Below, piece after piece: positions 1-64,000 of a DNA stretch of 64,000 nucleotides. Both the position numbers and the translations under genes were made by a program. The DNA is taken from positions 1 through 64,000 of the forward strand of contig NZ_MAYF01000223.1 of the NCBI RefSeq assembly GCF_001684955.1, given 5' to 3'. This DNA is from Chryseobacterium contaminans (lineage in GTDB: Bacteria > Bacteroidota > Bacteroidia > Flavobacteriales > Weeksellaceae). Below the pieces are notes generated by a model, which saw only the letters and a program-made list of their open reading frames with translations, had not been told where the DNA came from and did not search any database. Each line of letters opens with the position of its first letter. Within the stretch, counting starts at the first letter, position 1.

Positions 1-247
1 CTTCATTGTATATCTTTCTTGTTTATTAATTAATTTCTGATTTATGTTTTTGAGTAAACAAATTTAATGTTAAATAAGTAAGCAATTAGTATGCTATGTT
101 TCAATTTTAACTAAAATTTAACGGCTATTATATCATTTTATACATTATGTCATAATTGTTAAGCCCTGAGTTAACAAAACTTAAAAAAAAATTAAATGAA
201 ATGTGACAGAATGTTTATTATAATAAGAACAATATAAAAAGTATTTT

Positions 248-275
248 TCATTACTCATTACTCATTACTCATTAC
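248..275. repeat. 7-bp tandem repeat, four TCATTAC units
   Basis: Four exact head-to-tail copies of TCATTAC, followed by a partial CCAT. The repeat lies about 60 bp upstream of the putative trhO promoter. It is outside coding sequence, so copy-number change would not shift a frame. Confidence 0.9.
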
Positions 276-334
276 CCATGTCCGGGCTGTCAATTATCAT
301 TAGGTTGCTCAAAGGCCGTTAATTTGAAATTACT

Positions 335-342
335 TATCTTTG
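335..342 (+). promoter_or_regulatory. Putative -7 element of the trhO promoter
   Basis: TATCTTTG matches the Bacteroidota -7 consensus TAnnTTTG, 34 nt before the trhO ATG. No TTG sits at the usual 17-23 nt upstream, so the -33 box is weak or absent. Confidence 0.55.
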
Positions 343-376
343 CAAAAATATTTTTCTCACTTAAAACGTTTATAGC

Positions 377-1747
377 ATGCAACTGTATAACACCTTAAGC
401 GCAGAAGAAAGAGCTAGACTTATTGATGAAGCTGGTAAGGAACGTCTTACTTTATCTTTCTATGCGTACGCTAAAATTGAAGATCCCAAAAAATTTCGTG
501 ACGACTTATTTATAGCCTGGAACGCCCTTGATGCGCTTGGCCGTATTTATGTTGCCCATGAAGGAATTAATGCTCAGATGAGCGTTCCTGCAGATCAGTT
601 TGAGGCTTTCCGCGATACGTTAGAAGTGTACGACTTTATGAAGGGAATTCGTTTGAATGTGGCAGTAGAACAAGACAATCACTCCTTTTTAAAGTTAACG
701 ATTAAAGTAAGACACAAAATTGTTGCGGACGGTCTTAATGACGATACTTTTGATGTAACCAATAAAGGAGTTCACTTGAAAGCTCAAGAGTTTAATAATA
801 TGCTTGAAGATCCTAACACAATTGTAGTTGACTTTAGAAATCACTACGAAAGTGAAGTAGGACACTTTGAAGGCGCTATTACTCCTGATGTGGAAAACTT
901 CAGAGAAAGTTTACCAATCATCAATGAACAACTACAGGATTTCAAAGAAGATAAAAACTTATTGATGTATTGTACCGGAGGTATCCGTTGTGAAAAAGCC
1001 AGTGCATACTTCAAACATCAGGGGTTTAAAAATGTATTCCAGCTGGAAGGGGGAATTATTGAATATACCCGTCAGATTAAAGAAGAAGGAATAAAAAGTA
1101 AATTCATTGGTAAAAACTTTGTCTTCGACCATCGTTTAGGAGAAAGAATTACTGATGATATTATTGCACAATGTCACCAGTGTGGAAAACCTTGTGATAA
1201 TCATACCAACTGTGCTAATGATGCCTGTCACCTTTTATTTATCCAGTGTGATGATTGTAAAGCAGCGATGGAAAACTGCTGTTCTACAGAATGTCTGGAT
1301 ACCATCCATTTACCTTGGGAGGAACAGGTGAAGCTAAGAAAAGGATTGCAGGTTGGGAATAAAGTCTTCAGAAAAGGAAAATCTGATGCTTTGAAGTTTA
1401 AAAACTCAGGAGATTTACCTAAAGCTCCATTAGCAAAAGCTGAAACTAAGAATATTCGTCAGAAAATTGCAGTTAAAAAAGTGTTGATTGGAAAAGCAGA
1501 GCATTATTTCTCAAAATCAAAGATCGGACAGTTTTTAATTGAAAATAAAGAGGTTTCAGTAGGAGATAAAGTATTAATTTCAGGGCCTACAACTGGTGAA
1601 CAGGAATTTACAATTACACAGATCTACGCAAACGGAGGTCCTTGTGAAACGGCAAAACAAGGAGATCAGATTACTTTTGAAATTCCTTTCAGAGTTCGTC
1701 TGTCAGACAAATTGTATAAAATTCTTGAACCTGCTGAAAACGCATAA
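377..1747 (+). CDS. trhO: tRNA uridine(34) hydroxylase TrhO (rhodanese family) with extra C-terminal barrel
   Basis: TrhO (YceA family) installs the oxygen-dependent 5-hydroxyl on U34 of tRNAs, the first step toward cmo5U/mo5U. The protein (456 aa) has an N-terminal ferredoxin-like acylphosphatase-type domain (about 25-120) and a rhodanese domain (about 135-240) with the loop YCTGGIRCEKAS; the catalytic Cys is about residue 199. A Cys-rich segment follows (CHQCGKPC...CDDC...CCSTEC, about 275-310). The last ~90 residues exceed the ~350 aa E. coli protein and read like a small beta barrel (VGDKVLISGP, FTITQI, GDQITFEIP), resembling the C-terminal domain of U32 peptidase-like proteins such as TrhP. 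This last similarity is my inference. The gene is probably co-transcribed with the folate cyclo-ligase gene 39 bp downstream. Confidence 0.93.
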   Translation: MQLYNTLSAEERARLIDEAGKERLTLSFYAYAKIEDPKKFRDDLFIAWNALDALGRIYVAHEGINAQMSVPADQFEAFRDTLEVYDFMKGIRLNVAVEQDNHSFLKLTIKVRHKIVADGLNDDTFDVTNKGVHLKAQEFNNMLEDPNTIVVDFRNHYESEVGHFEGAITPDVENFRESLPIINEQLQDFKEDKNLLMYCTGGIRCEKASAYFKHQGFKNVFQLEGGIIEYTRQIKEEGIKSKFIGKNFVFDHRLGERITDDIIAQCHQCGKPCDNHTNCANDACHLLFIQCDDCKAAMENCCSTECLDTIHLPWEEQVKLRKGLQVGNKVFRKGKSDALKFKNSGDLPKAPLAKAETKNIRQKIAVKKVLIGKAEHYFSKSKIGQFLIENKEVSVGDKVLISGPTTGEQEFTITQIYANGGPCETAKQGDQITFEIPFRVRLSDKLYKILEPAENA

Positions 1748-1786
1748 GGGATAAAGAAACTGTTCAGTAAAAATAATATGACAATT

Positions 1787-2362
1787 ATGTTGAAAGCTGA
1801 GCTAAGAAAAAAATATATGCAACAAAGAAAAGCCTTGTCACATGATGAGGCTTTCTTGTTATCTGAAAAGATTTTTCAGAATTTTATTACTTACTTTAAA
1901 CCTCATGCTGGGCAGAAGATCCATATTTTTATTCCCATTCAGAAGTTTAATGAAATTGATACTCAAATCTTCATTAATTATTTTTTAGCACAGAATATAC
2001 GTGTTTATGTGCCTAAAATTGTTGCAGATAAACTGATTAATATTGAAGTTTTCAGCAATACACTATTTGAAACTAACAGTTGGGGGATTTCTGAGCCTGT
2101 TTCTAATGAAGATTCCGGAGAAGTTGATTTTCATTATGTGATTACCCCGCTTTTATACTGCGACCGAAACGGGAATAGGGTAGGATATGGAAAAGGTTTC
2201 TATGACGGACTTTTCCAGAGTATATCTCCTGAGACAAAAAAAATCGGAGTCAATTATTTTGACCCCGATGATTCTATTGATGATGTCTGGGAAAATGATA
2301 TTCCCCTTGACTATTTGGTCACACCTACTGAAGTACTGTCTTTTTTAAGCGGCTTAGAATAA
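1787..2362 (+). CDS. 5-formyltetrahydrofolate cyclo-ligase
   Basis: Cytosolic enzyme that uses ATP to convert 5-formyl-THF to 5,10-methenyl-THF, returning the storage or inhibitory folate to one-carbon metabolism. About 191 aa, normal for the family. The N-terminal KAELRKKYMQQRKALS helix is typical, and the C-terminal signature GNRVGYGKGFYDGLF holds the glycine-rich phosphate-binding loop. I start at the second ATG (1787), because homologues usually begin one or two residues before KAELRKKY; an in-frame ATG at 1778 would add MTI. The 3' end overlaps the convergent lipoprotein gene on the other strand by 52 bp of coding sequence in both genes. Confidence 0.92.
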   Translation: MLKAELRKKYMQQRKALSHDEAFLLSEKIFQNFITYFKPHAGQKIHIFIPIQKFNEIDTQIFINYFLAQNIRVYVPKIVADKLINIEVFSNTLFETNSWGISEPVSNEDSGEVDFHYVITPLLYCDRNGNRVGYGKGFYDGLFQSISPETKKIGVNYFDPDDSIDDVWENDIPLDYLVTPTEVLSFLSGLE

Positions 2363-2889
2363 AAATCTAAAAAGTAAAACTTAAACTCCTTTTTCAACTT
2401 GGAGGTTGACAGTAATATGTATTGGGCATTTTTTTCAAAGCTACCCAAAGATTTATTCTTATCATCAAAATATTCTACATTAAATTTTGCATAGTCTAAG
2501 GTATCTTTTTTATAGAACTCTTTATAAACACTTAGTTCATTTACTTTTGCAGCCTTCACTTTCATGCTGTCAAGCTCCTTAAACATTCTTCTGAAGGTCA
2601 GAGAATCTGGTTTGTGGAAATAGCTTTCCATTTGGGAATAAATAAAGCTATCCACTTCAGTATTCCTGTTGCCGCTTACATAAAGGGTAGAGAGGTCAAG
2701 AAGTTCCTGAACTTTCTGTTTGGTAATAGAGTTGATAGCCTGCATGCTATCCATTTGTACAGCCGGGTAACTTTTTGTGTTGTTGCTGTTTCTTAGTTTA
2801 TCTAGATCACTGGCTTCTGTTTTTTTATTACAGGCGGCAAATAAAGTCAGAAGTATAGTGAGTATTAAAAAATTATTTATTCTTTTCAT
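2311..2889 (-). CDS. Lipoprotein of unknown function
   Basis: 192 aa. The start is set at the ATG of MKRINNFLILT because a classic signal peptide with lipobox LFAACNKK follows; the open frame extends four codons further. The lipidated Cys is followed by NKK, so the protein could be surface- or periplasm-facing; this cannot be decided from sequence alone. The remainder is charged, mostly helical and of no family I recognise. Its start lies 17 nt inside the end of the upstream minus-strand gene, implying translational coupling. Its last 16 codons run antisense to the end of the folate cyclo-ligase gene. Confidence 0.8.
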   Translation of the reverse strand: MKRINNFLILTILLTLFAACNKKTEASDLDKLRNSNNTKSYPAVQMDSMQAINSITKQKVQELLDLSTLYVSGNRNTEVDSFIYSQMESYFHKPDSLTFRRMFKELDSMKVKAAKVNELSVYKEFYKKDTLDYAKFNVEYFDDKNKSLGSFEKNAQYILLSTSKLKKEFKFYFLDFYSKPLKKDSTSVGVTK

Positions 2890-4048
2890 CTGTAGTCGCA
2901 ATTTTGAATTTAATGGATACGATCTTACCGTTGTCTTTTTTCATTTCTATTACATTCAGATTTTTGAGGGATGTAGTAGGAGTAGTAACGAGGGTGATAT
3001 ACTTTTGTTTGTCTATTTTTTCAATACCATAAGTGTTATTGTCGTACACCTGGTAGATAACAGCATTGTTGCTGATTAGATTTTCAAGCTGATTTCTTTT
3101 CTGTTTAATAAGAGCTACCTGTTCTTCAGAGTTTCCGGTAATATCTTTTCTTGAGAAATAATAAGCAGCCATCTTGTAATCATCCGGTTTAAGCTCAATT
3201 TTTTCTTCTTCAGGAGCATTTTCAAGGTTTCTGCTTACTTCCAGTGGCTCATAAAATGCTGCACTGATCTTCATCTTCAGGTTTTTATCCTTTGTTGAAT
3301 AAGAAAAACATTCACCAGGTTTTATTTTATACATCAAAGGAGATTCATTTTCCTTGATCACCATAATGTCTAGGGTGTTTATAACAAAGGTTCCTCTGTC
3401 TTTATCAATAAAGCAATACGTATAAGTTTTTGAAAAAAGCACATCTTTGAACCCCAGCAAACCTGTTATGGCAATTAAAACGGAAGTAATAAGTGCCCAT
3501 GCATTCTTTTTAAAGAAATTTTTCTTAGTAGGAATGGTTAAAACTTCAACTTCATTGTTTGTTATTGGTTTTTTATTAACTTCTTGATTTTCAGTATTTG
3601 TTTTTTGTAAATCAGGAATTTCGATAGGCTGTATTTCAACTTTTTTAGGCTGAATTTCTGTTTTTGGAAGTTCCGGAGCTGAAGAAACTGTTTTTTCCAA
3701 TTCATTGATTTCCTCTTCTTCTAAATTTTCATTTTCCAGCAATAGTTCTCCAGCAAAAAGATGTTGCTTTTTAAATTCATACCATGAATCGTATCCCGCA
3801 TAAATACTCAATAAATTGAGCATATCTATCCTTGGTAATTTAGTGACGGGTGATGTTTTGAAATAGGTGTAAAATGACTTTTCGCTGATGTTACCTTTTG
3901 CTTTTTTGCGCAGGTCTTCCTGAAAATATATGATATCTATACCCTTCCATTTAGATATGTCATCCTGCGAAGGGGTATATTCTTTTAAATATTGACCTTG
4001 GACATCCTTTTTTAGCTGTTCAAAGTGTAATAGATCTAAATCTGTCAA
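2873..4048 (-). CDS. Single-pass membrane protein with HTH-like N-terminal segment
   Basis: 391 aa, no clear named family. Residues about 20-95 include SEKSFYTYFKTSP...LPRIDMLNLLSIYAGYDSWYEFKK. This resembles the N-terminal DNA-binding-like segments of many Bacteroidota proteins (pattern TLxxLAxYxGYxSWxxF; inference). A Glu/Pro-rich linker (about 105-165) follows, then one transmembrane helix (about 180-200, ALITSVLIAITGLLGF), then a ~190 aa C-terminal domain predicted outside the cytoplasm, with GTFVINTLDIMVIKENESPL. The layout (cytoplasmic HTH-like head, membrane anchor, external sensor) would fit a membrane-bound regulator. It is transcribed with the overlapping lipoprotein gene, possibly its periplasmic partner. 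Confidence 0.75.
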   Translation of the reverse strand: MTDLDLLHFEQLKKDVQGQYLKEYTPSQDDISKWKGIDIIYFQEDLRKKAKGNISEKSFYTYFKTSPVTKLPRIDMLNLLSIYAGYDSWYEFKKQHLFAGELLLENENLEEEEINELEKTVSSAPELPKTEIQPKKVEIQPIEIPDLQKTNTENQEVNKKPITNNEVEVLTIPTKKNFFKKNAWALITSVLIAITGLLGFKDVLFSKTYTYCFIDKDRGTFVINTLDIMVIKENESPLMYKIKPGECFSYSTKDKNLKMKISAAFYEPLEVSRNLENAPEEEKIELKPDDYKMAAYYFSRKDITGNSEEQVALIKQKRNQLENLISNNAVIYQVYDNNTYGIEKIDKQKYITLVTTPTTSLKNLNVIEMKKDNGKIVSIKFKIATTDEKNK

Positions 4049-4108
4049 TTTTTTTTAAAATAATTAAATTATTGATTATCAGTTATGTTTTTTTGTAAAA
4101 CTATTTTA

Positions 4109-4139
4109 CAAAGGTATTACAATTATTTTTCATAAACAA
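4109..4139 (-). promoter_or_regulatory. Promoter of the membrane protein/lipoprotein pair
   Basis: On the minus strand a TTG (complement of 4137-4139) is followed after 20 nt by TACCTTTG (complement of 4109-4116), matching TTG-N19/20-TAnnTTTG. The predicted start site is about 55 nt before the ATG at 4048. Confidence 0.65.
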
Positions 4140-4154
4140 ACTTTCTAACTGCTA

Positions 4155-4162
4155 TACCTTTG
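4155..4162 (+). promoter_or_regulatory. Putative -7 element for the Ala-rich lipoprotein gene
   Basis: TACCTTTG fits TAnnTTTG about 70 nt before the ATG at 4231. It is an exact mirror image of the minus-strand -7 box at 4109-4116, so the two promoters fire divergently from a 47-bp interval. No TTG occurs at consensus spacing. Confidence 0.55.
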
Positions 4163-4230
4163 TCTTGTTCAAATAACAGAACAGAAGAAAATTTATAAAA
4201 CAATATTAACAAAATTAAATTTAATTTATT

Positions 4231-4572
4231 ATGAAAAAGTCATTATTCGTAGCTGCTATCGCTGCAATCTCTCTAGTTGCTTGTAAAAAAACTGACGCTA
4301 CAGCTACTGAAGGTACAACTGATTCTTCTGCTGCTGCTGTAGCTGATTCTGCTGCAACTGTAGTTGATTCTACTGCTAAAGTTGTTGATTCTGCTGCTAC
4401 TACTGCTGTAGAAGCTACTAAAGATGCTGCTGCTGCTACTACTGCTGCTGGAGCTGAAGTTGCTAAAGATGCTGCTAAAGGTGCTGCTGACGCTGCTAAA
4501 GGTGCTGCTGATGCTGCTAAAGGAGCTGCTGACGCTGCTAAAGATGCTGCAAAAGACGCTGCTAAGAAATAA
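4231..4572 (+). CDS. Ala/Lys-repeat lipoprotein, LEA-like
   Basis: 113 aa. Signal peptide MKKSLFVAAIAAISLVACKK with a lipobox at the LVAC Cys. The mature chain is almost entirely Ala, Asp, Lys, Thr and Val. It starts with Thr/Ser/Asp-rich VADSAATVVDSTAKVVDSAATT and ends with tandem KGAADAA/KDAAKDAA units. The pattern resembles the heptad/11-mer amphipathic helices of late-embryogenesis-abundant proteins, but no known domain can be named from so simple a composition. Codon use is highly uniform (GCT for Ala) and the DNA is itself repetitive. A strong terminator follows directly, so the gene is monocistronic. Likely an abundant envelope lipoprotein with a helical rod; function unknown. Confidence 0.85.
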   Translation: MKKSLFVAAIAAISLVACKKTDATATEGTTDSSAAAVADSAATVVDSTAKVVDSAATTAVEATKDAAAATTAAGAEVAKDAAKGAADAAKGAADAAKGAADAAKDAAKDAAKK

Positions 4573-4598
4573 TTTTAGCTTAAGCTTAAAAATAAAAG

Positions 4599-4628
4599 AA
4601 CCGTTTCACCCAGTGAAACGGTTTTTTT
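4599..4628 (+). terminator. Rho-independent terminator of the Ala-rich lipoprotein gene
   Basis: Perfect 11-bp stem (4599-4609 with 4613-4623), 3-nt loop, then a run of seven T ending at 4628. It lies 27 bp after the stop codon. Confidence 0.92.
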
Positions 4629-4745
4629 GTGCTTTATGATTAAATGGGGATCAATCTTAAAAGTTGTGGACTAAACAAAAAGTCGAATTCATCTGAATAG
4701 AAAAATTTACCAATTAGAATCAACAGGTGTGGAAATAGGTTTTTC

Positions 4746-4911
4746 ACGCAAAGTTTCATGTTTGCGTATGCTTTATTTTAAGTGAGCTAAGAAGGGATCG
4801 ATTTTCAATCGATCTGAAGAAGCGAACGCATAGCCACAAAGTTTCATCAGCGACAAAGTCGCATTACTTAGCCTCCTAAAATAAAGTATTCGAATCACTA
4901 ATTCTTTGCGT
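4746..4911. repeat. Large palindromic intergenic element (MITE/REP-like)
   Basis: This element fills most of the gene-free stretch 4629-5077. Nested inverted repeats are ACGCAAAG (4746-4753) with CTTTGCGT (4904-4911), an imperfect ~26-bp arm pair (4765-4791 with 4867-4892, sharing CTTTATTTTA), a perfect hairpin GATCGATT-TTC-AATCGATC (4796-4814), and a small GCGAC-AAA-GTCGC hairpin (4850-4862). I see no ORF in it. The form suggests a non-autonomous mobile repeat or a structured RNA; copy number cannot be seen from one window. The flanks to 5077 show nothing else. Confidence 0.7.
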
Positions 4912-5077
4912 CTATAGAATTTAGAATAATCAATCGGTATTCAATGTTTTACCATGACTTTTGAGCATAAACCATTAAATGCCCCCTTTAACCTTCATAA
5001 CAAACCTATGGTGGAGCAACCTTATATAAAATAATAGTTGATGCAAGACAATCTATCAAACATCAACTTAATATTAT

Positions 5078-5845
5078 TTATCCTTTCTTTTGTCTTAAAG
5101 ACTCATAACAGGTAATGGCCACCGCATTACTAAGATTTAATGAATCTATACTGCCAGCCATCGGAATCAAAGTATTTTTCCCTTTTCCAATCCAGAAATC
5201 ACTTAACCCGGAATGTTCTGTCCCGAATAAGACGGCAGAACGCTGTGTGAAATCTCTTTTATAAAGATCTTCAGCTGTTTCATCCATCAATGTTGTATAA
5301 ATGTTGAATTTGTTTTTCTGAAGAAATTCCAGCGTTTCTTCATTTTCTGCCTGATAAACTTCCATTCCGAAAAGACAACCAACGCTGGATCTGATAACAT
5401 TCGGGTTATAAAAATCGGTTTTTCCATCGGCAACAATCAATGCATCAATACCAAAAGCCTCACAACTTCTCAAAATAGCTCCCAAATTACCCGGTTTTTC
5501 TACCCCTTCCACAATAATAACAGTGGAATTATCTTTTGGAACATAAGAAGAAAGAGGAGTTTCTTTTGCCTGATATACTCCGATAATCCCTTCTGAACTC
5601 CCTCTGTAAGCAATCTTTTCATAAACTTTATCACTTACATAGTGAATTCTTCCTTCGGGAAGTTGTTCTTTAAAGATATTTTCACAGATAAAGAATTCTA
5701 CAGGCTGAAAATCATATTGTAACGCTCTTGCGTTTTCCTGTTGCCCTTCTACAACAAAAACCTTTGATTTTTTACGGAACCTGTTGTCAGTAAGTAGCTT
5801 AGTGACGTTTTTTATTTTTTCGTTTTGAAAACTTTCTATCAACAT
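5078..5845 (-). CDS. TrmH/SpoU-family RNA 2'-O-methyltransferase
   Basis: 255 aa SPOUT (trefoil-knot) methyltransferase that transfers methyl from SAM to a ribose 2'-OH in rRNA or tRNA. The N-terminal part (about 1-95) is the RNA-binding substrate domain (NRFRKKSKVFVVEGQQENARAL). The catalytic domain shows motif 1 VEKPGNLGAILRSCEAFGID (with the Asn and Arg used in catalysis), motif 2 LFGTEHSGLS, and motif 3 SIDSLNLSNAVAITCYES, which forms the knot and SAM site. The exact target nucleotide cannot be assigned. It lies 20 bp after the CPBP gene, as the last gene of a minus-strand run. Confidence 0.9.
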   Translation of the reverse strand: MLIESFQNEKIKNVTKLLTDNRFRKKSKVFVVEGQQENARALQYDFQPVEFFICENIFKEQLPEGRIHYVSDKVYEKIAYRGSSEGIIGVYQAKETPLSSYVPKDNSTVIIVEGVEKPGNLGAILRSCEAFGIDALIVADGKTDFYNPNVIRSSVGCLFGMEVYQAENEETLEFLQKNKFNIYTTLMDETAEDLYKRDFTQRSAVLFGTEHSGLSDFWIGKGKNTLIPMAGSIDSLNLSNAVAITCYESLRQKKG

Positions 5846-5865
5846 TTTGCAAAATTATGCAAAAT

Positions 5866-6657
5866 TTATGATTGTACTTCGCTGCTTTTTATAAAAAGGT
5901 TCCTCCAGGTGATCTGAAATAGGCTCTTCGTCTTTTTTTTAAGATATATGACAATGATTATGATCAAAATTATGGATGAAAATTTATAAAGATTTCCATA
6001 AAGGTTTCCTGAAACATTCTCTGAAACATTGAATACTTCCCAATACAGATTCATGAAAAAATGTAGAAATACAGCGATCCAGATATTAAAATCCAGTTCA
6101 AAATATACCCAAGTGAAGAACACAGAACCCAAAAATGTAATGGCAAAAATCTCAAAAAGTTCTATTATATTTTGGCTCTGATATAGATGAACCTGTGCAA
6201 ATAATAATGATCCAAAAAGAATGGATGAAAGAAATCCCAGCCTGGTAAACCTGTATAAAGTTCCTATAAGAAAGACTCTGAATATGAGTTCTTCAAAAAA
6301 AGCAGATGAGATGGTATTGATGAAAAGAGTTTCAAAATTGAATTTATTAACTGGTTTGAAATGGAAAATATATCCAATCAACATGGGTAGAGTTCCTATA
6401 AAAGCTAAAGTTAACCCTTTAATAGACGATTGGTTTAAAGAAAGTAAGTCAAGGATATTTTTTTTTGGAAATAAGATTTTCAGTGTAAGGATGATCGGAA
6501 CTAAAGTAATGGAGTAGGCGAGTGCATGCGCTATAGCTTTACTGTGAAACAGCTCTTTAATAAAAGAAAGAATGCTTTTAAAATAATAGAGATCAAAGAA
6601 ATAATACAGGATAAACCCTAAGATAAAGATTGAAAAGAAGCGAAAATTTTTACTCAT
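5866..6657 (-). CDS. CPBP-family intramembrane metalloprotease
   Basis: About 263 aa with eight hydrophobic segments. The CPBP (CAAX protease/Abi) signatures are present in order: EELIFR (EExxxR), FAQVHLY (FxxxH) and HFFMNLYWE (HxxxN/B). The two glutamates and two histidines are the metal site. The ATG at 6657 (MSKNFRFFSI) is preferred over a TTG six codons upstream. Members process membrane-embedded substrates or serve in bacteriocin self-immunity and maturation; the substrate here is unknown. It is 90 bp downstream of the LytTR regulator on the same strand and 20 bp from the methyltransferase. Confidence 0.85.
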   Translation of the reverse strand: MSKNFRFFSIFILGFILYYFFDLYYFKSILSFIKELFHSKAIAHALAYSITLVPIILTLKILFPKKNILDLLSLNQSSIKGLTLAFIGTLPMLIGYIFHFKPVNKFNFETLFINTISSAFFEELIFRVFLIGTLYRFTRLGFLSSILFGSLLFAQVHLYQSQNIIELFEIFAITFLGSVFFTWVYFELDFNIWIAVFLHFFMNLYWEVFNVSENVSGNLYGNLYKFSSIILIIIIVIYLKKKTKSLFQITWRNLFIKSSEVQS

Positions 6658-6747
6658 GTTAATTATTTTGAGCAAAAATGTGGCTTTTCAGAATGGAGAT
6701 CAATTGAATGTGATGAACATCAAGAAATAGTGACCAATGACAAACAT

Positions 6748-7587
6748 TTATCTTTTAAGATGCTTTAGCCGGGGAATGATGATAGATATAAAGCTTCTTG
6801 ATACAGGAATATCAAAATCCATTTCCGGGAGAATTAATTTGTAACTCTGAGCATTACCTTTTATGTTTTTTACTTTTTCAAGATTGACAATATAAGAACG
6901 ATGGCATCTGTTGATTGTTTGCGTCTGCACCTGTTTCAATATATTGGATAAACTTATTCTGAGCCATATCTTTTTTACGGTATTGTTATCTAAATAGTAG
7001 AGTGTACAGTAATTTTCCATAGACTGAATACATATAAAATCGTTTTCAGGAATTTTCAATTCAGTAGTATTGACAGAAATAGTAAGAATCGTTTTTGTTA
7101 AGGTTAAAGGGGGTTCAATGGGTTGCGAAGTTGTATTTCTTACAGTATTCTCATGAGAGTTTTTTAAATAAATGTATCTTGATAAGATATAAATAGCAGA
7201 AATAGGTATTCCTACAGCTAAGGAATAAAGAAACATGTACCCATAGTTTTCAAAACTAAGTACCACATGGCTTATGAATAATGAATTATAAAAATAAGAA
7301 AGCACAGATCCCAGAATCAGAATCAAGAATATTTTTAAGAGCTCTGATGCAATATTCCAATCCTTGAATCGGGAGACACAAAGATTCGAAGCAAAAAATG
7401 CAGCTCCAAAAATAAGAGTATAGGGAAAGAGAATAAGGTATTTGTAAGGATGGTGAAAGTTTTCCGTACCAAAAGGCTGGAAGATAATCAGGAAAAGATA
7501 TACCAAAACTCCTGCTGCTACAGAAGAAATTAATATCTCCTTAACTGATTTCGAGGTAGGATATGAGTAAGGTGTAAGGGAAAACAT
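6748..7587 (-). CDS. LytTR-family transcriptional regulator with four-helix membrane domain
   Basis: 279 aa. The N-terminal half carries four transmembrane segments (about 20-40, 50-70, 80-100 and 112-135). The C-terminal ~100 residues form a LytTR DNA-binding domain: NDFICIQSMENYCTLYYLDN, the arginine/histidine-rich RCHRSYIVNLEKV, and the final PVSRSF. This membrane-LytTR layout, with no receiver domain, is common in Bacteroidota and suggests signal input through the membrane. The upstream small membrane protein gene ends 18 bp before it, so that protein is a candidate partner. Its DNA target is unknown. Confidence 0.88.
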   Translation of the reverse strand: MFSLTPYSYPTSKSVKEILISSVAAGVLVYLFLIIFQPFGTENFHHPYKYLILFPYTLIFGAAFFASNLCVSRFKDWNIASELLKIFLILILGSVLSYFYNSLFISHVVLSFENYGYMFLYSLAVGIPISAIYILSRYIYLKNSHENTVRNTTSQPIEPPLTLTKTILTISVNTTELKIPENDFICIQSMENYCTLYYLDNNTVKKIWLRISLSNILKQVQTQTINRCHRSYIVNLEKVKNIKGNAQSYKLILPEMDFDIPVSRSFISIIIPRLKHLKR

Positions 7588-7605
7588 ATCAATCGTTTTA
7601 TAAAA

Positions 7606-8040
7606 TTAATAGTTTGTTGTTCCCGAATGTTGATCTTGAATTTTCTTTGACGTAACCATCAAAACAATGTTTCCGAGTAACAGAGTGAAGCAACTTGCCA
7701 TCCAAAGAAAATATCCAGGCCCATATCCTGTTATGGGAAATTTATGCCCAGCTTCATTTACAGTAATTTCTCCAACAGATAAATAACAAAAGGTGAGGCC
7801 AAATGCAATAAGGCTGATGACTGCTGATATTTTTACTTGCCTTAATAACAGAAAAAATACTCCGATAAATAGAAGAGGGTTAGCTATCCAGGCTATTCCG
7901 CCACCTTGCATTTCTGCCCAGCCCAACAGTGCGCAGGCAAGACCACTCATTTCATGTTCCTTTGCATATACTGCTGTGAAAGGAAGTGAAGCCAAATAGA
8001 GAATAAGACATATTAATAGGATGAGATTTGATTTTTTCAT
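7606..8040 (-). CDS. Small four-helix membrane protein, unknown
   Basis: 144 aa, start ATG at 8040. The first helix looks like an uncleaved signal (MKKSNLILLICLILYLASLPF). Three further helices follow (about 54-66, 70-90, 110-130), with a polar loop SVGEITVNEAGHKFPITGYGPGYFLWM. No recognised domain. It is sandwiched in a minus-strand operon between rmuC (14 bp upstream) and the LytTR regulator (18 bp downstream), so its most likely partner is the regulator. Confidence 0.75.
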   Translation of the reverse strand: MKKSNLILLICLILYLASLPFTAVYAKEHEMSGLACALLGWAEMQGGGIAWIANPLLFIGVFFLLLRQVKISAVISLIAFGLTFCYLSVGEITVNEAGHKFPITGYGPGYFLWMASCFTLLLGNIVLMVTSKKIQDQHSGTTNY

Positions 8041-8054
8041 GGTGCTTTAATTTT

Positions 8055-9548
8055 TTATTCTATCAAATTACTATTGTCAATAAGGCTCTGAGGAAGATCC
8101 TTTTTATTTTTAATTCCCAGTGATTTCAGTTTTTGAGTTTGTATCACAAGGTTATCATTTCCCGTATAAAGTTGTTTGTAAGCATCGTTATAAACATTCT
8201 TGGCAAGGTCTAAATTACGGCCTACCTTTTCAAGATTATCCACAAAACCTACAAATTTGTCATACAGTCTCGCTCCTCTATCTGCAATTTCCAGAGCATT
8301 TTTGTTCTGGTATTCACGTTTCCATAGATCGGCAATCAGTTTTAAAGAAGTGATAAGGTTGCTTGGGTTTAATAATAGAATTCTTCTTTCATAGGCATAG
8401 TTCCAAAGGTTTTGGTCTGCCTGCATCGCTGCAATATAGGCAGGTTCACTTGGAATGAACATCATCACAAAATCCAGAGATTTCCCATAATCATCATAGG
8501 CTTTCTGGCTAAGCTGCATAATGTGATTTTTGATGGAACTTAAATGCTGATTCAGTTTCATGGTATAAATATCCTGATCTGTTTCATCTACCAGTTCTGT
8601 GAAAGCTGTAAGAGAAACTTTGGAATCAATAATCACATTTCTTTCATCCGGATATTTTACTACGGCATCCGGACGCATTTTTTTACCTGAAAATTCAGAG
8701 AATAGAGCTTTGTTGTCTTCATCACGAAGTTCATGTTCAAGGAAATATTCTCTTCCTTTTACCAATCCTGATTTTTCAAGAATACTTTCAAGGATCATTT
8801 CTCCCCAATTTCCCTGGGTTTTACTTTCACCTTTCAATGCTCTGGTTAGTTTTTTGGCATCTTCTGAGATCTGTTGGTTCAGTTCAGCGAGTTCCTTTAC
8901 TTTTTCAGCAAGAGAGAAACGTTCTTTATTTTCCTTTTCATAGGCTTCATTCACCCTATTTTTTAAATCGGTGATTTTTTCCTGAAAAGGTTCAAGGATA
9001 TTTTTTAAGTTGTTTTGATTTAAAGTCGTAAACTTTTCGGTTTTTTCCTCTAATATTTTATTGGCCAGGTTTTCAAATTGGAGTTTGGATTCTTCCTGTA
9101 TTTTGGTGATCTCTTCTTTTTGGGTATTCAATGATTGCTGAAGACTGTCGTTCTGGGCAGAAAGCTCGGAATTTTTAGCAAAGAAATCCTGTTTTTCAGC
9201 AATAAGGGTTTCTATCTGAAAATCTTGTTTTAAAACTAATTGTTTTTGCTCCTGAAACTGACTGTTCAGTGAAGAATGTTGGGCAGAAAGCTTGGCAAAT
9301 TCATTTTTCAGATCATTCAGAAGGTCCTGCTGCTGTATATTGAGTTCCTTTTCTTTATTGAGGCTCTGACTCAGCTCCTGAATTTTTGTGTTTGAATTTT
9401 CAAGGTCTGATTTGTTTTTAATGTGCAGGAAATTTAACTCATCATAAGCGCTTCTTGAAACCATAGATGATTTCAGGGCAAAATATAAAATAATGGCTCC
9501 GAGGGCTCCACCAACAATACATCCAATAAGTAAATAAGTCATCTCCAT
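8055..9548 (-). CDS. rmuC: DNA recombination protein RmuC
   Basis: 497 aa. An N-terminal membrane anchor (MEMTYLLIGCIVGGALGAIILYF) is followed by a long coiled coil (about 30-200, rich in Glu/Gln/Leu heptads). The RmuC core (about 225-470) shows GNWGEMILESILEKSGL, MRPDAVVKYPDERNVIIDSKVSL and MFIPSEPAYIAAM. The core has a PD-(D/E)xK nuclease-like fold; RmuC limits recombination at inverted repeats and acts against some mobile DNA. ATG 9548 is used; ATG 9542 is equally possible. First gene of the minus-strand run; diverges from the response regulator gene at 9708. Confidence 0.92.
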   Translation of the reverse strand: MEMTYLLIGCIVGGALGAIILYFALKSSMVSRSAYDELNFLHIKNKSDLENSNTKIQELSQSLNKEKELNIQQQDLLNDLKNEFAKLSAQHSSLNSQFQEQKQLVLKQDFQIETLIAEKQDFFAKNSELSAQNDSLQQSLNTQKEEITKIQEESKLQFENLANKILEEKTEKFTTLNQNNLKNILEPFQEKITDLKNRVNEAYEKENKERFSLAEKVKELAELNQQISEDAKKLTRALKGESKTQGNWGEMILESILEKSGLVKGREYFLEHELRDEDNKALFSEFSGKKMRPDAVVKYPDERNVIIDSKVSLTAFTELVDETDQDIYTMKLNQHLSSIKNHIMQLSQKAYDDYGKSLDFVMMFIPSEPAYIAAMQADQNLWNYAYERRILLLNPSNLITSLKLIADLWKREYQNKNALEIADRGARLYDKFVGFVDNLEKVGRNLDLAKNVYNDAYKQLYTGNDNLVIQTQKLKSLGIKNKKDLPQSLIDNSNLIE

Positions 9549-9707
9549 TCTTCAAAATTAGGAAAAAAGGCTGGAAGTTAATACGGGGTAATGAATTTCA
9601 AGAGGGCGTTTCAGATCATAATCGGTTATTCTTATATCATGCTGAAAAACCTCGACTTCCTTTCTTCAACCAGAATCCCTATATTTATGGGAAATTTTAG
9701 AAATAGT

Positions 9708-10382
9708 ATGAATATCTTATTGGTAGAAGACGATCAGAGAATTAGCAGTTTCCTATTGAAAGGACTTTCTGAAGCCGGCTATACGATGACGCTTGCAGAC
9801 TCTGGTGAAAAAGCCAGAGAAATTCTTCATACCTATGATTTTGATATTATATTAATGGATATTATGCTTCCGGGTCTGGATGGAATGCAGCTTACACAAA
9901 TCATCAGGTTCAAAGGAAATTATACCCCAATCCTTGTTTTAAGTGCATTGAACAGTCCGGATGATAAAATCAAAATGCTGGATCTTGGGGCGGATGATTA
10001 TTTATCCAAACCGTTTCATTTTGAAGAACTGATCTCAAGGATCAAAGCATTGACAAGACGGAATAAACTGAGTTATCAAAAAGAAGATAATCAACTGTCT
10101 TGTGGTAATATTACAGTTGATACAGATCTTCATAAAGTAACCCAAAATGATAAGGAGATTGAATTTTCTCCTACTGAATACAAACTTTTTACTTTCCTGA
10201 TGGAGAATAAAAATAAAGTGTTGAGCAGAACCCAGATCCTGCATAATGTCTGGGGAATAGATTTTGACAGTTCAACCAATGTGGTAGACGTGTATATTTC
10301 CTATGTTCGTAATAAAATTGATGAATCTGAACAGAAAATTATTCATACCGTTAAGGGAACAGGATATTTAATTAAAGATTAG
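9708..10382 (+). CDS. OmpR/PhoB-family response regulator
   Basis: 224 aa when started at the ATG of MNILLVEDDQRISSFL; the open frame runs 39 codons further upstream but that segment is not part of the family. Receiver domain (about 1-118) has the acidic pair ED (8-9), phospho-acceptor D51 (ILMDIMLPG) and the conserved Lys in YLSKPFHFEEL. A winged-helix DNA-binding domain (about 128-222) follows (FSPTEYKLFTFLMENKNKVLSR). Its stop is one base from the kinase start. Position just before a CzcCBA efflux operon suggests a CusR/CzcR-like metal-responsive regulator (inference from context). Confidence 0.93.
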   Translation: MNILLVEDDQRISSFLLKGLSEAGYTMTLADSGEKAREILHTYDFDIILMDIMLPGLDGMQLTQIIRFKGNYTPILVLSALNSPDDKIKMLDLGADDYLSKPFHFEELISRIKALTRRNKLSYQKEDNQLSCGNITVDTDLHKVTQNDKEIEFSPTEYKLFTFLMENKNKVLSRTQILHNVWGIDFDSSTNVVDVYISYVRNKIDESEQKIIHTVKGTGYLIKD

Positions 10383-10383
10383 A

Positions 10384-11745
10384 ATGACTCTTCGGAACAG
10401 GTTTACTCTTATTTCAAGCCTTTCGTTCGGCATTGTTTCTATCATCACATCTGCGGTGATATTTTTTGCCTATTATGACAGTACGAAGATCTTTTATTTT
10501 GAAAAACTTAGGAATACAGCTCTGATTTCTGCCATTTATTATCTTGAAAAAGATGAATTGCCCAAGGACAGGCACGCTCAAATTAAGCAGGAATATAAAA
10601 ATCTTATTCAGAATAATCAGGTAGCAGTTTATAATCAGAATAATGAAGTAACCTTTGGACAAAATCTGAATGATAAAAATATCCGGCCGTCTCATTTACA
10701 GGCTGCCAGAAATAACAAAGGAACTCAGTTTATGTCTGATAATCAGTTCTACTATGGGATTTTCTATCCTGATAACCAGGGAGACTTTGTGGTTTTTGTA
10801 AAATCGCCGAATGATTCATTTCAATCGCAGATCTGGAGGTTAGCGATTATTATGCTTTCTGTTTTGATTATCGGGTTGATGGCTATTTATTTCTTAAGCC
10901 GCTATCTTTCAAAAGTAGTGTATAAACCTATTTCTAATGTAGTGGAGAGAATCAATAAAGTAGAGTATAATAATATTTCTACTGGAATTACATCTACCAA
11001 TACCAATGATGAAATTGAGGATCTGATTAAATCTTACAATAAATTATTGGGTAGAATTTCTGAAAATGTATTGTTACAACAGAATTTTATCAATTATGTT
11101 TCCCACGAATTTAAAACTCCGTTAGCCGCTATTTCCGGAAACCTTGAAGTATTTGCACAAAAAGACAGAACTCCCGAAGAATATAAAAAAGTAGCTAAAG
11201 AATCCCTGGACAATGTCTATGAGATTGAAAATATTCTCAATAATCTCCTTTTGATGTCCGGGATGACGAAACTGGAATCTTCCCACAAACAGGTAAGAGT
11301 AGATGAATTGATCTGGAAGATTTATGAAAAACTGGATGCCAAGGCCAAAGAAAACAATTCTGCCATTAAGATCCAGCTTCAGGTAACAAAACCTTCTTTA
11401 CTGGAGTTTCCGGGTAATGAAACCCTTTTATATCTGGCATTATATAATATTGTTGAAAATGCCATTAAATATTCCTTTGGGCAGCCTGTGGAAATCATTT
11501 TATCCGAAAATGAAGACCAGTTGAATATTGTGGTGAAAGATCAGGGAAAGGGGATTCCTGCAGATGACCTTGCTAAAATTACAGACACCTTTTACAGAGG
11601 AAAGAACGTGGATGGAATTAAAGGAAGCGGCATCGGGTTATCTTTATCCAGAAATATTTTTGATCATCATAATATTTCAATGAGAATTGATTCTCAGGTA
11701 GATGTGGGGACGAGTGTTCTGCTTGTTTTTCCTTTTCATTTTTAA
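10384..11745 (+). CDS. Sensor histidine kinase, CusS/CzcS-like arrangement
   Basis: 453 aa. TM1 (about 10-32) and TM2 (about 155-177) flank a ~120 aa periplasmic sensor. A HAMP region follows (about 178-230). The HisKA box FINYVSHEFKTPLAAISGN carries phospho-acceptor H241. The ATPase domain has the N box NIVENAIKYS, G1 DQGKGIPADD, and G2 GSGIGLSLSR. It is the cognate partner of the adjacent regulator (1-bp gap). The periplasmic part contains no obvious Cys/His cluster, so the ligand is unclear; the efflux genes downstream suggest a metal signal. Confidence 0.92.
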   Translation: MTLRNRFTLISSLSFGIVSIITSAVIFFAYYDSTKIFYFEKLRNTALISAIYYLEKDELPKDRHAQIKQEYKNLIQNNQVAVYNQNNEVTFGQNLNDKNIRPSHLQAARNNKGTQFMSDNQFYYGIFYPDNQGDFVVFVKSPNDSFQSQIWRLAIIMLSVLIIGLMAIYFLSRYLSKVVYKPISNVVERINKVEYNNISTGITSTNTNDEIEDLIKSYNKLLGRISENVLLQQNFINYVSHEFKTPLAAISGNLEVFAQKDRTPEEYKKVAKESLDNVYEIENILNNLLLMSGMTKLESSHKQVRVDELIWKIYEKLDAKAKENNSAIKIQLQVTKPSLLEFPGNETLLYLALYNIVENAIKYSFGQPVEIILSENEDQLNIVVKDQGKGIPADDLAKITDTFYRGKNVDGIKGSGIGLSLSRNIFDHHNISMRIDSQVDVGTSVLLVFPFHF

Positions 11746-11756
11746 TTTCCTACAGA

Positions 11757-11825
11757 TTTTCACAAATGTTCGTGGATAAGCATTTTGCGAAGTATAATTG
11801 TGTCATTTGTGAAAAGTATTCGTGC
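11757..11825. repeat. 12-bp inverted repeat flanking a 45-nt loop
   Basis: TTTTCACAAATG (11757-11768) and CATTTGTGAAAA (11814-11825) are exact reverse complements. The interval repeats the theme (TTCGTGG, ATTCGTGCAG). It may act as a weak terminator for the kinase gene, or be a degenerate copy of a dispersed intergenic repeat. Confidence 0.55.
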
Positions 11826-11943
11826 AGTTTGTGTTAAAAAAGATCTGCATAATTTCCCTAATCTGCGAGAGCTGAAAATAAATCCCAACCTATTCTAATC
11901 AAACTCTAATGTTGGCCTAATTGAATTTTAATTTCATTCGAAA

Positions 11944-11972
11944 TTGGCTCTAATATTAGGAGAATAGCTTTG
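11944..11972 (+). promoter_or_regulatory. Promoter of the metal-efflux operon
   Basis: TTG (11944-11946), 18 nt, then TAGCTTTG (11965-11972). The expected start site is about 17 nt before the TTG start codon at 11993. It separates the efflux operon from the two-component pair upstream. Confidence 0.75.
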
Positions 11973-11992
11973 TGGTCTTAAAATAAGAGACC

Positions 11993-13267
11993 TTGAAGAA
12001 GATTTTTTTTACACTATTTTATATTCATTGTTTTAGTTTCTTTTCTGCACAGGCTTCAGATACTTTGAAGATCAGCAGAAAGGAGGCTGAAACGATTTTC
12101 CTTGCCAATAACCTGGATATTATTGCTCAAAAATTAGAAATTTCCCAGGCAGAAGCAAGAGCTCTTCAGGCTAAATACTGGCCTAATCCTAAGTTAAGCA
12201 TAAGCGAAGTTAATCTCTGGAGAACTTATGATATTGAAGAACAGCCTGCATTGATTGGAAACTGGGGAAAGAACACCCAGATCTCTGCCGAAATAGAACA
12301 GGTGATTCAGACCGCAGGGAAGCGAAGAAAAAATATTGAATTACAGAAAATTGAGGTAGAGGGCGAAAAATACGAATTACAGGAAGTTCTACGCGAACTC
12401 AAAAAGACTTTAAGAAATTCAATGACTGAGATTCTGTATAATCAGGAGCAGCAAAAGGTTTATCAGAATCAGATCGCTTCTATTGAAAAACTAACGAAAT
12501 CTTATAACAACCAACTAAATCTTGGAAATATCAGTAAGGCTGAATATATCCGTTTAAAGGCGCAGGAAATTGAATTCAAGAAAAAGCTTGTGTCATTGAA
12601 GCAGGAAATAGAAGATCAGCAGGTCGAACTGAAAGCTTTATTAATGATCCCGCCCCATTCTTATCTGGTCATTTCAGATTCATTTACCATGCCGGAGAAA
12701 CAGCTTTCAGAAATTGAACTTACTCAATGGCTTGAAAAAGCAAAAGAAAACCGTCCTGATATCATGATTGCTAAGAATAAAGAAAAACATGCTGCTAAAA
12801 ATCTTGAAATTCAGAATGCGATGAAAACTCCGGATGTCGCTGTTTCTATTGGCTATGACCGTGGTGGAAATATTATGAAAGATTTTATCGGATTAGGTGT
12901 TTCAGTAGATCTTCCCATTTTCGACAGAAACAAAGGAAATATACAGGAAGCAAAGCTTGAAATTGAGAAAAGTAAAAATGAAACCCATAAAAATCAATTG
13001 AAATCTGAGAATGAGATTGTTTCCGTTTTCAGAAACTACATCCGTACCCAACAGGTTTCAGAAGAAATTGATGAAGCCTATGAATCTACCTTGGATGGTT
13101 TATTGGTAAGTCATGAGAAAAACTTCAGACTCAGAAATATCAGTATGCTGGAATACATGGATTTTCTTGATACTTATATCGGCAATAAGATGATTATTCT
13201 GGATACCAAAAAAGAGCTTAATCAATATTATGAGAACCTGCAATATGTTGTTGGACAGGATTTATAA
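11993..13267 (+). CDS. TolC-family outer membrane efflux protein (CzcC-like)
   Basis: 424 aa outer membrane channel of a tripartite RND pump. The frame opens with a TTG codon that directly precedes a textbook signal peptide (KKIFFTLFYIHCFSFFSAQ), with no in-frame ATG nearby, so TTG is taken as the start. Two outer membrane efflux repeats (about 35-215 and 240-420) contain long alpha-helical coiled coils; AKYWPNPKLSISEVNLW and GLGVSVDLPIFDRNKGNIQEAKLEIEK mark the membrane-strand regions. It leads the czcC-czcB-czcA-type operon; the adaptor gene follows after 42 bp. Confidence 0.9.
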   Translation: MKKIFFTLFYIHCFSFFSAQASDTLKISRKEAETIFLANNLDIIAQKLEISQAEARALQAKYWPNPKLSISEVNLWRTYDIEEQPALIGNWGKNTQISAEIEQVIQTAGKRRKNIELQKIEVEGEKYELQEVLRELKKTLRNSMTEILYNQEQQKVYQNQIASIEKLTKSYNNQLNLGNISKAEYIRLKAQEIEFKKKLVSLKQEIEDQQVELKALLMIPPHSYLVISDSFTMPEKQLSEIELTQWLEKAKENRPDIMIAKNKEKHAAKNLEIQNAMKTPDVAVSIGYDRGGNIMKDFIGLGVSVDLPIFDRNKGNIQEAKLEIEKSKNETHKNQLKSENEIVSVFRNYIRTQQVSEEIDEAYESTLDGLLVSHEKNFRLRNISMLEYMDFLDTYIGNKMIILDTKKELNQYYENLQYVVGQDL

Positions 13268-13309
13268 ACCATTCTTAAGCATGACCTTAAAAAATATGAA
13301 CATCTACTT

Positions 13310-14425
13310 ATGAAAATGAACACTACTAAATATATCGCTGGAATGTATCTATCCGCCCTGGTAATACTTACGGGCTGTAAAGATGAAAAATCAATGAATG
13401 AAACGGACAAAGGTTATTGCATCAGTACGGAACTTAAAAAAGATATTAAGCTGGCTAAAGCAGAAATGCTTCCCATTGAAGAAAGTATCACGCTTACCGG
13501 AGAAGTGGAAAGTAATTCTGATAAAACAGTTCCCTTTGTAAGCCTTGTGGATGGAGTAGTTACTGATACTTATTTTTCCCTTGGAGATTATGTGAAAAAA
13601 GGACAGGTTCTGGCTTCTGTAAAAAGTACAGCAGTTAATGAAATGCAGGATGACACCCAGACATTACAGGCTCAGCTTGCTGTAGCTAAAAGAAAGCTGG
13701 CCTCTGTAGAAGCAATGTATAAAGATGATATTGCCTCTCAGAAAGATCTTCAGGAAGCAAGAGCTGAAGTAACGATTCTTCAGTCTAATATCTCTAAGAC
13801 GCAAAAGAATATGCAGCTGTATTCTGCAGGAGGAAGTACATTACAGATTAAAGCGCCCGCAGATGGTTATGTAATCAGTAAGAATATTTCTAAAGGAATG
13901 CCTGTAACTGCCGGTGGAGATCAGCTTTTTACCATTTCTAATCTTGATAAAGTTTGGGTGATGGCGAATGTGTATGCTACCAATATGAGACATGTATATG
14001 TAGATCAGCCGGTAGTGGTAAAAACTTTAGCGTATCCGGATGATAGTTTTCCAGGAAAGATCAACAATATTTCCCAGGTTTTTAATGAAAATGAAAGAGT
14101 ATTGAAGGCCAAAATCATTATGGATAACAACGGAATGAAGTTAAGACCAGGGATGTCTGCAGATGTTGTTTTACCTGTTAATGCTCAAAATAAAAGTGCT
14201 TTAGCTATTCCTGCGAAAGCTTTGATATTTGATAATAACCAAAGTTATGTGGTCGTATATAAAAAAGACTGCGAGCTTGAAATAAGACCTGTAACGGAAA
14301 TAGCTTCTAACAGTCAATATATATATGTAGAAGGAAATCTAAAGCAAGGTGAAAATGTAATTGCTTCCAACGGATTGTTGATTTATGAGAATCTGAAAAA
14401 CCAATTAAATACCTCTAAGAAGTAA
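13310..14425 (+). CDS. RND efflux periplasmic adaptor lipoprotein (CzcB-like)
   Basis: 371 aa membrane-fusion protein that bridges the inner-membrane pump and the outer membrane channel. Signal peptide with lipobox LVILTGCKD anchors it by lipid. The barrel-sandwich lipoyl halves are seen at about 75-100 (VSLVDGVVTDTYFSLGDYVKKGQVL) and 180-215 (IKAPADGYVISKNISKGMPV), with the coiled-coil hairpin between (about 105-170). The beta-barrel and membrane-proximal domains follow (LRPGMSADVVLPV). I see no His-rich N-terminal metal-binding region. The stop codon overlaps the pump gene start (TAATG). Confidence 0.92.
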   Translation: MKMNTTKYIAGMYLSALVILTGCKDEKSMNETDKGYCISTELKKDIKLAKAEMLPIEESITLTGEVESNSDKTVPFVSLVDGVVTDTYFSLGDYVKKGQVLASVKSTAVNEMQDDTQTLQAQLAVAKRKLASVEAMYKDDIASQKDLQEARAEVTILQSNISKTQKNMQLYSAGGSTLQIKAPADGYVISKNISKGMPVTAGGDQLFTISNLDKVWVMANVYATNMRHVYVDQPVVVKTLAYPDDSFPGKINNISQVFNENERVLKAKIIMDNNGMKLRPGMSADVVLPVNAQNKSALAIPAKALIFDNNQSYVVVYKKDCELEIRPVTEIASNSQYIYVEGNLKQGENVIASNGLLIYENLKNQLNTSKK

Positions 14426-17400
14426 TGCGAAAATTTGTACAGAATATAGTTTCTTTCTCTTTAAAAAACTCACTGATCGTTCTTTTAGGAACTTTCTTGT
14501 TGCTGGCTGGAGGAATCTATTCTTATATACACACTCCCATTGAGGCATTTCCGGATGTTACCAATACCAGAGTGAGAGTCATTACCCAATGGCCGGGAAG
14601 AAGTGCTGAAGAGATAGAGAAATTTGTCACATTGCCCATTTCAAAAGAAATGAATGCCATTCCGAATAAAACTTCGGTAAGGTCTATTTCCCTGTTTGGA
14701 TTATCGGTGGTTACTGTGATTTTTGATGACCATGTCAATGATTTTTATGCACAGCAATATGCTTCCAATAAACTCGGTAATGTAGATCTTCCTTCCGGGG
14801 CAGAATATAGCATAGAACCGCCGTCAGGAGCTACCGGCGAAATTTACCGCTATATTATTAAAAGTAAATTACCCATTAAAGAAGTCACGGCGATTCAGGA
14901 TTGGGTGGTTGAAAGAGAACTGTTGGCAGTTCCCGGTGTTGCTGATGTGGTAAGCTTTGGTGGTGAAGAAAAAACATATGAAATAAAAATTAATCCTACA
15001 GAATTACACAATTATGACCTTTCCCCCCTGGATGTGTATGAAGCAGTTTCGAAGAGTAATATTAATGTAGGTGGTGATGTAGTGGCAAAAGGAGATCAGG
15101 CGTATGTAGTGCGGGGGATTGGTCTTTTGGAAAAGAAGGAAGATATTGAAAATATTCAGATTGAAGTAAAAGGTTCTACTCCTATTTTGGTAAAACACGT
15201 TGCTGAAGTAAAAGTATCGGCAAAACCGAGATTGGGACAGGTAGGATATAATAAAGAAAATGATGTAGTAGAAGGAATTGTTATCATGCTTCGTGGAGAA
15301 AATCCAAGCGAAGTCATTGCAAGACTTAAAGACAGAATAGAGGAATTAAATGGTGGAGAATTACCGGGAGATGTTCAGATTGTTCCGATCATTGACCGTA
15401 CAGAACTGGTGAATACAACGGTTCACACTGTTTCCAAAAACCTGATTGAAGGAGTTATTCTGGTTTCTATTATTGTATTCATTTTCCTGTATAACTGGAG
15501 AACAACATTTATTGTAGCATCAGTAATTCCATTGGCTTTCCTTTTCGCGATTATTATGTTGAAAATCCAGGGGCTTCCGGCGAACCTTATTTCCATGGGA
15601 GCATTAGACTTTGGACTTTTGCTGGAAGGAACACTCGTCATCGTGGAACATGTATTTGTTGCCCTCGAATTGAAGGCGAAAAAGATTGGACTCCGAAGGT
15701 TTAATAAAATTTCCAAGCTTGGAATCATCAAGAAGAGTGCAGGAAGTGTGGCAAGCTATATTTTCTTTGCCTTATTAATTCTTATTGTAGCCTTGATGCC
15801 GATTTTCTCTTTCCAGAAAGTAGAAGGAAAAATGTTCTCACCTTTAGCATTTACCCTTGGATATGCATTGTTAGGTTCATTAATATTAAGTTTAACCTAT
15901 GTTCCGGCCATGTGTAAGCTTTTATTAACCAAAAATATTGAGGAAAAAGAGAACTTTATTTCAAGATTCTTCAGGGTGAACATTTATAGAATTTATGAAT
16001 TCAGTGTTCGACATAAAAAAGGTTTCATCATTGGTTTTGTAACATTACTTGCTGTATGTGGATGGAAATTTTCAAACTATGGCTCAGAATTTTTGCCTAA
16101 GCTGAATGAAGGAGCCATCTATGTGCGTGCCACACTGCCGAATAGTGTCAATCTGGATGAATCCGTAAGGCTCACCAAAGAGATGAAGGAGATTCTCATG
16201 AAATACGATGAAGTGAAGTTCGTAATGACCCAAACCGGGCGTCCTAACGATGGAACAGACCCCACTGGATTTTTTAATATTGAATTTAATATCCAGCTGA
16301 AACCGGAACATGAATGGAAAAAGAAAATTTCCAAAGAAGAACTTCTTGAACAAATGAGGGTTTCTCTTGAAAAATATCCGGGAATCAATTTTGGATTCAG
16401 TCAGCCTATTCAGGATAACGTAGAAGAATATGTGGCTGGAGTAAAGGCACCATTGGTTATTAAAATATTTGGGAATGATTTATTCCAGCTTGAAAATTAT
16501 GCAAATCAGGTAGCTAATTCCATCAGAACTGTTCCTGGGATTTCAGATGTGAATGTCTTTAAAAATATCGGACTTCCGGAACTCAGAATACAGCTTCATG
16601 ATTCCAAAATGGCAAAATATGGAGTTTCCACAGCAGATGCCCAGGCGGTTATTGAAATGACGATTGGAGGGCAGGCCGCTACCAAGTTTTATGAAGAAGA
16701 GAGAATGTTTGATGTGATGCTCAGATTCGAAAAAGAATACCGTGACACTCCTGAAAAAATGGGAGATATTCTGATTCCGACTCAGGATAATAAAAAAGTA
16801 CCATTGAAAGAAATTGCCACCATTGATTATCATACGGGGCCCTCATTCATTTATCGTGAAGGAAACAGCAGATATATTGGGGTAGGATTCAATATTGAAG
16901 GGCGTGATCTTGGAAGTACCATTAAAGAAGCCAAAGAAAAAGTAGATAAAGAAGTGAAGCTTCCTAAAAACCATAAAATGACATGGGCTGGTGAATTTGA
17001 AAGTAAAGAAAGAGCAGCCAAACAGCTTGCCATGGTAGTACCTATTTCTCTTGTGCTTATCCTGATGTTATTATATTTCAATTTCGGGAATATAAAAGAT
17101 ACCTTGATCTCTTCCATTACATTAGCCTTTGCATTCATAGGAGGGTTCTTATCCCTTTGGTTCACAGGAACCATCTTTGGAATCTCAGCAGGGATCGGGT
17201 TTATTATCCTTTTTGGTGTAGCTACCATTGACGGGATTGTTCTGATTGGAGTGATGAAAGAAAATCTTCAGAACAGAATGTCCCTTAAAGAATCCATTTC
17301 AGAAGGTGTAAAAAGCAGGATCCGTCCGGTCGTAATGATTGCACTGATGGGATCTATGGGACTTCTTCCGGCAGCCATGTCCAACGGAATGGGTTCTGAA

Positions 17401-17523
17401 ATCCAAAAACCTTTAGCCATTATGATTGTAGGTGGATTAATTATCTGTATGCTGCTGTCATTTACCATATTACCGATTGTGTTCTATTATGCTTATCGTA
17501 AAAAGCATAAAGAAACAATGTAG
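14425..17523 (+). CDS. CzcA/CusA-type heavy-metal RND efflux pump
   Basis: 1032 aa inner-membrane proton antiporter of the HME-RND class. Twelve helices: TM1 near 12-30, two large periplasmic loops (about 35-335 and 555-860), TM2-6 and TM7-12 clusters. The TM4 proton-relay signature of CzcA (DFG...D...E) reads ALDFGLLLEGTLVIVEHV here. The first Asp and final Glu are conserved, but the middle Asp position is Glu. Exports divalent or monovalent metal ions (Co/Zn/Cd/Ni or Cu/Ag); the substrate cannot be fixed from sequence. Last gene of the operon, followed by a strong terminator. Confidence 0.92.
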   Translation: MRKFVQNIVSFSLKNSLIVLLGTFLLLAGGIYSYIHTPIEAFPDVTNTRVRVITQWPGRSAEEIEKFVTLPISKEMNAIPNKTSVRSISLFGLSVVTVIFDDHVNDFYAQQYASNKLGNVDLPSGAEYSIEPPSGATGEIYRYIIKSKLPIKEVTAIQDWVVERELLAVPGVADVVSFGGEEKTYEIKINPTELHNYDLSPLDVYEAVSKSNINVGGDVVAKGDQAYVVRGIGLLEKKEDIENIQIEVKGSTPILVKHVAEVKVSAKPRLGQVGYNKENDVVEGIVIMLRGENPSEVIARLKDRIEELNGGELPGDVQIVPIIDRTELVNTTVHTVSKNLIEGVILVSIIVFIFLYNWRTTFIVASVIPLAFLFAIIMLKIQGLPANLISMGALDFGLLLEGTLVIVEHVFVALELKAKKIGLRRFNKISKLGIIKKSAGSVASYIFFALLILIVALMPIFSFQKVEGKMFSPLAFTLGYALLGSLILSLTYVPAMCKLLLTKNIEEKENFISRFFRVNIYRIYEFSVRHKKGFIIGFVTLLAVCGWKFSNYGSEFLPKLNEGAIYVRATLPNSVNLDESVRLTKEMKEILMKYDEVKFVMTQTGRPNDGTDPTGFFNIEFNIQLKPEHEWKKKISKEELLEQMRVSLEKYPGINFGFSQPIQDNVEEYVAGVKAPLVIKIFGNDLFQLENYANQVANSIRTVPGISDVNVFKNIGLPELRIQLHDSKMAKYGVSTADAQAVIEMTIGGQAATKFYEEERMFDVMLRFEKEYRDTPEKMGDILIPTQDNKKVPLKEIATIDYHTGPSFIYREGNSRYIGVGFNIEGRDLGSTIKEAKEKVDKEVKLPKNHKMTWAGEFESKERAAKQLAMVVPISLVLILMLLYFNFGNIKDTLISSITLAFAFIGGFLSLWFTGTIFGISAGIGFIILFGVATIDGIVLIGVMKENLQNRMSLKESISEGVKSRIRPVVMIALMGSMGLLPAAMSNGMGSEIQKPLAIMIVGGLIICMLLSFTILPIVFYYAYRKKHKETM

Positions 17524-17547
17524 TTTCTTTTTATTTGTTCATTATTT

Positions 17548-17581
17548 GGCCGGGATCCATGAGGAAGATCCCGGCCTTTTT
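17548..17581 (+). terminator. Terminator of the efflux operon
   Basis: Perfect 10-bp GC-rich stem GGCCGGGATC (17548-17557) with GATCCCGGCC (17567-17576), 9-nt loop and a T run. It sits 25 bp after the pump stop codon and just before the convergent DUF5995 gene. Confidence 0.93.
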
Positions 17582-17584
17582 ATT

Positions 17585-18340
17585 TTACATGTTTTTCGTT
17601 GACTCCAGAATCTCAATATTCTTTACAATATCGTTGCTTTCGCATTTTTTAAGTTCTTTAAGCAGGGCAGGAGTCATAATTTTGGGATTTAAGATTTGTG
17701 TCGCAACTTTTGCCGCCGCATAATCCACAATATTAATAACCTGTTCTTTCAGAAAATTAGGGGTATTGGATGCAATCACAGCCGTTGCCCATGAAGTATC
17801 CCTGGCTTTGGAAATCGCAAAATCCAGTATGGCATTATCTTTTCCATTGGAAAGCTGATCGATGAGTTGTACCGGGTAGCATATTTTGTTCAGAGAGTCC
17901 TGTACTTTCTGATTGATGGAAGCAATCACATTATTTATATTTTCAAAATCTTTTTTTAACGGATTAATTTTACAGTAAGGCATAATGGATGCCGCAGAAA
18001 TTCCCAGATCCAGATTAATATGTGCATTCATGCCCAGAAAAATATGCTGCAAGATCAGGAGGTCTTTATTTTTGGTTGCCTCAAAGGCAATATACCAGGA
18101 GTGGGTACATTTTCTACCATTGCTGTAGTTTTCCCAGGCTTCAAGATAGCGTTGTGCAAAAGCGATATCCAATGTTGTCATTCTCGGATTGTCTTCAAAC
18201 TTCTTTTGTTGGATTCCTTTTAAAACCTGGGCGGTCATAATCCGGTAAGTACAGGCGAAATAACCTGCGGGACTTTTGTTTTCCTTACACCAGATAATAA
18301 TTTCATCCAATTTTGTCAGGACTTCTTCAATGGTTTTCAT
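17585..18340 (-). CDS. DUF5995 family protein
   Basis: 251 aa, soluble, all-alpha by composition, no signal peptide. The family has no established function. Recognised by the run GYFACTYRIMTAQV, the segment FEDNPRMTTLDIAFAQRYL and HIFLGMNAHINLDLGISAA, the last with conserved His/Asn that could bind a ligand or metal (inference). Start ATG at 18340 gives MKTIEEVLTKLDEI. Monocistronic on the minus strand; it ends 3 bp from the efflux-operon terminator. Confidence 0.8.
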   Translation of the reverse strand: MKTIEEVLTKLDEIIIWCKENKSPAGYFACTYRIMTAQVLKGIQQKKFEDNPRMTTLDIAFAQRYLEAWENYSNGRKCTHSWYIAFEATKNKDLLILQHIFLGMNAHINLDLGISAASIMPYCKINPLKKDFENINNVIASINQKVQDSLNKICYPVQLIDQLSNGKDNAILDFAISKARDTSWATAVIASNTPNFLKEQVINIVDYAAAKVATQILNPKIMTPALLKELKKCESNDIVKNIEILESTKNM

Positions 18341-18482
18341 GATAGCTTTTATTTATTTAAAGGTAATATTAAAATCTGTAGTAATTTGATAATAAAAATG
18401 TATATTTATTTCAATTTAGAGAGAAATAAAATAAGAGGTGTCCGAAAATCTTAGAGTAGGAATAATAAAACTAAAAACAACT

Positions 18483-18657
18483 ATGAAAAATATAAAAGCT
18501 TTAAACAGAAAAAGAGTTAAAGTCTATCAATGGTGGTGAGTACACCAATTGTGAAGTTCCATTAGAATATGGAGTTTGCAAGCCAGGATATACTTTCTGC
18601 AGCAACCCGTACTGCTGTGTACAGGCAAGAAAACCTTATATATGCATTGATTATTAA
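18483..18657 (+). pseudogene. Frameshifted double-glycine bacteriocin-like peptide gene
   Basis: As written, ATG 18483 gives only 18 codons before TGA (18537-18539). If one A is removed from the five-A run at 18509-18513, the frame becomes 57 codons ending at TAA 18655-18657. The leader then reads MKNIKALNRKELKSINGG, the canonical double-glycine leader of Chryseobacterium-type bacteriocin-like peptides. The mature part holds six Cys (EYTNCEVPLEYGVCK..., TFCSNPYCC, YICIDY). A peptidase-containing ABC exporter would normally cleave after GG; none is in this window. Either a recent loss-of-function indel, slippage-controlled expression, or a homopolymer sequencing error. It occupies the otherwise gene-free 18341-18711. 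Confidence 0.75.
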
Positions 18658-18658
18658 A

Positions 18659-18696
18659 AATAGAATAGGCTTTCATCACTAAAAGCCTATTCTATT
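18659..18696 (-). terminator. Terminator between bacteriocin-like gene and YciI gene
   Basis: Perfect 15-bp stem (18659-18673 with 18682-18696), 8-nt loop. The T-rich tail is on the minus-strand side (complement of TTAAAAAT before the stem), so it mainly serves the YciI gene; it could also stop the peptide transcript. Confidence 0.8.
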
Positions 18697-18711
18697 GTAA
18701 GGGATAAAATA

Positions 18712-19182
18712 TTAAGGATTTTCCTTTGCAATTTCGTCATGATGCTTAAGATACAAAGGCAGAGCTGCGGAACCGTACCAAGGGAAAATTTCATAACTGA
18801 AAACTCCTGCTTGAACTGCAGGATCTGTTTTTACCCACTGCTCAGCTTCTTCTTTAGACTTGGTGTTGAAAATAAACATTCCACGGTAGTTTTCCTTATT
18901 CTTTTCAAGCAAAGGTCCGGCTACCACAATTTTTCCTTCATTGGCCAGTTTGCCGATGTTCTCCATGTGTCCTTTCATTAAAGAACTCATCCTGGTTTTA
19001 TCCTCAATTTTTGTTGTACCGGTTGTTAGCATAACGATGGTGTAAGGCTTCATTCCGTATTGGTCAGCACCTAGAGATGTGGCTAATTCCTGATTAAATT
19101 TAGGCTTATCAGTTGTCTTTTCCTGTGCAAAAGAGAATGATGATATGAAGAGGATAGCAATAAGTAATGTTTGTGATTTCAT
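18712..19182 (-). CDS. Secreted YciI-like (YCII domain) protein
   Basis: 156 aa. Signal peptide MKSQTLLIAILFISSFSFAQ ends in a typical AQ cleavage site, so the protein is exported. The YCII-related ferredoxin-like domain spans about 45-140: YTIVMLTTG, LMKGHMENIGKLANEGKIVVAGPL, GMFIFNTKSKEEAEQWVKTDPAVQAGVF, YEIFPWYG. The His in KGHMENI and the Asp in KTDPAVQ are the conserved active-site-type residues of the fold. Most YciI proteins are cytoplasmic; the exported form is common in Bacteroidota but has no assigned reaction. Confidence 0.87.
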   Translation of the reverse strand: MKSQTLLIAILFISSFSFAQEKTTDKPKFNQELATSLGADQYGMKPYTIVMLTTGTTKIEDKTRMSSLMKGHMENIGKLANEGKIVVAGPLLEKNKENYRGMFIFNTKSKEEAEQWVKTDPAVQAGVFSYEIFPWYGSAALPLYLKHHDEIAKENP

Positions 19183-19255
19183 CTTGTTTTATTTTGATAA
19201 ATATAATAAAACCTTACAGATCTCTGAGAACCGAATTTCAAAAAGAGGAAATGAC

Positions 19256-19283
19256 ACAAAAAAACCTCGATGGTTACGAGGTT
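19256..19283 (-). terminator. Terminator of pncB
   Basis: Stem AACCTCG (19263-19269) with CGAGGTT (19277-19283). On the minus strand it is followed by a run of T (complement of 19256-19264). It lies 28 bp downstream of the pncB stop. Confidence 0.85.
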
Positions 19284-19310
19284 GTATTTAATAGTTCTGG
19301 TGAGATTGCC

Positions 19311-20489
19311 TTAGTCTTTTATTCTTAAAAACTCTTTAGCCAGCTCAATCATCTTTGGATCACCTGTATATTTTCCATGTTCATCAGAAAGTTTTACAGT
19401 TGGGATCCATTCTTTATTAGGAGCCTGTACTCCGATAAGTTTCATTACAATATTCATAGGTTTTAATCCCACATCATTTGTTAGGTTGGTTCCTATTCCG
19501 AAGGAGATTCCGATTTTTCCTCTGCAGTAATTGGTGATTTCTTCTACCTTTTCAAGATTTAAAGCATCTGAGAAAATGATATATTTAAACATCGGATTAA
19601 TCCCGTTTTTCTGATAATGAGCAATGGTTTTATCTGCAAATTCCAGAGCATCTCCACTATCATGGCGTACACCATCAAAAAGCTTAGCGAATTTTTTGTC
19701 AAACTGCTGGAAGAAAACATCCGTAGTATAGGTGTCGGAAAGAGCAACTCCCAAATCTCCTCTGTAAACATCTACCCAATGTTCCAAAGCCATTTCATTA
19801 GCCATTTTGAAACCATATTCAGCAGCATGGAACATAAACCATTCGTGAGCATGAGTTCCGATAGGCTTTACCCCATATTTCATCGCAAAATGTACATTCG
19901 AGCTTCCGATGAAGGTAGAGTCTTTTTTCTGTGTTAGAGCTTCCATCACCAAATTTTGTACCTTATAAGAATGTCTTCTTCTGGTTCCAAACTCTGCAAA
20001 GGTTACCCCAAGCCTGCCTAAAGAATCTGCTTTCTCAAGTGTTTTACTCATTACTACTTCATTGGCATCTCTCTCCATATGATTCATTTCATAGTGTAAT
20101 TCACTGATTAATGCCAATAACGGAACTTCCCAAAGAATGGTTCTGTACCAAAGTCCTTCAACAATTACAGAAAGATCTCCGCCTTCCTGTCGGATTTTCA
20201 CTTCAGACGGATCATAATGATAACCTTCCAGAAAATCCAGATAAGGAAGATCTATATAAGGGCATGTTCTGGCCATGAATTTCTTTTCATCCTTGGTAAG
20301 TTTAAGTTCAGCCATTTTATTAACGGCTTCTCTTAAAGCTACATCAAAGCCTTCCGGAAAATGATGTTTCCCTCTGTTGATAAACTCATATTTAACAATA
20401 GAACTTGGAAAAAGTTTTACCACGGCATTTTGCATGGTTATTTTATAGAAATCGTTATCCAGGATAGAGTTGAGTCTTACGTCATTCAT
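19311..20489 (-). CDS. pncB: Nicotinate phosphoribosyltransferase
   Basis: 392 aa cytosolic enzyme of NAD salvage: nicotinate + PRPP (+ ATP) to nicotinate mononucleotide. Family features seen are DNDFYKITMQNAV near the N terminus (substrate site), EFINRGKHHFPEGF, the GTRRRHSYKVQ loop, THAHEWFMFHAAEYG with the conserved His-Glu, and VRHDSGDALEFADK, the PRPP phosphate site. Length is typical of the E. coli-type enzyme. A TATATTTG -7 box lies 20-27 nt upstream, giving a short leader. Monocistronic, with terminators on both sides. Confidence 0.95.
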   Translation of the reverse strand: MNDVRLNSILDNDFYKITMQNAVVKLFPSSIVKYEFINRGKHHFPEGFDVALREAVNKMAELKLTKDEKKFMARTCPYIDLPYLDFLEGYHYDPSEVKIRQEGGDLSVIVEGLWYRTILWEVPLLALISELHYEMNHMERDANEVVMSKTLEKADSLGRLGVTFAEFGTRRRHSYKVQNLVMEALTQKKDSTFIGSSNVHFAMKYGVKPIGTHAHEWFMFHAAEYGFKMANEMALEHWVDVYRGDLGVALSDTYTTDVFFQQFDKKFAKLFDGVRHDSGDALEFADKTIAHYQKNGINPMFKYIIFSDALNLEKVEEITNYCRGKIGISFGIGTNLTNDVGLKPMNIVMKLIGVQAPNKEWIPTVKLSDEHGKYTGDPKMIELAKEFLRIKD

Positions 20490-20508
20490 AATATGTGTAA
20501 TTTTAACG

Positions 20509-20516
20509 CAAATATA
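20509..20516 (-). promoter_or_regulatory. Putative -7 element of pncB
   Basis: The minus strand reads TATATTTG (TAnnTTTG), 20 nt upstream of the pncB ATG. No TTG at consensus spacing. Confidence 0.55.
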
Positions 20517-20528
20517 AACATTAAAAAT

Positions 20529-20557
20529 AAAATCGCCTAAATGTAAGGCGATTTTTT
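20529..20557 (-). terminator. Terminator between dps and pncB
   Basis: Stem AAAATCGCCT (20529-20538) with AGGCGATTTT (20546-20555), 7-nt loop. T tracts on both strands make it potentially bidirectional; on the minus strand it ends the dps transcript 27 bp after the stop. Confidence 0.85.
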
Positions 20558-20583
20558 TGAAATATTCTGATGATCTTATCGGT

Positions 20584-21060
20584 TTATTTCCCTAAATAAG
20601 AATTATACATCCAAACTTCTTTCTCCTGCTCGGTAATATAATCGCTCATCTGAGAGTTGGTACCTTCATCACCAGCCTGATCTGTAATATCTAAAAGCTC
20701 TCTCTGAAGATCAATTACTACTTTGAACGAGCTAAGGATTTGTTCTACACTTTTAGTGCCATCTGTTACCTCCTTGCTTTCTTTAATGGTGGCTACTTTT
20801 AAATAATCAGAGTAGTTGTGTGCAGGAGTAGCTCCCAATGTAAGGATTCTTTCCGCTATTTCATCAATTTTTAAAACTAAGCTATTGTAAAGTTCTTCAA
20901 ACTTCGGATGAAGGGTGAAAAACTGATCTCCTTTAATATTCCAATGGGAGCCTCTTGTGTTCTGATAAAATACAGAATAATTGGCTAAAAGTACATTTAA
21001 TTTTTCTGCTATTTTCTTGCAGTCGGCTTCTTTAAGCCCTATAATACTAGCGTTTTTCAT
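20584..21060 (-). CDS. dps: Dps-family DNA-protection/ferritin-like protein
   Basis: 158 aa four-helix-bundle protein that forms dodecamers, oxidises Fe(II) with H2O2 and stores iron, protecting DNA from Fenton damage. The ferroxidase signature is intact: NTRGSHWNIKGDQFFTLHPKFEELY (His, and Asp in place of the usual Asp/Glu), then KIDEIAERILTLG (Asp-Glu ligands). The N-terminal tail is short (KNASIIGLKEADCK) with few Lys/Arg, so direct DNA binding may be weak. TAACTTTG (complement of 21083-21090) is a likely -7 box. The iron theme recurs with genes at 27.8-30.7 kb. Confidence 0.93.
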   Translation of the reverse strand: MKNASIIGLKEADCKKIAEKLNVLLANYSVFYQNTRGSHWNIKGDQFFTLHPKFEELYNSLVLKIDEIAERILTLGATPAHNYSDYLKVATIKESKEVTDGTKSVEQILSSFKVVIDLQRELLDITDQAGDEGTNSQMSDYITEQEKEVWMYNSYLGK

Positions 21061-21082
21061 AAGTTTATCTTTTTATATATCT

Positions 21083-21090
21083 CAAAGTTA
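21083..21090 (-). promoter_or_regulatory. Putative -7 element of dps
   Basis: The minus strand reads TAACTTTG, 23 nt before the dps ATG. No -33 TTG at the usual distance. No obvious OxyR-type dyad seen in the 200 bp upstream. Confidence 0.5.
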
Positions 21091-21268
21091 CGAAATATCG
21101 TGCCGAATAGCCTGTGATATCAATAGATGATAACTATAAGAAAATTTTTTAAAATAGTTTGGAAGTATTAATATTGCAAATAATGAAGGCTCTATCTATG
21201 ATAACAAGGGAAAAGTTGAAATTATAGGTTGAATTGATTGGTCTTATCACGTTTATATTTAAGTTAAA

Positions 21269-22861
21269 ATGAAAATAGCCCGAAATATAGGTTTACGCAG
21301 CTTTTTGCTGTCTTTTATCTTTTTTTTCTCAGTTTGCCTGTTGTATTATATCATTTCAGTTCTCAAAACTGACGGAAACTATATCTATTTAATGGATGAT
21401 GCCTACATTCACCTTGCCATGGCGAAGAATTTTGCATTGTATGACGTATGGGGGATGACGAGGTACCAGTTTTCCTCTACTTCTTCTTCTCCATTATTTA
21501 CTTACATCCTTAGTGTATTGATTCAGATTTTTGGAAATAATGATCAGATTCCTTTGTATTTCAATATTATTTTTAGTGTCGGGATTCTTTATATCCTCTC
21601 AGAATATTATGCTGAAATTTTTAATGATGTTAAAAAAACGGTCTTAGCAGTACTTTTTACAACTTTCTTTATTGTGCTTCCTTTGAACCTCCTTTCAGGA
21701 ATGGAGCATGTTTTCCAGGTGTTTTTATTTGCTGTTAATATCTTTTGCTTTTATCATTATAACCAGAGTAAATCCGCAATATTTGGATTTTATTTAAGCT
21801 TGTTGTTGATGGGGGTAGTCCGTTTTGAAAGTATGTTCTATTTTGTCATTCTGGCTTGTATGTTTGCTTTGGTGAGAAAATGGAAAGAAACAGTATTCAT
21901 TTTATTTTTAGGTTTCATTCCCATTATTATATTTTGTATTTATAATTATCAGCAGGATGGTTATTTCTTTCCAAATTCAGTAGTGGTAAAAGGAACAAAA
22001 CTAAGTTTTGATGCCCAAATATTAAACCAGATTAAGGTAATTTTACTGGACAATCTTTTACTGAATATTAGTTTTTATAAAATAGGTTTTTTTCCTCTCT
22101 TGCTGTGTGCAATATTCATCTTCAGAGACTTGAAGACGAAAACATTAAAAGAAGTATTGAAAGATAACTTTTTATTAATTGTCTTCTCATTGGTGATGGT
22201 CTGCCATGCTATGTTTGCTGATTTAAAAGGACTCTTAAGGTATGAAGCCTATATTCTCACAGGATTTTGCATGGTATTGATACCAAAATGCAAAGGCTTG
22301 TTCTTCAATGTTGTGGATTATATTAAAAAAGAAAAAATGGTAAGCCTTTTGATTTCGGCTAATGTTTTACTGATGATATATAAATGCTGGGTTGCTCATC
22401 CTATTATGTGTAATGGCGGAAAGAATATTTATGAACAACAGATACAATCTGCAAAATTTCTGCATCAGTTTTATAATACATCTAAAGTAGTAGCGAATGA
22501 TATTGGAGCAATCAGTTATTATACAAATATTCATTTATTGGATATTGCAGGCCTTGGATCTGTAGAAACTATTCATTTCAATGAAAATAAAAAAGGATTT
22601 GACCAAGAATTTGGGAGCTTTCTTAGTAAATATTGTCTGGACCATCAATATGAGATTGCTGTTGTATATGAAGGCTGGTTGCAGGGATATGTTCCCTCTT
22701 ACTGGAAAAAGGCAGCCACTCTAAAAATTGAAGATAAGATAACAGTCGCGAGGCTGGAAGTTTCCCTGTATTCTATAAACATCAGGAATCTGGAAGAGCT
22801 CAAACAAAATATCAAAACATTTAATTGGAATAAAAATGTTACCGTTACAATAATAGAATAG
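21269..22861 (+). CDS. Polytopic membrane protein, GT-C glycosyltransferase-like
   Basis: 530 aa with about ten or eleven transmembrane helices in the first ~375 residues and a soluble C-terminal ~150 residues. The first external loop carries YLMDDAYIHLAMAKNFA, an acidic DDxY-type motif as in the catalytic loop of GT-C glycosyltransferases (ArnT/PMT-like), then WGMTRYQFSSTSSSPLF. The C-terminal part includes VVANDIGAISYYTNIHLLDIAGLGS, also typical of these polyprenyl-phosphate-sugar-dependent enzymes. Substrate unknown; no other glycan genes lie nearby. The weak similarity makes the enzyme class an inference. Confidence 0.65.
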   Translation: MKIARNIGLRSFLLSFIFFFSVCLLYYIISVLKTDGNYIYLMDDAYIHLAMAKNFALYDVWGMTRYQFSSTSSSPLFTYILSVLIQIFGNNDQIPLYFNIIFSVGILYILSEYYAEIFNDVKKTVLAVLFTTFFIVLPLNLLSGMEHVFQVFLFAVNIFCFYHYNQSKSAIFGFYLSLLLMGVVRFESMFYFVILACMFALVRKWKETVFILFLGFIPIIIFCIYNYQQDGYFFPNSVVVKGTKLSFDAQILNQIKVILLDNLLLNISFYKIGFFPLLLCAIFIFRDLKTKTLKEVLKDNFLLIVFSLVMVCHAMFADLKGLLRYEAYILTGFCMVLIPKCKGLFFNVVDYIKKEKMVSLLISANVLLMIYKCWVAHPIMCNGGKNIYEQQIQSAKFLHQFYNTSKVVANDIGAISYYTNIHLLDIAGLGSVETIHFNENKKGFDQEFGSFLSKYCLDHQYEIAVVYEGWLQGYVPSYWKKAATLKIEDKITVARLEVSLYSINIRNLEELKQNIKTFNWNKNVTVTIIE

Positions 22862-22974
22862 ATACAAATTTTTCTTCTTTTCAGAGGTTCTTTATTTCCC
22901 GTATTGTTGACTTTCTTTTTAATTTCTTAAGGAATAGATAACAATTTCTTAATGAATCCGGAGATTGTGTTGTC

Positions 22975-22982
22975 TAGCTTTG
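22975..22982 (+). promoter_or_regulatory. Putative -7 element of the phosphatase lipoprotein gene
   Basis: TAGCTTTG fits TAnnTTTG, 30 nt before the ATG at 23013. No TTG at 17-23 nt upstream. Confidence 0.55.
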
Positions 22983-23012
22983 CACTCGAAATATAATATC
23001 AAGTAAAAAGCA

Positions 23013-23981
23013 ATGAAGAAGTTTTTCCTGTACTCTATTTTATCATTATTCATGTTGTCATGCAGTAATAATGATACAGATGCACAAACACAGACACCCA
23101 CTCAGCCTACAAAACCAGAGGCTAAATATCAAACTAAAAATGTAATTCTTCTTGTTGTAGACGGTCCCCGCATTTCTGAAACCTGGGAAGCTGCCAACAA
23201 AGAAAATATTCCTAACAGGGTAAGCTTATTGAATCAGGGTGTTTTTATCAGTAATTTTAAAAACAACGGAACTACAAATACGAACCCTGGGCACAGCGCA
23301 ATGTGTTCGGGAGTGTATGAGAATATCAAAAATAATGGGACAGAATTACCAGGCTTTCCATCTATAATGCAGCAGTGGTTGAAGTTCACCGGAGCAGATA
23401 AAACCAAAGCATGGGTAATTGCCTCTAAAGATAAACTGGAAGTTTTGAATGATTGTAAACTGGCAGATTGGAAAGGGAAATTCCAGCCAAGCGTAGACTG
23501 CGGAGTGAGCGGAAACGGAACAGGATATCGTGATGACCTTATTACGATGACAAAAACCAAAGAGGTTATGACAAAATATAGCCCGAATGTTATCGTAATC
23601 AATCTTAAAGACGTTGATTCTTATGGCCATGCCAATAAATGGGATGAATATATCAAAGCCATTAAAACTACAGATGCTTCCATAAAAGAAATCTGGGATT
23701 ACATCCAGTCATTGCCTGCTTATAAGGATAAAACTACACTTATCGTTTCTAATGATCACGGTAGACATTTAGATGCAAACGGAGGCTTTGCAGAGCATGG
23801 CGACGATTGTGCAGGATGCAGACATATTGAATTTTTTGCTATGGGCCCGGATTTTAAAAAGAATACTACCATTAGCACAGGAAACTATGAACAAATTGAT
23901 ATTGCCAGTACAATGGCTGAACTCTTAGGGGTTCCTGCGCAATACATGAAAGGAAAAATAATTAAGGATGCCTTTAAATAA
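23013..23981 (+). CDS. Alkaline phosphatase-superfamily lipoprotein
   Basis: 322 aa. Signal peptide and lipobox MLSCSNN, then a Thr/Pro/Gln-rich spacer (DAQTQTPTQPTKPEAK). The alkaline phosphatase/sulfatase-type core has its metal ligands in order: LLVVDGPR (first Asp), NTNPGHSAM (probable nucleophile Thr/Ser region), NLKDVDSYGHANKWDEY (Asp and His), VSNDHGRH (Asp-His) and CRHIEFFAMGPD. These fit a two-metal phosphodiesterase or phosphatase at the cell envelope. Extra Cys pairs (CKLADW, DCGVSG, CAGC) may form disulfides. The substrate is unknown. Monocistronic, with a terminator-like hairpin downstream. Confidence 0.85.
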   Translation: MKKFFLYSILSLFMLSCSNNDTDAQTQTPTQPTKPEAKYQTKNVILLVVDGPRISETWEAANKENIPNRVSLLNQGVFISNFKNNGTTNTNPGHSAMCSGVYENIKNNGTELPGFPSIMQQWLKFTGADKTKAWVIASKDKLEVLNDCKLADWKGKFQPSVDCGVSGNGTGYRDDLITMTKTKEVMTKYSPNVIVINLKDVDSYGHANKWDEYIKAIKTTDASIKEIWDYIQSLPAYKDKTTLIVSNDHGRHLDANGGFAEHGDDCAGCRHIEFFAMGPDFKKNTTISTGNYEQIDIASTMAELLGVPAQYMKGKIIKDAFK

Positions 23982-24001
23982 AACTTTGATTTTTTGATAC
24001 T

Positions 24002-24054
24002 AACCTCCATTGCTTACAATGATTCAACAATATAAAAGTAATGGAGGTTTTTGG
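24002..24054 (+). terminator. Probable terminator of the phosphatase gene
   Basis: AACCTCCATT (24002-24011) pairs perfectly with AATGGAGGTT (24040-24049), followed by T-rich sequence. The 28-nt loop is long, lowering certainty. Confidence 0.65.
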
Positions 24055-24108
24055 TGGTTTTGGAAATGAATGAAGAAAATTTATTGTAAAATAAAATTTC
24101 ATAACTGC

Positions 24109-24138
24109 TTGTCAATTAAAAAAATATTATTATTTTTG
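24109..24138 (+). promoter_or_regulatory. Promoter of the rpsL-rpsG-fusA-rpsJ operon
   Basis: TTG (24109-24111), exactly 19 nt, then TATTTTTG (24131-24138): an ideal Bacteroidota housekeeping promoter. The start site should be about 20 nt before the rpsL ATG, leaving no room for a long leader. Confidence 0.85.
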
Positions 24139-24162
24139 CAGCCTAAAATAAAAAGCAATTAA

Positions 24163-24576
24163 ATGCCTACTATTCAACAATTAGTAAGAAAAGGAAGAGC
24201 CACGCTTGCCAAGAAGAGCAAATCGGCTGCCCTTGATTCTTGTCCACAAAGACGTGGAGTATGTACGAGAGTATATACTACTACACCTAAGAAACCTAAC
24301 TCTGCACTTAGAAAAGTAGCAAGGGTAAGACTTTCAAACGGTAAAGAAGTTAACGCCTATATCCCGGGCGAAGGACATAATCTTCAAGAGCACTCGATAG
24401 TATTGGTTAGAGGCGGAAGGGTGAAAGACCTACCGGGAGTACGTTACCACATCGTAAGAGGTGCATTAGACACAGCTGGTGTAAATGGAAGAACACAGAG
24501 AAGATCTAAGTACGGAGCTAAGAGACCTAAACCAGGACAAGCTGCTGCAGCTCCTGCAAAAGGTAAGAAAAAATAA
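24163..24576 (+). CDS. rpsL: 30S ribosomal protein S12
   Basis: 137 aa decoding-site protein. The conserved [11 protein letters not shown] and [15 protein letters not shown] loops are intact, and the lysines whose substitution gives streptomycin resistance in E. coli (K42 and K87) are present as wild type. The Asp next to the second Lys is the RimO methylthiolation site in other bacteria. The C terminus has an Ala/Lys tail ([13 protein letters not shown]). First gene of the operon; rpsG follows after 23 bp. Confidence 0.98.
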
Positions 24577-24599
24577 TCATTAAATAAGGTACAGAAGCA

Positions 24600-25076
24600 A
24601 TGAGAAAGACAAAAGCGAAAAAAAGACCGTTGTTACCAGATCCGAAATTTAATGATCAATTGGTAACGAGATTCGTAAACAATTTAATGCTAGACGGTAA
24701 GAAGTCTATCGCATTCAAAATTTTCTATGATGCATTAGATATCGTAGAAACTAAAAAAGGAGATTCTGAAAAAACAGCCCTTGAAATCTGGAAAGATGCA
24801 TTAACAAACGTTATGCCTCACGTAGAAGTACGTTCTAGAAGAGTAGGTGGAGCTAACTTCCAGATTCCTATGCCAATCAGAGCTGATAGAAAAATTTCTA
24901 TGGCAATGAAATGGTTAATTAGCTACTCTAAAAAGAGAAATGATAAGTCTATGGCTTTGAAATTAGCTAATGAAGTTGTAGCTGCTTCAAGAGAAGAAGG
25001 TGCAGCTTTCAAAAAGAAAACTGATACTCACAAAATGGCGGAAGCTAACAAAGCGTTTTCACACTTTAAATTCTAA
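24600..25076 (+). CDS. rpsG: 30S ribosomal protein S7
   Basis: 158 aa, normal length. Nucleates assembly of the 30S head and contacts E-site t[22 protein letters not shown], the [14 protein letters not shown] segment and the [16 protein letters not shown] hairpin loop are typical. In E. coli S7 is the autogenous repressor of the str operon; whether this holds here is unknown. It is 6 bp upstream of fusA. Confidence 0.98.
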
Positions 25077-25082
25077 TCTGAA

Positions 25083-27200
25083 ATGGGTAGAGATCTTAAA
25101 TATACAAGAAATATTGGTATTGCTGCGCACATTGATGCAGGTAAAACTACCACTACAGAAAGGATTTTATTCTATACAGGGGTAAACCACAAAATTGGAG
25201 AGGTTCACGATGGTGCTTCTACAATGGACTGGATGGAGCAGGAAGCAGAAAGAGGTATTACTATTACTTCTGCTGCAACTACTTGTTCTTGGAACTTCCC
25301 AACAGATCAAGGAAAACCTGTTGCTGATACTAAACCTTACCACTTCAACATTATCGATACACCGGGACACGTTGACTTCACTGTAGAAGTAAACAGATCT
25401 TTAAGAGTATTAGATGGATTAGTGTTCTTATTCTCTGCAGTAGATGGAGTAGAGCCTCAGTCTGAAACAAACTGGAGACTTGCTGACAACTACAAAGTTG
25501 CTAGAATGGGATTCGTAAACAAAATGGACAGACAAGGTGCTGACTTCCTTAACGTGGTAAACCAGGTTAAAGAAATGTTAGGATCTAACGCAGTTCCAAT
25601 CGTTTTACCAATCGGTGCTGAAGAAGATTTCAAAGGTGTTGTTGACTTAATTAAAAACAGAGCGATCATCTGGGATGAAGCAGGACAAGGAGCTACTTTC
25701 GAAGTAGTGCCAATTCCTGAAGACATGAAAGATGAAGTTCTTGAATATAGAGAGAAATTAGTAGAAGCTGTTTCTGAGTATGACGAAACTTTGATGGAGA
25801 AATTCTTTGAAGATCCGGACTCAATTACAGAAGAAGAAATCAATGCTGCATTGAGAGCTGCTACTATCGATTTATCTATTATCCCAATGACTTGTGGTTC
25901 TTCATTCAAGAATAAAGGAGTACAGTTTATGTTGGATGCAGTATGTAAATACTTGCCTTCTCCATTGGATAAAGATGATATCAAAGGTACTGACCCAAGA
26001 ACAGACGCTGAAATTACAAGAAAGCCATCTGTAGATGAGCCTTTCGCAGCTCTAGCATTTAAGATTGCTACTGACCCGTTCGTGGGAAGATTGGCATTCT
26101 TCAGAGCTTACTCTGGAAGACTTGATGCAGGTTCTTATATCTTGAACTCTCGTTCAGGAGATAAAGAAAGAATCTCAAGAATCTATCAGATGCACGCTAA
26201 CAAGCAAAACCCAGTAGAATATATTGAAGCTGGTGATATTGGTGCAGCAGTAGGATTCAAGTCTATCAAAACTGGTGATACAATGTGTGATGAGAAAAAC
26301 CCAATCGTTCTTGAATCGATGGTTTTCCCTGATCCGGTAATCGGTATCGCTGTTGAGCCTAAAACTAAAGCTGACCAGGATAAAATGGGTAACGCTCTAG
26401 CTAAATTGGCTGAAGAAGATCCAACGTTTACTGTTAGAACTGACGAGGCTTCTGGACAAACGATCATCTCTGGTATGGGTGAGCTTCACTTAGATATCAT
26501 TGTAGACCGTATGAAGAGAGAATTCAAGGTTGAAGTAAACCAAGGACAACCTCAGGTAGAGTACAAAGAAAACTTAACAAGAGTTGCCAACCACAGAGAG
26601 GTTTACAAAAAACAATCTGGAGGTAAAGGTAAATTTGCTGACATTGTATTTGAACTAGGACCTGCAGACGAAGGTAAAGTTGGTTTAGAATTCATCAATG
26701 AGATCAAAGGTGGTAACGTTCCTAGAGAATTCGTTCCTGCAATTGAAAAAGGATTTAAAGCTGCAATGAAGAACGGTCCATTGGCTGGTTTCGAAGTTGA
26801 AGGTATTAAAGTTACTCTTAAAGATGGATCTTTCCACGCAGTGGATTCTGACGCTCTTTCTTTCGAAATGGCTGCTAAGCTAGGATTTAAAGAAGCTGGT
26901 AAAGCTGCTAAACCGGTAATTATGGAGCCTATTATGAAACTGGAAGTTGTAACTCCGGAAGAATATATGGGTAACATCATTGGTGACCTTAACAAGAGAA
27001 GAGGTACTATCAGTGGCCAGGAAGAGAAAAACGGTGCTGTTGTAATCAAAGGTTCTGTTCCACTTTCTGAAATGTTTGGATACGTAACTACTCTAAGAAC
27101 ACTTTCATCAGGAAGAGCTACTTCTTCTATGGAATTAGAGAAATACGCACCAACTCCACAAAACGTTGCTGAAGAAATCATAGCTAAAGCAAAAGGTTAA
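25083..27200 (+). CDS. fusA: Elongation factor G
   Basis: 705 aa translocation GTPase. G1 [13 protein letters not shown], switch I region with [12 protein letters not shown]3 DTPGHVDF, G4 NKMD, then domains II-V. The fusidic-acid pocket region around domain III ([17 protein letters not shown]) reads as wild type as far as can be judged. The C-terminal domain V carries [19 protein letters not shown]. Codon use is highly biased, as expected for an abundant protein. rpsJ follows after 16 bp. Confidence 0.98.
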
Positions 27201-27216
27201 TTTTTAAACTAAAGAA

Positions 27217-27522
27217 ATGTCACAAAGAATCAGAATAAAACTAAAATCTTACGATTACAACTTGGTAGACAAGTCTGCTGAGAAAATCGTAAAAACGGTA
27301 AAGGCTACTGGTGCTGTTGTAAACGGTCCAATTCCATTGCCAACGAATAAGAGAATCTTCACAGTGTTGAGATCTCCGCACGTAAACAAGAAAGCAAGAG
27401 AGCAGTTCCAATTATCAGCTCACAAGAGACTAATGGATATCTACTCTTCTTCTTCTAAGACTGTTGATGCTCTAATGAAATTAGAACTTCCTTCAGGTGT
27501 AGACGTTGAAATTAAAGTGTGA
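27217..27522 (+). CDS. rpsJ: 30S ribosomal protein S10
   Basis: 101 aa, complete. [20 protein letters not shown] and [29 protein letters not shown] are diagnostic; the protein also serves as NusE in antitermination. In most Bacteroidota rpsJ is directly followed by rplC. Here it is the last gene of its operon, a terminator follows 28 bp after the stop, and rplC lies 18 kb away. Confidence 0.98.
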
Positions 27523-27550
27523 TAACTGCATACTTTGCAATGATTATACA

Positions 27551-27579
27551 ATCCGTTCCTTTTTAGGGACGGATTTTTT
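27551..27579 (+). terminator. Terminator after rpsJ
   Basis: Stem ATCCGTTCC (27551-27559) with GGGACGGAT (27566-27574), one G-T wobble, then six T. It ends the str-type operon before the receptor gene. The gene-free stretch 27523-27849 also holds the Fur-like site, a dyad and a promoter, listed below. Confidence 0.88.
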
Positions 27580-27659
27580 ATACCCATTATTTCACTTATC
27601 ATATTATAAGCTATTGAAATCAAATTTATTCTAAGATGAATTTGATTTTTTTGCTTTTT

Positions 27660-27678
27660 ATTATTGATAATCATTAGA
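27660..27678. promoter_or_regulatory. Possible Fur box upstream of the TonB receptor
   Basis: ATTATTGATAATCATTAGA matches 14 of 19 positions of the E. coli Fur consensus, including an unbroken core TGATAATCATTA. It lies about 150 bp upstream of the predicted -7 box, farther than usual for direct occlusion. Confidence 0.4.
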
Positions 27679-27777
27679 GGGTATCAGGAGCTTATTTTTA
27701 ATGGTTAGATCACTGTGCTGGTATTTTTTTATCAGAGTTATGATGATATTATTGATCCCATATTGAAGGTTGCAGAT

Positions 27778-27797
27778 AAGGTGACATATCTCACCTT
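27778..27797. promoter_or_regulatory. Dyad AAGGTGA-N6-TCACCTT, probable operator
   Basis: Perfect 7-bp inverted repeat with a 6-nt spacer. Its centre is about 54 bp upstream of the predicted transcription start of the receptor gene, a position typical for an activator. The binding protein is unknown. Confidence 0.5.
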
Positions 27798-27827
27798 TGT
27801 TTATTTATTTAGAATTATTAAAAATAA

Positions 27828-27835
27828 TAATTTTG
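27828..27835 (+). promoter_or_regulatory. Putative -7 element of the TonB receptor gene
   Basis: TAATTTTG, 14 nt before the ATG at 27850. This gives a very short leader and argues against the upstream GTG (27715) as a start. Confidence 0.6.
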
Positions 27836-27849
27836 CAAAAAAATTATTG

Positions 27850-29859
27850 ATGTTTAGAACAGTATCTTTTTCCTTACTTGTTTTAGGATCAGCTTTGGCA
27901 AGCGGTCAGAAAACGAAGGACACGTTAAAAAGTAACCAAATTAATGAAGTAGTAATAACGGGTTCAGGGTATGCTCAGAAGATCAAAGACACTCCGGCAA
28001 CTATTTCAGTGATTTCCCAGGCAGACCTTAAAAAGAGAGCTTACAGGGATATCACGGATGCATTGCAGGATGTTCCCGGAGTTTTCGTTACAGGAGGAGG
28101 AAGTACAAGTGATTTTTCAATAAGAGGAGCTGAATCTGGCCAAACCCTGGTTTTAATTGATGGTAAAAGAATCAATACAAGAGAAACAAGACCAAACTCA
28201 GATGGTCCTGGTATTGAACAGGGATGGATGCCCCCTTTGGAAACCATTGAAAGAATTGAAGTGGTAAAAGGACCAATGTCTTCTTTATACGGTTCTGATG
28301 CAATGGGAGGAGTTATCAATATCATCACTAAGAAACTTAGTGGCGGCTGGAGAGGATCTGTTGGAACAAGTTTGATACAGCAGGTACACAAAGAATCAGG
28401 AAATACCTATCAGATTGATGGCTATGCCGCAGGATCTTTAGTGAAAAACCTTCTTCAGATGAAAGTCACAGGAAGTTATTCGGACAGAAATGAAGATAAA
28501 TTTGTAGGCGGATTTACCGAAAGAGTGATCAAAGCTTTTGGTACAGAATTCAGCCTTACTCCAGATACAAAAAATACCTTTAAGCTAAGCTACGATTATA
28601 ACCGCCAGGAAAGAAACCAGAATCCGGGTTATTCATTAGGTCCTAAAGCAAAGAGCTCACGCAATAACTACGAGAGAAACGTATTGGCATTAAGTCATAA
28701 AGGAGATTATTCAAATTTCCATACCAATTCTTATATCCAGTATGACAATACCAACAACCCGAACAGGGATATGAGATATGAAACATTCTCGGCATACAGT
28801 CTCAACAACTTCAATATTAAAGATCATGTAATCAGCTTTGGGGCAGAGTATAGATACGAAAGGCTGAATGATTTAGGAAACAAAATGAAGTCTGAAAACG
28901 GCGAAGTGGTAACCAAGCTAACCCGTTGGAACTGGTCTGCTTTTGCAGAAGGAAACTGGAAGCTGGTGGATAGACTACACTTGGTTACAGGTGCCCGTTT
29001 GGATAATGATGAGAACTATGGTTCCAACTTTACACCAAGAGGATATTTAGTATGGAGTGCTACCAATAATTTTACCTTTAAAGGAGGGGCTTCATGGGGA
29101 TATAAAGCACCAGGCTTGAGAGCGGTAAACCCAGGATGGGGACAGGTAACCGGTGGTGGAACCCAGGATGGAGTAATCATTGGAAACAAAGATCTTAAAC
29201 CAGAAAAAAGCTTTAATCAGGAGCTTACGGTAATGTTTGAAGATAATAAGAAAGTGATTAACCTAAGTGTAACAGGGTTCAATACAGACTTTAAAAACAA
29301 ATTGGTAGAAGTTAGAAAATGTAATAACAGCGAAGAGTGTAAACAGTTTGAAGCTTTATACAATCATATCTATGATTTTATCTCAACCAGAGAAAACCTT
29401 GGTAAAGCAAACAGCATGGGGCTTGAAGCCAATCTTGGAGTAAACGTATCAAAGGATATTGTATTAAAAGCAAACTATACCTATACAGATACCAAGATTA
29501 AATCTGACGAAATTCCTTCCCTTTACAATAAACCCTATGCAAGAATTCCTAAGCATATGGCTAACGTAAACTTATCATGGAAGGCCAATGACAGCTTTGA
29601 ATTCTGGTCAAGAGGAAACTACAGAAGCGTAAGCCAGCCGGGAGTAAGCAGAGGAAAAGCACAGGAATATCCAATTCCATCTTACTTCTTATTAGATTTA
29701 GGAACGGTATACAGACTGAACAAACATGTTCGTTTCACTTTTGGAGTATATAACCTGTTGGATAAAGATATCCGTAATGATACAACAGATCCGGCGACAA
29801 ACTTTGGTTTTAGAATCGATGGAATCAGATATCAGTTTGGAGCGAACTATTTCTTCTAA
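27850..29859 (+). CDS. TonB-dependent siderophore receptor, CirA/IrgA-like
   Basis: About 669 aa from the ATG of MFRTVSFSLLVLGSALASGQ, a clear signal peptide; the open frame extends 45 codons upstream but into the promoter. The TonB box region is NEVVITGSG. The plug domain (about 45-160) has TPATISVISQADL, VPGVFVTGG, RGAESGQTLVLIDGKR and ETIERIEVVKGPMSSLYGSDAMGGVINIITK, closest to catecholate receptors (CirA/IrgA/FepA group). The 22-strand barrel ends in the aromatic FGANYFF. A paired Cys loop (RKCNNSEECKQF) sits in an extracellular loop region. A possible Fur box and the neighbouring iron-permease homologue support iron uptake. Confidence 0.9.
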   Translation: MFRTVSFSLLVLGSALASGQKTKDTLKSNQINEVVITGSGYAQKIKDTPATISVISQADLKKRAYRDITDALQDVPGVFVTGGGSTSDFSIRGAESGQTLVLIDGKRINTRETRPNSDGPGIEQGWMPPLETIERIEVVKGPMSSLYGSDAMGGVINIITKKLSGGWRGSVGTSLIQQVHKESGNTYQIDGYAAGSLVKNLLQMKVTGSYSDRNEDKFVGGFTERVIKAFGTEFSLTPDTKNTFKLSYDYNRQERNQNPGYSLGPKAKSSRNNYERNVLALSHKGDYSNFHTNSYIQYDNTNNPNRDMRYETFSAYSLNNFNIKDHVISFGAEYRYERLNDLGNKMKSENGEVVTKLTRWNWSAFAEGNWKLVDRLHLVTGARLDNDENYGSNFTPRGYLVWSATNNFTFKGGASWGYKAPGLRAVNPGWGQVTGGGTQDGVIIGNKDLKPEKSFNQELTVMFEDNKKVINLSVTGFNTDFKNKLVEVRKCNNSEECKQFEALYNHIYDFISTRENLGKANSMGLEANLGVNVSKDIVLKANYTYTDTKIKSDEIPSLYNKPYARIPKHMANVNLSWKANDSFEFWSRGNYRSVSQPGVSRGKAQEYPIPSYFLLDLGTVYRLNKHVRFTFGVYNLLDKDIRNDTTDPATNFGFRIDGIRYQFGANYFF

Positions 29860-30210
29860 ACCCAATGGTTTTAAAAAAAAACTGATGAAATACAATAAAA
29901 ATGTTCTTACAAAAGAATATTGGAAGAGATTTTGTATAGGTAGTGCGAACCTGCTACTCGGAAAAGTTTTCACTTGGGCTAAAAGTAAGTAATAACGATA
30001 TTAATACCGGTTTAGAAAGGAGGAATTACGACAGATTCCTTTCTCAAATTTGTATTAACTTTTTAATTTATTCATATCAAATTAATTTTGTACACATTAA
30101 GATGGCTCAGCCGTCTTAATGTTTTTTTTATAATACCCATGCATTCTTATTTCAAGATTCTCTTCACTTGTTCAGGTTAATTTTATACATTTAATAAAAT
30201 TATCTGACCA
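29860..30210. other. Intergenic stretch after the TonB receptor
   Basis: No convincing gene. A 35-codon frame from ATG 29885 to 29992 exists but has no recognisable signal or family. AGAAAGGA (30014-30021) and TCCTTTCT (30037-30044) form a dyad without a T tract. A TAATTTTG box (30083-30090) lies directly before the terminator at 30095. Confidence 0.6.
30095..30129 (+). terminator. Strong terminator downstream of the TonB receptor
   Basis: 12-bp stem CATTAAGATGGC (30095-30106) with GCCGTCTTAATG (30110-30121), one G-T wobble, 3-nt loop and eight T. It lies 236 bp after the receptor stop, so it may end a longer 3' UTR or a separate short RNA. Confidence 0.88.
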
Positions 30211-30702
30211 ATGGATCATAAGAATAACAATCTCTTTGAAAAATTTTCAAACTGGGCCGTAAAATTTACAGGAAGTCAGTATGCCTTTATTGGAGCAACA
30301 TTTGTGGTTGTGGCATGGGCAGTTACAGGCCCCTTTTTCAATTATTCAGAAACCTGGCAGCTGGTTATCAATACAGGAACTACAATTATTACCTTTCTCA
30401 TGGTTTTCCTTATTCAGAAAGCCCAGAATAAAGATTCAAAAGCCATACAGATCAAGTTGAATGAAATCATTGCGGCTCATGAAAAAGCAAGTAACAGAAT
30501 TGTAGATATTGAAGATCTTACGGAAGCAGAACTGGATCAGCTTCATCACTATTATGAAAATTTAGCTCAGTTTGCCAAGAAAGATTCGGATATCCATACT
30601 TCTCATTCTATAGATGCTGCACAGCGAAACCAGGATTATAAATATGAGTTCTTTAAAAGGAAGCATGAAGAATGGCTACAGAAGCAGGAACAGGAAAAAT
30701 AA
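30211..30702 (+). CDS. Low-affinity iron permease family protein
   Basis: 163 aa. Two transmembrane helices (about 25-45, FIGATFVVVAWAVTGPFF; and 50-72, WQLVINTGTTIITFLMVFLIQ) are followed by a helical cytoplasmic part with QNKDSKAIQIKLNEIIAAHEKASN, the signature of the bacterial low-affinity iron permease/Fet4-like small family. The Glu/His-rich tail (DLTEAELDQLHHYYENL) could bind metal. True iron transport by these short proteins is not well established. Context next to a siderophore-type receptor fits iron handling. Confidence 0.82.
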   Translation: MDHKNNNLFEKFSNWAVKFTGSQYAFIGATFVVVAWAVTGPFFNYSETWQLVINTGTTIITFLMVFLIQKAQNKDSKAIQIKLNEIIAAHEKASNRIVDIEDLTEAELDQLHHYYENLAQFAKKDSDIHTSHSIDAAQRNQDYKYEFFKRKHEEWLQKQEQEK

Positions 30703-30783
30703 TATTTATTTAATGATGAACATTGTTTTTTGTTAATAAATTGGAATTTGTTAATATATTTTATTTTGTGTTAAGTTAATTTT

Positions 30784-30791
30784 TATATTTG
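30784..30791 (+). promoter_or_regulatory. Putative -7 element of the secreted protease gene
   Basis: TATATTTG, 26 nt before the GTG start at 30818. The alternative TTG start at 30797 would leave almost no leader, supporting GTG. Confidence 0.55.
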
Positions 30792-30817
30792 TTGTATTGA
30801 ATATAAAATCCACTACT

Positions 30818-33061
30818 GTGAAAAGAAAACTACTATGTTTGCCAGTATTGCTTTTGGCAACAGCGGCAAGTGCACAATGGAGTAAAGCTGTGCCACAACA
30901 GAGAATTATTAAGAAAAGTGATCATTCTATTTATTATAAACTTGATATAGATCAAATCAGAACACAGCTTTTGCAGGCATCTAAAATTGGAGAAGGTGCA
31001 CCGGTTACGATAAGCATTCCTAATCTGGAAGGTAAGATAGAAAGGTTTACAGTGAATAGCTTTCCTGTAATGGATGAAACTTTAGCAAAACAATACCAAC
31101 TTGGATCTTATGTGGGAATAGGTACTGATGATCCTTCAAAGTATATCCGTTTTAGTGTTGCTCCTAATGACTTTCAGTCTATGATGATTGCTCCTGATGG
31201 TAAGTATGAGTTTATAGAGCCGGCTACAGCAGATAAATCTTATTATTCTATACATGGGAAAACCAGTAAGAATGGGCACGCATTTACCTGTAGTACTAAA
31301 GAAAGTAAGGAATCTGTAGCCAACCTTCAGAAAATGATAAAGTCCGGGGCAACCGCTAAAGCCAGTAACAAAACTTTTCACACGCTTAAACTGGCAATGT
31401 CTGTGACAGGAGAGTACACCTCTTATTTTGGTGGTATTGTGGGAGCTCTTACACAAATCAACGCTACCTTATCAAGAGTGAATGGAGTATTTGAAAGAGA
31501 GTTTAATGTACATGTGAACGCAATTAATGCACCTGGCCTTATCTTTACCAACGCTGCTACTGACCCTTACAGTACTTCCGATCTTATGTGCAAATGGAAT
31601 TACGAATTAATGAATGCTTTGCATGGCGGAAACTATGGTGTTACTGATGAAAGTTTTGATATCGGACATTTATTTGGTGCTACAGGAGGTGGAGGTAATG
31701 CAGGTTGTATTGGCTGTATAGGAAGCAATGATATCTCTACTACCTCTTATACTGCTGCACAAAGTGACTGTCAGGATGCCAGTGGTAGTTATTATGCATA
31801 CATATCTCCGGATAATTATAAAGGAAGTGGTTTCACCTCTCCTGCAGACGATATTCCAATGGGAGATAATTTTGATATTGATTTTGTAGCCCATGAGATG
31901 GGGCATCAGCTTGGAGATAATCATACGTTTAGTAGAGATGAGCAGTCTGGATCCAATACTTATGTTGAACCGGGTACCGGAAGCACTATTATGGGATATG
32001 CAGGACTTTGGGGAACTATGTCTGTTCAACCCCATTCAGATATATATTTCCATAGTGTAAGTATAGATCAGATACAAGCTAACATGGCAGCTATAACTGC
32101 TGATGTGGAAACTCCAATAGTGAATAATCCACCAGTAGTCGCTGCAATGAATACTGTATATACAATTCCAAAATCAACAGCATTCGTATTGACAGCTTCT
32201 GCCACAGATCCGGATGGAGATGCTTTAACTTATTGTTGGGAACAGGTGAATTCAAGTACCTTATCCGGTGGTGTAACCAAAACTAATATTGGAAATACCG
32301 CTTCAGGGGCGAGTTTCAGATCATGGACACCTACCAGCAGCCCTACAAGGTATTTCCCTAAACTATCAACTGTTTTGGGGGGAACTGTAAAGAATACTAA
32401 TGATTTTGAAGCTGCAAGTACAGTAGCAAGAACTACTAATTTCCGTGTTACCGTAAGAGATAATAAACCCGGAGGACAGGCACAGACTGCGTATGCAAAT
32501 CAAACAGTTGTTGTGGGATCTGCTGCTGCATTTACAGTAAATACAACATCTCTTACTCCAAATGCCAATTCTACAATTGCATGGACCGTTTCAGGAACAA
32601 CTGCAGCTCCATATAACGTAGCAAATGTTAAAATTGATTATACAGAAGATAATGGAACAACATGGAATGACCTAGCGGCATCAGTGCCAAATAATGGTTC
32701 TGCAAGTGTTTTCATTCCTGCAGCTTTAGCTGGGAAAAGTATTCATATTAGAGTATCTGCAATTGGAAACGTATTTTATGCAGTGAAGAAGGCTACTGTA
32801 TCAAATGTTCTTGCTGTTTCTGAGGCAGGTAATAATGTAAAAACTGTTCATATCTATCCAAACCCTGTTGAGGATATTCTTAATGTTACGAATGTTTCTT
32901 CAGGTGCCATTTATGAAATTTTTAATACTCCAGGTCAATTGGTTTTAAAAGGAACAATAGGTGATGGAAGGATTAATGTAAGCAATTTGGTAAAAGGAGT
33001 TTATTTCATTGCAATTAATGGTAAGGAGATCAACAGTAAAACTAAGTTTGTCAAAAAATAA
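30818..33061 (+). CDS. Secreted zinc metalloprotease (reprolysin-like) with type IX secretion tail
   Basis: About 747 aa from a GTG codon that begins the signal peptide KRKLLCLPVLLLATAASAQ; no ATG fits. A propeptide (about 20-185) precedes a metzincin domain with HEMGHQLGDNH (His 359, 363, 369, catalytic Glu 360) and the Met-turn STIMGYAG. A cadherin/Ig-like region follows (ASATDPDGDALTYCWEQV, TVRDNKPGG) and a second beta domain (ANSTIAWTVSGTTAAPYNVANV). The last ~75 residues are a type A sorting domain (VHIYPNPVEDILNVT...LVKGVYFIAING), read by the type IX system for outer membrane export. A strong extracellular protease candidate, possibly supplying peptides or acting in virulence or gelatin degradation (inference). 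Confidence 0.92.
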   Translation: MKRKLLCLPVLLLATAASAQWSKAVPQQRIIKKSDHSIYYKLDIDQIRTQLLQASKIGEGAPVTISIPNLEGKIERFTVNSFPVMDETLAKQYQLGSYVGIGTDDPSKYIRFSVAPNDFQSMMIAPDGKYEFIEPATADKSYYSIHGKTSKNGHAFTCSTKESKESVANLQKMIKSGATAKASNKTFHTLKLAMSVTGEYTSYFGGIVGALTQINATLSRVNGVFEREFNVHVNAINAPGLIFTNAATDPYSTSDLMCKWNYELMNALHGGNYGVTDESFDIGHLFGATGGGGNAGCIGCIGSNDISTTSYTAAQSDCQDASGSYYAYISPDNYKGSGFTSPADDIPMGDNFDIDFVAHEMGHQLGDNHTFSRDEQSGSNTYVEPGTGSTIMGYAGLWGTMSVQPHSDIYFHSVSIDQIQANMAAITADVETPIVNNPPVVAAMNTVYTIPKSTAFVLTASATDPDGDALTYCWEQVNSSTLSGGVTKTNIGNTASGASFRSWTPTSSPTRYFPKLSTVLGGTVKNTNDFEAASTVARTTNFRVTVRDNKPGGQAQTAYANQTVVVGSAAAFTVNTTSLTPNANSTIAWTVSGTTAAPYNVANVKIDYTEDNGTTWNDLAASVPNNGSASVFIPAALAGKSIHIRVSAIGNVFYAVKKATVSNVLAVSEAGNNVKTVHIYPNPVEDILNVTNVSSGAIYEIFNTPGQLVLKGTIGDGRINVSNLVKGVYFIAINGKEINSKTKFVKK

Positions 33062-33082
33062 TTGAACAATAAAGTAAAAATA

Positions 33083-33111
33083 AAAACCTCTGAGTCATCA
33101 GAGGTTTTTTT
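33083..33111. terminator. Bidirectional terminator between convergent genes
   Basis: Stem AAAACCTCTGA (33083-33093) with TCAGAGGTTTT (33098-33108), 4-nt loop, with T tracts on both strands. It serves the protease gene (+) and the large TPR-like gene (-). Confidence 0.9.
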
Positions 33112-33121
33112 ATGATTGATT

Positions 33122-35860
33122 CTATCTCATGAAATAGCTGAAATAACTACAGCTTCCCATTAGACTTTTTGTAGTTTCAGCATCTGAATACTGTGCCTTC
33201 AGCTGTGCAAAATACGTTCTGTATTTTTGATTCTTCAGATTGTCCAGCTCCTTTTGACGGGCATCTTCTTTTTCAGACCATTTCGGATCAGAATAATCGA
33301 AATCTTTCGGAGCTTTGGCTTCATACTGATAATATTTACCTTGCTCAGCACTGGCCATCTGGAATAAAATTCTAGCCTTCTCTTCTTTATTGTTTGAAAG
33401 CTTAAGCGCTTTCTGATAATAGTTGATGGCTAAATCAAAATTATCAGGTTCAATATAAGAAGTATCCATGAAGTTTTTATAGTAGTACTTATAAGGATTT
33501 CCTTTATCATTATTCCAGAAGTAATATTTTCCACCATTGCTGTTATCAATATCCATAACAAAAAGGTGTCGGTAATATCCTAAAATGGAAGTATTATATA
33601 GCAGGTTTCCGATAAGCTGGTTAGCTCTTGCAGCCTTTTCGTCATTTCCATTTCCGATTTTCTTAAGCTGGATTAAAACATCTGTCAGCTCCAGTTTGTT
33701 CATATTATCTTTGATGAAAGGAAAATCACTGTAACCTTCAGACTTCATAGATTCAGAAGCAGCACTTTGATAACTTTCCCACACATTATGTCCGAAAACA
33801 AGACTTGAAATATTATTGAAGCCATTATATTCAGAAGAGGCATATTGTTTTGGAGTAATAGTTTGTCCGCTCTTTTCGCTCCAGTCATAATTCACTCTTG
33901 GTATTCCACCGAATTTCTGGACCTTTTCATAATATGATTTAGCCTTTCCAAAATCAGCAAGCCTCATAGCTCGGTCGCCATAAATGGTATTGAAGAAAGC
34001 CTCAATATTTCCTACACTGTCCATATTTTTAGCAATAATCTGCTGTTCAAACTGGGTCTTATTAGGCTTTCTGTAGAACTCCTCAACACTTTTTACAAGA
34101 CTTGAATTTGGATTATACTGAAGGTCTGAAAGGGTGTTGTTCATCAGGAATGATTTACCATCTTCCCCCTGAAGCAGATAACGGTTAGCCATTACATCTT
34201 TTAAGAAATCAGCAGTGGAAGGTGCAGGTCCGTAATAGTCGTAATAACTGTTGGCATTTGCAGTGTCCATTTTCACTTCTTTTTCCATAAAATATTCCGC
34301 ATAGTCTTTCATCATATGATTTTCAAAAGCAGCATCTATTTTTGGTTGTGAAACTATATCATTCAGAACCTTCATTCTTTTGATTTCCTCCAGATATTCA
34401 GGATTGGTGGTTTTGATCTCGTTCAGAATCTCGGTACTTTCTTTATAATCTTTCTTTAAAAACTTAAGGTAGGCATCTGCGATCTGCCAGTATTCATCTT
34501 TTGACTTTTCTTTGGCTTTGGAAGTGAATTTTTCAAGGTCATCAAGGTAATCTTTAGTGTTGTCATCATACCCGCTGTATCCTGTAGTGTAAAAAGGAAT
34601 TCTGTTGGGATTATTCAATAGTTCATCATCACTCTGGTCTGCTTTATTTCCATCACCGGATGTGTCAGATTTAGAACCTCCGAAAAGATTCTTGAAGAAC
34701 CTTACAATTTTCTGCCAGAAAGATATCTTTTCTTCTTTCACCTCTTTTACTTCTGTTGTTTTCTTATCAGAAGCAACATCTTTTGAGTTATGTGTTTCAG
34801 TATTTCCCCTGTAGACAGATACCCTGCCGTAAGCATCAGAAGTGTAATAATAGGTAGGAAGATAGCTTCTTTCCAGCTCATTGATGCTTCTTACTGCCAT
34901 TACTTTCAGGATTTCAGAATCCGGATTGATGTCAAACATTTTTTCCATGATAGGAATAGGGTTGTTGAAATCTTCATATCCTAAAAGGAAATAAGCCATG
35001 TTCTTTTCCTCATTCGTATTGGCTCTTTTCATAATATTGCTGAAAGAAGCTGTATCCGAAAGTTTCATAGAGACAAAAGCAGATTCCTTGCGGTCTTTAC
35101 TGTTCATAAATACCTGAAAGAAATTCCAGTTGGCATCACCATTCATCTCTAATCCTCTTTGAGCTCCTGCCAATTGATCCAGAGCCATATAATATACCGT
35201 GCCTTTTAACTTGATGGGTTCAATATAGGTTTTGAAAGCCTGCAGGGCAGAGTCATAGTTTCTGGTATAATGATTCAGACGTACAAGCTGGTACCCGTAG
35301 CGCTGCTTGATCTCAGGATTTCTGGCTGCGTTATATAGAGAGGTTAGGGCTGCGATCGTTTTATTATAATCAAGAGAGGTGGCATTTTTTCTGTTTTCAT
35401 CTCTGTTATAGTAAAAAGAGTTTTCACTTTCAATATAGTTGATGCTCATGTAGGGCTCCAGATACTTGGCTTCAATCAAATAATCAATTCCTTCTTTATA
35501 TTTCTGGTAAAATCCAGTTCCTAATTTTTGTAAAAGAGGATTAGTAGGAGTCCCATTTTTAAGAGCGTTCAGGTCATTCAAGCTTAATTTATATACCAGA
35601 TTCTGTGTCTCGGCGTAGTCAAGCTGATTGTTAAAGTACTTTTTCCAGGTTTCAATATTATCATCAGGAATCATAGATGGATTATAATGACCAAAGAATC
35701 TTGAAGAATAGGTATGAAGAAAAGGAAGATAAGACTTATCCTTAATAATACTCTGCGTAAAAAGGTTGAAGTATTCATAATCCGGATCCGACCAGGCACA
35801 GGCGTTGGAGTTGGTGTAGAAAAGAGATACAACCGCAAGTGAAAGAATATACTTTTTCAT
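33122..35860 (-). CDS. Large exported TPR-like protein, unknown
   Basis: 912 aa. Signal peptide MKKYILSLAVVSLFYTNSNA, then CAWSDPDYEYFNLFTQSI. The body is helical with tetratricopeptide-like stretches (RYGYQLVRLNHYTRNYDSALQAFKTY; NFDLAINYYQKALKLSNNKEEKARILFQMASAEQGKYY). A low-complexity linker around 370-420 includes an amphipathic FWQKIVRFFKNLFGGSK followed by a Ser/Asp/Lys-rich stretch. I do not recognise a named family. The Ala-Cys order at the end of the signal peptide (NACAW) could be a lipobox only if the -3 residue rule is relaxed. Monocistronic on the minus strand. A periplasmic or outer-membrane scaffold role is a guess. Confidence 0.8.
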   Translation of the reverse strand: MKKYILSLAVVSLFYTNSNACAWSDPDYEYFNLFTQSIIKDKSYLPFLHTYSSRFFGHYNPSMIPDDNIETWKKYFNNQLDYAETQNLVYKLSLNDLNALKNGTPTNPLLQKLGTGFYQKYKEGIDYLIEAKYLEPYMSINYIESENSFYYNRDENRKNATSLDYNKTIAALTSLYNAARNPEIKQRYGYQLVRLNHYTRNYDSALQAFKTYIEPIKLKGTVYYMALDQLAGAQRGLEMNGDANWNFFQVFMNSKDRKESAFVSMKLSDTASFSNIMKRANTNEEKNMAYFLLGYEDFNNPIPIMEKMFDINPDSEILKVMAVRSINELERSYLPTYYYTSDAYGRVSVYRGNTETHNSKDVASDKKTTEVKEVKEEKISFWQKIVRFFKNLFGGSKSDTSGDGNKADQSDDELLNNPNRIPFYTTGYSGYDDNTKDYLDDLEKFTSKAKEKSKDEYWQIADAYLKFLKKDYKESTEILNEIKTTNPEYLEEIKRMKVLNDIVSQPKIDAAFENHMMKDYAEYFMEKEVKMDTANANSYYDYYGPAPSTADFLKDVMANRYLLQGEDGKSFLMNNTLSDLQYNPNSSLVKSVEEFYRKPNKTQFEQQIIAKNMDSVGNIEAFFNTIYGDRAMRLADFGKAKSYYEKVQKFGGIPRVNYDWSEKSGQTITPKQYASSEYNGFNNISSLVFGHNVWESYQSAASESMKSEGYSDFPFIKDNMNKLELTDVLIQLKKIGNGNDEKAARANQLIGNLLYNTSILGYYRHLFVMDIDNSNGGKYYFWNNDKGNPYKYYYKNFMDTSYIEPDNFDLAINYYQKALKLSNNKEEKARILFQMASAEQGKYYQYEAKAPKDFDYSDPKWSEKEDARQKELDNLKNQKYRTYFAQLKAQYSDAETTKSLMGSCSYFSYFMR

Positions 35861-35968
35861 AGGGTGTAGTGTTTTTTTAGTTTTTTATATAGTTTTTTGT
35901 AATCAATGGTGCGGACAGAAATGGTTATGATGTTGAGCTTCTATCCTATGTCTTCATCTATGGAAGAT

Positions 35969-36940
35969 TTAAAATTTTCGATCTAACACAAATTTACTAT
36001 CTAATTGATAATAAATAATATTAAAATGTGGGATTTTTTTCTGAAGGAAAACAATCACATCAGTTAATTGTTCTTCCGATATTTCTTCCACCTTTATTTT
36101 GAAACCTTTATTCAGGTAACTTCCAAAGTAGAAGCCGTCTTTCAATACTTCAGCTTCATATTCCGAAATCTTTTTGAAGTTAGGATTTTCGAGGTCCTTT
36201 TTAGATAAAGCATTGATAAGTTTATGTTTGTCCAGATGATTCGTAATAATTCCCCATGAATAAATAGGAAGAGCTACTTCTACTTTTTTAATGGGGTAAT
36301 CTTCCATTTTCGAAAGATAACTTTTCAGAATATTGACGTCCAGAATAGAATTTTTATTCGTTTTTTCCAATGGGGAAGAAGTAGAGTAGCACATCAGATA
36401 CACTTTATTCACTGGAGGTATTCCAGTCTGTTTTTTATCTTTAACCTGATGAAGGCGTAATGTGCAGGTGATTTCTTTTCCGGAAACTCTTTGCAGTTCC
36501 TTCAGGAATTTAAAATAATCATCCCGTGTTCCGGCAGTCCAGTCACAGTCAATCTGAATTTCATTATTGATTTTTAAATGATATTCCTCTGCTTTCTTCT
36601 GAACCAAATGATGAATGCTTTCTGCCAGAAACTTAATTTCTTCCTGAGAAATCCCCAATATGGTTTGATTGGTGATAAAAACAGTAGGTACAATCTGCTT
36701 GTCCGTTTGAAAACTCTGGTCTTTTGTGATGACGGCAACAGGTTGGAATTTTCCCCCAATTTTATCCACATCAAAAAACCTTGTGTATAAATAAGGAACA
36801 GTTGCCTGGTTTAAAACTTTCTTTTCTTCCTCATCCAGTTTCAGATTCGTTTTCCAGTAATAAAATGTATAAGGATGGTTCTCTTTTTTACTGCAGGAAA
36901 CAATAAAAAGTAAGGCCCATAAAATGTTTAGTATTTTCAT
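35969..36940 (-). CDS. Lipoprotein, possible TIM-barrel glycosidase-like
   Basis: About 323 aa from the ATG of MKILNILWALLFIVSCSKKE, which gives a clean lipobox; the longer open frame adds 34 codons that overlap the promoter element. The alternating strand-helix pattern (VPTVFITNQTIL, EIQIDCDWTAGTRDDYFKFLKEL, CTLRLHQVK, VNKVYLMCYS, KVEVALPIYSWG) looks like a beta/alpha barrel with acidic residues at strand ends (IDCDW), as in DUF3142-type putative glycosidases. That assignment is tentative. It has the same 5' element as the next gene upstream. Confidence 0.75.
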   Translation of the reverse strand: MKILNILWALLFIVSCSKKENHPYTFYYWKTNLKLDEEEKKVLNQATVPYLYTRFFDVDKIGGKFQPVAVITKDQSFQTDKQIVPTVFITNQTILGISQEEIKFLAESIHHLVQKKAEEYHLKINNEIQIDCDWTAGTRDDYFKFLKELQRVSGKEITCTLRLHQVKDKKQTGIPPVNKVYLMCYSTSSPLEKTNKNSILDVNILKSYLSKMEDYPIKKVEVALPIYSWGIITNHLDKHKLINALSKKDLENPNFKKISEYEAEVLKDGFYFGSYLNKGFKIKVEEISEEQLTDVIVFLQKKIPHFNIIYYQLDSKFVLDRKF

Positions 36941-36966
36941 GCTGTGATAGGGCATAGTTGATTCTC

Positions 36967-37016
36967 CAAAAGTAAAGATATTTAAACAAACAATGAACCG
37001 TAAAATCACGGTGATT
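36967..37016 (-). promoter_or_regulatory. Shared operator/promoter element, copy 1
   Basis: The minus strand reads AATCACCGTGATTTTACGG (within 36997-37016) then, 20 nt after the 22-nt element edge at 36995, TACTTTTG (complement of 36967-36974) as the -7 box. The element occupies the place of a -33 box. A copy with 20 of 22 identities at identical spacing lies at 37501-37550. Confidence 0.6.
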
Positions 37017-37025
37017 CCCCAAGTA

Positions 37026-37050
37026 AACAAAAACCGCTCCAAAGGAGCGG
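37026..37050 (-). terminator. Terminator of the small secreted protein gene
   Basis: Stem CCGCTCC (37034-37040) with GGAGCGG (37044-37050), 3-nt loop. The T tract is on the minus strand (complement of the A run 37029-37033). 16 bp beyond the stop at 37067. Confidence 0.85.
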
Positions 37051-37066
37051 CTATTTTATGATCTCA

Positions 37067-37486
37067 TTATTCATAGAGTTCACTTTCACAAGTACAGGTT
37101 TCTTTATCTATACTTTCTTTGGCAGAACAACAGCCATCAAGGTTTAGAATATTTCCTTTCTCATCCGTAAGATAGATTTTATCTTTCCCGAATTTCACAA
37201 AAAAGGTTTCTTTATATTTCTTGAACACCACCTTCATTACTTTATTCAGAGCATATTTACCAGCATTGAATTCTTCTTTAGTTTCTTTCCAGTCAGCCTG
37301 GTTAACCTGAACGTATCCAAAAACTACGTCGCCGTTCTTTTGTATATTGAGGTAATAATGAGGAGTGCCGGTACCACTGTATCCTTTCAGAAGGTCAAAA
37401 CTTCTATGACCGGTAAAAGGTAGTTTTGTTTGTGCAAAAGTGAAAATGGTGATGCATAGAATCATTAAACTGAAAATCTTTTTCAT
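37067..37486 (-). CDS. Small secreted protein, unknown
   Basis: 139 aa. Signal peptide MKKIFSLMILCITIFTFAQ followed by TKLPFTGHRSFDLLKG. The domain has beta-strand character (HYYLNIQKNGDVVFGYVQV, KVVFKKYKETFFVKFGKDKIYL) and a Cys cluster at the C terminus (DGCCSAKESIDKETCTCESE) that could bind metal or form disulfides. No known family. It has a terminator of its own and shares its promoter element with the next gene downstream. Confidence 0.78.
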   Translation of the reverse strand: MKKIFSLMILCITIFTFAQTKLPFTGHRSFDLLKGYSGTGTPHYYLNIQKNGDVVFGYVQVNQADWKETKEEFNAGKYALNKVMKVVFKKYKETFFVKFGKDKIYLTDEKGNILNLDGCCSAKESIDKETCTCESELYE

Positions 37487-37500
37487 ATTATTTTTTTCTT

Positions 37501-37550
37501 CAAATTTAAAAATATCTGTCCAATTTATGCACCGTAAAATCCCGGTGATT
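37501..37550 (-). promoter_or_regulatory. Shared operator/promoter element, copy 2
   Basis: The minus strand reads AATCACCGGGATTTTACGG (within 37531-37550) then, 20 nt after the element edge at 37529, TAAATTTG (complement of 37501-37508) as the -7 box, about 15 nt before the ATG at 37486. Same geometry as copy 1. Confidence 0.6.
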
Positions 37551-37628
37551 TTTTATCCTATATAGTCTCAAACATCCTTCTCAGCAACTACAATAATTCA
37601 TATAACCATTTCCTTTGACTGGAAGAGT

Positions 37629-37690
37629 GGCAAAAATTCAAAGAATTTTTGCCGGGGTGGTCTTTTCCTCAAGCAAGCAAAAAACCACCC
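37629..37690. repeat. Palindromic element with alternative pairings
   Basis: GGCAAAAATTC (37629-37639) and GAATTTTTGCC (37643-37653) form a perfect 11-bp hairpin. GGGGTGGT (37654-37661) is complementary to ACCACCCC (37683-37690), which is also one arm of the adjacent terminator. Probably a dispersed intergenic repeat (inference). Confidence 0.55.
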
Positions 37691-37701
37691 CAAAAGGAGT
37701 G
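37678..37701 (-). terminator. Terminator of the glycerol operon
   Basis: On the minus strand CCACTCC (complement of 37695-37701) pairs with GGGGTGG (complement of 37684-37690), one G-T wobble, followed by a T run. It lies 30 bp after the stop at 37731. Confidence 0.8.
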
Positions 37702-37730
37702 GCTTTTCTATAATTTAATTGAAAACTAAA

Positions 37731-38540
37731 TTAAAAAACAGTCGCAGCCAGCTGGATCCTCGCATATTTATTCGAAGGATTCCACATAGCCATCATAGAA
37801 ACAGGTAAACTGTAATGTTCTGTAATTTTAAGAACTTTCCCTGCTTTTACCCCAACATTCACAATGTCAAAATTGTTTTTTCCATTTCCATACAGAAAAG
37901 TATCTCCATTCAATGAAAATCCTGCGCCTACAAAAGCATCCAGATTTACTTTTTGCCCACTGATGACAGGATAACTAGCCTGTACATAAGTAGAATATCT
38001 GTTCTTTTTATAGCTGCCATCCGGTTCCAGAATTACTTCTCCTGCATTGGCACCTCCATACAGCATAATGTCTGCTTCAATATTGATCGGGAATGATGGC
38101 CCGAAAGTATAATTGGTTCTTAAATCAATAATATGGGCTGTTCTTCTCTGTGAATAGCTGAAAATGTCATCTGCTGCAACAGCGGTATTGATATTTCTGG
38201 AATTATAAAGATCCCATAATCCAATATAAAAACGTCCGTTAGAATACTGAACATAATAATTGATCTCCTTATAATGGGTATTGTCTTTATCATCCGCAAG
38301 GGCAGAAGCACCCCAAATCCCTACTTTCCATTTTTTCTCCGCATCCAAAGCATAGGAAAGATTTCCCATCACAACAGGTTTGTCTGTAATTATCAAACCT
38401 CTCCATAAGTGGTTGTTCTGAATGTTTGCAGTAAAATCCAACCTGTTTTCTTTGGTTTCCTTTGTTTCACTGCTTTCCTGTGAAAATAACCTTCCTGCAC
38501 CTAAAGTAAGCAGGAAGATCCCTTTTAATATTTTCATCAT
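37731..38540 (-). CDS. Outer membrane beta-barrel protein of the glycerol operon
   Basis: 269 aa. Signal peptide MMKILKGIFLLTLGAGRLFSQ, a short Glu/Lys spacer, then alternating amphipathic strands (RLDFTANIQNNHLWRGLII, WKVGIWGASALADD, INYYVQYSNGRFYIGLWDLY) ending in ARIQLAATVF with the C-terminal Phe typical of barrel proteins. No named family. Its place as the last gene after glpD-glpK-glpF, 8 bp from glpF, suggests an outer-membrane channel for glycerol or a related polyol (inference). Confidence 0.8.
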   Translation of the reverse strand: MMKILKGIFLLTLGAGRLFSQESSETKETKENRLDFTANIQNNHLWRGLIITDKPVVMGNLSYALDAEKKWKVGIWGASALADDKDNTHYKEINYYVQYSNGRFYIGLWDLYNSRNINTAVAADDIFSYSQRRTAHIIDLRTNYTFGPSFPINIEADIMLYGGANAGEVILEPDGSYKKNRYSTYVQASYPVISGQKVNLDAFVGAGFSLNGDTFLYGNGKNNFDIVNVGVKAGKVLKITEHYSLPVSMMAMWNPSNKYARIQLAATVF

Positions 38541-38548
38541 CTGTATTT

Positions 38549-39280
38549 CTATTTTAAGGTTATGAACAATAACGCAGCGATCACAGCTCCTATCACAGGG
38601 CCTATCACAGGAATCCAGGCATAGCCCCAGTCACTGCTTCCTTTTACCGGAAGAATAGCGTGCATAATTCTTGGGGCAAGATCTCTGGCAGGATTAATGG
38701 CATATCCAGTAGTGCCTCCTAAAGAAAGTCCGATTACCCATACAAGAAATGTCACGGGAATGGCTCCTATAGAGCCTAGCCCAACCTTCGCATTAGGGTC
38801 TGCCTGTAAATTAATACTTGGATTTGAAATGTAGAAAATAACAAATACCAAAACAAATGTACCTATAATCTCACTGATAAGGTTAGAGGAAACTTTTCTG
38901 ATGGCAGGGCCTGTACTGAAACAAGCCAGCTTTGCTCCTTCGTCTTCCGTAATGGCAAAATGATCTTTATTGAATAACCACACTAAAAAAGCTCCTAACA
39001 TTCCTCCAATCATCTGAGCCGCAATATAAGACGGAACCAGATCCCAGGCAAACTTTCCTGCAGTCGCCAAGCCAATAGTAACAGCCGGATTTAAATGAGC
39101 CCCACTTACGGGTCCTGCAACGGTTACCCCTACAAAAACGGCTAAAGCCCAGGCAGTGGTAATAACAATCCATCCGGAATTATTTCCTTTGGTATCCTTC
39201 AAGACAACATTGGCTACAACGCCGTTGCCTAACAAAATTAGAAGCATCGTCCCGATCACTTCTGCGATAAATGGAGTCAT
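38549..39280 (-). CDS. glpF: Aquaglyceroporin, glycerol uptake facilitator
   Basis: 243 aa MIP-family channel with six helices. Both NPA motifs are intact: SGAHLNPAVTIGLA and GYAINPARDLAPR, where the Asp after the second NPAR marks the glycerol-conducting (GlpF) rather than water-specific subgroup. The C-terminal YAWIPVIGPVIGAVIAALLF helix is typical. Passive entry of glycerol is trapped by GlpK, encoded 24 bp upstream. Confidence 0.95.
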   Translation of the reverse strand: MTPFIAEVIGTMLLILLGNGVVANVVLKDTKGNNSGWIVITTAWALAVFVGVTVAGPVSGAHLNPAVTIGLATAGKFAWDLVPSYIAAQMIGGMLGAFLVWLFNKDHFAITEDEGAKLACFSTGPAIRKVSSNLISEIIGTFVLVFVIFYISNPSINLQADPNAKVGLGSIGAIPVTFLVWVIGLSLGGTTGYAINPARDLAPRIMHAILPVKGSSDWGYAWIPVIGPVIGAVIAALLFITLK

Positions 39281-39304
39281 ATGTGTATTTTTAAGGTCAG
39301 GGAA

Positions 39305-40801
39305 TTAATCTTCAATCCAACTTTGAGCACGGGATACCGCTTTGTTCCAAGAATGAACCATGGCATCCACTTTTTCTTTTTCCAATTGAGGGTGGAAATC
39401 TTTATCTACAATCCATTGAGCTTGTATCTCATCAATGTTTTTCCAGTAGCCAACTGCAAGACCTGCTAAATAAGCGGCACCTAAAGCTGTTGTTTCCAAT
39501 GTTTTCGGTCTTGTAATTTTAAAACCAAAAAGATCAGACTGGATCTGCATCAACAGATTGCTTGCCGAAGCTCCGCCATCCACTCTCAGTTCAAGACTTG
39601 CTCTTCCTGAATCCGCTTCCATAGATTTTACAATATCATATACCTGGAATGCAATTCCTTCCAGGGTGGCTCTTGCGATGTGTCCATCAGTGGTACCTCG
39701 GGTAATTCCTACAATCGTTCCACGGGCATACTGATCCCAATGAGGAGCGCCTAAACCTGTAAGAGCAGGAACAAAGTAAACGCCGCCATTATCTTCAACT
39801 GAAGCAGCCAGGTCATTCACCTGCTCTGAAGAATCAATTAGTTTAAGTCCGTCTCTCAACCATTGAATAGCAGCTCCGCCTACAAATACGCTTCCTTCTA
39901 AAGCATAATTAACCTCTCCGTTGATTTTCCATGCTACAGTAGTAAGAAGATTATTTTTAGAAGCAACAGCTTCTTTTCCGGTATTCATTAATAAGAAACA
40001 TCCTGTTCCGTAAGTGTTTTTTACCATTCCCGGAGAAGTACACATCTGTCCGAATAAAGCAGCCTGTTGATCTCCAGCAATCCCTGCAATTGGAATTTTG
40101 GTAGAGAATAGAGTAGTGGCTGTCTCACCATACACTTCACTGCTTTGCTTTACTTCAGGAAGAATAGCTTTAGGAATATTAAAAAGTTCCAATAGATCAT
40201 TGTCCCATTCCAATGTATGGATATTCAGAAGCATGGTTCTGCTGGCATTCGAAACATCCGTGATAAACATTTTTCCACGGGTTAGCTTCCATACTAGCCA
40301 GGTATCAACGGTTCCGAAGCATAGCTTTCCGGCTTCTGCTTTTTCTCTTGCTCCGTCAACATTGTCCAGGATCCATTTTAATTTGGTTGCAGAGAAGTAA
40401 GCGTCCAATACAAGACCTGTTTTTTCTTTGATCGTTTCTGTATGACCTTGTTCTTTCAGTTCATCACAATATTTGGAAGTCCTTCGGTCCTGCCATACAA
40501 TAGCATTATAAATAGGCTCTCCGGATTCTTTATCCCAAACAATTGTCGTTTCACGTTGGTTCGTAATCCCTATAGCTGCTACTTCCAGCCCGGAAATACC
40601 AGCTTTGGCAATAATTTCTGCAGCAACGGAGATTTGTGATGACCATATTTCATTTGGATCATGCTCTACCCAACCCGGAGTAGGGAAGATTTGTCTGAAG
40701 TCCTTTTGAGATACATATTTGATTTCTCCGCTATGGTTGAATAGAATCGCTCTGGAGGAAGTAGTTCCCTGATCCAAAGCGAGGATTAACTTTTCATTCA
40801 T
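39305..40801 (-). CDS. glpK: Glycerol kinase
   Basis: 498 aa FGGY-family kinase making sn-glycerol-3-phosphate. [14 protein letters not shown] (phosphate-1 loop), [20 protein letters not shown], the adenosine-loop [16 protein letters not shown] and the FGGY-type GLAVGYWKN are all present. Length matches E. coli GlpK. It is 7 bp after glpD and 24 bp before glpF in one operon. Confidence 0.97.
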
Positions 40802-40808
40802 ATAGTGA

Positions 40809-42407
40809 TTAATTAAGGTTGATAACTTTAGGTGAGTAAGGCGTTAGTAAATATCCTTTTGCCAATTCAATGAATTCATTTTCCTGTTGCTGAGCCCATT
40901 CCTCAGAATATCCTTTTTCTTCAGCAATGATTCTCGCCACATTGTGTGCACTGTCTATAGCAGCTCTTGCATCAAGGAACAACAGGCGGGCTCTTCTTGC
41001 CAATACATCCTCAATGGTTTCTGCCATTTCATTTCTTGCTGCCCAAACCACTTCTGCTACAGTAAACGGATGGTCTGGATGTATTTTCTGTGAAAAACGT
41101 GGATTACTTTCCTGTAAAGCTTTTATCGCAGGAATATCGGATCCGTATACATATAAATGATTGGTTCTGTCTACCTGCTCTGGTTTTACATTTCCATGAA
41201 TAGACATGTTCTCTGTTTTGGAAGTGGTATTCCCCAGATTATGTACCTGCATGGCTTTGTCAATAGTATCTTCAGCCATTTTACGGTAAGTTGTCCACTT
41301 TCCGCCAATGATAGAAATAAGTCCTGTGTCAGATGCAATAACCTTGTGGCTTCTGGAAACTTCTTTGGTGCTCTTGCTGCCATCCTTTGGGGCTGCAAGA
41401 GGGCGAAGTCCGGCAAAAACAGATTTTACATCATCACGGGTTGGTTTTTTAGACAGATATTGTCTTGCCGTATTTAAAACGAAGCTGATCTCTTCTTCCA
41501 AAGCGCGAGGTTCGAAACTTTCGTTTTCCAAAAGAGTATCTGTTGTTCCCACTAAAGCTCTGTCATGCCACGGCACAACGAACAATACTCTTCCATCTGA
41601 CGTTTTTGGAATCATGATGGCATCATCACTTTTCAGGAATGATTTATCCAAAACGAGGTGAATCCCCTGGCTTGGTACCACAAGTTTACCATGCTTAGGA
41701 TTGTTCATATTAAGGATGTCATTCGTAAAAACACCGGTAGCATTGATAACTACTTTTGCAAGAATCTGATATTGCTGCTTGGAGAACTGATCTTCAGCAA
41801 CTACACCGATAATTTTATTCTTGTCATCTTTCAGAAGATTAATAACTTTCACATAATTAACTGCGCTACCTCCTTTTTCAATGATAGTTTGCGTTAAGTT
41901 AACAGCAAGTCTCGCATCATCAAACTGTCCGTCCTGGTAAACAACACCACTCGCTAAGTGATTTTGTTCAATAGTAGGAAGTTTTTCAATAGTTTTTGAT
42001 TTGCTGATGTATTTCGTTTTACCCAAACTTAATTTTCCGGCAAGAAAATCATACACGGATAAACCTATTTTATAATAGATTCCACCCCACCAGGTATAAT
42101 TAGGAATAATGAAAGACTGGTTTTTTACAATGTGTGCTGCATTTTTAGCCAAAAGCCCTCTTTCTTTTAATGCTTCTTTCACTAATCCTACGTCTCCCTG
42201 TGCTAAATATCTTACTCCACCATGTACCAGTTTGGTACTTCTGCTGGATGTTGCTTTCGCAAAGTCATGAGATTCAAGCAATAAAGTCTTAAATCCTCTG
42301 CTTACCGCGTCTAATGCTGAACCTAAACCACTGGCTCCCCCTCCTATGACTATAAAGTCCCATTCTTTTACACTGGTTAATTTACTGAGTTCTTCGTTTC
42401 GTTTCAT
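40809..42407 (-). CDS. glpD: FAD-dependent glycerol-3-phosphate dehydrogenase
   Basis: 532 aa membrane-associated enzyme that oxidises glycerol-3-phosphate to DHAP and passes electrons to quinone. The dinucleotide fold is [20 protein letters not shown] near the N terminus. Also seen are [37 protein letters not shown], and the C-terminal domain with [26 protein letters not shown]. The first codons (ATGAAACGAAACGAAGAA) themselves continue the GlpR-type ACGAAAC repeats. First gene of the operon. Confidence 0.96.
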
Positions 42408-42409
42408 AA

Positions 42410-42460
42410 ATGTTTCGTTTATGTTTCGTTTTCAAATATATAAATTAAAAATGAAAGCAA
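42410..42460 (-). promoter_or_regulatory. glpD promoter with tandem GlpR-like operator
   Basis: Minus strand: TTG (complement of 42458-42460), 17 nt, TATATTTG (complement of 42433-42440). A perfect tandem of the 11-mer AAACGAAACAT (complement of 42410-42431) covers the predicted start site and leader. This is the likely GlpR repression site: binding would block initiation, and glycerol-3-phosphate would relieve it by analogy with DeoR-type GlpR. Confidence 0.7.
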
Positions 42461-42501
42461 AAAGAAAATAAATGAAATTTTAAGATATCGAAAAAAAACG
42501 G

Positions 42502-42520
42502 TAATTTTGAGGAAACGAAT
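42502..42520 (+). promoter_or_regulatory. glpR promoter with operator half-site
   Basis: TAATTTTG (42502-42509) is the -7 box. AAACGAAT (42513-42520) directly after resembles the glpD operator unit, suggesting autoregulation. Confidence 0.5.
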
Positions 42521-42523
42521 AAA

Positions 42524-43288
42524 ATGGAGAAGTTAATACCAAGGCATGATGAAATCTTAAAGGAACTGGATGATAAAGGACATGTTCTTGTTCAGGATCT
42601 GTGCGAAAAACTTAATGTTTCTTCGGTTACGATACGAAAGGATTTGAACCATCTCGAAAGTCTGGGGCTTCTTTTTAGAAATCACGGGGGAGCAAGTAAG
42701 CAGGTAAGGTATGCTTATGAAAAAAATGTAGGAGAAAAAGAGAATATCAATGTGGAAGCGAAGCAGGCTATTGCTAAAGCAGCACTTCCGTTGATCCAGG
42801 AGAATGACTGTATCATATTGGCATCCGGAACTACGATGCATTATCTTGCCAGGATGCTGATGAACTTCGGTCCACTTACTGTTCTGACCTCTTCATTAAG
42901 AGTAGCTATTGAATTGTGTAATAATCCTAATATTAATGTCATTCAATTAGGTGGTGAAGTGAGGAAAAGCTCAACATCCATTGTAGGATCTATCTCGGAA
43001 GGTATTCTTAAACAGTTTTCATGTAATAAACTTTTTCTTGGGGTGGATGGGATTGATCTGGAATTTGGAATCAGTACATCTAATGCTGCAGAAGCACATC
43101 TTAATCAGGTTATGATTGAATGCGCAGATAAGACCGTAGTTCTTGCAGACTCTTCAAAATTGAACAAGAAAGGTTTTGGTAAAATAGCTTCGCTGGATGA
43201 AGTGGATTATCTGATTACAGATGAAGGGATCAGTAGAGAAGATATGTCTGCATTGGAAGAAAGAGGAGTTACTGTTATTGTAAAATAG
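42524..43288 (+). CDS. glpR: DeoR-family regulator, GlpR-like
   Basis: 254 aa. N-terminal winged HTH (about 4-58: RHDEILKELDDKGHVLVQDLCEKLNVSSVTIRKDL, GLLFRNHGGA), then the DeoR C-terminal sugar-phosphate sensor (VGEKENINVEAKQAIAKAAL, DCIILASGTTMHYLARML, LGGEVRKSSTSIVGS, ADSSKLNKKGFG). It is divergent from glpD with operator-like repeats between, which makes it the repressor of the glycerol genes. The exact effector is inferred from E. coli GlpR. Confidence 0.9.
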   Translation: MEKLIPRHDEILKELDDKGHVLVQDLCEKLNVSSVTIRKDLNHLESLGLLFRNHGGASKQVRYAYEKNVGEKENINVEAKQAIAKAALPLIQENDCIILASGTTMHYLARMLMNFGPLTVLTSSLRVAIELCNNPNINVIQLGGEVRKSSTSIVGSISEGILKQFSCNKLFLGVDGIDLEFGISTSNAAEAHLNQVMIECADKTVVLADSSKLNKKGFGKIASLDEVDYLITDEGISREDMSALEERGVTVIVK

Positions 43289-43320
43289 AGTGTATTTTAC
43301 TTATCGGGTTATTTAAAATT

Positions 43321-43358
43321 AAAATAGAGACAGTCTGGTTTCAGAAAGTCCCTATTTT
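43321..43358. terminator. Weak convergent terminator between glpR and the acetyltransferase
   Basis: AAAATAGAGAC (43321-43331) and GTCCCTATTTT (43348-43358) pair with one mismatch, 16-nt loop, AT-rich flanks on both sides. Confidence 0.5.
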
Positions 43359-43377
43359 AAATTAAAAATGAATCGTT

Positions 43378-43821
43378 TTATACTTTCCAGAAAAATCTTT
43401 CTTTATTTTTTCTTTCCGCTCCAAGCCGCGAGTAGAATTTAATCGCCCCTGTATTAAAGCTCGGTGTTTGCCACTGAATTATCTGGCAGTCCTGTTCTTT
43501 TGAAAGAACTCTTATTAACTCCATTATTTGTTTTCCTGTTCCGTTTCCTCTTGCGTTTTCTTTTAGGAATAAGCAGTCAACGTACATATAATAGCCTGCA
43601 TCCCAGGTTGAAAACTGTTTGAAGAATGTGGCATAACCTATTATTTCAGTATCAGATTCAGCAATCAGACATTTTATATTTGAATCCGGATCGAAGATAT
43701 ATTTAGATAGCAACTGTATCTTGTTCTCTTCCTTAAAGGAACTCTTTTCATATTGGGCATGAGCTTTACAGAGTTCAATAATGGAGCTTAGGTCTTTTTC
43801 TTCGGCAAATCTTATTTTCAT
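43378..43821 (-). CDS. GNAT-family N-acetyltransferase
   Basis: About 147 aa from the ATG of MKIRFAEEKDLSSIIELC; the open frame upstream overlaps the rhodanese gene in another frame and is not family-like. The acetyl-CoA site reads YVDCLFLKENARGNGTGKQIMELI (RGxGxG/A variant), followed by IIQWQTPSFNTGAIKFYSRLGAERK, the typical NxxAxxFYxxxG motif. The substrate is unknown. It lies 16 bp downstream of the rhodanese gene in a two-gene operon opposite LysR. Confidence 0.87.
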   Translation of the reverse strand: MKIRFAEEKDLSSIIELCKAHAQYEKSSFKEENKIQLLSKYIFDPDSNIKCLIAESDTEIIGYATFFKQFSTWDAGYYMYVDCLFLKENARGNGTGKQIMELIRVLSKEQDCQIIQWQTPSFNTGAIKFYSRLGAERKNKERFFWKV

Positions 43822-43837
43822 ATTTCTTAAAGGTGGT

Positions 43838-44230
43838 TTAACAGGCGCATACGAATGTAGAGCCATTGGTAGGATGAGTTCCTTCTGTGGCATAACCGTC
43901 AAATTTCCACCATTCAATTCCTCCTATTAATTCAATAACCTTAAATCCTAATTTAGTCATTTTTAAAGCTCCTTTTGTTGATGCGTTACAACCAATTCCA
44001 TCACAATAGCAGACATATATTTTTGATTGATCAAGATGCTGTGTGTTCTCTTCTGTCATTTCCCGATGTGGAAGATTGATGGCAGATGGAATATGTTCTT
44101 TGTTGTAGCCACTAGGTTTTCGGGTATCTACCGCAATATAGTCGGTGCTGTTTTGAAATACCTCATATAAGTCTGAAGGATCCATTTCGTACATTAATTT
44201 TTTCTGGTAGAATTCAATTTGTTCTTGCAT
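43838..44230 (-). CDS. Rhodanese-like domain protein
   Basis: 130 aa from ATG 44230 (MQEQIEFYQKKLMYEMD); the longer open frame begins with TTG. Rhodanese fold with YIAVDTRKPSGYNKEHIPSAINLPHREM and active-site loop VCYCDGIGCNASTKGAL. The catalytic Cys in the C-D-G-I-G-C loop gives a six-residue loop as in single-domain sulfurtransferases. The C terminus ends in CAC. It likely carries persulfide sulfur. Divergent from a MetR-like LysR regulator through symmetrical promoters. Confidence 0.88.
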   Translation of the reverse strand: MQEQIEFYQKKLMYEMDPSDLYEVFQNSTDYIAVDTRKPSGYNKEHIPSAINLPHREMTEENTQHLDQSKIYVCYCDGIGCNASTKGALKMTKLGFKVIELIGGIEWWKFDGYATEGTHPTNGSTFVCAC

Positions 44231-44251
44231 GATTTTAAATTGTTTATGATG

Positions 44252-44259
44252 CAAAGTTA
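44252..44259 (-). promoter_or_regulatory. -7 element of the rhodanese operon
   Basis: The minus strand reads TAACTTTG, continuing as TAACTTTGCAT, the exact mirror of the LysR promoter at 44351-44361. Leader about 18 nt. Confidence 0.6.
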
Positions 44260-44350
44260 TGCTCAGGCTTCTTTTTTTTCTAAGAATGAAATTGAATACT
44301 ATGCAGTTTTATATGAAATATTTTCAGACATTATTTTTTTGTTAGATTGT

Positions 44351-44358
44351 TAACTTTG
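44351..44358 (+). promoter_or_regulatory. -7 element of the LysR gene, leaderless transcript likely
   Basis: TAACTTTG ends 4 nt before the ATG at 44363. With the usual 4-6 nt from the -7 box to the start site, transcription would begin at or next to the start codon. Confidence 0.6.
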
Positions 44359-44362
44359 CATT

Positions 44363-45259
44363 ATGGAAATCAAGTTTTTAAAACTTATTAAAACAATTGC
44401 AGAAGAAGGAAGTATTGCCGGTTCTTCTGAAAAACTATTTTTAACACAGTCAGCACTAAGTCATCAGCTTAAAGATCTTGAAATCCAGCTTGGTTTTAAA
44501 GTGTTTTACAGGACACGGAACAAATGGGAGCTAACTGAAGAGGGAAGTGTGCTTTATAAAACTGCGTGTACGGTAATGGACAGTATTGGGAATGGCTTGA
44601 ATGCTATTCAACAAATAAGAGCCGGAGCAGCAGGTGTAATAAAAATCAGTACAGAATGTTACTCATTCTATCATGGGTTGCCTATGTTTATTCAGAGAAT
44701 GAAAGTCCTGTATCCTGAAATTGAGGTAGACTTAGTATTGGAAGCCACTCATCAGCCTGTTGAGAAAGTAATATCCAATGAAATAGACATTGCAGTTGTT
44801 ACTTCAAAGCCTTCTGGTAATAAAGATTTGGTAAGCATTGAGATTTTTGAAGATGAAATTTTTGCTGTCATGCATCAGGAAAATCTTCTGAATGATTTGG
44901 AATATGTTGCTGCTGATAATTTTCTGGATGTTCATTTAATTATTCATTCTTTTCCGTTGAAAACGGTTTCTGTTTATGAAAAATTTCTGAACCCAAACGG
45001 AATAATGCCGGTAAAGATTTCTGCAGTTCCTTTAACAGAAGTAGCATTGGAAATGGTACAGGCTAATATGGGAATTACCTGTATGCCGAAATGGGCATTA
45101 AGCTCCTTCAGGCTATCCGATGAACTGAAGTTAAAAAAGATCGGGAGTAAAGGTTTGAAAAGAAAGCATTATCTGGTCGTAAGGAAATCAGATATTGGAA
45201 AAAAATATGTTAGTGATTTTCTTTTGAACTTCAAAGAATATTTTCAAAATTTCGGATAG
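44363..45259 (+). CDS. LysR-family transcriptional regulator, MetR-like
   Basis: 298 aa. N-terminal winged HTH (about 1-60: FLKLIKTIAEEGSIAGSSEKLFLTQSALSHQLKDLE, GFKVFYRTRNKWELTEEG). The effector-binding domain (about 90-295) has ISTECYSFYHGLPMFIQRMKVLYPEIEVDLVLEATHQPVEKV, like MetR homologues. It is divergent from the rhodanese/GNAT operon, which is its probable target by the usual LysR arrangement. A role in sulfur or methionine metabolism is suggested by family and context only. Confidence 0.9.
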   Translation: MEIKFLKLIKTIAEEGSIAGSSEKLFLTQSALSHQLKDLEIQLGFKVFYRTRNKWELTEEGSVLYKTACTVMDSIGNGLNAIQQIRAGAAGVIKISTECYSFYHGLPMFIQRMKVLYPEIEVDLVLEATHQPVEKVISNEIDIAVVTSKPSGNKDLVSIEIFEDEIFAVMHQENLLNDLEYVAADNFLDVHLIIHSFPLKTVSVYEKFLNPNGIMPVKISAVPLTEVALEMVQANMGITCMPKWALSSFRLSDELKLKKIGSKGLKRKHYLVVRKSDIGKKYVSDFLLNFKEYFQNFG

Positions 45260-45314
45260 TTTTTTGTTCGGAATCGCTAAATGATTAAAAATCAAAATAT
45301 TTTACTCAAAATAT

Positions 45315-45344
45315 TTGTCGGTTACAAAATTATTCATAAATTTG
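45315..45344 (+). promoter_or_regulatory. Promoter of the rplC (S10/spc/alpha) operon
   Basis: TTG (45315-45317), exactly 19 nt, TAAATTTG (45337-45344): near-ideal. The predicted start lies about 100 nt before rplC, giving a leader. This promoter makes the large ribosomal cluster independent of rpsJ. Confidence 0.85.
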
Positions 45345-45371
45345 CACACTCATTTTAGGAGCGTAGTGTGC
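45344..45371 (+). promoter_or_regulatory. Leader hairpin upstream of rplC
   Basis: GCACACT (45344-45350) and AGTGTGC (45365-45371) form a perfect 7-bp dyad with a 14-nt loop, beginning at about the transcription start. Could serve autogenous control (for example by L4 or L3) or mRNA stability; no Rfam class is recognised. Confidence 0.45.
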
Positions 45372-45450
45372 CTATATCAAAAGTAGAAATCACTTCAGAC
45401 TTCCGAAAAATGGAGAAAAATAAAGGATAAATTTTATTATAATATAAACA

Positions 45451-46074
45451 ATGTCAGGTATTATTGGTAAAAAAATCGGTATGACATCTTTGTTTAACGA
45501 AGAAGGGAAAAACATTCCTTGTACAGTTATTCAAGCTGGTCCATGCTCGATTTTACAGGTCAGAACCTTAGAAAACGACGGTTATACAGCTGTGCAGTTA
45601 GGTTTCGATGACAAGAGTGAGAAGAACGTTGGTAAAGCGTTAGCTGGCCATTTTAAAAAGGCTGGTTCTGCTCCTAAAGCTAAATTAGTTGAATTCCACG
45701 ATGGATTCGCAGATGCTAAAGTAGGAGAGGAAGTAAATGTTCAATTATTCATCGAAGGTGAATATGTAGACGTAACAGGAACTTCAAAAGGTAAAGGTTT
45801 CCAAGGTGTTGTTAAAAGACACGGATTTGGAGGTGTAATGCAGGCAACTCATGGTCAGCACAACAGACTTAGAGCTCCAGGTTCTATCGGTGCTGGATCT
45901 GACCCTTCAAGAGTATTCAAAGGGATGAGAATGGCTGGAAGAATGGGAGGTAAGCAGGTAACTGTTCAAAACCTTCAAGTGTTAAAAGTTGATCAAGAAC
46001 AAAATCTTTTAGTAGTAAAAGGTGCTGTTCCGGGAGCTAAAAATTCTTATGTAATTATCAGAAAATGGAACTAG
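45451..46074 (+). CDS. rplC: 50S ribosomal protein L3
   Basis: 207 aa, [31 protein letters not shown] is diagnostic. Binds the 3' end of 23S rRNA near the peptidyl-transferase centre; the extended loop [19 protein letters not shown]...[27 protein letters not shown] is intact and contains the Gln methylated by PrmB elsewhere. First gene of the operon, with its own promoter; its last 10 bases overlap the start of rplD. Confidence 0.98.
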
Positions 46075-46694
46075 TAGTATTAAATACATCAGGAAAAGAG
46101 ACCGGAAGAAAAGTAACTCTAGACGAAACAGTATTCGGAATTGAGCCAAATCAGCACGCGGTTTACTTAGAAGTTAAACAGTACCTTGCTGCACAAAGAC
46201 AAGGAACTCATAAAGCAAAAGAAAGAAGCGAAATTACTGCTTCTACTAAAAAGCTTAAGAAGCAAAAAGGATCAGGATCTGCTAGATACGGTGATATCAA
46301 ATCTCCAGTATTCAGAGGTGGAGGTAGAGTATTTGGACCAAAACCAAGAGACTACAGATTCAAATTGAACAAAGCTCTTAAGAGATTAGCTAAAAAATCT
46401 GTTTTATCTCAGAAAATGAGAGATAACAGCATCAAAGTTTTAGAAGATATGAGCTTTGCAGCTCCTAAGACTAAAGATTTCATCAATGTATTAAATGCAT
46501 TGGAACTTAACGGTAAAAAATCTTTATTCGTTCTTCCTGAAGCTAACAAGAATGTGTATTTATCTTCAAGAAACTTACCTAAAGCTAAAGTAATGAACTT
46601 CAACGAAATCAGTTCTTACGATTTAGTTAACGCTGGTGAGATCATTTTCTTCGAAGGTGCAGTTGAAAAATTCCAGGAAAATTTAAAGAAATAA
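46065..46694 (+). CDS. rplD: 50S ribosomal protein L4
   Basis: 209 aa. Long exit-tunnel loop present ([42 protein letters not shown]); the macrolide-related tunnel tip looks standard. In E. coli L4 represses its own operon through the leader, and a leader hairpin is present here. The ATG lies within the last codons of rplC (10-bp overlap), implying translational coupling. Confidence 0.98.
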
Positions 46695-46697
46695 GTC

Positions 46698-46988
46698 ATG
46701 TCAGTTATTATTAAACCAGTTATTTCAGAAAAGGCTAACTACCTTACAGATTTAAGAGGTACTTATTCTTTCTTAGTGAACCCTAAGGCGAATAAGATCG
46801 AGATCAAAAAGGCTGTTGAAGCAGCTTACGGTGTAAAAGTAGCAGACGTTAACACAATGATTTATGCTCCGAAGGTTTCTTCAAAATACACTAAAAAAGG
46901 TCTTCAAGTAGGAAAGACAAACAAATTGAAAAAAGCGGTAATCAAACTTGCTGAAGGTGAGGTTATCGATATTTTTGCTGTAAATTAA
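46698..46988 (+). CDS. rplW: 50S ribosomal protein L23
   Basis: 96 aa. MSVIIKPVISEKANYLTD with KANKIEIKKAVEAAYGVKVADVNTM are family landmarks. It sits at the tunnel exit and docks trigger factor and SRP. 3 bp after rplD, 22 bp before rplB. Confidence 0.98.
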   Translation: MSVIIKPVISEKANYLTDLRGTYSFLVNPKANKIEIKKAVEAAYGVKVADVNTMIYAPKVSSKYTKKGLQVGKTNKLKKAVIKLAEGEVIDIFAVN

Positions 46989-47010
46989 TTATTAATTATA
47001 AATAATAGTA

Positions 47011-47832
47011 ATGTCTGTTAGAAAATTAAAACCTATCACCCCGGGACAGAGATTCAGAATTGTAAACAATTTTGAGGAAATTACTACTAACAAACCAGAG
47101 AAATCTCTAGTAGTTGGTATTAAAAAGTCAGGTGGACGTAACAATACAGGTAAAATGACCATGCGTTACACCGGAGGTGGACACAAAAAGAAATACAGAA
47201 TTATTGACTTCAAAAGAAACAAAGCAAACGTTGAAGCAACTGTAAAATCTGTAGAATACGATCCAAACAGAACTGCATTTATCGCTTTATTAGAGTACGC
47301 AGATGGAGAGAAGAGATATATCATCGCTCCAAACGGTATCAAAGTTGATCAGAAAGTAGTTTCAGGTGAAAGCGTTGAACCAAATGTAGGTAACGCAATG
47401 AAGTTGAAAAATATTCCATTAGGTACTGTTATCTCTTGTGTTGAAATGAAGCCTGGTCAAGGTGCAATTTTAGCAAGAAGTGCTGGTTCTTCAGCTCAAT
47501 TAACTTCTAGAGACGGTAAGTATGCAATCATCAAATTACCTTCAGGAGAATCAAGAATGATCCTTACTGAATGTATGGCAATGATTGGATCAGTTTCCAA
47601 CTCAGATCACCAATTAACTGTATCAGGTAAGGCTGGTAGAAGCAGATGGTTAGGTAGAAGACCAAGAACAAGAGCGGTTGTAATGAACCCAGTAGATCAC
47701 CCAATGGGTGGTGGTGAAGGACGTTCTTCAGGAGGTCACCCAAGATCTAGAAACGGTAAACCAGCTAAAGGTTACAAAACTAGAAAGAAAAACAAAGTGT
47801 CTAACCGTTACATCGTATCTAAAAGAAAATAA
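47011..47832 (+). CDS. rplB: 50S ribosomal protein L2
   Basis: 273 aa, needed for subunit joining and peptidyl transfer. Shows [30 protein letters not shown] and the C-terminal [41 protein letters not shown], including the conserved active-centre His in [12 protein letters not shown]. Tight spacing to rpsS (2 bp). Confidence 0.98.
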
Positions 47833-47834
47833 TT

Positions 47835-48113
47835 ATGGCAAGATCACTTAAGAAAGGACCGTTCATTCATCATACTTTAGATAAGAAGGTTCAGGCAAAT
47901 ATAGAGTCTGGTAAAAAGACTGTTATCAAAACTTGGTCTAGAGCATCTATGATTTCTCCAGACTTCGTAGGACAAACTATTGCTGTACACAACGGGAAAT
48001 CTTTTATCCCAGTTTACGTTACAGAAAACATGGTTGGTCACAAGTTAGGCGAATTTTCTCCAACAAGATCTTTCAGAGGTCATGGTGGTAACAAAAACAA
48101 AGGAAGCAGATAA
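47835..48113 (+). CDS. rpsS: 30S ribosomal protein S19
   Basis: 92 aa. [19 protein letters not shown] and [17 protein letters not shown] are diagnostic. Part of the 30S head near S13. 2 bp from both neighbours. Confidence 0.98.
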
Positions 48114-48115
48114 TC

Positions 48116-48514
48116 ATGGGATCAAGAAAACAAGATAGTTCAATCGCAAGAAAAGAAGCTAACAAAGACGTTGTAAAAGCTTCATTAAATAATTGCCCGT
48201 CTTCTCCAAGAAAAATGAGATTAGTTGCTGATATCATTAGAGGAGAGCAGGTAGATAAAGCTCTTTATATCTTAAAATATTCTAAGAAGGATGCTTCTAA
48301 CAAATTAGAAAAATTACTTCTTTCTGCTATGGCAAACTGGCAGGTGAAAAACGAAGGTGCGGATATTGAAGAAGCTAACCTTATCGTTAAAGAAATCTTC
48401 GTGGATAGCGCAAGACAATTGAAGAGACTAAGACCAGCTCCACAAGGTAGAGGGTATAGAATCAGAAAAAGATCTAACCACGTTACATTAATCTTAGGTA
48501 ATAAAGAAAATTAA
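48116..48514 (+). CDS. rplV: 50S ribosomal protein L22
   Basis: 132 aa. The globular part [34 protein letters not shown] and the tunnel beta-hairpin [29 protein letters not shown] are present with no obvious insertion (the site of macrolide-resistance changes). An N-terminal extension [18 protein letters not shown] is longer than in E. coli. Confidence 0.97.
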
Positions 48515-48521
48515 TCAAGGT

Positions 48522-49271
48522 ATGGGACAGAAGACAAATCCAATTGGTAATAGATTAGGTATCATCAGAGGATGGGATTCTAACTGGTTTGGTGGAAACG
48601 ATTATGGAGACAGAATCGCTGAAGACTACAAAATCAGAAGATACCTTGAGGCTAGATTATCTAAAGGTGGTATTTCAAAAATCTATATTGAAAGAACACT
48701 TAAATTAGTAACAGTTACAATCACTACTGCTAGACCAGGACTTATCATCGGTAAAGGAGGTCAGGAAGTTGATAAATTAAAAGAAGAGTTGAAGAAACTT
48801 ACAGGTAAGGATATTCAAATCAACATCTTCGAAATCAAAAGACCTGAATTAGATGCTGTACTAGTTGCTGATAGTATTTCTAAGCAAATTGAAAACAGAA
48901 TTTCTTACAGAAGAGCTGTTAAAATGGCAATGGCAAGTACTATGAGAATGGGTGCTGAAGGTATCAAAGTTCAGATCTCTGGTAGATTGAACGGAGCTGA
49001 AATGGCAAGATCAGAATCTTTCAAAGAAGGAAGAATTCCATTGTCAACTTTCAGAGCTGATATCGATTACCACTGGGCAGAAGCTCACACTACTTATGGT
49101 AGACTAGGTGTAAAAGTTTGGATCATGAAAGGTGAAGTTTACGGTAAAAGAGAACTTTCTCCACTAGTGGGACAACAGAAAAAAGGAGGTCAGTCAGACA
49201 GAGGAAACAGAGGAGGAGACAGAGACAACAGAAGACCTAGAAAAAACAACAACAATAACAATAATAATTAA
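48522..49271 (+). CDS. rpsC: 30S ribosomal protein S3
   Basis: 249 aa. KH domain (about 40-110, [22 protein letters not shown]) and C-terminal domain with [22 protein letters not shown] and [13 protein letters not shown]3 is at the mRNA entry and has helicase-related activity. The C terminus ends in a low-complexity tail rich in Gly/Arg/Asp then eight Asn ([12 protein letters not shown]), coded by mixed AAC/AAT codons. A 97-bp gap with a tandem repeat separates it from rplP. Confidence 0.97.
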
Positions 49272-49330
49272 AATTTTAGATTAGAGTTTTGAGTTTTAAA
49301 TTACCGTTACTTTTTTAAAATTAAAAAAAA

Positions 49331-49358
49331 TCTAAAATCTAAAATCTAAAATCTAAAA
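49331..49358. repeat. 7-bp tandem repeat TCTAAAA x4 between rpsC and rplP
   Basis: Four exact TCTAAAA units. AATTTTAGATT upstream (about 49272-49282) is the reverse complement of the repeat phase AATCTAAAATT, so slipped hairpins are possible. It sits in the 97-bp rpsC-rplP interval in an otherwise tightly packed operon. Confidence 0.88.
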
Positions 49359-49368
49359 TTTAGAAATT

Positions 49369-49794
49369 ATGTTACAACCAAAAAGAACCAAATTCCGTAG
49401 AGTTCACAAGATGAAGATGAAGGGGAATGCCCAGAGAGGTAGTCAACTTGCATACGGAACTTTTGGGATCAAAGCAACTGAAGGAGCTTGGATCACTGCA
49501 AGACAAATTGAAGCGGCTCGTATTGCTGCGACAAGATATATGAAGAGAGAAGGTCAACTATGGATCAAAATCTTCCCGGATAAGCCAATTACTAAAAAAC
49601 CAGCGGAAGTACGTATGGGTAAAGGTAAAGGTGCTGTTGAATATTGGGTAGCTGTAGTAAAACCAGGTAAAATTATGTTCGAAGTAGGTGGAGTTCCTTA
49701 CGAAGTAGCGAAAGAAGCTCTTAGACTTGCTGCACAGAAATTACCAGTAGTTACTAAATTCGTAGTTGCTAACGATTTTGTTAAACCTCTATAA
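49369..49794 (+). CDS. rplP: 50S ribosomal protein L16
   Basis: 141 aa. [19 protein letters not shown] and the flexible loop with AVRMGKGKG-type segment ([23 protein letters not shown]) near A-site tRNA are intact. rpmC follows closely. Confidence 0.98.
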
Positions 49795-49806
49795 TCTTTG
49801 AATACA

Positions 49807-49992
49807 ATGAAAAAAGCTGATATTAAAAATTTAAGCGCGGGTGATATTCAAGCTCAATTAACTGAAGCAAAAGCTCAATATTCTAAATTGAAATTGGCTC
49901 ATGCAATCAGCCCAATTGAAAACCCGATTCAAATCAGAGATTTGAGAAAAACAATCGCAAGACTAAACACTGAGTTAACTAACAAACAATAA
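49807..49992 (+). CDS. rpmC: 50S ribosomal protein L29
   Basis: 61 aa from ATG 49807 (MKKADIKNLSAGDIQAQL); the frame is open from a TTG three codons earlier, but MKKADIK is the family's usual start. Helical hairpin with IRDLRKTIARLNTEL. Neighbours L23 at the tunnel exit. 12 bp from rpsQ. Confidence 0.96.
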   Translation: MKKADIKNLSAGDIQAQLTEAKAQYSKLKLAHAISPIENPIQIRDLRKTIARLNTELTNKQ

Positions 49993-50004
49993 TTTCATTT
50001 TACA

Positions 50005-50259
50005 ATGGATAGAAATTTAAGAAAAGAAAGAATCGGAGTGGTTTCCAGCAATAAAATGGAAAAGACCATTGTTGTTAGTGAAACGATGAGAATGAAGCAC
50101 CCGATGTACGGTAAATTCGTATTAAAAACGAAAAAATATACTGCACACGACGAGAACAACGAATGCAACGAGGGAGATACAGTTTTGATCCAAGAAACTA
50201 GACCTTTGAGCAAGAACAAGAGATGGAGATTAGTAAGAATCATTGAAAAAGCTAAGTAA
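50005..50259 (+). CDS. rpsQ: 30S ribosomal protein S17
   Basis: 84 aa OB-fold primary rRNA binder. [21 protein letters not shown] and [20 protein letters not shown] are diagnostic. 2 bp before rplN. Confidence 0.98.
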
Positions 50260-50261
50260 TA

Positions 50262-50630
50262 ATGTTACAAACAGAATCAAGATTAAAAGTTGCTGATAAC
50301 ACAGGTGCAAAAGAAGTACTAGTTATCAGAGTTCTGGGAGGAACCAGAAGAAGATATGCTTCAGTTGGTGATAAAATCGTTGTTACTATCAAGGATTCTA
50401 CGCCATCAGGAAACGCTAAAAAAGGTCAGGTATCTAAAGCTGTAGTAGTAAGAACTAAAAAAGCAGTAAGAAGAAAAGATGGTTCATACATCAAATTCGA
50501 CGACAATGCTTGTGTATTACTAAACGCAGCAGGAGAAATGAGAGGAACTCGTGTTTTCGGACCAGTTGCTCGTGAGTTGAGAGACAAAGAATATATGAAA
50601 ATCATTTCATTAGCTCCTGAAGTACTTTAA
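50262..50630 (+). CDS. rplN: 50S ribosomal protein L14
   Basis: 122 aa. [27 protein letters not shown] and [20 protein letters not shown] are typical. Located at the subunit interface and the binding site of RsfS. 21 bp before rplX. Confidence 0.98.
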
Positions 50631-50651
50631 TTTTTAAAATTTTTTAAAGAA

Positions 50652-50978
50652 ATGTCAAAGTTAAAAATAAAAAGAGGAGATAACGTAATCATTACTACTG
50701 GTAAGAAAGATATCAAAGGTAAGACTGGTGAAGTTATTGAAGTGATCAAGAAAGAAGGAAGAGACCCTAGAGTAGTTGTTGCAGGACTTAACATCATCAA
50801 AAAGCACGTTAAGCCTTCAGCTTCAAATCCTCAAGGAGGAATCGTTGAAAGAGAAGCTTCTATTCATATCTCAAACGTAGCTTTAGTTGGTAAAGACGGA
50901 AAAGCTATCAAAGTAGGTTATAAAATCGAAGGAGATAAGAAAGTAAGAATCAACAAAAAAACGGGTGAAACTTTATAA
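50652..50978 (+). CDS. rplX: 50S ribosomal protein L24
   Basis: 108 aa KOW-domain assembly initiator. KRGDNVIITTGKKDIKGKTGEVIEV is the KOW motif; HVKPSASNPQGGIVEREASIHISNVAL follows. Standard length. Confidence 0.98.
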   Translation: MSKLKIKRGDNVIITTGKKDIKGKTGEVIEVIKKEGRDPRVVVAGLNIIKKHVKPSASNPQGGIVEREASIHISNVALVGKDGKAIKVGYKIEGDKKVRINKKTGETL

Positions 50979-50991
50979 TTTTAAATAACAC

Positions 50992-51543
50992 ATGGAATAT
51001 ATAGCAAGACCCAAAAAAGCATATAAAGAGACAATTGTTCCTGCAATGATGGAAGAATTCGGGTATAAGTCAGTAATGCAAGTACCTAAATTAGAGAAAA
51101 TCGTTGTATCACAAGGTTTAGGTGATGCTACTGCAGACAAAAAAATCATTGATTATGCTGTAGAAGAGCTTACAAATATCACAGGTCAAAAGGCTGTTGG
51201 TACAATCTCTAAAAAAGACGAAGCTGCTTTCAAATTGAGAAAAGGAATGCCTGTAGGTGCTAAAGTAACATTGAGAGCTGACAGAATGTATGAATTCTTA
51301 GACAGACTTACTTCTTCTGCTTTACCTCGTATCAGAGATTTCTCTGGAATCAAAGCAGATGGTTTCGATGGTAGAGGTAACTACAACTTAGGTATTACTG
51401 AGCAGATTATCTTCCCTGAAATCGTAATTGACAAAGTGAAAAAAATCCAAGGGATGGACATCACTTTCGTAACTACTGCGAAAACAGATAAAGAAGCTAA
51501 AGCATTATTAACTCACTTCGGTTTACCATTTAAAAAGAACTAA
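50992..51543 (+). CDS. rplE: 50S ribosomal protein L5
   Basis: 183 aa 5S-rRNA-binding protein. [30 protein letters not shown] and [20 protein letters not shown] are diagnostic. 3 bp before rpsN. Confidence 0.98.
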
Positions 51544-51546
51544 GAA

Positions 51547-51816
51547 ATGGCTAAAGAATCAATGAAAGCGCGTGAGCGCAAAAGAGAAGCACTAGTTGCT
51601 AAATACGCTGCTAAAAGACAAGCTCTTAAAGAAGCTGGTGATTACGAAGGACTTCAAAAATTGCCTAAAAATGCTTCTCCTGTAAGATTACACAACAGAT
51701 GTAAACTAACAGGTAGACCAAGAGGATACATGAGAACGTTTGGTATTTCCAGAGTAACTTTCAGAGAAATGGCTAACAACGGTCTTATCCCAGGTGTAAG
51801 AAAAGCTAGTTGGTAA
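51547..51816 (+). CDS. rpsN: 30S ribosomal protein S14, zinc-free form
   Basis: 89 aa. The C-terminal [43 protein letters not shown] lacks the CxxC pairs of the zinc-binding (61 aa) type, so this is the C-minus form. A 145-bp gap with a strong hairpin follows before rpsH. Confidence 0.97.
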
Positions 51817-51866
51817 TAACTACTAATAAAAATCGGAACAATTAAGTTGTTCAGATACTAAAGATA

Positions 51867-51904
51867 AAAATATCAGACTGAAGATTTCTGAAGTCTGATA
51901 TTTT
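51867..51904 (+). promoter_or_regulatory. Intra-operon hairpin between rpsN and rpsH
   Basis: Perfect 13-bp stem AAAATATCAGACT (51867-51879) with AGTCTGATATTTT (51892-51904), 12-nt loop. A smaller dyad GAACAA/TTGTTC lies at 51836-51852. The stem ends in T, so partial termination (attenuation) or RNase processing are both possible. In E. coli this region is the S8 regulatory target, but at a different gene junction. Confidence 0.7.
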
Positions 51905-51961
51905 ACTCTTCAAGTCTTTGCAAAACTGATTGTTCTTTAACCAATAATTTATAAAAGAAAA

Positions 51962-52360
51962 ATGGTAACAGATCCAATTTCAGATTTCCTAACAAGAGTA
52001 AGGAACGCACAAAGCGCAGGCCACAAAGTGGTGGAAATTCCTGCATCGAAAATCAAAAAGGAGATTACTAAGATCTTATTTGATCAAGGTTATATCTTAA
52101 ACTACAAGTTTGAGGATAGCGCTGTTCAAGGTTCGATCAAAATCGCTTTAAAGTACGATAAGCAAACTAACAAACCTGCTATTAAGTCTATTCAAAGAGC
52201 TTCAAGACCAGGTTTAAGACAGTACAAAGGTTCAGCTGAGCTTCCAAGAGTACTTAACGGTTTGGGTATAGCTATCATCTCTACTTCTAAAGGAGTAATG
52301 ACTGATAAGAAAGCTAGAGAAGAGAAAGTAGGCGGTGAAGTAATCTGCTATGTTTATTAA
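51962..52360 (+). CDS. rpsH: 30S ribosomal protein S8
   Basis: 132 aa. [35 protein letters not shown] and the C-terminal [31 protein letters not shown] (STSxGxMTxxxA motif that binds 16S helix 21) are intact. S8 is the autogenous regulator of the spc operon in E. coli. Confidence 0.98.
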
Positions 52361-52377
52361 TTTTTAATCAGAGGAAA

Positions 52378-52923
52378 ATGTCAAGAATTGGTAAAGCAAT
52401 TATAACAATTCCAGCTGGAGTTACCATCACTGAAAACAACGGTGTAGTAACTGTAAAAGGAGCAAAAGGAGAACTTTCTCAGGAGCTTACAGCAGGAATT
52501 ACTTTAGAACAAAAAGATGGTGAGCTTAATGTAAACAGACCATCTGATTCTAAGCAACACAAAGCGCTTCACGGTTTATACAGAGCGTTAATTAACAACA
52601 TGATTGTTGGTGTTTCAGAAGGATTCACAAAACAATTAGAACTAGTAGGGGTAGGATACAGAGCATCTCACGCAGGTCAAAAGCTTGAGTTAGCTTTAGG
52701 ATTCTCTCACGGTATCGTATTAGAACTTCCAAGTGAAGTAAAAGTTGATACATTGACTGAAAAAGGTAAAAACCCAATTATTACTTTAACGTCTCATGAC
52801 AAGCAACTTCTAGGAATGGTTACTGCAAAGATCCGTTCTTTCAGAAAGCCTGAGCCATACAAAGGAAAAGGTGTAAGATTCGTAGGAGAAATTGTTAGAC
52901 GTAAAGCTGGTAAATCTGCTTAA
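52378..52923 (+). CDS. rplF: 50S ribosomal protein L6
   Basis: 181 aa with two related domains. SRIGKAIITIPAGVTITENNGVVTVKGAKGEL and the C-terminal IRSFRKPEPYKGKGVRFVGEIVRRKAGKSA are diagnostic. Located near the factor-binding site. Confidence 0.98.
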   Translation: MSRIGKAIITIPAGVTITENNGVVTVKGAKGELSQELTAGITLEQKDGELNVNRPSDSKQHKALHGLYRALINNMIVGVSEGFTKQLELVGVGYRASHAGQKLELALGFSHGIVLELPSEVKVDTLTEKGKNPIITLTSHDKQLLGMVTAKIRSFRKPEPYKGKGVRFVGEIVRRKAGKSA

Positions 52924-52938
52924 TAAATTATAAGTATT

Positions 52939-53292
52939 ATGGCATTAAGTAAATTAGAAAAAAGAATAAGAATCAAAAGAAGAGTAAGAGGAAAAATCTC
53001 TGGTTCTTCTGAATTGCCAAGATTATCTGTATATAAAAGTAATAAGGAAATTTACGCTCAGTTAATCGACGATAAAAATGGTAAAACTTTAGTATCAGCT
53101 TCTTCTAGAGAGAAAGGTGTAGATGCTAAAGGTACTAAGACAGAAGTTTCTACAGCTGTTGGTAAAGCTATTGCTGCTAAAGCTATCGCTGCTGGAATCG
53201 AAAATATTGTATTTGACAGAAACGGTTTCGTATATCACGGTAGAGTAAAAGCTCTAGCTGATGGTGCGAGAGAAGGAGGACTTAAATTCTAA
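52939..53292 (+). CDS. rplR: 50S ribosomal protein L18
   Basis: 117 aa 5S-rRNA-binding protein. The basic N terminus [41 protein letters not shown] and C-terminal [26 protein letters not shown] are typical. 19 bp before rpsE. Confidence 0.98.
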
Positions 53293-53311
53293 TCATTAAA
53301 TTTCGGAAAAT

Positions 53312-53833
53312 ATGTTAGGACTAGATAATATAGAAAGAGTAAAACCGGGAGGATTAGAATTAAAAGATCGTCTCGTAGCTGTTAACAGAGTAACAAAAGT
53401 AACAAAAGGAGGTAGAGCTTTCGGATTTTCTGCTATCGTAGTTGTAGGTAACGAAGATGGGGTAATCGGTTTCGGTTTAGGAAAATCTAAAGAGGTTGCT
53501 TCTGCAATTGCTAAAGCAGTTGAAGATGCTAAGAAAAACCTTGTGAAAGTTCCTGTAATGAACCACACTATTCCTCACCAAACTACTGCTAGATACGGTG
53601 GTGCAGATATCTTCTTAAGACCTGCTTCTCACGGTACAGGGCTTATCGCCGGAGGTGCGGTAAGAGCGGTATTGGAATCAGCTGGTATTCACGATATCCT
53701 TTCAAAATCTAAAGGATCTTCTAACCCTCACAACGTAGTAAAAGCTACTTTCAAAGCGTTATTGGATATCAGAAGACCTGAAGAGATTGCTAGAATGAGA
53801 GGAATTTCTCTAAGTAAAGTGTTTAACGGTTAA
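53312..53833 (+). CDS. rpsE: 30S ribosomal protein S5
   Basis: 173 aa. Double-stranded RNA-binding N domain ([41 protein letters not shown]) and S5 C domain ([13 protein letters not shown]-like segment [20 protein letters not shown]). The loop around VTKVTKGGR, where spectinomycin-resistance changes arise, appears wild type. Confidence 0.98.
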
Positions 53834-53844
53834 TAATTAAAACA

Positions 53845-54021
53845 ATGGCAACAATTAAAGTAAAGCAAGTAAGAAGCGCTATTGGTAGAACAAAAACCCA
53901 AAAGAGAACGCTTGAAGCATTAGGATTAAAAAAACTTCACCAAGTTGTAGAGCACGAAGCTACTCCTTCTATCTTAGGAATGATCGCTGCTGTAGGTCAC
54001 TTACTTGAAGTTCAAAAATAA
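53845..54021 (+). CDS. rpmD: 50S ribosomal protein L30
   Basis: 58 aa, read directly between rpsE and rplO. ATG 53845, TAA 54019-54021. The sequence MATIKVKQVRSAIGRTKTQK then TLEALGLKKLHQVVEH matches L30, whose conserved core is SxIGRxxxQRxTLxxLGLxKxxxxV. Typical length for the family, 11 bp after rpsE. Confidence 0.97.
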   Translation: MATIKVKQVRSAIGRTKTQKRTLEALGLKKLHQVVEHEATPSILGMIAAVGHLLEVQK

Positions 54022-54042
54022 TTTTATAAAAGAGAAATTAAA

Positions 54043-54492
54043 ATGAATTTAAATAACATACAACCAGCTGCAGGATCTACTTTCAACTCAAAGAGAATTG
54101 GTAGAGGTCAAGGTAGTGGAAAAGGAGGTACTTCAACAAAAGGACACAAAGGTCAGAAATCTAGAGCTGGTTATTCTCAGAAGATCGGTTTCGAAGGTGG
54201 ACAGATGCCTTTACAAAGAAGATTACCTAAATTCGGATTCAAAAACGTAAACAGAAAAGAGTTTAGAGGAATTAACCTTGATACAATCCAAACTTTAATC
54301 GAAAACAAATCCATCACTGGAGATATCACGAAAGAAGTTTTAGTAGCAAACGGTTTAGTTTCTAAAAACGAATTAGTGAAAATTATGGGTAGAGGAGAAT
54401 TGAAATCTGCGGTTTCAATCTCTGCTGACAAATTCACTAAATCTGCTGAAGAGCTTATTGCTAAGGCAGGTGGAAAAGCAATTACCTTATAA
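54043..54492 (+). CDS. rplO: 50S ribosomal protein L15
   Basis: 149 aa. The glycine-rich N-terminal extension RIGRGQGSGKGGTSTKGHKGQKSRAGYSQKIGFEGGQMPLQRRLPKFGF is diagnostic. 9 bp before secY. Confidence 0.98.
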   Translation: MNLNNIQPAAGSTFNSKRIGRGQGSGKGGTSTKGHKGQKSRAGYSQKIGFEGGQMPLQRRLPKFGFKNVNRKEFRGINLDTIQTLIENKSITGDITKEVLVANGLVSKNELVKIMGRGELKSAVSISADKFTKSAEELIAKAGGKAITL

Positions 54493-54501
54493 TACTTACT
54501 A

Positions 54502-55881
54502 ATGAAAGAATTTATACAAACACTTAAAAATATTTGGAGTCTTAAAGAGCTTAGAGATAAAATTCTCTTCACTTTAGGGATTATCCTTGTGTATAGATTC
54601 GCATCTTATATCTCACTTCCTGCAATTAACCTTGCAGAGGTGGGAGATCTCTTAGAGCATTATAAAAATCAAGGCGGTAACAAGCAAGGAGCAGGTCTCC
54701 TTGGCTTGCTTTCGTCGTTTACGGGGGGAGCTTTCAGCCACGCTTCCGTAATGGCGTTAGGAATCATGCCTTATATTTCTGCTTCTATTATTGTTCAGTT
54801 GATGGGGATGGCTATTCCTTATCTTCAGAAGCTTCAGAAAGATGGAGAGTCAGGTAGAAATACATTGAACCAAATTACAAGATGGTTAACGATCGGGGTT
54901 TGTCTGGTACAGGCACCTTCTTACTTAACTTCTATTACTCAATTATTCTTACCGTATGCTCAGTTCCAGTCTGCATACTATGTAGAGCCCAATTCAATCA
55001 TGTTCTGGTTACCAAGTATTGTTATTCTTGTAGCTGGTTCAGTATTTGCAATGTGGCTAGGTGAAAAGATTACCGATAAAGGAATCGGAAATGGTATCTC
55101 TATCCTTATTATGGTGGGGATCCTTTCAAGATTACCTGAGGCATTCGTACAGGAGATGGCCGTGCAGAACGGAAAAGGAGGAATGGGATCTATCATGATC
55201 CTTGTTGAAGTATTATTCTGGATGTTGGTAGTTCTTTTAGCAGTGATCTTATCAGTAGCTGTTAGAAAAATTCCAATTCAGTATGTAAGCAGAGCTCAAG
55301 CAAGAGGAGGTGTAAACAGAAATCTTATGCAGGGAGCAAGACAATGGATTCCATTGAAAGTAAATGCTGCTGGTGTAATGCCGATTATCTTTGCTCAGGC
55401 ATTGATGTTCGTACCAGGATTATTAACAAAATTCGATGAGTCTAATACTTTTCTTGCAGGTTTCAAGAATGTTTTTAGCTGGCAGTACAACGTATTGTTT
55501 GCGCTATTAATTATTATCTTCTCATTTTTCTATACTGCGATTACTATTCCGGTAAACCAGATGGCTGATGATTTGAAGAGAAACGGAGGTTTAGTACCGA
55601 AAGTAAGACCCGGAAAAGAGACCGCTGATTATTTAGATGATATTTTATCAAAAATTACCTTGCCAGGTGCAATTTTTTTATCTATCTTTGCAGTCCTTCC
55701 AGCAATTGTGCATGGAAGCTTTGTTCAGACAGATGCGTTTGCCCTATTTTTCGGGGGAACGTCCCTATTAATTATGGTGGGTGTAATTTTAGATACAGTT
55801 CAACAGATTAATACTTATCTGCTGAACCATCATTATGATGGCTTAATGCAGTCTAAATTATCAAGAACGACTGGATATTAA
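54502..55881 (+). CDS. secY: Protein translocase subunit SecY
   Basis: 459 aa, ten transmembrane helices, the central channel of the SecYEG translocon. The plug/TM2 region (AGLLGLLSSFTGGAFSHASVMALGIMPYISASIIVQLM), the C-terminal cytoplasmic loop PIQYVSRAQARGGVN, and VRPGKETADYLDDILSKITLPGA are typical. Followed after 3 bp by infA; no adk or map gene lies between as in some other phyla. Confidence 0.97.
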   Translation: MKEFIQTLKNIWSLKELRDKILFTLGIILVYRFASYISLPAINLAEVGDLLEHYKNQGGNKQGAGLLGLLSSFTGGAFSHASVMALGIMPYISASIIVQLMGMAIPYLQKLQKDGESGRNTLNQITRWLTIGVCLVQAPSYLTSITQLFLPYAQFQSAYYVEPNSIMFWLPSIVILVAGSVFAMWLGEKITDKGIGNGISILIMVGILSRLPEAFVQEMAVQNGKGGMGSIMILVEVLFWMLVVLLAVILSVAVRKIPIQYVSRAQARGGVNRNLMQGARQWIPLKVNAAGVMPIIFAQALMFVPGLLTKFDESNTFLAGFKNVFSWQYNVLFALLIIIFSFFYTAITIPVNQMADDLKRNGGLVPKVRPGKETADYLDDILSKITLPGAIFLSIFAVLPAIVHGSFVQTDAFALFFGGTSLLIMVGVILDTVQQINTYLLNHHYDGLMQSKLSRTTGY

Positions 55882-55884
55882 TTT

Positions 55885-56100
55885 ATGGCAAAACAAAAAC
55901 ATATTGAACAAGATGGCGTGATTGTGGAAGCACTTTCAAACGCCATGTTCCGTGTAGAGCTGGAAAATGGGCATATTCTTATTGCTCATATCTCTGGCAA
56001 AATGAGAATGCATTATATTAAACTTTTACCTGGAGATAAGGTAAAACTAGAAATGTCTCCCTATGATTTAACAAAAGGGAGGATCACATTTAGATATTAA
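55885..56100 (+). CDS. infA: Translation initiation factor IF-1
   Basis: 71 aa OB-fold protein that binds the 30S A site. [64 protein letters not shown] covers the whole family. A strong hairpin follows in the 62-bp gap to rpmJ. Confidence 0.98.
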
Positions 56101-56108
56101 AACAATTA

Positions 56109-56136
56109 GCCAAATGGAATTCTCATTCCATTTGGC
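56109..56136 (+). promoter_or_regulatory. Hairpin between infA and rpmJ
   Basis: Perfect 12-bp stem GCCAAATGGAAT (56109-56120) with ATTCCATTTGGC (56125-56136), 4-nt loop. No proper T tract, so it is more likely an mRNA processing or stability element, or a partial terminator dividing spc from alpha genes. Confidence 0.7.
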
Positions 56137-56162
56137 ATTTGTAAAAAATAAATACTATCAAA

Positions 56163-56279
56163 ATGAAAGTAAGAGCATCAATTAAAAAAAGAAGCGCTGA
56201 TTGCAAAATCGTACGCAGAAAAGGTGTACTATTCGTAATCAACAAGAAGAACCCAAAATTTAAACAAAGACAAGGTTAA
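56163..56279 (+). CDS. rpmJ: 50S ribosomal protein L36, zinc-free form
   Basis: 38 aa, ATG 56163, TAA 56277-56279. [20 protein letters not shown] is followed by [18 protein letters not shown]. The usual CxxC...C...H zinc ligands are reduced to a single Cys, so this is the C-minus form. It lies 9 bp before rpsM. Confidence 0.97.
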
Positions 56280-56288
56280 CATTAAATT

Positions 56289-56666
56289 ATGGCGAGAATT
56301 GCAGGTATTGATTTACCAAAAAACAAAAGAGGTGTTATCGGTTTAACTTACATCTATGGAGTAGGAAGAAGTACTTCTTCTGAAATCCTTAAAGCTGCCG
56401 GTATCAGCGAAGACAAGAAAGTCAACGAATGGAATGACGATGAATTGGCTGCAATCAGAACATATATCTCTGAAAACGTAAAAGTAGAAGGAGAATTGAG
56501 ATCTGAAGTGCAATTGAACATCAAGAGATTGATGGACATAGGATGCCAACGAGGAATACGTCACAGACTTGGATTACCTTTAAGAGGCCAGAGAACGAAA
56601 AACAACTCTAGAACACGTAAAGGGAAGAGAAAAACTGTTGCTAACAAGAAAAAAGCTAGTAAATAA
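56289..56666 (+). CDS. rpsM: 30S ribosomal protein S13
   Basis: 125 aa. [28 protein letters not shown] (helix-two-turn-helix) and [39 protein letters not shown] are diagnostic. It bridges to the 50S subunit. First of the alpha-operon set S13-S11-S4-RpoA-L17. Confidence 0.98.
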
Positions 56667-56678
56667 TCGTTAGGAATT

Positions 56679-57068
56679 ATGGCAAAACAAACTAAAGTAG
56701 TTAAGAAAAGAAAAGTAAAAGTTGAAGCTATTGGTGAAGCTCATATTCAGGCTTCTTTCAATAACATCATCATTTCTTTAACAAATAAAAACGGAGAGGT
56801 TATCTCTTGGGCTTCTGCCGGTAAAATGGGATTCAGAGGTTCTAAAAAGAATACTCCATTTGCTGCTCAGATGGCAGCTGAAAATTGCTCTGCTGTAGCT
56901 CACGAAGCTGGTTTAAGAAGAGTAAAGGTGTTTGTGAAAGGTCCAGGTGCAGGTAGAGAATCTGCGATCAGATCTATCCACAATTCAGGAATTGAAGTTT
57001 CAGAAATCGTTGACGTGACTCCTATGCCACACAACGGATGTAGACCACCAAAAAGAAGAAGAGTTTAA
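56679..57068 (+). CDS. rpsK: 30S ribosomal protein S11
   Basis: 129 aa. [47 protein letters not shown] and the C-terminal [18 protein letters not shown] are typical. Part of the platform at the mRNA exit. 19 bp before rpsD. Confidence 0.98.
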
Positions 57069-57087
57069 TTTTTAGAATTTACCCATT

Positions 57088-57696
57088 ATGGCAAGATATA
57101 TTGGACCTAAAACTAAGATTGCTAGAAAGTTTGGTGCTGCAATCTACGGAGATGATAAAAACTTCGAAAAAAGAAAGAACCAACCGCCAGGACAACACGG
57201 TCCTAATAAAAGAAGAGGTGCTAAAAAATCAGAATATGCAGTTCAGTTAGCTGAAAAACAAAAAGCTAAATATACTTACGGTATCTTAGAAAGACAGTTT
57301 GCTAACTTATTTGAAAAAGCACACAGAAGTAAAGGTGTAACAGGGGAAGTTCTATTACAACTTTGTGAATCAAGATTGGATAACGTAGTATACAGATTAG
57401 GTTTTGCTAAAACCAGATCTGGAGCTAGACAATTAGTTTCTCACAGACACATCACTGTGAACGGAGAAATCCTTAATATCCCTTCTTACTTGGTAAAAGC
57501 TGGTGATGTAATCGCTGTAAGAGAAAAGTCTAAGTCTCTTGAAGTTGTTACCAATGCATTGGCTTCTAAGTCAAACTATGAGTGGTTACAATTCAACGAT
57601 GAGAAGAAAGAAGGTACCTTCATTTCTGCTCCTGAAAGAATCCAGATTCCGGAAGACATCAAGGAGAACCTTATCGTCGAACTTTACTCTAAATAA
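57088..57696 (+). CDS. rpsD: 30S ribosomal protein S4
   Basis: 202 aa assembly initiator. S4 domain ([41 protein letters not shown]). The N-terminal region lacks the four-Cys zinc knuckle found in some S4 proteins. It is a common autogenous repressor of the alpha operon elsewhere. 33 bp before rpoA. Confidence 0.98.
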
Positions 57697-57729
57697 TTTT
57701 TTAATCAAATTTTTGCTCAACCCAATAAT

Positions 57730-58725
57730 ATGGCAATTTTACAATTCATAAAACCCGATAAAGTAATTTTACTTAACTCTGATGAATTTAAAGGTCAATT
57801 TGAATTCAGACCTTTAGAACCAGGTTTCGGGCTTACAATCGGTAATGCTTTGAGAAGAGTGTTGCTTTCTTCTCTGGAAGGATACGCTATTTCATCTATC
57901 AAAATAGAAGGTGTAGAGCACGAATTTTCAACTATTCCAGGAGTAATCGAAGACGTTACCGAAATTATTCTTAACCTAAAGCAGGTAAGATTAAAAGCTT
58001 CAGCAGAAGGCCAGGCTAATGAGCAGGTTGTTGCTAAAGTTTCAGGTCAAACGATTATTACTGCTGGTGATTTAGGAAAATCGATCAACGGATTCGAGGT
58101 ATTAAACCCGGATTTAGTGATTTGTAACCTAAATACTGATGTAACTTTCGAAATTACTTTCAATATTGAAAAAGGTAGAGGATATGTTCCTTCAGAACAA
58201 AATAAGTCGAACAATGCACCTGTAGGTACTATTGCTATTGACTCTATTTTCACGCCGATCAAGAAAGTACAATACAGCATTGAAAATTATCGTGTAGAGC
58301 AAAAAACAGACTACGAAAAACTTGTATTAGATATAGAAACTGACGGGTCTATCAGCCCTCAGAATGCTTTAACAGAAGCTTCTAAGATATTAATTTATCA
58401 CTTCATGCTATTCTCTGATGAGAGAATCACTCTTGAAACTGAAGCTGTAAAAGCGTCTATCCAATATGATGAGGAAACTCTTCATACAAGACAATTACTT
58501 AAGTCTAAATTAGCAGATATGGATCTTTCTGTAAGAGCCCTTAACTGTCTTAAAGCAGCTGAAGTAGAAACTCTTGGAGAATTGGTTTCTTACAGTAAGT
58601 CTGATTTGATGAAATTCAGAAATTTTGGTAAAAAATCTTTGACAGAACTAGAAGAATTAGTGCATTCAAAAGGTCTTAACTTCGGTTTCGACGTTGCAAA
58701 ATATAAGTTAGACGCTGATAAATAA
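57730..58725 (+). CDS. rpoA: DNA-directed RNA polymerase subunit alpha
   Basis: 331 aa. N-terminal dimerisation domain (about 1-235, [48 protein letters not shown]) and a C-terminal domain (about 255-325, [45 protein letters not shown]) with two helix-hairpin-helix motifs that contact DNA and activators. Complete and of normal length. Confidence 0.98.
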
Positions 58726-58731
58726 TTAATA

Positions 58732-59253
58732 ATGAGACACGGTAAAAAATTCAATCACTTAGGAAGAACAGCTTCTCACAGAAGTGCTTTACTTTCTAAT
58801 ATGGCTTGTTCTCTAATTGAGCATAAAAGAATCAACACTACTGTTGCTAAAGCTAAAGCTTTAAGAGTATATGTTGAGCCTCTATTAACAAAAGCAAAAG
58901 AAGATACTACACACAACAGAAGAGTAGTATTCTCTTACCTTCAAAATAAATTTGCGGTTGCTGAATTATTCAGAACTGTAGCTCCTAAAATCGCTGAAAG
59001 AAACGGTGGTTATACAAGAATCATCAAGACAGGATTCAGACCAGGTGATGCTGCTGATACTGCTCTTATCGAATTAGTAGATTTCAACGAGCTTTACAAC
59101 CCGAATGCAGAGGAGAAAAAAGCTACAAGAAGAAGCAGAAGATCATCTGCTGCACCTAAAAAAGCTGAAGCAGTAGTTGCTGAAGCTCCTGCAGTAGAAG
59201 AGAAAGTAGAAGAAGCTAAAGCTGATACTACTGAAGAAAAAACTGAAGAATAA
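58732..59253 (+). CDS. rplQ: 50S ribosomal protein L17 with acidic tail
   Basis: 173 aa. The conserved core (1-~120: [45 protein letters not shown]) is followed by a ~50 residue extension, first basic ([11 protein letters not shown]) then Ala/Glu-rich ([29 protein letters not shown]). Such low-complexity tails on L17 occur in Bacteroidota. Last gene of the ribosomal cluster; terminator 22 bp beyond. Confidence 0.97.
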
Positions 59254-59275
59254 TATTCATTCAGATATCAATAGA

Positions 59276-59306
59276 AAACCATCCGAAATCCGGATGGTTT
59301 TTTTTT
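59276..59306 (+). terminator. Terminator of the ribosomal cluster
   Basis: Stem AAACCATCCG (59276-59285) with CGGATGGTTT (59291-59300), 5-nt loop, followed by six more T. Confidence 0.93.
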
Positions 59307-59322
59307 ATGTCTGTGTAAAAGT

Positions 59323-59349
59323 ATAAAAAAACCGTCCCTGCTGGGACGG
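59323..59349 (-). terminator. Terminator of the lipoprotein gene
   Basis: Stem CCGTCCC (59332-59338) with GGGACGG (59343-59349), 4-nt loop; the T tract is on the minus strand (complement of the A run 59325-59331). Just beyond the stop at 59357. Confidence 0.88.
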
Positions 59350-59356
59350 CTTTATT

Positions 59357-59791
59357 TTATATTTTGGTTCTTTTTAATTCTATAATATTATTACCCTGTT
59401 CAAGATGAAGACTGTCTCCTTTTACCCTTGCGGTCATATCATCTTTTTTATAGATGGTTTCGTCTCCTTTAGTTTCCGATTTAGGAAGGGTAAACGTCTT
59501 TTTATTGCTGGTAATGGCTACTGTACTTTCTTTCGGATCATTTTTGAAAACTACTTTTACCAATGTTCCATCTGTAGCCTTGTAAACAAAATCTGTTTTT
59601 TCAAACTTTTTACCATTCACATCTACTGTTGATGAACTCTGGGTTACAGAATCAATCTTTCCGTTGTTGTCTGTAACTACTGTTTCTGAGCTATCTGTTT
59701 TAATGACACTCTTATTTCCGCTTTCACTTTTTTTGCAGCTGATTACAGTTAATGCAAGAACAGCGCTAAGTGCTAAAAGACTTTTTTTCAT
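59357..59791 (-). CDS. Lipoprotein of unknown function
   Basis: 144 aa. Signal peptide MKKSLLALSAVLALTVISCKK with lipobox VISC. The mature part opens with a Ser/Thr/Asp-rich stretch (SGNKSVIKTDSSETVVTDNNGKIDSVTQSSSTVDVNG) and continues as a beta-rich fold (KKFEKTDFVYKATDGTLVKVVFKND, KKTFTLPKSETKGDETIYKKDDMTARVKGDSLHLEQGN), reminiscent of MliC-type lysozyme-inhibitor lipoproteins (low confidence). Monocistronic, convergent with the ribosomal cluster. Confidence 0.8.
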   Translation of the reverse strand: MKKSLLALSAVLALTVISCKKSESGNKSVIKTDSSETVVTDNNGKIDSVTQSSSTVDVNGKKFEKTDFVYKATDGTLVKVVFKNDPKESTVAITSNKKTFTLPKSETKGDETIYKKDDMTARVKGDSLHLEQGNNIIELKRTKI

Positions 59792-60131
59792 GATTATATT
59801 ATTTGATATTCAATATGATTTTTACCCTTTAATTTTGCAAAAATCATGCCTTACAATATGATGATTTTTTCACTTTTTGGACAAATAATTTTGTCTTTTT
59901 CTTTTAATAATATAAAATGATATTCAGTTTTTAGTAACAAAATCATTGTCAGTACAATGACAGGTTGATTTGTTAAAATTTATTAAAAAAATATAGTTTT
60001 GAAATGGAAAAATAATTAATTTTAATAAGACTAAAAACTAACCATAACTGTAAACTCACTCCCAAGATTACACAAAAGTGTAATTGACTACAATTTGTTT
60101 TCTGTTGAAATTTGTTTCAAATAATAAAGAC
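59792..60131. other. Intergenic stretch between lipoprotein and response regulator genes
   Basis: AT-rich, no ORF I can support. It holds a small dyad CATTGT-CAGT-ACAATG (59944-59959), overlapping a second dyad TGTCA/TGACA, of unknown use, and the dyad plus promoter at 60067-60114, listed separately. Confidence 0.6.
60067..60114 (+). promoter_or_regulatory. Regulated promoter of the signalling operon with ATTACAC/GTGTAAT dyad
   Basis: Perfect dyad ATTACAC-AAAA-GTGTAAT (60067-60084) runs into TTG (60084-60086); GAAATTTG (60107-60114) follows at 20 nt as an imperfect -7 box (GA in place of TA). The 11-mer GTGTAATTGAC, the 18-nt spacer length and the -7 type are all repeated at 63042-63089. Confidence 0.75.
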
Positions 60132-60764
60132 ATGAGCATTTCTATTGCCATAGTAGAAGACGAAAAAAACTACAACAATGCGTTGAAGAAGGTGATCAAT
60201 TATCAAAAGGATATGAAAGTTGTTGGCCAATTCTTCGATGGCAATGATGCCTTGAAAAACTTACCTGACCTTTCGCCCAATGTTGTCATGATGGATATCC
60301 AGCTCCAGGATATGCTGGGTATTGAAATCATTGAAAAGCTTAAAAAAGAAATGCCCGAAACCCATTTCATCATGTGCACCAGTTTTGAAGATGATGAAAA
60401 GATCTTTAATTCTTTAAAAGCAGGTGCCATGGGATATCTTGTTAAGGGTGAAAGTATGGATAAAATACTCTCTTCTATCCGGGATGTGTATAACGGTGGA
60501 GCTCCTATGAGTTTTTCTATTGCTAGGAGAGTCCTTCAGCACTTTGAAAAGAAACTTTCAGAGATCAAAGGTTTTGATGAACTGACCAAACGAGAACAGG
60601 AAATTCTTGAACTTCTCTCGCAAGGTTTCCTATACAAAGAAATTGCAGATCAAAAGTGTATCAGTATGGATACTGTGAAAAAGCATGTTGGAAATATTTA
60701 CAGAAAACTCCACGTCAGCAATAAAGTGGAGGCTATTAATAAATTTAACCATTTTAAAAACTAA
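60132..60764 (+). CDS. NarL/LuxR-family response regulator
   Basis: 210 aa from the ATG of MSISIAIVEDEKNYNNAL; the open frame extends 16 codons upstream into the promoter. Receiver domain (about 1-120) with E/D pair EDE, phospho-acceptor D55 (VVMMDIQLQD), and LVKGESMDKIL at the conserved Lys. C-terminal LuxR HTH (about 148-205: LTKREQEILELLSQGFLYKEIADQKCISMDTVKKHVGNIYRKLHVSNKVEAI). Operon with a protein of unknown function, a membrane protein and the partner kinase. The dyad over its own promoter is the probable binding site. Confidence 0.93.
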   Translation: MSISIAIVEDEKNYNNALKKVINYQKDMKVVGQFFDGNDALKNLPDLSPNVVMMDIQLQDMLGIEIIEKLKKEMPETHFIMCTSFEDDEKIFNSLKAGAMGYLVKGESMDKILSSIRDVYNGGAPMSFSIARRVLQHFEKKLSEIKGFDELTKREQEILELLSQGFLYKEIADQKCISMDTVKKHVGNIYRKLHVSNKVEAINKFNHFKN

Positions 60765-60770
60765 GAAACC

Positions 60771-61559
60771 ATGGAGAATTTTAATGAAACAAATCAAGAA
60801 ACTATCAATGGCACGATGACTTATACAGAAGGTCCTATTGGGAATAAATTTGAGAACCTGGTTGAAGGTCTGGAACTTATTGGGGTTGCAACGGTTCTGG
60901 CAGAAAGTTTTATTAATAAAGCTAAAAAAGGGATGTTACCTTTTATGAGAAATAATAATTTTAATTTCAATAATGGTGGTGTTTATGAGGTAAGCTATGC
61001 TTTATTGGATAATATTCGGGAGCTTATGGTAGAAAATAAGGCAACTTATTTAACCTTTACTTTTGTGGAAATATCCCCCGAAGATTCTAGATTAAAAGTT
61101 ACTCCCTATTCTGATGGAAGTATGATGTATATGATAGCATCTTTAGAAACGGAAGAGAAAAAAGCAATTGGAGAACAAAATTACCTTATCATCAATGGTA
61201 ATCAACAGCTCTCATTGAAAGATCTTAAAATTTCAGATAAAGATTTTGAGGACCTTAAGATAGCATATGAAGAACATGGTAAACGAATCATGGATGCATA
61301 TTTTGGAAATAAAACAAATACGGTTTCTATCAGCTATCATATTGTGGATTTAATAGATACTTTACATAAGGAGCCTTGTGATAAATTTATTGTAAATCTT
61401 AGTGAGATTAGTGATGTAAAGAAATTAGTAGCTGAAGAAAGACTTGGTATAATTAAGGAAGCCCAATACAGGGCGCATTTTGAATCACATTTAGATCAAA
61501 TGACATTAGTTTTTAAGGGGAATGATAACTATTATGATATGGGCTCATTATATCCATAA
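60771..61559 (+). CDS. Cytosolic protein of unknown function in the signalling operon
   Basis: 262 aa, 6 bp after the regulator. No signal peptide; one mildly hydrophobic stretch (EGLELIGVATVLAESFI, about 27-43). Mixed alpha/beta sequence with a beta-rich middle (ATYLTFTFVEISPEDSRLKVTPYSDGSMMYMIASLE) and helical C terminus. Not a family I recognise. Conserved position inside a two-component operon suggests a signal-input or output partner. Ends 2 bp before the membrane protein start. Confidence 0.78.
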   Translation: MENFNETNQETINGTMTYTEGPIGNKFENLVEGLELIGVATVLAESFINKAKKGMLPFMRNNNFNFNNGGVYEVSYALLDNIRELMVENKATYLTFTFVEISPEDSRLKVTPYSDGSMMYMIASLETEEKKAIGEQNYLIINGNQQLSLKDLKISDKDFEDLKIAYEEHGKRIMDAYFGNKTNTVSISYHIVDLIDTLHKEPCDKFIVNLSEISDVKKLVAEERLGIIKEAQYRAHFESHLDQMTLVFKGNDNYYDMGSLYP

Positions 61560-61561
61560 AA

Positions 61562-62191
61562 ATGTTATTTCAGATATTATATTTAACAGTACTTTTTGTA
61601 GTCACTGTAAAGTCAATAGTTTTAGCTGGAAAGAAAGGACTTTCCAGCCAAAATTATTTTGCTGTTTTTCTATTGGTTTCTCTTGGGCTGGAGTTGTATG
61701 GACACTATAAAATTTATATCAGAGAGTTTGATTTTGCTTATCTGTTTAATTATTATAGTATTTTTATGATTATATTCTTTTATATATACTATAGCCGGAT
61801 ATTTTCCAGACAGTTAAGAATAGTTTCTCTTGTTTTAGTTATCACAATCCTTACTTACATTCTATTGTTTGTAAAGTTTTATGGTGGAAACTATGCCAAT
61901 GAACTGGGAATATTAGTCTGCTTCTATTTTATTATTAATGCCTTGGTCTGGTTCTATAACAGGATTAAAAACTTTGATGCTGTTAAAATCACTGATGATC
62001 CTCATTTCTGGATATCATCCGGACTGCTTTTTTGGAGCATCTTTTTTATTTTCAGATCTATCCCAATGTATTTTTTTAAAGATAATGATCCTGCTTTTTT
62101 ACAGGTTCTAAAGAATATACAGTATGGTGTGAATATTTTGATGTATACGATGTTCTATATTGCTCTAAACAAATTTAGAAAATCAGTTTAA
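61562..62191 (+). CDS. Six-helix membrane protein in the signalling operon
   Basis: 209 aa with about six hydrophobic helices (near 2-22, 35-52, 65-85, 90-108, 118-140, 155-175 and a final one 185-203). No enzymatic motif seen. It is 2 bp upstream of the kinase gene, and a kinase with only one helix of its own could use this protein as the sensory membrane module. No family recognised. Confidence 0.78.
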   Translation: MLFQILYLTVLFVVTVKSIVLAGKKGLSSQNYFAVFLLVSLGLELYGHYKIYIREFDFAYLFNYYSIFMIIFFYIYYSRIFSRQLRIVSLVLVITILTYILLFVKFYGGNYANELGILVCFYFIINALVWFYNRIKNFDAVKITDDPHFWISSGLLFWSIFFIFRSIPMYFFKDNDPAFLQVLKNIQYGVNILMYTMFYIALNKFRKSV

Positions 62192-62193
62192 TT

Positions 62194-62982
62194 ATGAAGC
62201 AGTTGCCAGATGCAATCAGATTAACCTATATTATTGCAGCAATTTTGCTCATAATATTTGTTGTATTTATTGTTTTGATTATTATTCTATACAATAAAAG
62301 GCAGATTTTTTTTATTCAGCAGCAACGTCTCAAAGAAGCAGAGCATCAAAACCAGCTTCTCCAAAAAGAACTTGAGCAGCAAAGGTCTATTGAAAAAGAA
62401 AGAGAGCGCATTTCCCACGATATGCATGATGATCTGGGGGCCGGTATTTCTGCGTTGAAGCTTCAGGCTGAGTTCCTGAAATATAAAATTGAGGACAATG
62501 AGCTTCAGAATGATATCGATGAATTACTGAGAACTTCAGAAGAAATGAATATCTCCATGCGGGAGATGCTTTGGAGCCTGAACTCAGGAAATGATACATT
62601 AGGAAGCTTTATTGAGTATGCTATATTGTACACCGGAAACTTCTTAAAGAAAACGAAAATAATATTTCATTCAGAATGTGAAGATATTATTTCTGATACT
62701 TCAATTTCTACAGAGTTACGGAGAAACCTGTTTTTATGTTTAAAAGAGGCGGTCAATAATGTATATAAACATAGTAAAGCAAATGTTTTAAAACTTTCAT
62801 TCTGCCAAATCGGAAATCACTTCTTAATGAGGATTGAAGATGATGGAATCGGTATTCCTGGAGGAAAATTGGAAGGTAACGGACTTCGCAATATGAAACG
62901 AAGGATGAAGGAAGTGCAAGGAGAGTGTAAAATCTCATCTGCAACCTCAAAAACTATTCTGACTTTTGAAATTATACAGTAA
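62194..62982 (+). CDS. Sensor histidine kinase, HisKA_3 (NarX/DegS type)
   Basis: 262 aa. One N-terminal transmembrane helix (about 12-35), a coiled coil (about 38-70), the HisKA_3 box RISHDMHDDLGAGISALKLQ with phospho-acceptor H78, then a HATPase_c domain with N box KEAVNNVYKHSKANVLKL and G box EDDGIGIPGGKLEGNGLRNMKRRM. There is almost no extracytoplasmic domain, so the signal must come through the membrane neighbour or intracellularly. Cognate to the NarL-type regulator at the head of the operon. A terminator follows. Confidence 0.92.
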   Translation: MKQLPDAIRLTYIIAAILLIIFVVFIVLIIILYNKRQIFFIQQQRLKEAEHQNQLLQKELEQQRSIEKERERISHDMHDDLGAGISALKLQAEFLKYKIEDNELQNDIDELLRTSEEMNISMREMLWSLNSGNDTLGSFIEYAILYTGNFLKKTKIIFHSECEDIISDTSISTELRRNLFLCLKEAVNNVYKHSKANVLKLSFCQIGNHFLMRIEDDGIGIPGGKLEGNGLRNMKRRMKEVQGECKISSATSKTILTFEIIQ

Positions 62983-63002
62983 TCATTTTCTAAATCTATA
63001 TT

Positions 63003-63034
63003 AACAGCACCATTCCTAATGGTGCTGTTTTGTT
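63003..63034 (+). terminator. Terminator of the signalling operon
   Basis: Perfect 12-bp stem AACAGCACCATT (63003-63014) with AATGGTGCTGTT (63018-63029), 3-nt loop, T-rich tail. Confidence 0.92.
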
Positions 63035-63041
63035 GTTTATA

Positions 63042-63089
63042 ATCACCCTTTTGTGTAATTGACAGGTGTGTTTTTTAGAGAGAACTTTG
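63042..63089 (+). promoter_or_regulatory. Second copy of the dyad promoter, upstream of the unknown operon
   Basis: ATCACCC-TTTT-GTGTAAT (63042-63059; left half 5 of 7 to ATTACAC, right half exact) runs into TTG (63059-63061), then 20 nt to GAACTTTG (63082-63089). The 11-mer GTGTAATTGAC (63053-63063) is identical to 60078-60088, and the spacing to the -7 box is identical. Confidence 0.75.
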
Positions 63090-63109
63090 AGTTAATAAAA
63101 CTAATAGCC

Positions 63110-63436
63110 ATGAAAACTTTAATTAATGACAGTATTGAAGATTTGGAAGCTGCGTTGAAAAGTAGCAGTGATCTTCAGGAAAAATTTAAAACCAATCCTG
63201 TAGAAGCCATTAGAAATATGGAGATTAGAAATCCAAAAGATACAGATTACTGGATTTATAGGATTATTGTTATTATGCTTGGGCTGGCTATCATAGCCAT
63301 TATAGCAGGGCTTATTCTTCTCTCTTTCTGGAGTAGTGGTGAACCGGATAGTCAGCTGGTAACTATTTTTGCCACCATTTCTTCTGGAGCTATTGGTGCT
63401 TTAGCAGGCCTTTTATCCCCTTCACCTAGAAAATAG
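63110..63436 (+). CDS. Small two-helix membrane protein, unknown
   Basis: 108 aa from ATG 63110 (MKTLINDSIEDLEAALKSSSDLQEKF); the longer frame runs into the promoter. A charged N-terminal ~50 residues (cytoplasmic) precede two helices (about 52-72, RIIVIMLGLAIIAIIAGLILLSFW; and 84-101, TIFATISSGAIGALAGLLSPS), the second glycine-rich. The N-terminal KFKTNPVEAIRNME is the only recognisable-looking motif and no family is assigned. First gene of the operon under the shared dyad promoter. Confidence 0.75.
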   Translation: MKTLINDSIEDLEAALKSSSDLQEKFKTNPVEAIRNMEIRNPKDTDYWIYRIIVIMLGLAIIAIIAGLILLSFWSSGEPDSQLVTIFATISSGAIGALAGLLSPSPRK

Positions 63437-63461
63437 ATTAATTATCTTAAAAATTACAATC

Positions 63462-63944
63462 ATGAGAACTAAAAAAGATCAACTGGCCAGAATTATAAAC
63501 ACGCAGTCGCAGCTACTCAATCTCAAAATTATGGAGTTGCAGATGAACAGTGTTTTAGCAGAAAACCAGGAAAGTGACAGCAGATATGTTGCTGCTAAAA
63601 ATATAAGGCTTCCTGATGATAACTCTCAGGTTACTGTTTCAATTTACTTTGGAGGCGAAGGACAATCAGGATCTGCTACTCTAAAAGTGTTAAGAACCAA
63701 TCAGGAAAGTAAATTCATTAAAGGATCTGTTGATAATATTTTAATAGGAACATGTAAGGAACTGATTGGACAGGTTCTGAATATAGAATCTTTTATACAG
63801 GATACAAGTAAGGACAGCAATAAAACTATTTTGACTGTAAAGATCAGACAGGCAGGAAAAGTTATTTATGATGACACTCATATTTCTGAAGTAAAGACAG
63901 AAGGCGGAGCTTCATTATATACCCATCATCTTACATTTTATTAA
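63462..63944 (+). CDS. Soluble protein of unknown function
   Basis: 160 aa, 25 bp after the small membrane protein. A short helical N terminus (ARIINTQSQLLNLKIMELQMNSVLAENQ) is followed by a predominantly beta region (AAKNIRLPDDNSQVTVSIYFGGEGQSGSATLKVLR, KTILTVKIRQAGKVIYDDTHISEV). No signal peptide and no recognised domain. Confidence 0.75.
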   Translation: MRTKKDQLARIINTQSQLLNLKIMELQMNSVLAENQESDSRYVAAKNIRLPDDNSQVTVSIYFGGEGQSGSATLKVLRTNQESKFIKGSVDNILIGTCKELIGQVLNIESFIQDTSKDSNKTILTVKIRQAGKVIYDDTHISEVKTEGGASLYTHHLTFY

Positions 63945-63952
63945 AAATAGCC

Positions 63953-64000
63953 ATGAAAACACTAAAATTGAGTTTTGTATTAACACTCATTCTGCTTTCA
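63953..64000 (+). CDS. Start of an exported protein gene, truncated by the window end
   Basis: ATG at 63953 begins MKTLKLSFVLTLILLS, the first half of a signal peptide, 8 bp after the previous stop. Only 16 codons are visible, so the product cannot be named. It is the third gene of the dyad-controlled operon. Confidence 0.6.
   Translation, partial: MKTLKLSFVLTLILLS

What the first reader, a model, noticed from the sequence alone, without database searches (positions are those of the whole stretch)
60067..64000. Two operons share one regulated promoter: a possible new two-component regulon
The signalling operon (NarL-type regulator, unknown 262 aa protein, six-helix membrane protein, one-helix kinase) and the following operon of three unknown proteins each start with the same plan. 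A dyad ATTACAC-N4-GTGTAAT (exact at 60067; 5/7 plus 7/7 at 63042) is fused to a TTGAC -33 region. It shares the exact 11-mer GTGTAATTGAC and then 18 nt to an imperfect GAAATTTG / GAACTTTG -7 box. The identical geometry with a weakened -7 box fits an activator-dependent promoter bound by the regulator itself. The downstream operon would then be the dedicated output. None of its products, nor two of the signalling-operon products, belongs to a family I know.
Basis: partly seen in the sequence, partly recalled or inferred. Interest (0 to 1): 0.78.

Follow-up and report, generated by a model that had tools for sequence, protein, structure and literature searches.

The report
Two-component switch with swappable sensor, cargo
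A bacterial signalling switch (Chryseobacterium) carries the same DNA control site in front of its own genes and in front of a neighbouring output operon; across about 100 related species the regulator and the site stay fixed while the sensing pair and the output genes are swapped, as one might expect of a recognition-and-conflict system.

Summary
The dyad is conserved in orthologous loci: 109 of 116 distinct Chryseobacterium loci at P1, and 92 of 94 loci with a second operon at P2. Spacing from TTG to the -7 box is 20 nt at both promoters. Exact dyad matches are almost confined to this locus in genomes with the regulator; 14 genomes without it have none. In other genera the operator changed together with the regulator's recognition helix, in one lineage at both promoters. 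I conclude, without wet-lab data, that the regulator binds both promoters and most likely activates them.

Regulator (87% mean pairwise identity) and kinase (71%) are constant. The 262-aa protein (18%) and the membrane protein (32%; seven helices, not six) are a hypervariable matched pair, exchanged between species independently of the regulator. The downstream operon is an exchangeable cargo slot holding membrane and outer-membrane modules, YLATT/pYEATS proteins, trypsin-like proteases or DyP peroxidase. Best model: a polymorphic recognition system driving conflict-type effectors. Ligand, topology and phenotype are untested.

The parts
60067..60084 (+). Operator O1 (ATTACAC-AAAA-GTGTAAT) of promoter P1, dyad centre about -43.5
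   Evidence: conserved in 109 of 116 loci within two mismatches
60084..60114 (+). P1 core promoter: TTG at 60084-60086, 20 nt, -7 box GAAATTTG at 60107-60114
   Evidence: spacing 20 nt in 104 of 109 loci; G at first box position in 107 of 109
60132..60764 (+). Response regulator, 210 aa, receiver plus LuxR-type HTH (NarL/FixJ class)
   Evidence: Pfam Response_reg E 7.8e-23, GerE E 3.5e-17; orthologue in 86 of 100 same-genus genomes
60771..61559 (+). Protein X, 262 aa, hypervariable, conserved C-terminal tail (here YYDMGSLYP); unknown family
   Evidence: no Pfam/NCBIfam/PADLOC family; alignment; model pLDDT 87; no significant PDB fold match
61562..62191 (+). Membrane protein MEM, 209 aa, seven predicted helices, hypervariable, matched to X
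   Evidence: no accepted Pfam family
62194..62982 (+). Histidine kinase, 262 aa, one N-terminal membrane helix, HisKA_3 plus HATPase_c
   Evidence: Pfam HisKA_3 E 2.5e-12, HATPase_c E 5.3e-07
63003..63034 (+). Hairpin AACAGCACCATT/AATGGTGCTGTT followed by a T-rich stretch: probable terminator between the operons
   Evidence: read directly from the sequence
63042..63059 (+). Operator O2 (ATCACCC-TTTT-GTGTAAT) of promoter P2
   Evidence: in 92 of 94 loci that have a second operon
63059..63089 (+). P2 core promoter: TTG at 63059-63061, 20 nt, -7 box GAACTTTG at 63082-63089
   Evidence: spacing 20 nt in 75 of 89 loci
63110..63436 (+). Cargo A, 108 aa, membrane protein with two predicted helices (family F4)
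   Evidence: recurs in 31 loci; only sub-threshold Pfam hits
63462..63944 (+). Cargo B, 160 aa, unknown (family F10)
   Evidence: no family
63953..64000 (+). Start of cargo C, 402 aa, signal peptide, probable outer-membrane protein (family F5); runs on to about 65161, beyond the window
   Evidence: L002:4954-6162; no Pfam family for its F5 relative; outer-membrane nature is inference from sequence

Best explanation
This is an autoregulated two-component system with an exchangeable sensor pair and an exchangeable output operon. (1) The phosphorylated NarL-type regulator binds a palindromic operator, ATTACMC-N4-GKGTAAT, overlapping the -33 region of two weak promoters, and most likely activates both: its own operon and the cargo operon. 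(2) The kinase has only one membrane helix, so the seven-helix protein MEM is probably its sensory partner. (3) X and MEM are a cognate specificity pair: X has a C-terminal tail whose type predicts the type of MEM, and the pair is swapped between species as a block. (4) The cargo slot downstream of P2 holds exchangeable modules with conflict-system features (small membrane proteins, probable outer-membrane proteins, YLATT/pYEATS, trypsin-like protease, DyP peroxidase). Shown by comparative sequence: both operators, their co-occurrence and covariation with the regulator, the X-MEM linkage, the modular cargo. Inferred: phosphotransfer, activation, X-MEM contact, conflict or recognition role.
For: Operators conserved in 109/116 (P1) and 92/94 (P2) loci, spacing fixed. 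No exact site in 14 regulator-less genomes, almost only the two locus sites in 18 regulator-bearing ones. Orphan B-C cargo in four regulator-bearing genomes and all three copies of a 135-aa gene have the dyad upstream; B-C homologues in two regulator-less genomes do not. Recognition helix KKQ goes with TTCCAC sites at both promoters, P/T/I-ETVKKH with GGTATT-type sites. X-MEM partial correlation 0.69 given regulator identity; nearest MEM has the same X tail in 101/105 loci against 30/105 for nearest regulator. Cargo domains: YLATT E 1.1e-18, pYEATS E 1.2e-06, trypsin E 9.9e-05, DyP E 2e-08 in other species.
Against: No binding, expression or phenotype data. Activation is inferred from geometry only. 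Covariation with the helix rests on few independent events (g10 is one lineage, two genomes). L250 and L318 have no clear P1 dyad, and L068 and L111 no P2 dyad. Orphan B-C copies in G015 and G054 have no dyad although those genomes have the regulator. Most X proteins lack a signal peptide while some in the same tail groups are lipoproteins, so a single topology for X-MEM contact is hard to state. The cargo in this very window matches no conflict family.
Confidence: 0.75

Rival explanations
1. The regulator binds the two dyads but represses: the operators overlap -33 and block RNA polymerase until a signal relieves repression.
For: The right half-site overlaps the TTG element by one base; autorepression is common among regulators.
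Against: The -7 box is off consensus (G at -12) in 107/109 and 85/92 promoters, as expected where an activator is needed; the centre near -43.5 is a usual activator position (general knowledge).
Confidence: 0.2
2. X is a secreted or exposed signal read by MEM on neighbouring cells, so the locus is a pherotype-like cell-to-cell communication system.
For: Same polymorphism pattern as ComQXPA: constant regulator, fairly constant kinase, hypervariable signal and receptor inherited together (PMC4408185). Discrete C-terminal tail types. Orphan extra X genes with foreign tails in four loci.
Against: X is 200-300 aa and folds as a whole; most X lack a signal peptide; no processing or export gene in the operon.
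Confidence: 0.3
3. X is an internal guard or anti-activator: it holds MEM-kinase silent in the cell and is disturbed by phage, a toxin or envelope damage; variability reflects an arms race.
For: X is co-translated next to the regulator, mostly without signal peptide; cargo domains YLATT, pYEATS and trypsin-like are of conflict-system type; very fast divergence of X and MEM.
Against: No PADLOC match; lipoprotein forms of X exist in the same groups.
Confidence: 0.35
4. The shared sequence is chance or an ordinary sigma-factor element and the two operons are not co-regulated.
For: In the window alone the dyad is not above chance at 3 mismatches.
Against: Conservation over about 100 species with divergent flanks, absence from regulator-less genomes, covariation with the recognition helix.
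Confidence: 0.03

Closest known systems
NarL/FixJ-class two-component systems (HisKA_3 kinase with LuxR-type HTH regulator)
   Same: Domain content of kinase and regulator, palindromic site upstream of own operon and target operon
   Different: Sensor input is split off into a separate hypervariable pair (X and MEM); the regulon is essentially one neighbouring exchangeable operon
ComQXPA and Agr-type polymorphic quorum sensing
   Same: Pattern of variation: constant regulator, hypervariable signal-side and receptor-side genes inherited together
   Different: X is a 200-300 aa folded protein, not a short propeptide; no processing enzyme; receptor and kinase are separate proteins; different phylum
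YLATT/pYEATS and related biological-conflict modules
   Same: Cargo of other species contains YLATT, pYEATS and trypsin-like domains
   Different: Controlled by a two-component system at a fixed chromosomal slot; no NTPase or nucleotide-signal partner seen
7TMR-DISM sensor proteins of Bacteroidota
   Same: A seven-helix membrane sensor working with a histidine kinase
   Different: MEM is a free-standing 209-aa protein; only 1 of 43 members gives a sub-threshold Pfam hit (E 0.33)

Membership tests
NarL/FixJ two-component system | Receiver domain plus LuxR/GerE HTH in the regulator | tested here: met
   Response_reg and GerE above curated cut-offs
NarL/FixJ two-component system | HisKA_3 plus HATPase_c kinase in the same operon | tested here: met
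   both above curated cut-offs
NarL/FixJ two-component system | Phosphotransfer and direct DNA binding to the proposed sites | not testable with these tools
   indirect support only: site/recognition-helix covariation
ComQXPA/Agr-type peptide quorum sensing | Signal-side and receptor-side genes hypervariable and co-inherited, regulator constant | tested here: met
ComQXPA/Agr-type peptide quorum sensing | Short signal propeptide with a processing enzyme (ComQ or AgrB) | tested here: not met
   X is 190-317 aa and no ComQ/AgrB-like family was found for MEM; therefore not filed as a member
YLATT/pYEATS conflict modules | YLATT or pYEATS domain in the cargo | tested here: inconclusive
   present above cut-off in cargo of other species (F19, F24), absent from the cargo of this window
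Known anti-phage defence systems | Match to a PADLOC model | tested here: not met
   no convincing match for X, MEM, A, B, C
7TMR-DISM | Match to PF07695 above cut-off | tested here: not met

The most novel reading that the evidence does not exclude
A polymorphic self/non-self recognition system of Bacteroidota: the C-terminal tail of protein X is the specificity token read by a matched seven-helix receptor, and a constant kinase-regulator pair turns on whichever conflict cargo sits behind the shared operator.
Probability: 0.3. Interest if true: 0.88.

Novelty: new variant of a known kind. Interest (0 to 1): 0.72.

Why it matters
If right, a single locus in most Chryseobacterium species, and in several other genera of the family, is a plug-in signalling platform: constant switch, constant operator, interchangeable recognition pair and interchangeable output. 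It gives two unannotated protein families a testable role, and supplies a natural set of about ten tail/receptor specificities with which to work out how a kinase-linked seven-helix receptor reads a protein tail. The operator is also a simple DNA signature for finding further cargo.

Tried and rejected
Chance repeat or plain sigma site: rejected by conservation, regulator-less controls and helix covariation. A large regulon: rejected; exact sites outside the locus are rare, and those that are exact precede cargo-type genes. Known family for X or MEM: none in Pfam or NCBIfam (PADLOC tried too), and no significant PDB fold match (X best hits unrelated, sliding clamp at about 0.4 probability; MEM resembles 7TM receptors only in topology; none with E <= 0.001). 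Cargo type tied to X type: no association (permutation p 0.14). A simple residue code between tail and single MEM positions: many columns carry information and none stands out. Literature: nothing found on this locus; YLATT and pYEATS do not occur as terms in the open library apart from one text-recognition artefact.
Full report
What was checked. Both promoters have the form dyad, TTG, 20 nt, GAAATTTG or GAACTTTG. A hairpin with a T-rich tract between the kinase stop and the second dyad looks like a terminator, so the two operons are probably separate units. Beyond the window come a 402-aa protein, enolase and citrate synthase. The named close relatives of the locus are all Chryseobacterium, so I take the window to be from that genus.

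Conservation. The regulator has an orthologue in 86 of 100 same-genus genomes. I collected 116 distinct loci. Gene order, where read through, is rplQ, lipoprotein, regulator, X, MEM, kinase, cargo, eno. The P1 dyad is found within two mismatches in 109 of 116. The P2 dyad is found in 87 of 94 loci with a second operon and in 2 of 22 without. In five of the seven exceptions the exact site sits further down, before the cargo genes; in four of these an extra X-like gene lies between kinase and P2, and in the fifth (L103) the kinase reading frame is broken. The count is therefore 92 of 94. The distance from TTG to the -7 box is exactly 20 nt in 104 of 109 P1 and 75 of 89 P2 sites. The first base of the -7 box is G, where the flavobacterial consensus TAnnTTTG has T (PMC9723704), in 107 of 109 and 85 of 92. 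The loci are related by descent, so these counts are not independent; the contrast with the flank (1.80 against 0.28 bits per base at P2) is the fairer measure.

Controls. In 18 genomes with the regulator, exact matches to ATYACMC-N4-GKGTAATTG are almost all the two locus sites; 14 genomes without it have none. The additional exact or near-exact sites that lead to something recognisable precede cargo-like genes: a 2TM protein of cargo family F29 (G071), B-C type pairs (G002, G030, G044, G090), and a 135-aa gene beside gapA in all three genomes that have it. The window's own genome keeps a degenerate site at the gapA position without the gene (L196). B-C homologues in the regulator-less genomes G057 and G078 have no such site, but neither do orphan copies in G015 and G054, which have the regulator.

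Covariation with the regulator. The order regulator-X-MEM-kinase occurs in several other genera of the family at other chromosomal places. Where the recognition helix reads DTVKKH or close to it, P1 usually has the ATTACMC dyad. In two genomes of one genus (g10) it reads DTIKKQ, and both promoters carry TTCCAC-N4-GTGGAA or a near copy. In g9, g12 and g32 members with ETVKKH preceded by P, T or I, the site is of GGTATT type. Exceptions: L250 and L318 (g11) show no clear P1 dyad, though L250 has a perfect one after the kinase; L236 (g9) keeps the ATTACMC type, in line with its DTVKKH helix. Within Chryseobacterium mirror-image variants of the half-sites occur, for example ATTACCC with GGGTAAT, although mixed pairs are commoner.

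The sensor pair. Mean pairwise identity is 87% for the regulator, 71% for the kinase, 32% for MEM and 18% for X. X proteins share a C-terminal tail of discrete types: GSLYP, GxLKP, GSLEP, GNMQP, TSLWP, NGLCPPGC, NSLCPxxCP, FCLKPPGC. Tail type predicts MEM: the nearest MEM neighbour has the same tail in 101 of 105 loci, against 30 of 105 for the nearest regulator neighbour. The X-MEM partial correlation given the regulator is 0.69, whereas regulator-MEM is 0.08. Even among pairs with X under 25% identical, MEM identity is 50% with the same tail and 29% with different tails. So X and MEM travel together, independently of the regulator, and the tail is the best candidate for the contact. Kinase conservation is lowest at the N-terminal membrane helix (0.49) and the last 22 residues (0.48), and highest at residues 61-90, which hold the phosphoacceptor (0.93). 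X gives a confident AlphaFold model (pLDDT 87) with no significant PDB match; MEM is a seven-helix bundle.

The cargo. Second-operon genes fall into recurring modules: F4 (the 108-aa 2TM protein), B+C pairs (F10, F12 or F21 with F5; F9 with F8), F17+F13, F15 with or without DyP peroxidase F20, trypsin-like F22 with F19. F19 is YLATT plus pYEATS and F24 is YLATT by Pfam. Modules are not tied to X tail types (p 0.14). In some other genera the dyad after the kinase precedes only a short stretch that ends in a terminator-like hairpin, an empty slot or a small RNA. That trypsin-like proteases and membrane-pore candidates are typical effectors of bacterial conflict systems is from PMC7159879 and PMC8195603; the naming of YLATT and pYEATS is Pfam's.

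Mechanism and limits. I put about 0.9 on the regulator binding both dyads, 0.75 on activation, 0.8 on X and MEM working as a cognate pair, and 0.5 on the cargo serving conflict. Whether X is a released signal (communication) or an internal guard is open; most X proteins lack a signal peptide, but some in the same tail groups look like lipoproteins (a simple heuristic). No wet-lab result bears on any step.

Known or new. Kinase and regulator are ordinary members of the NarL/FixJ class. The polymorphism pattern resembles ComQXPA pherotypes (PMC4408185), but the short propeptide and processing enzyme that define those systems are missing, so it is not filed there. I found no paper on this locus in the open library, which does not cover most subscription journals.

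Noticed in passing
L061, L076, L077, L078, between kinase and P2: An extra orphan X-like gene whose C-terminal tail differs from the resident X (for example resident GSLEP, extra GHLYP or NGLCPPGC), without its own MEM: a relic of an earlier sensor pair, or a decoy.
   Followed up: partly
L236, L238, L242, L250, after the kinase: In two other genera the dyad after the kinase precedes only about 60-120 nt ending in a terminator-like hairpin (in L242 and L250 with a tiny frame MKTF-stop): an emptied cargo slot or a small RNA.
   Followed up: no
L193, L195, L254; degenerate site in L196 (window's own genome, contig C301 near 21048): A 135-aa unknown gene beside gapA has the dyad upstream in all three genomes that carry it; the window's own genome has kept only a decayed site at that place.
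   Followed up: partly
L247, L248, L249: Distant versions with the order X-like, MEM, kinase, regulator (regulator last); the X-like proteins are small, some are lipoproteins.
   Followed up: no
L235, L239, L243, L251: MEM-kinase pairs without an adjacent regulator or X, several beside a tRNA-synthetase-like gene.
   Followed up: no
L240, 1537-2969: In one genus the B-C cargo pair (F12 and F5 relatives) sits inside the signalling operon, between X and MEM.
   Followed up: no
window 63110-63210: The N-terminus of cargo A (SIEDLEAALKSSSDLQEKFKTNPVEAIR) looks by eye like RiPP-type leader helices (NHLP/Nif11-like), followed by two membrane helices; no family match.
   Followed up: no
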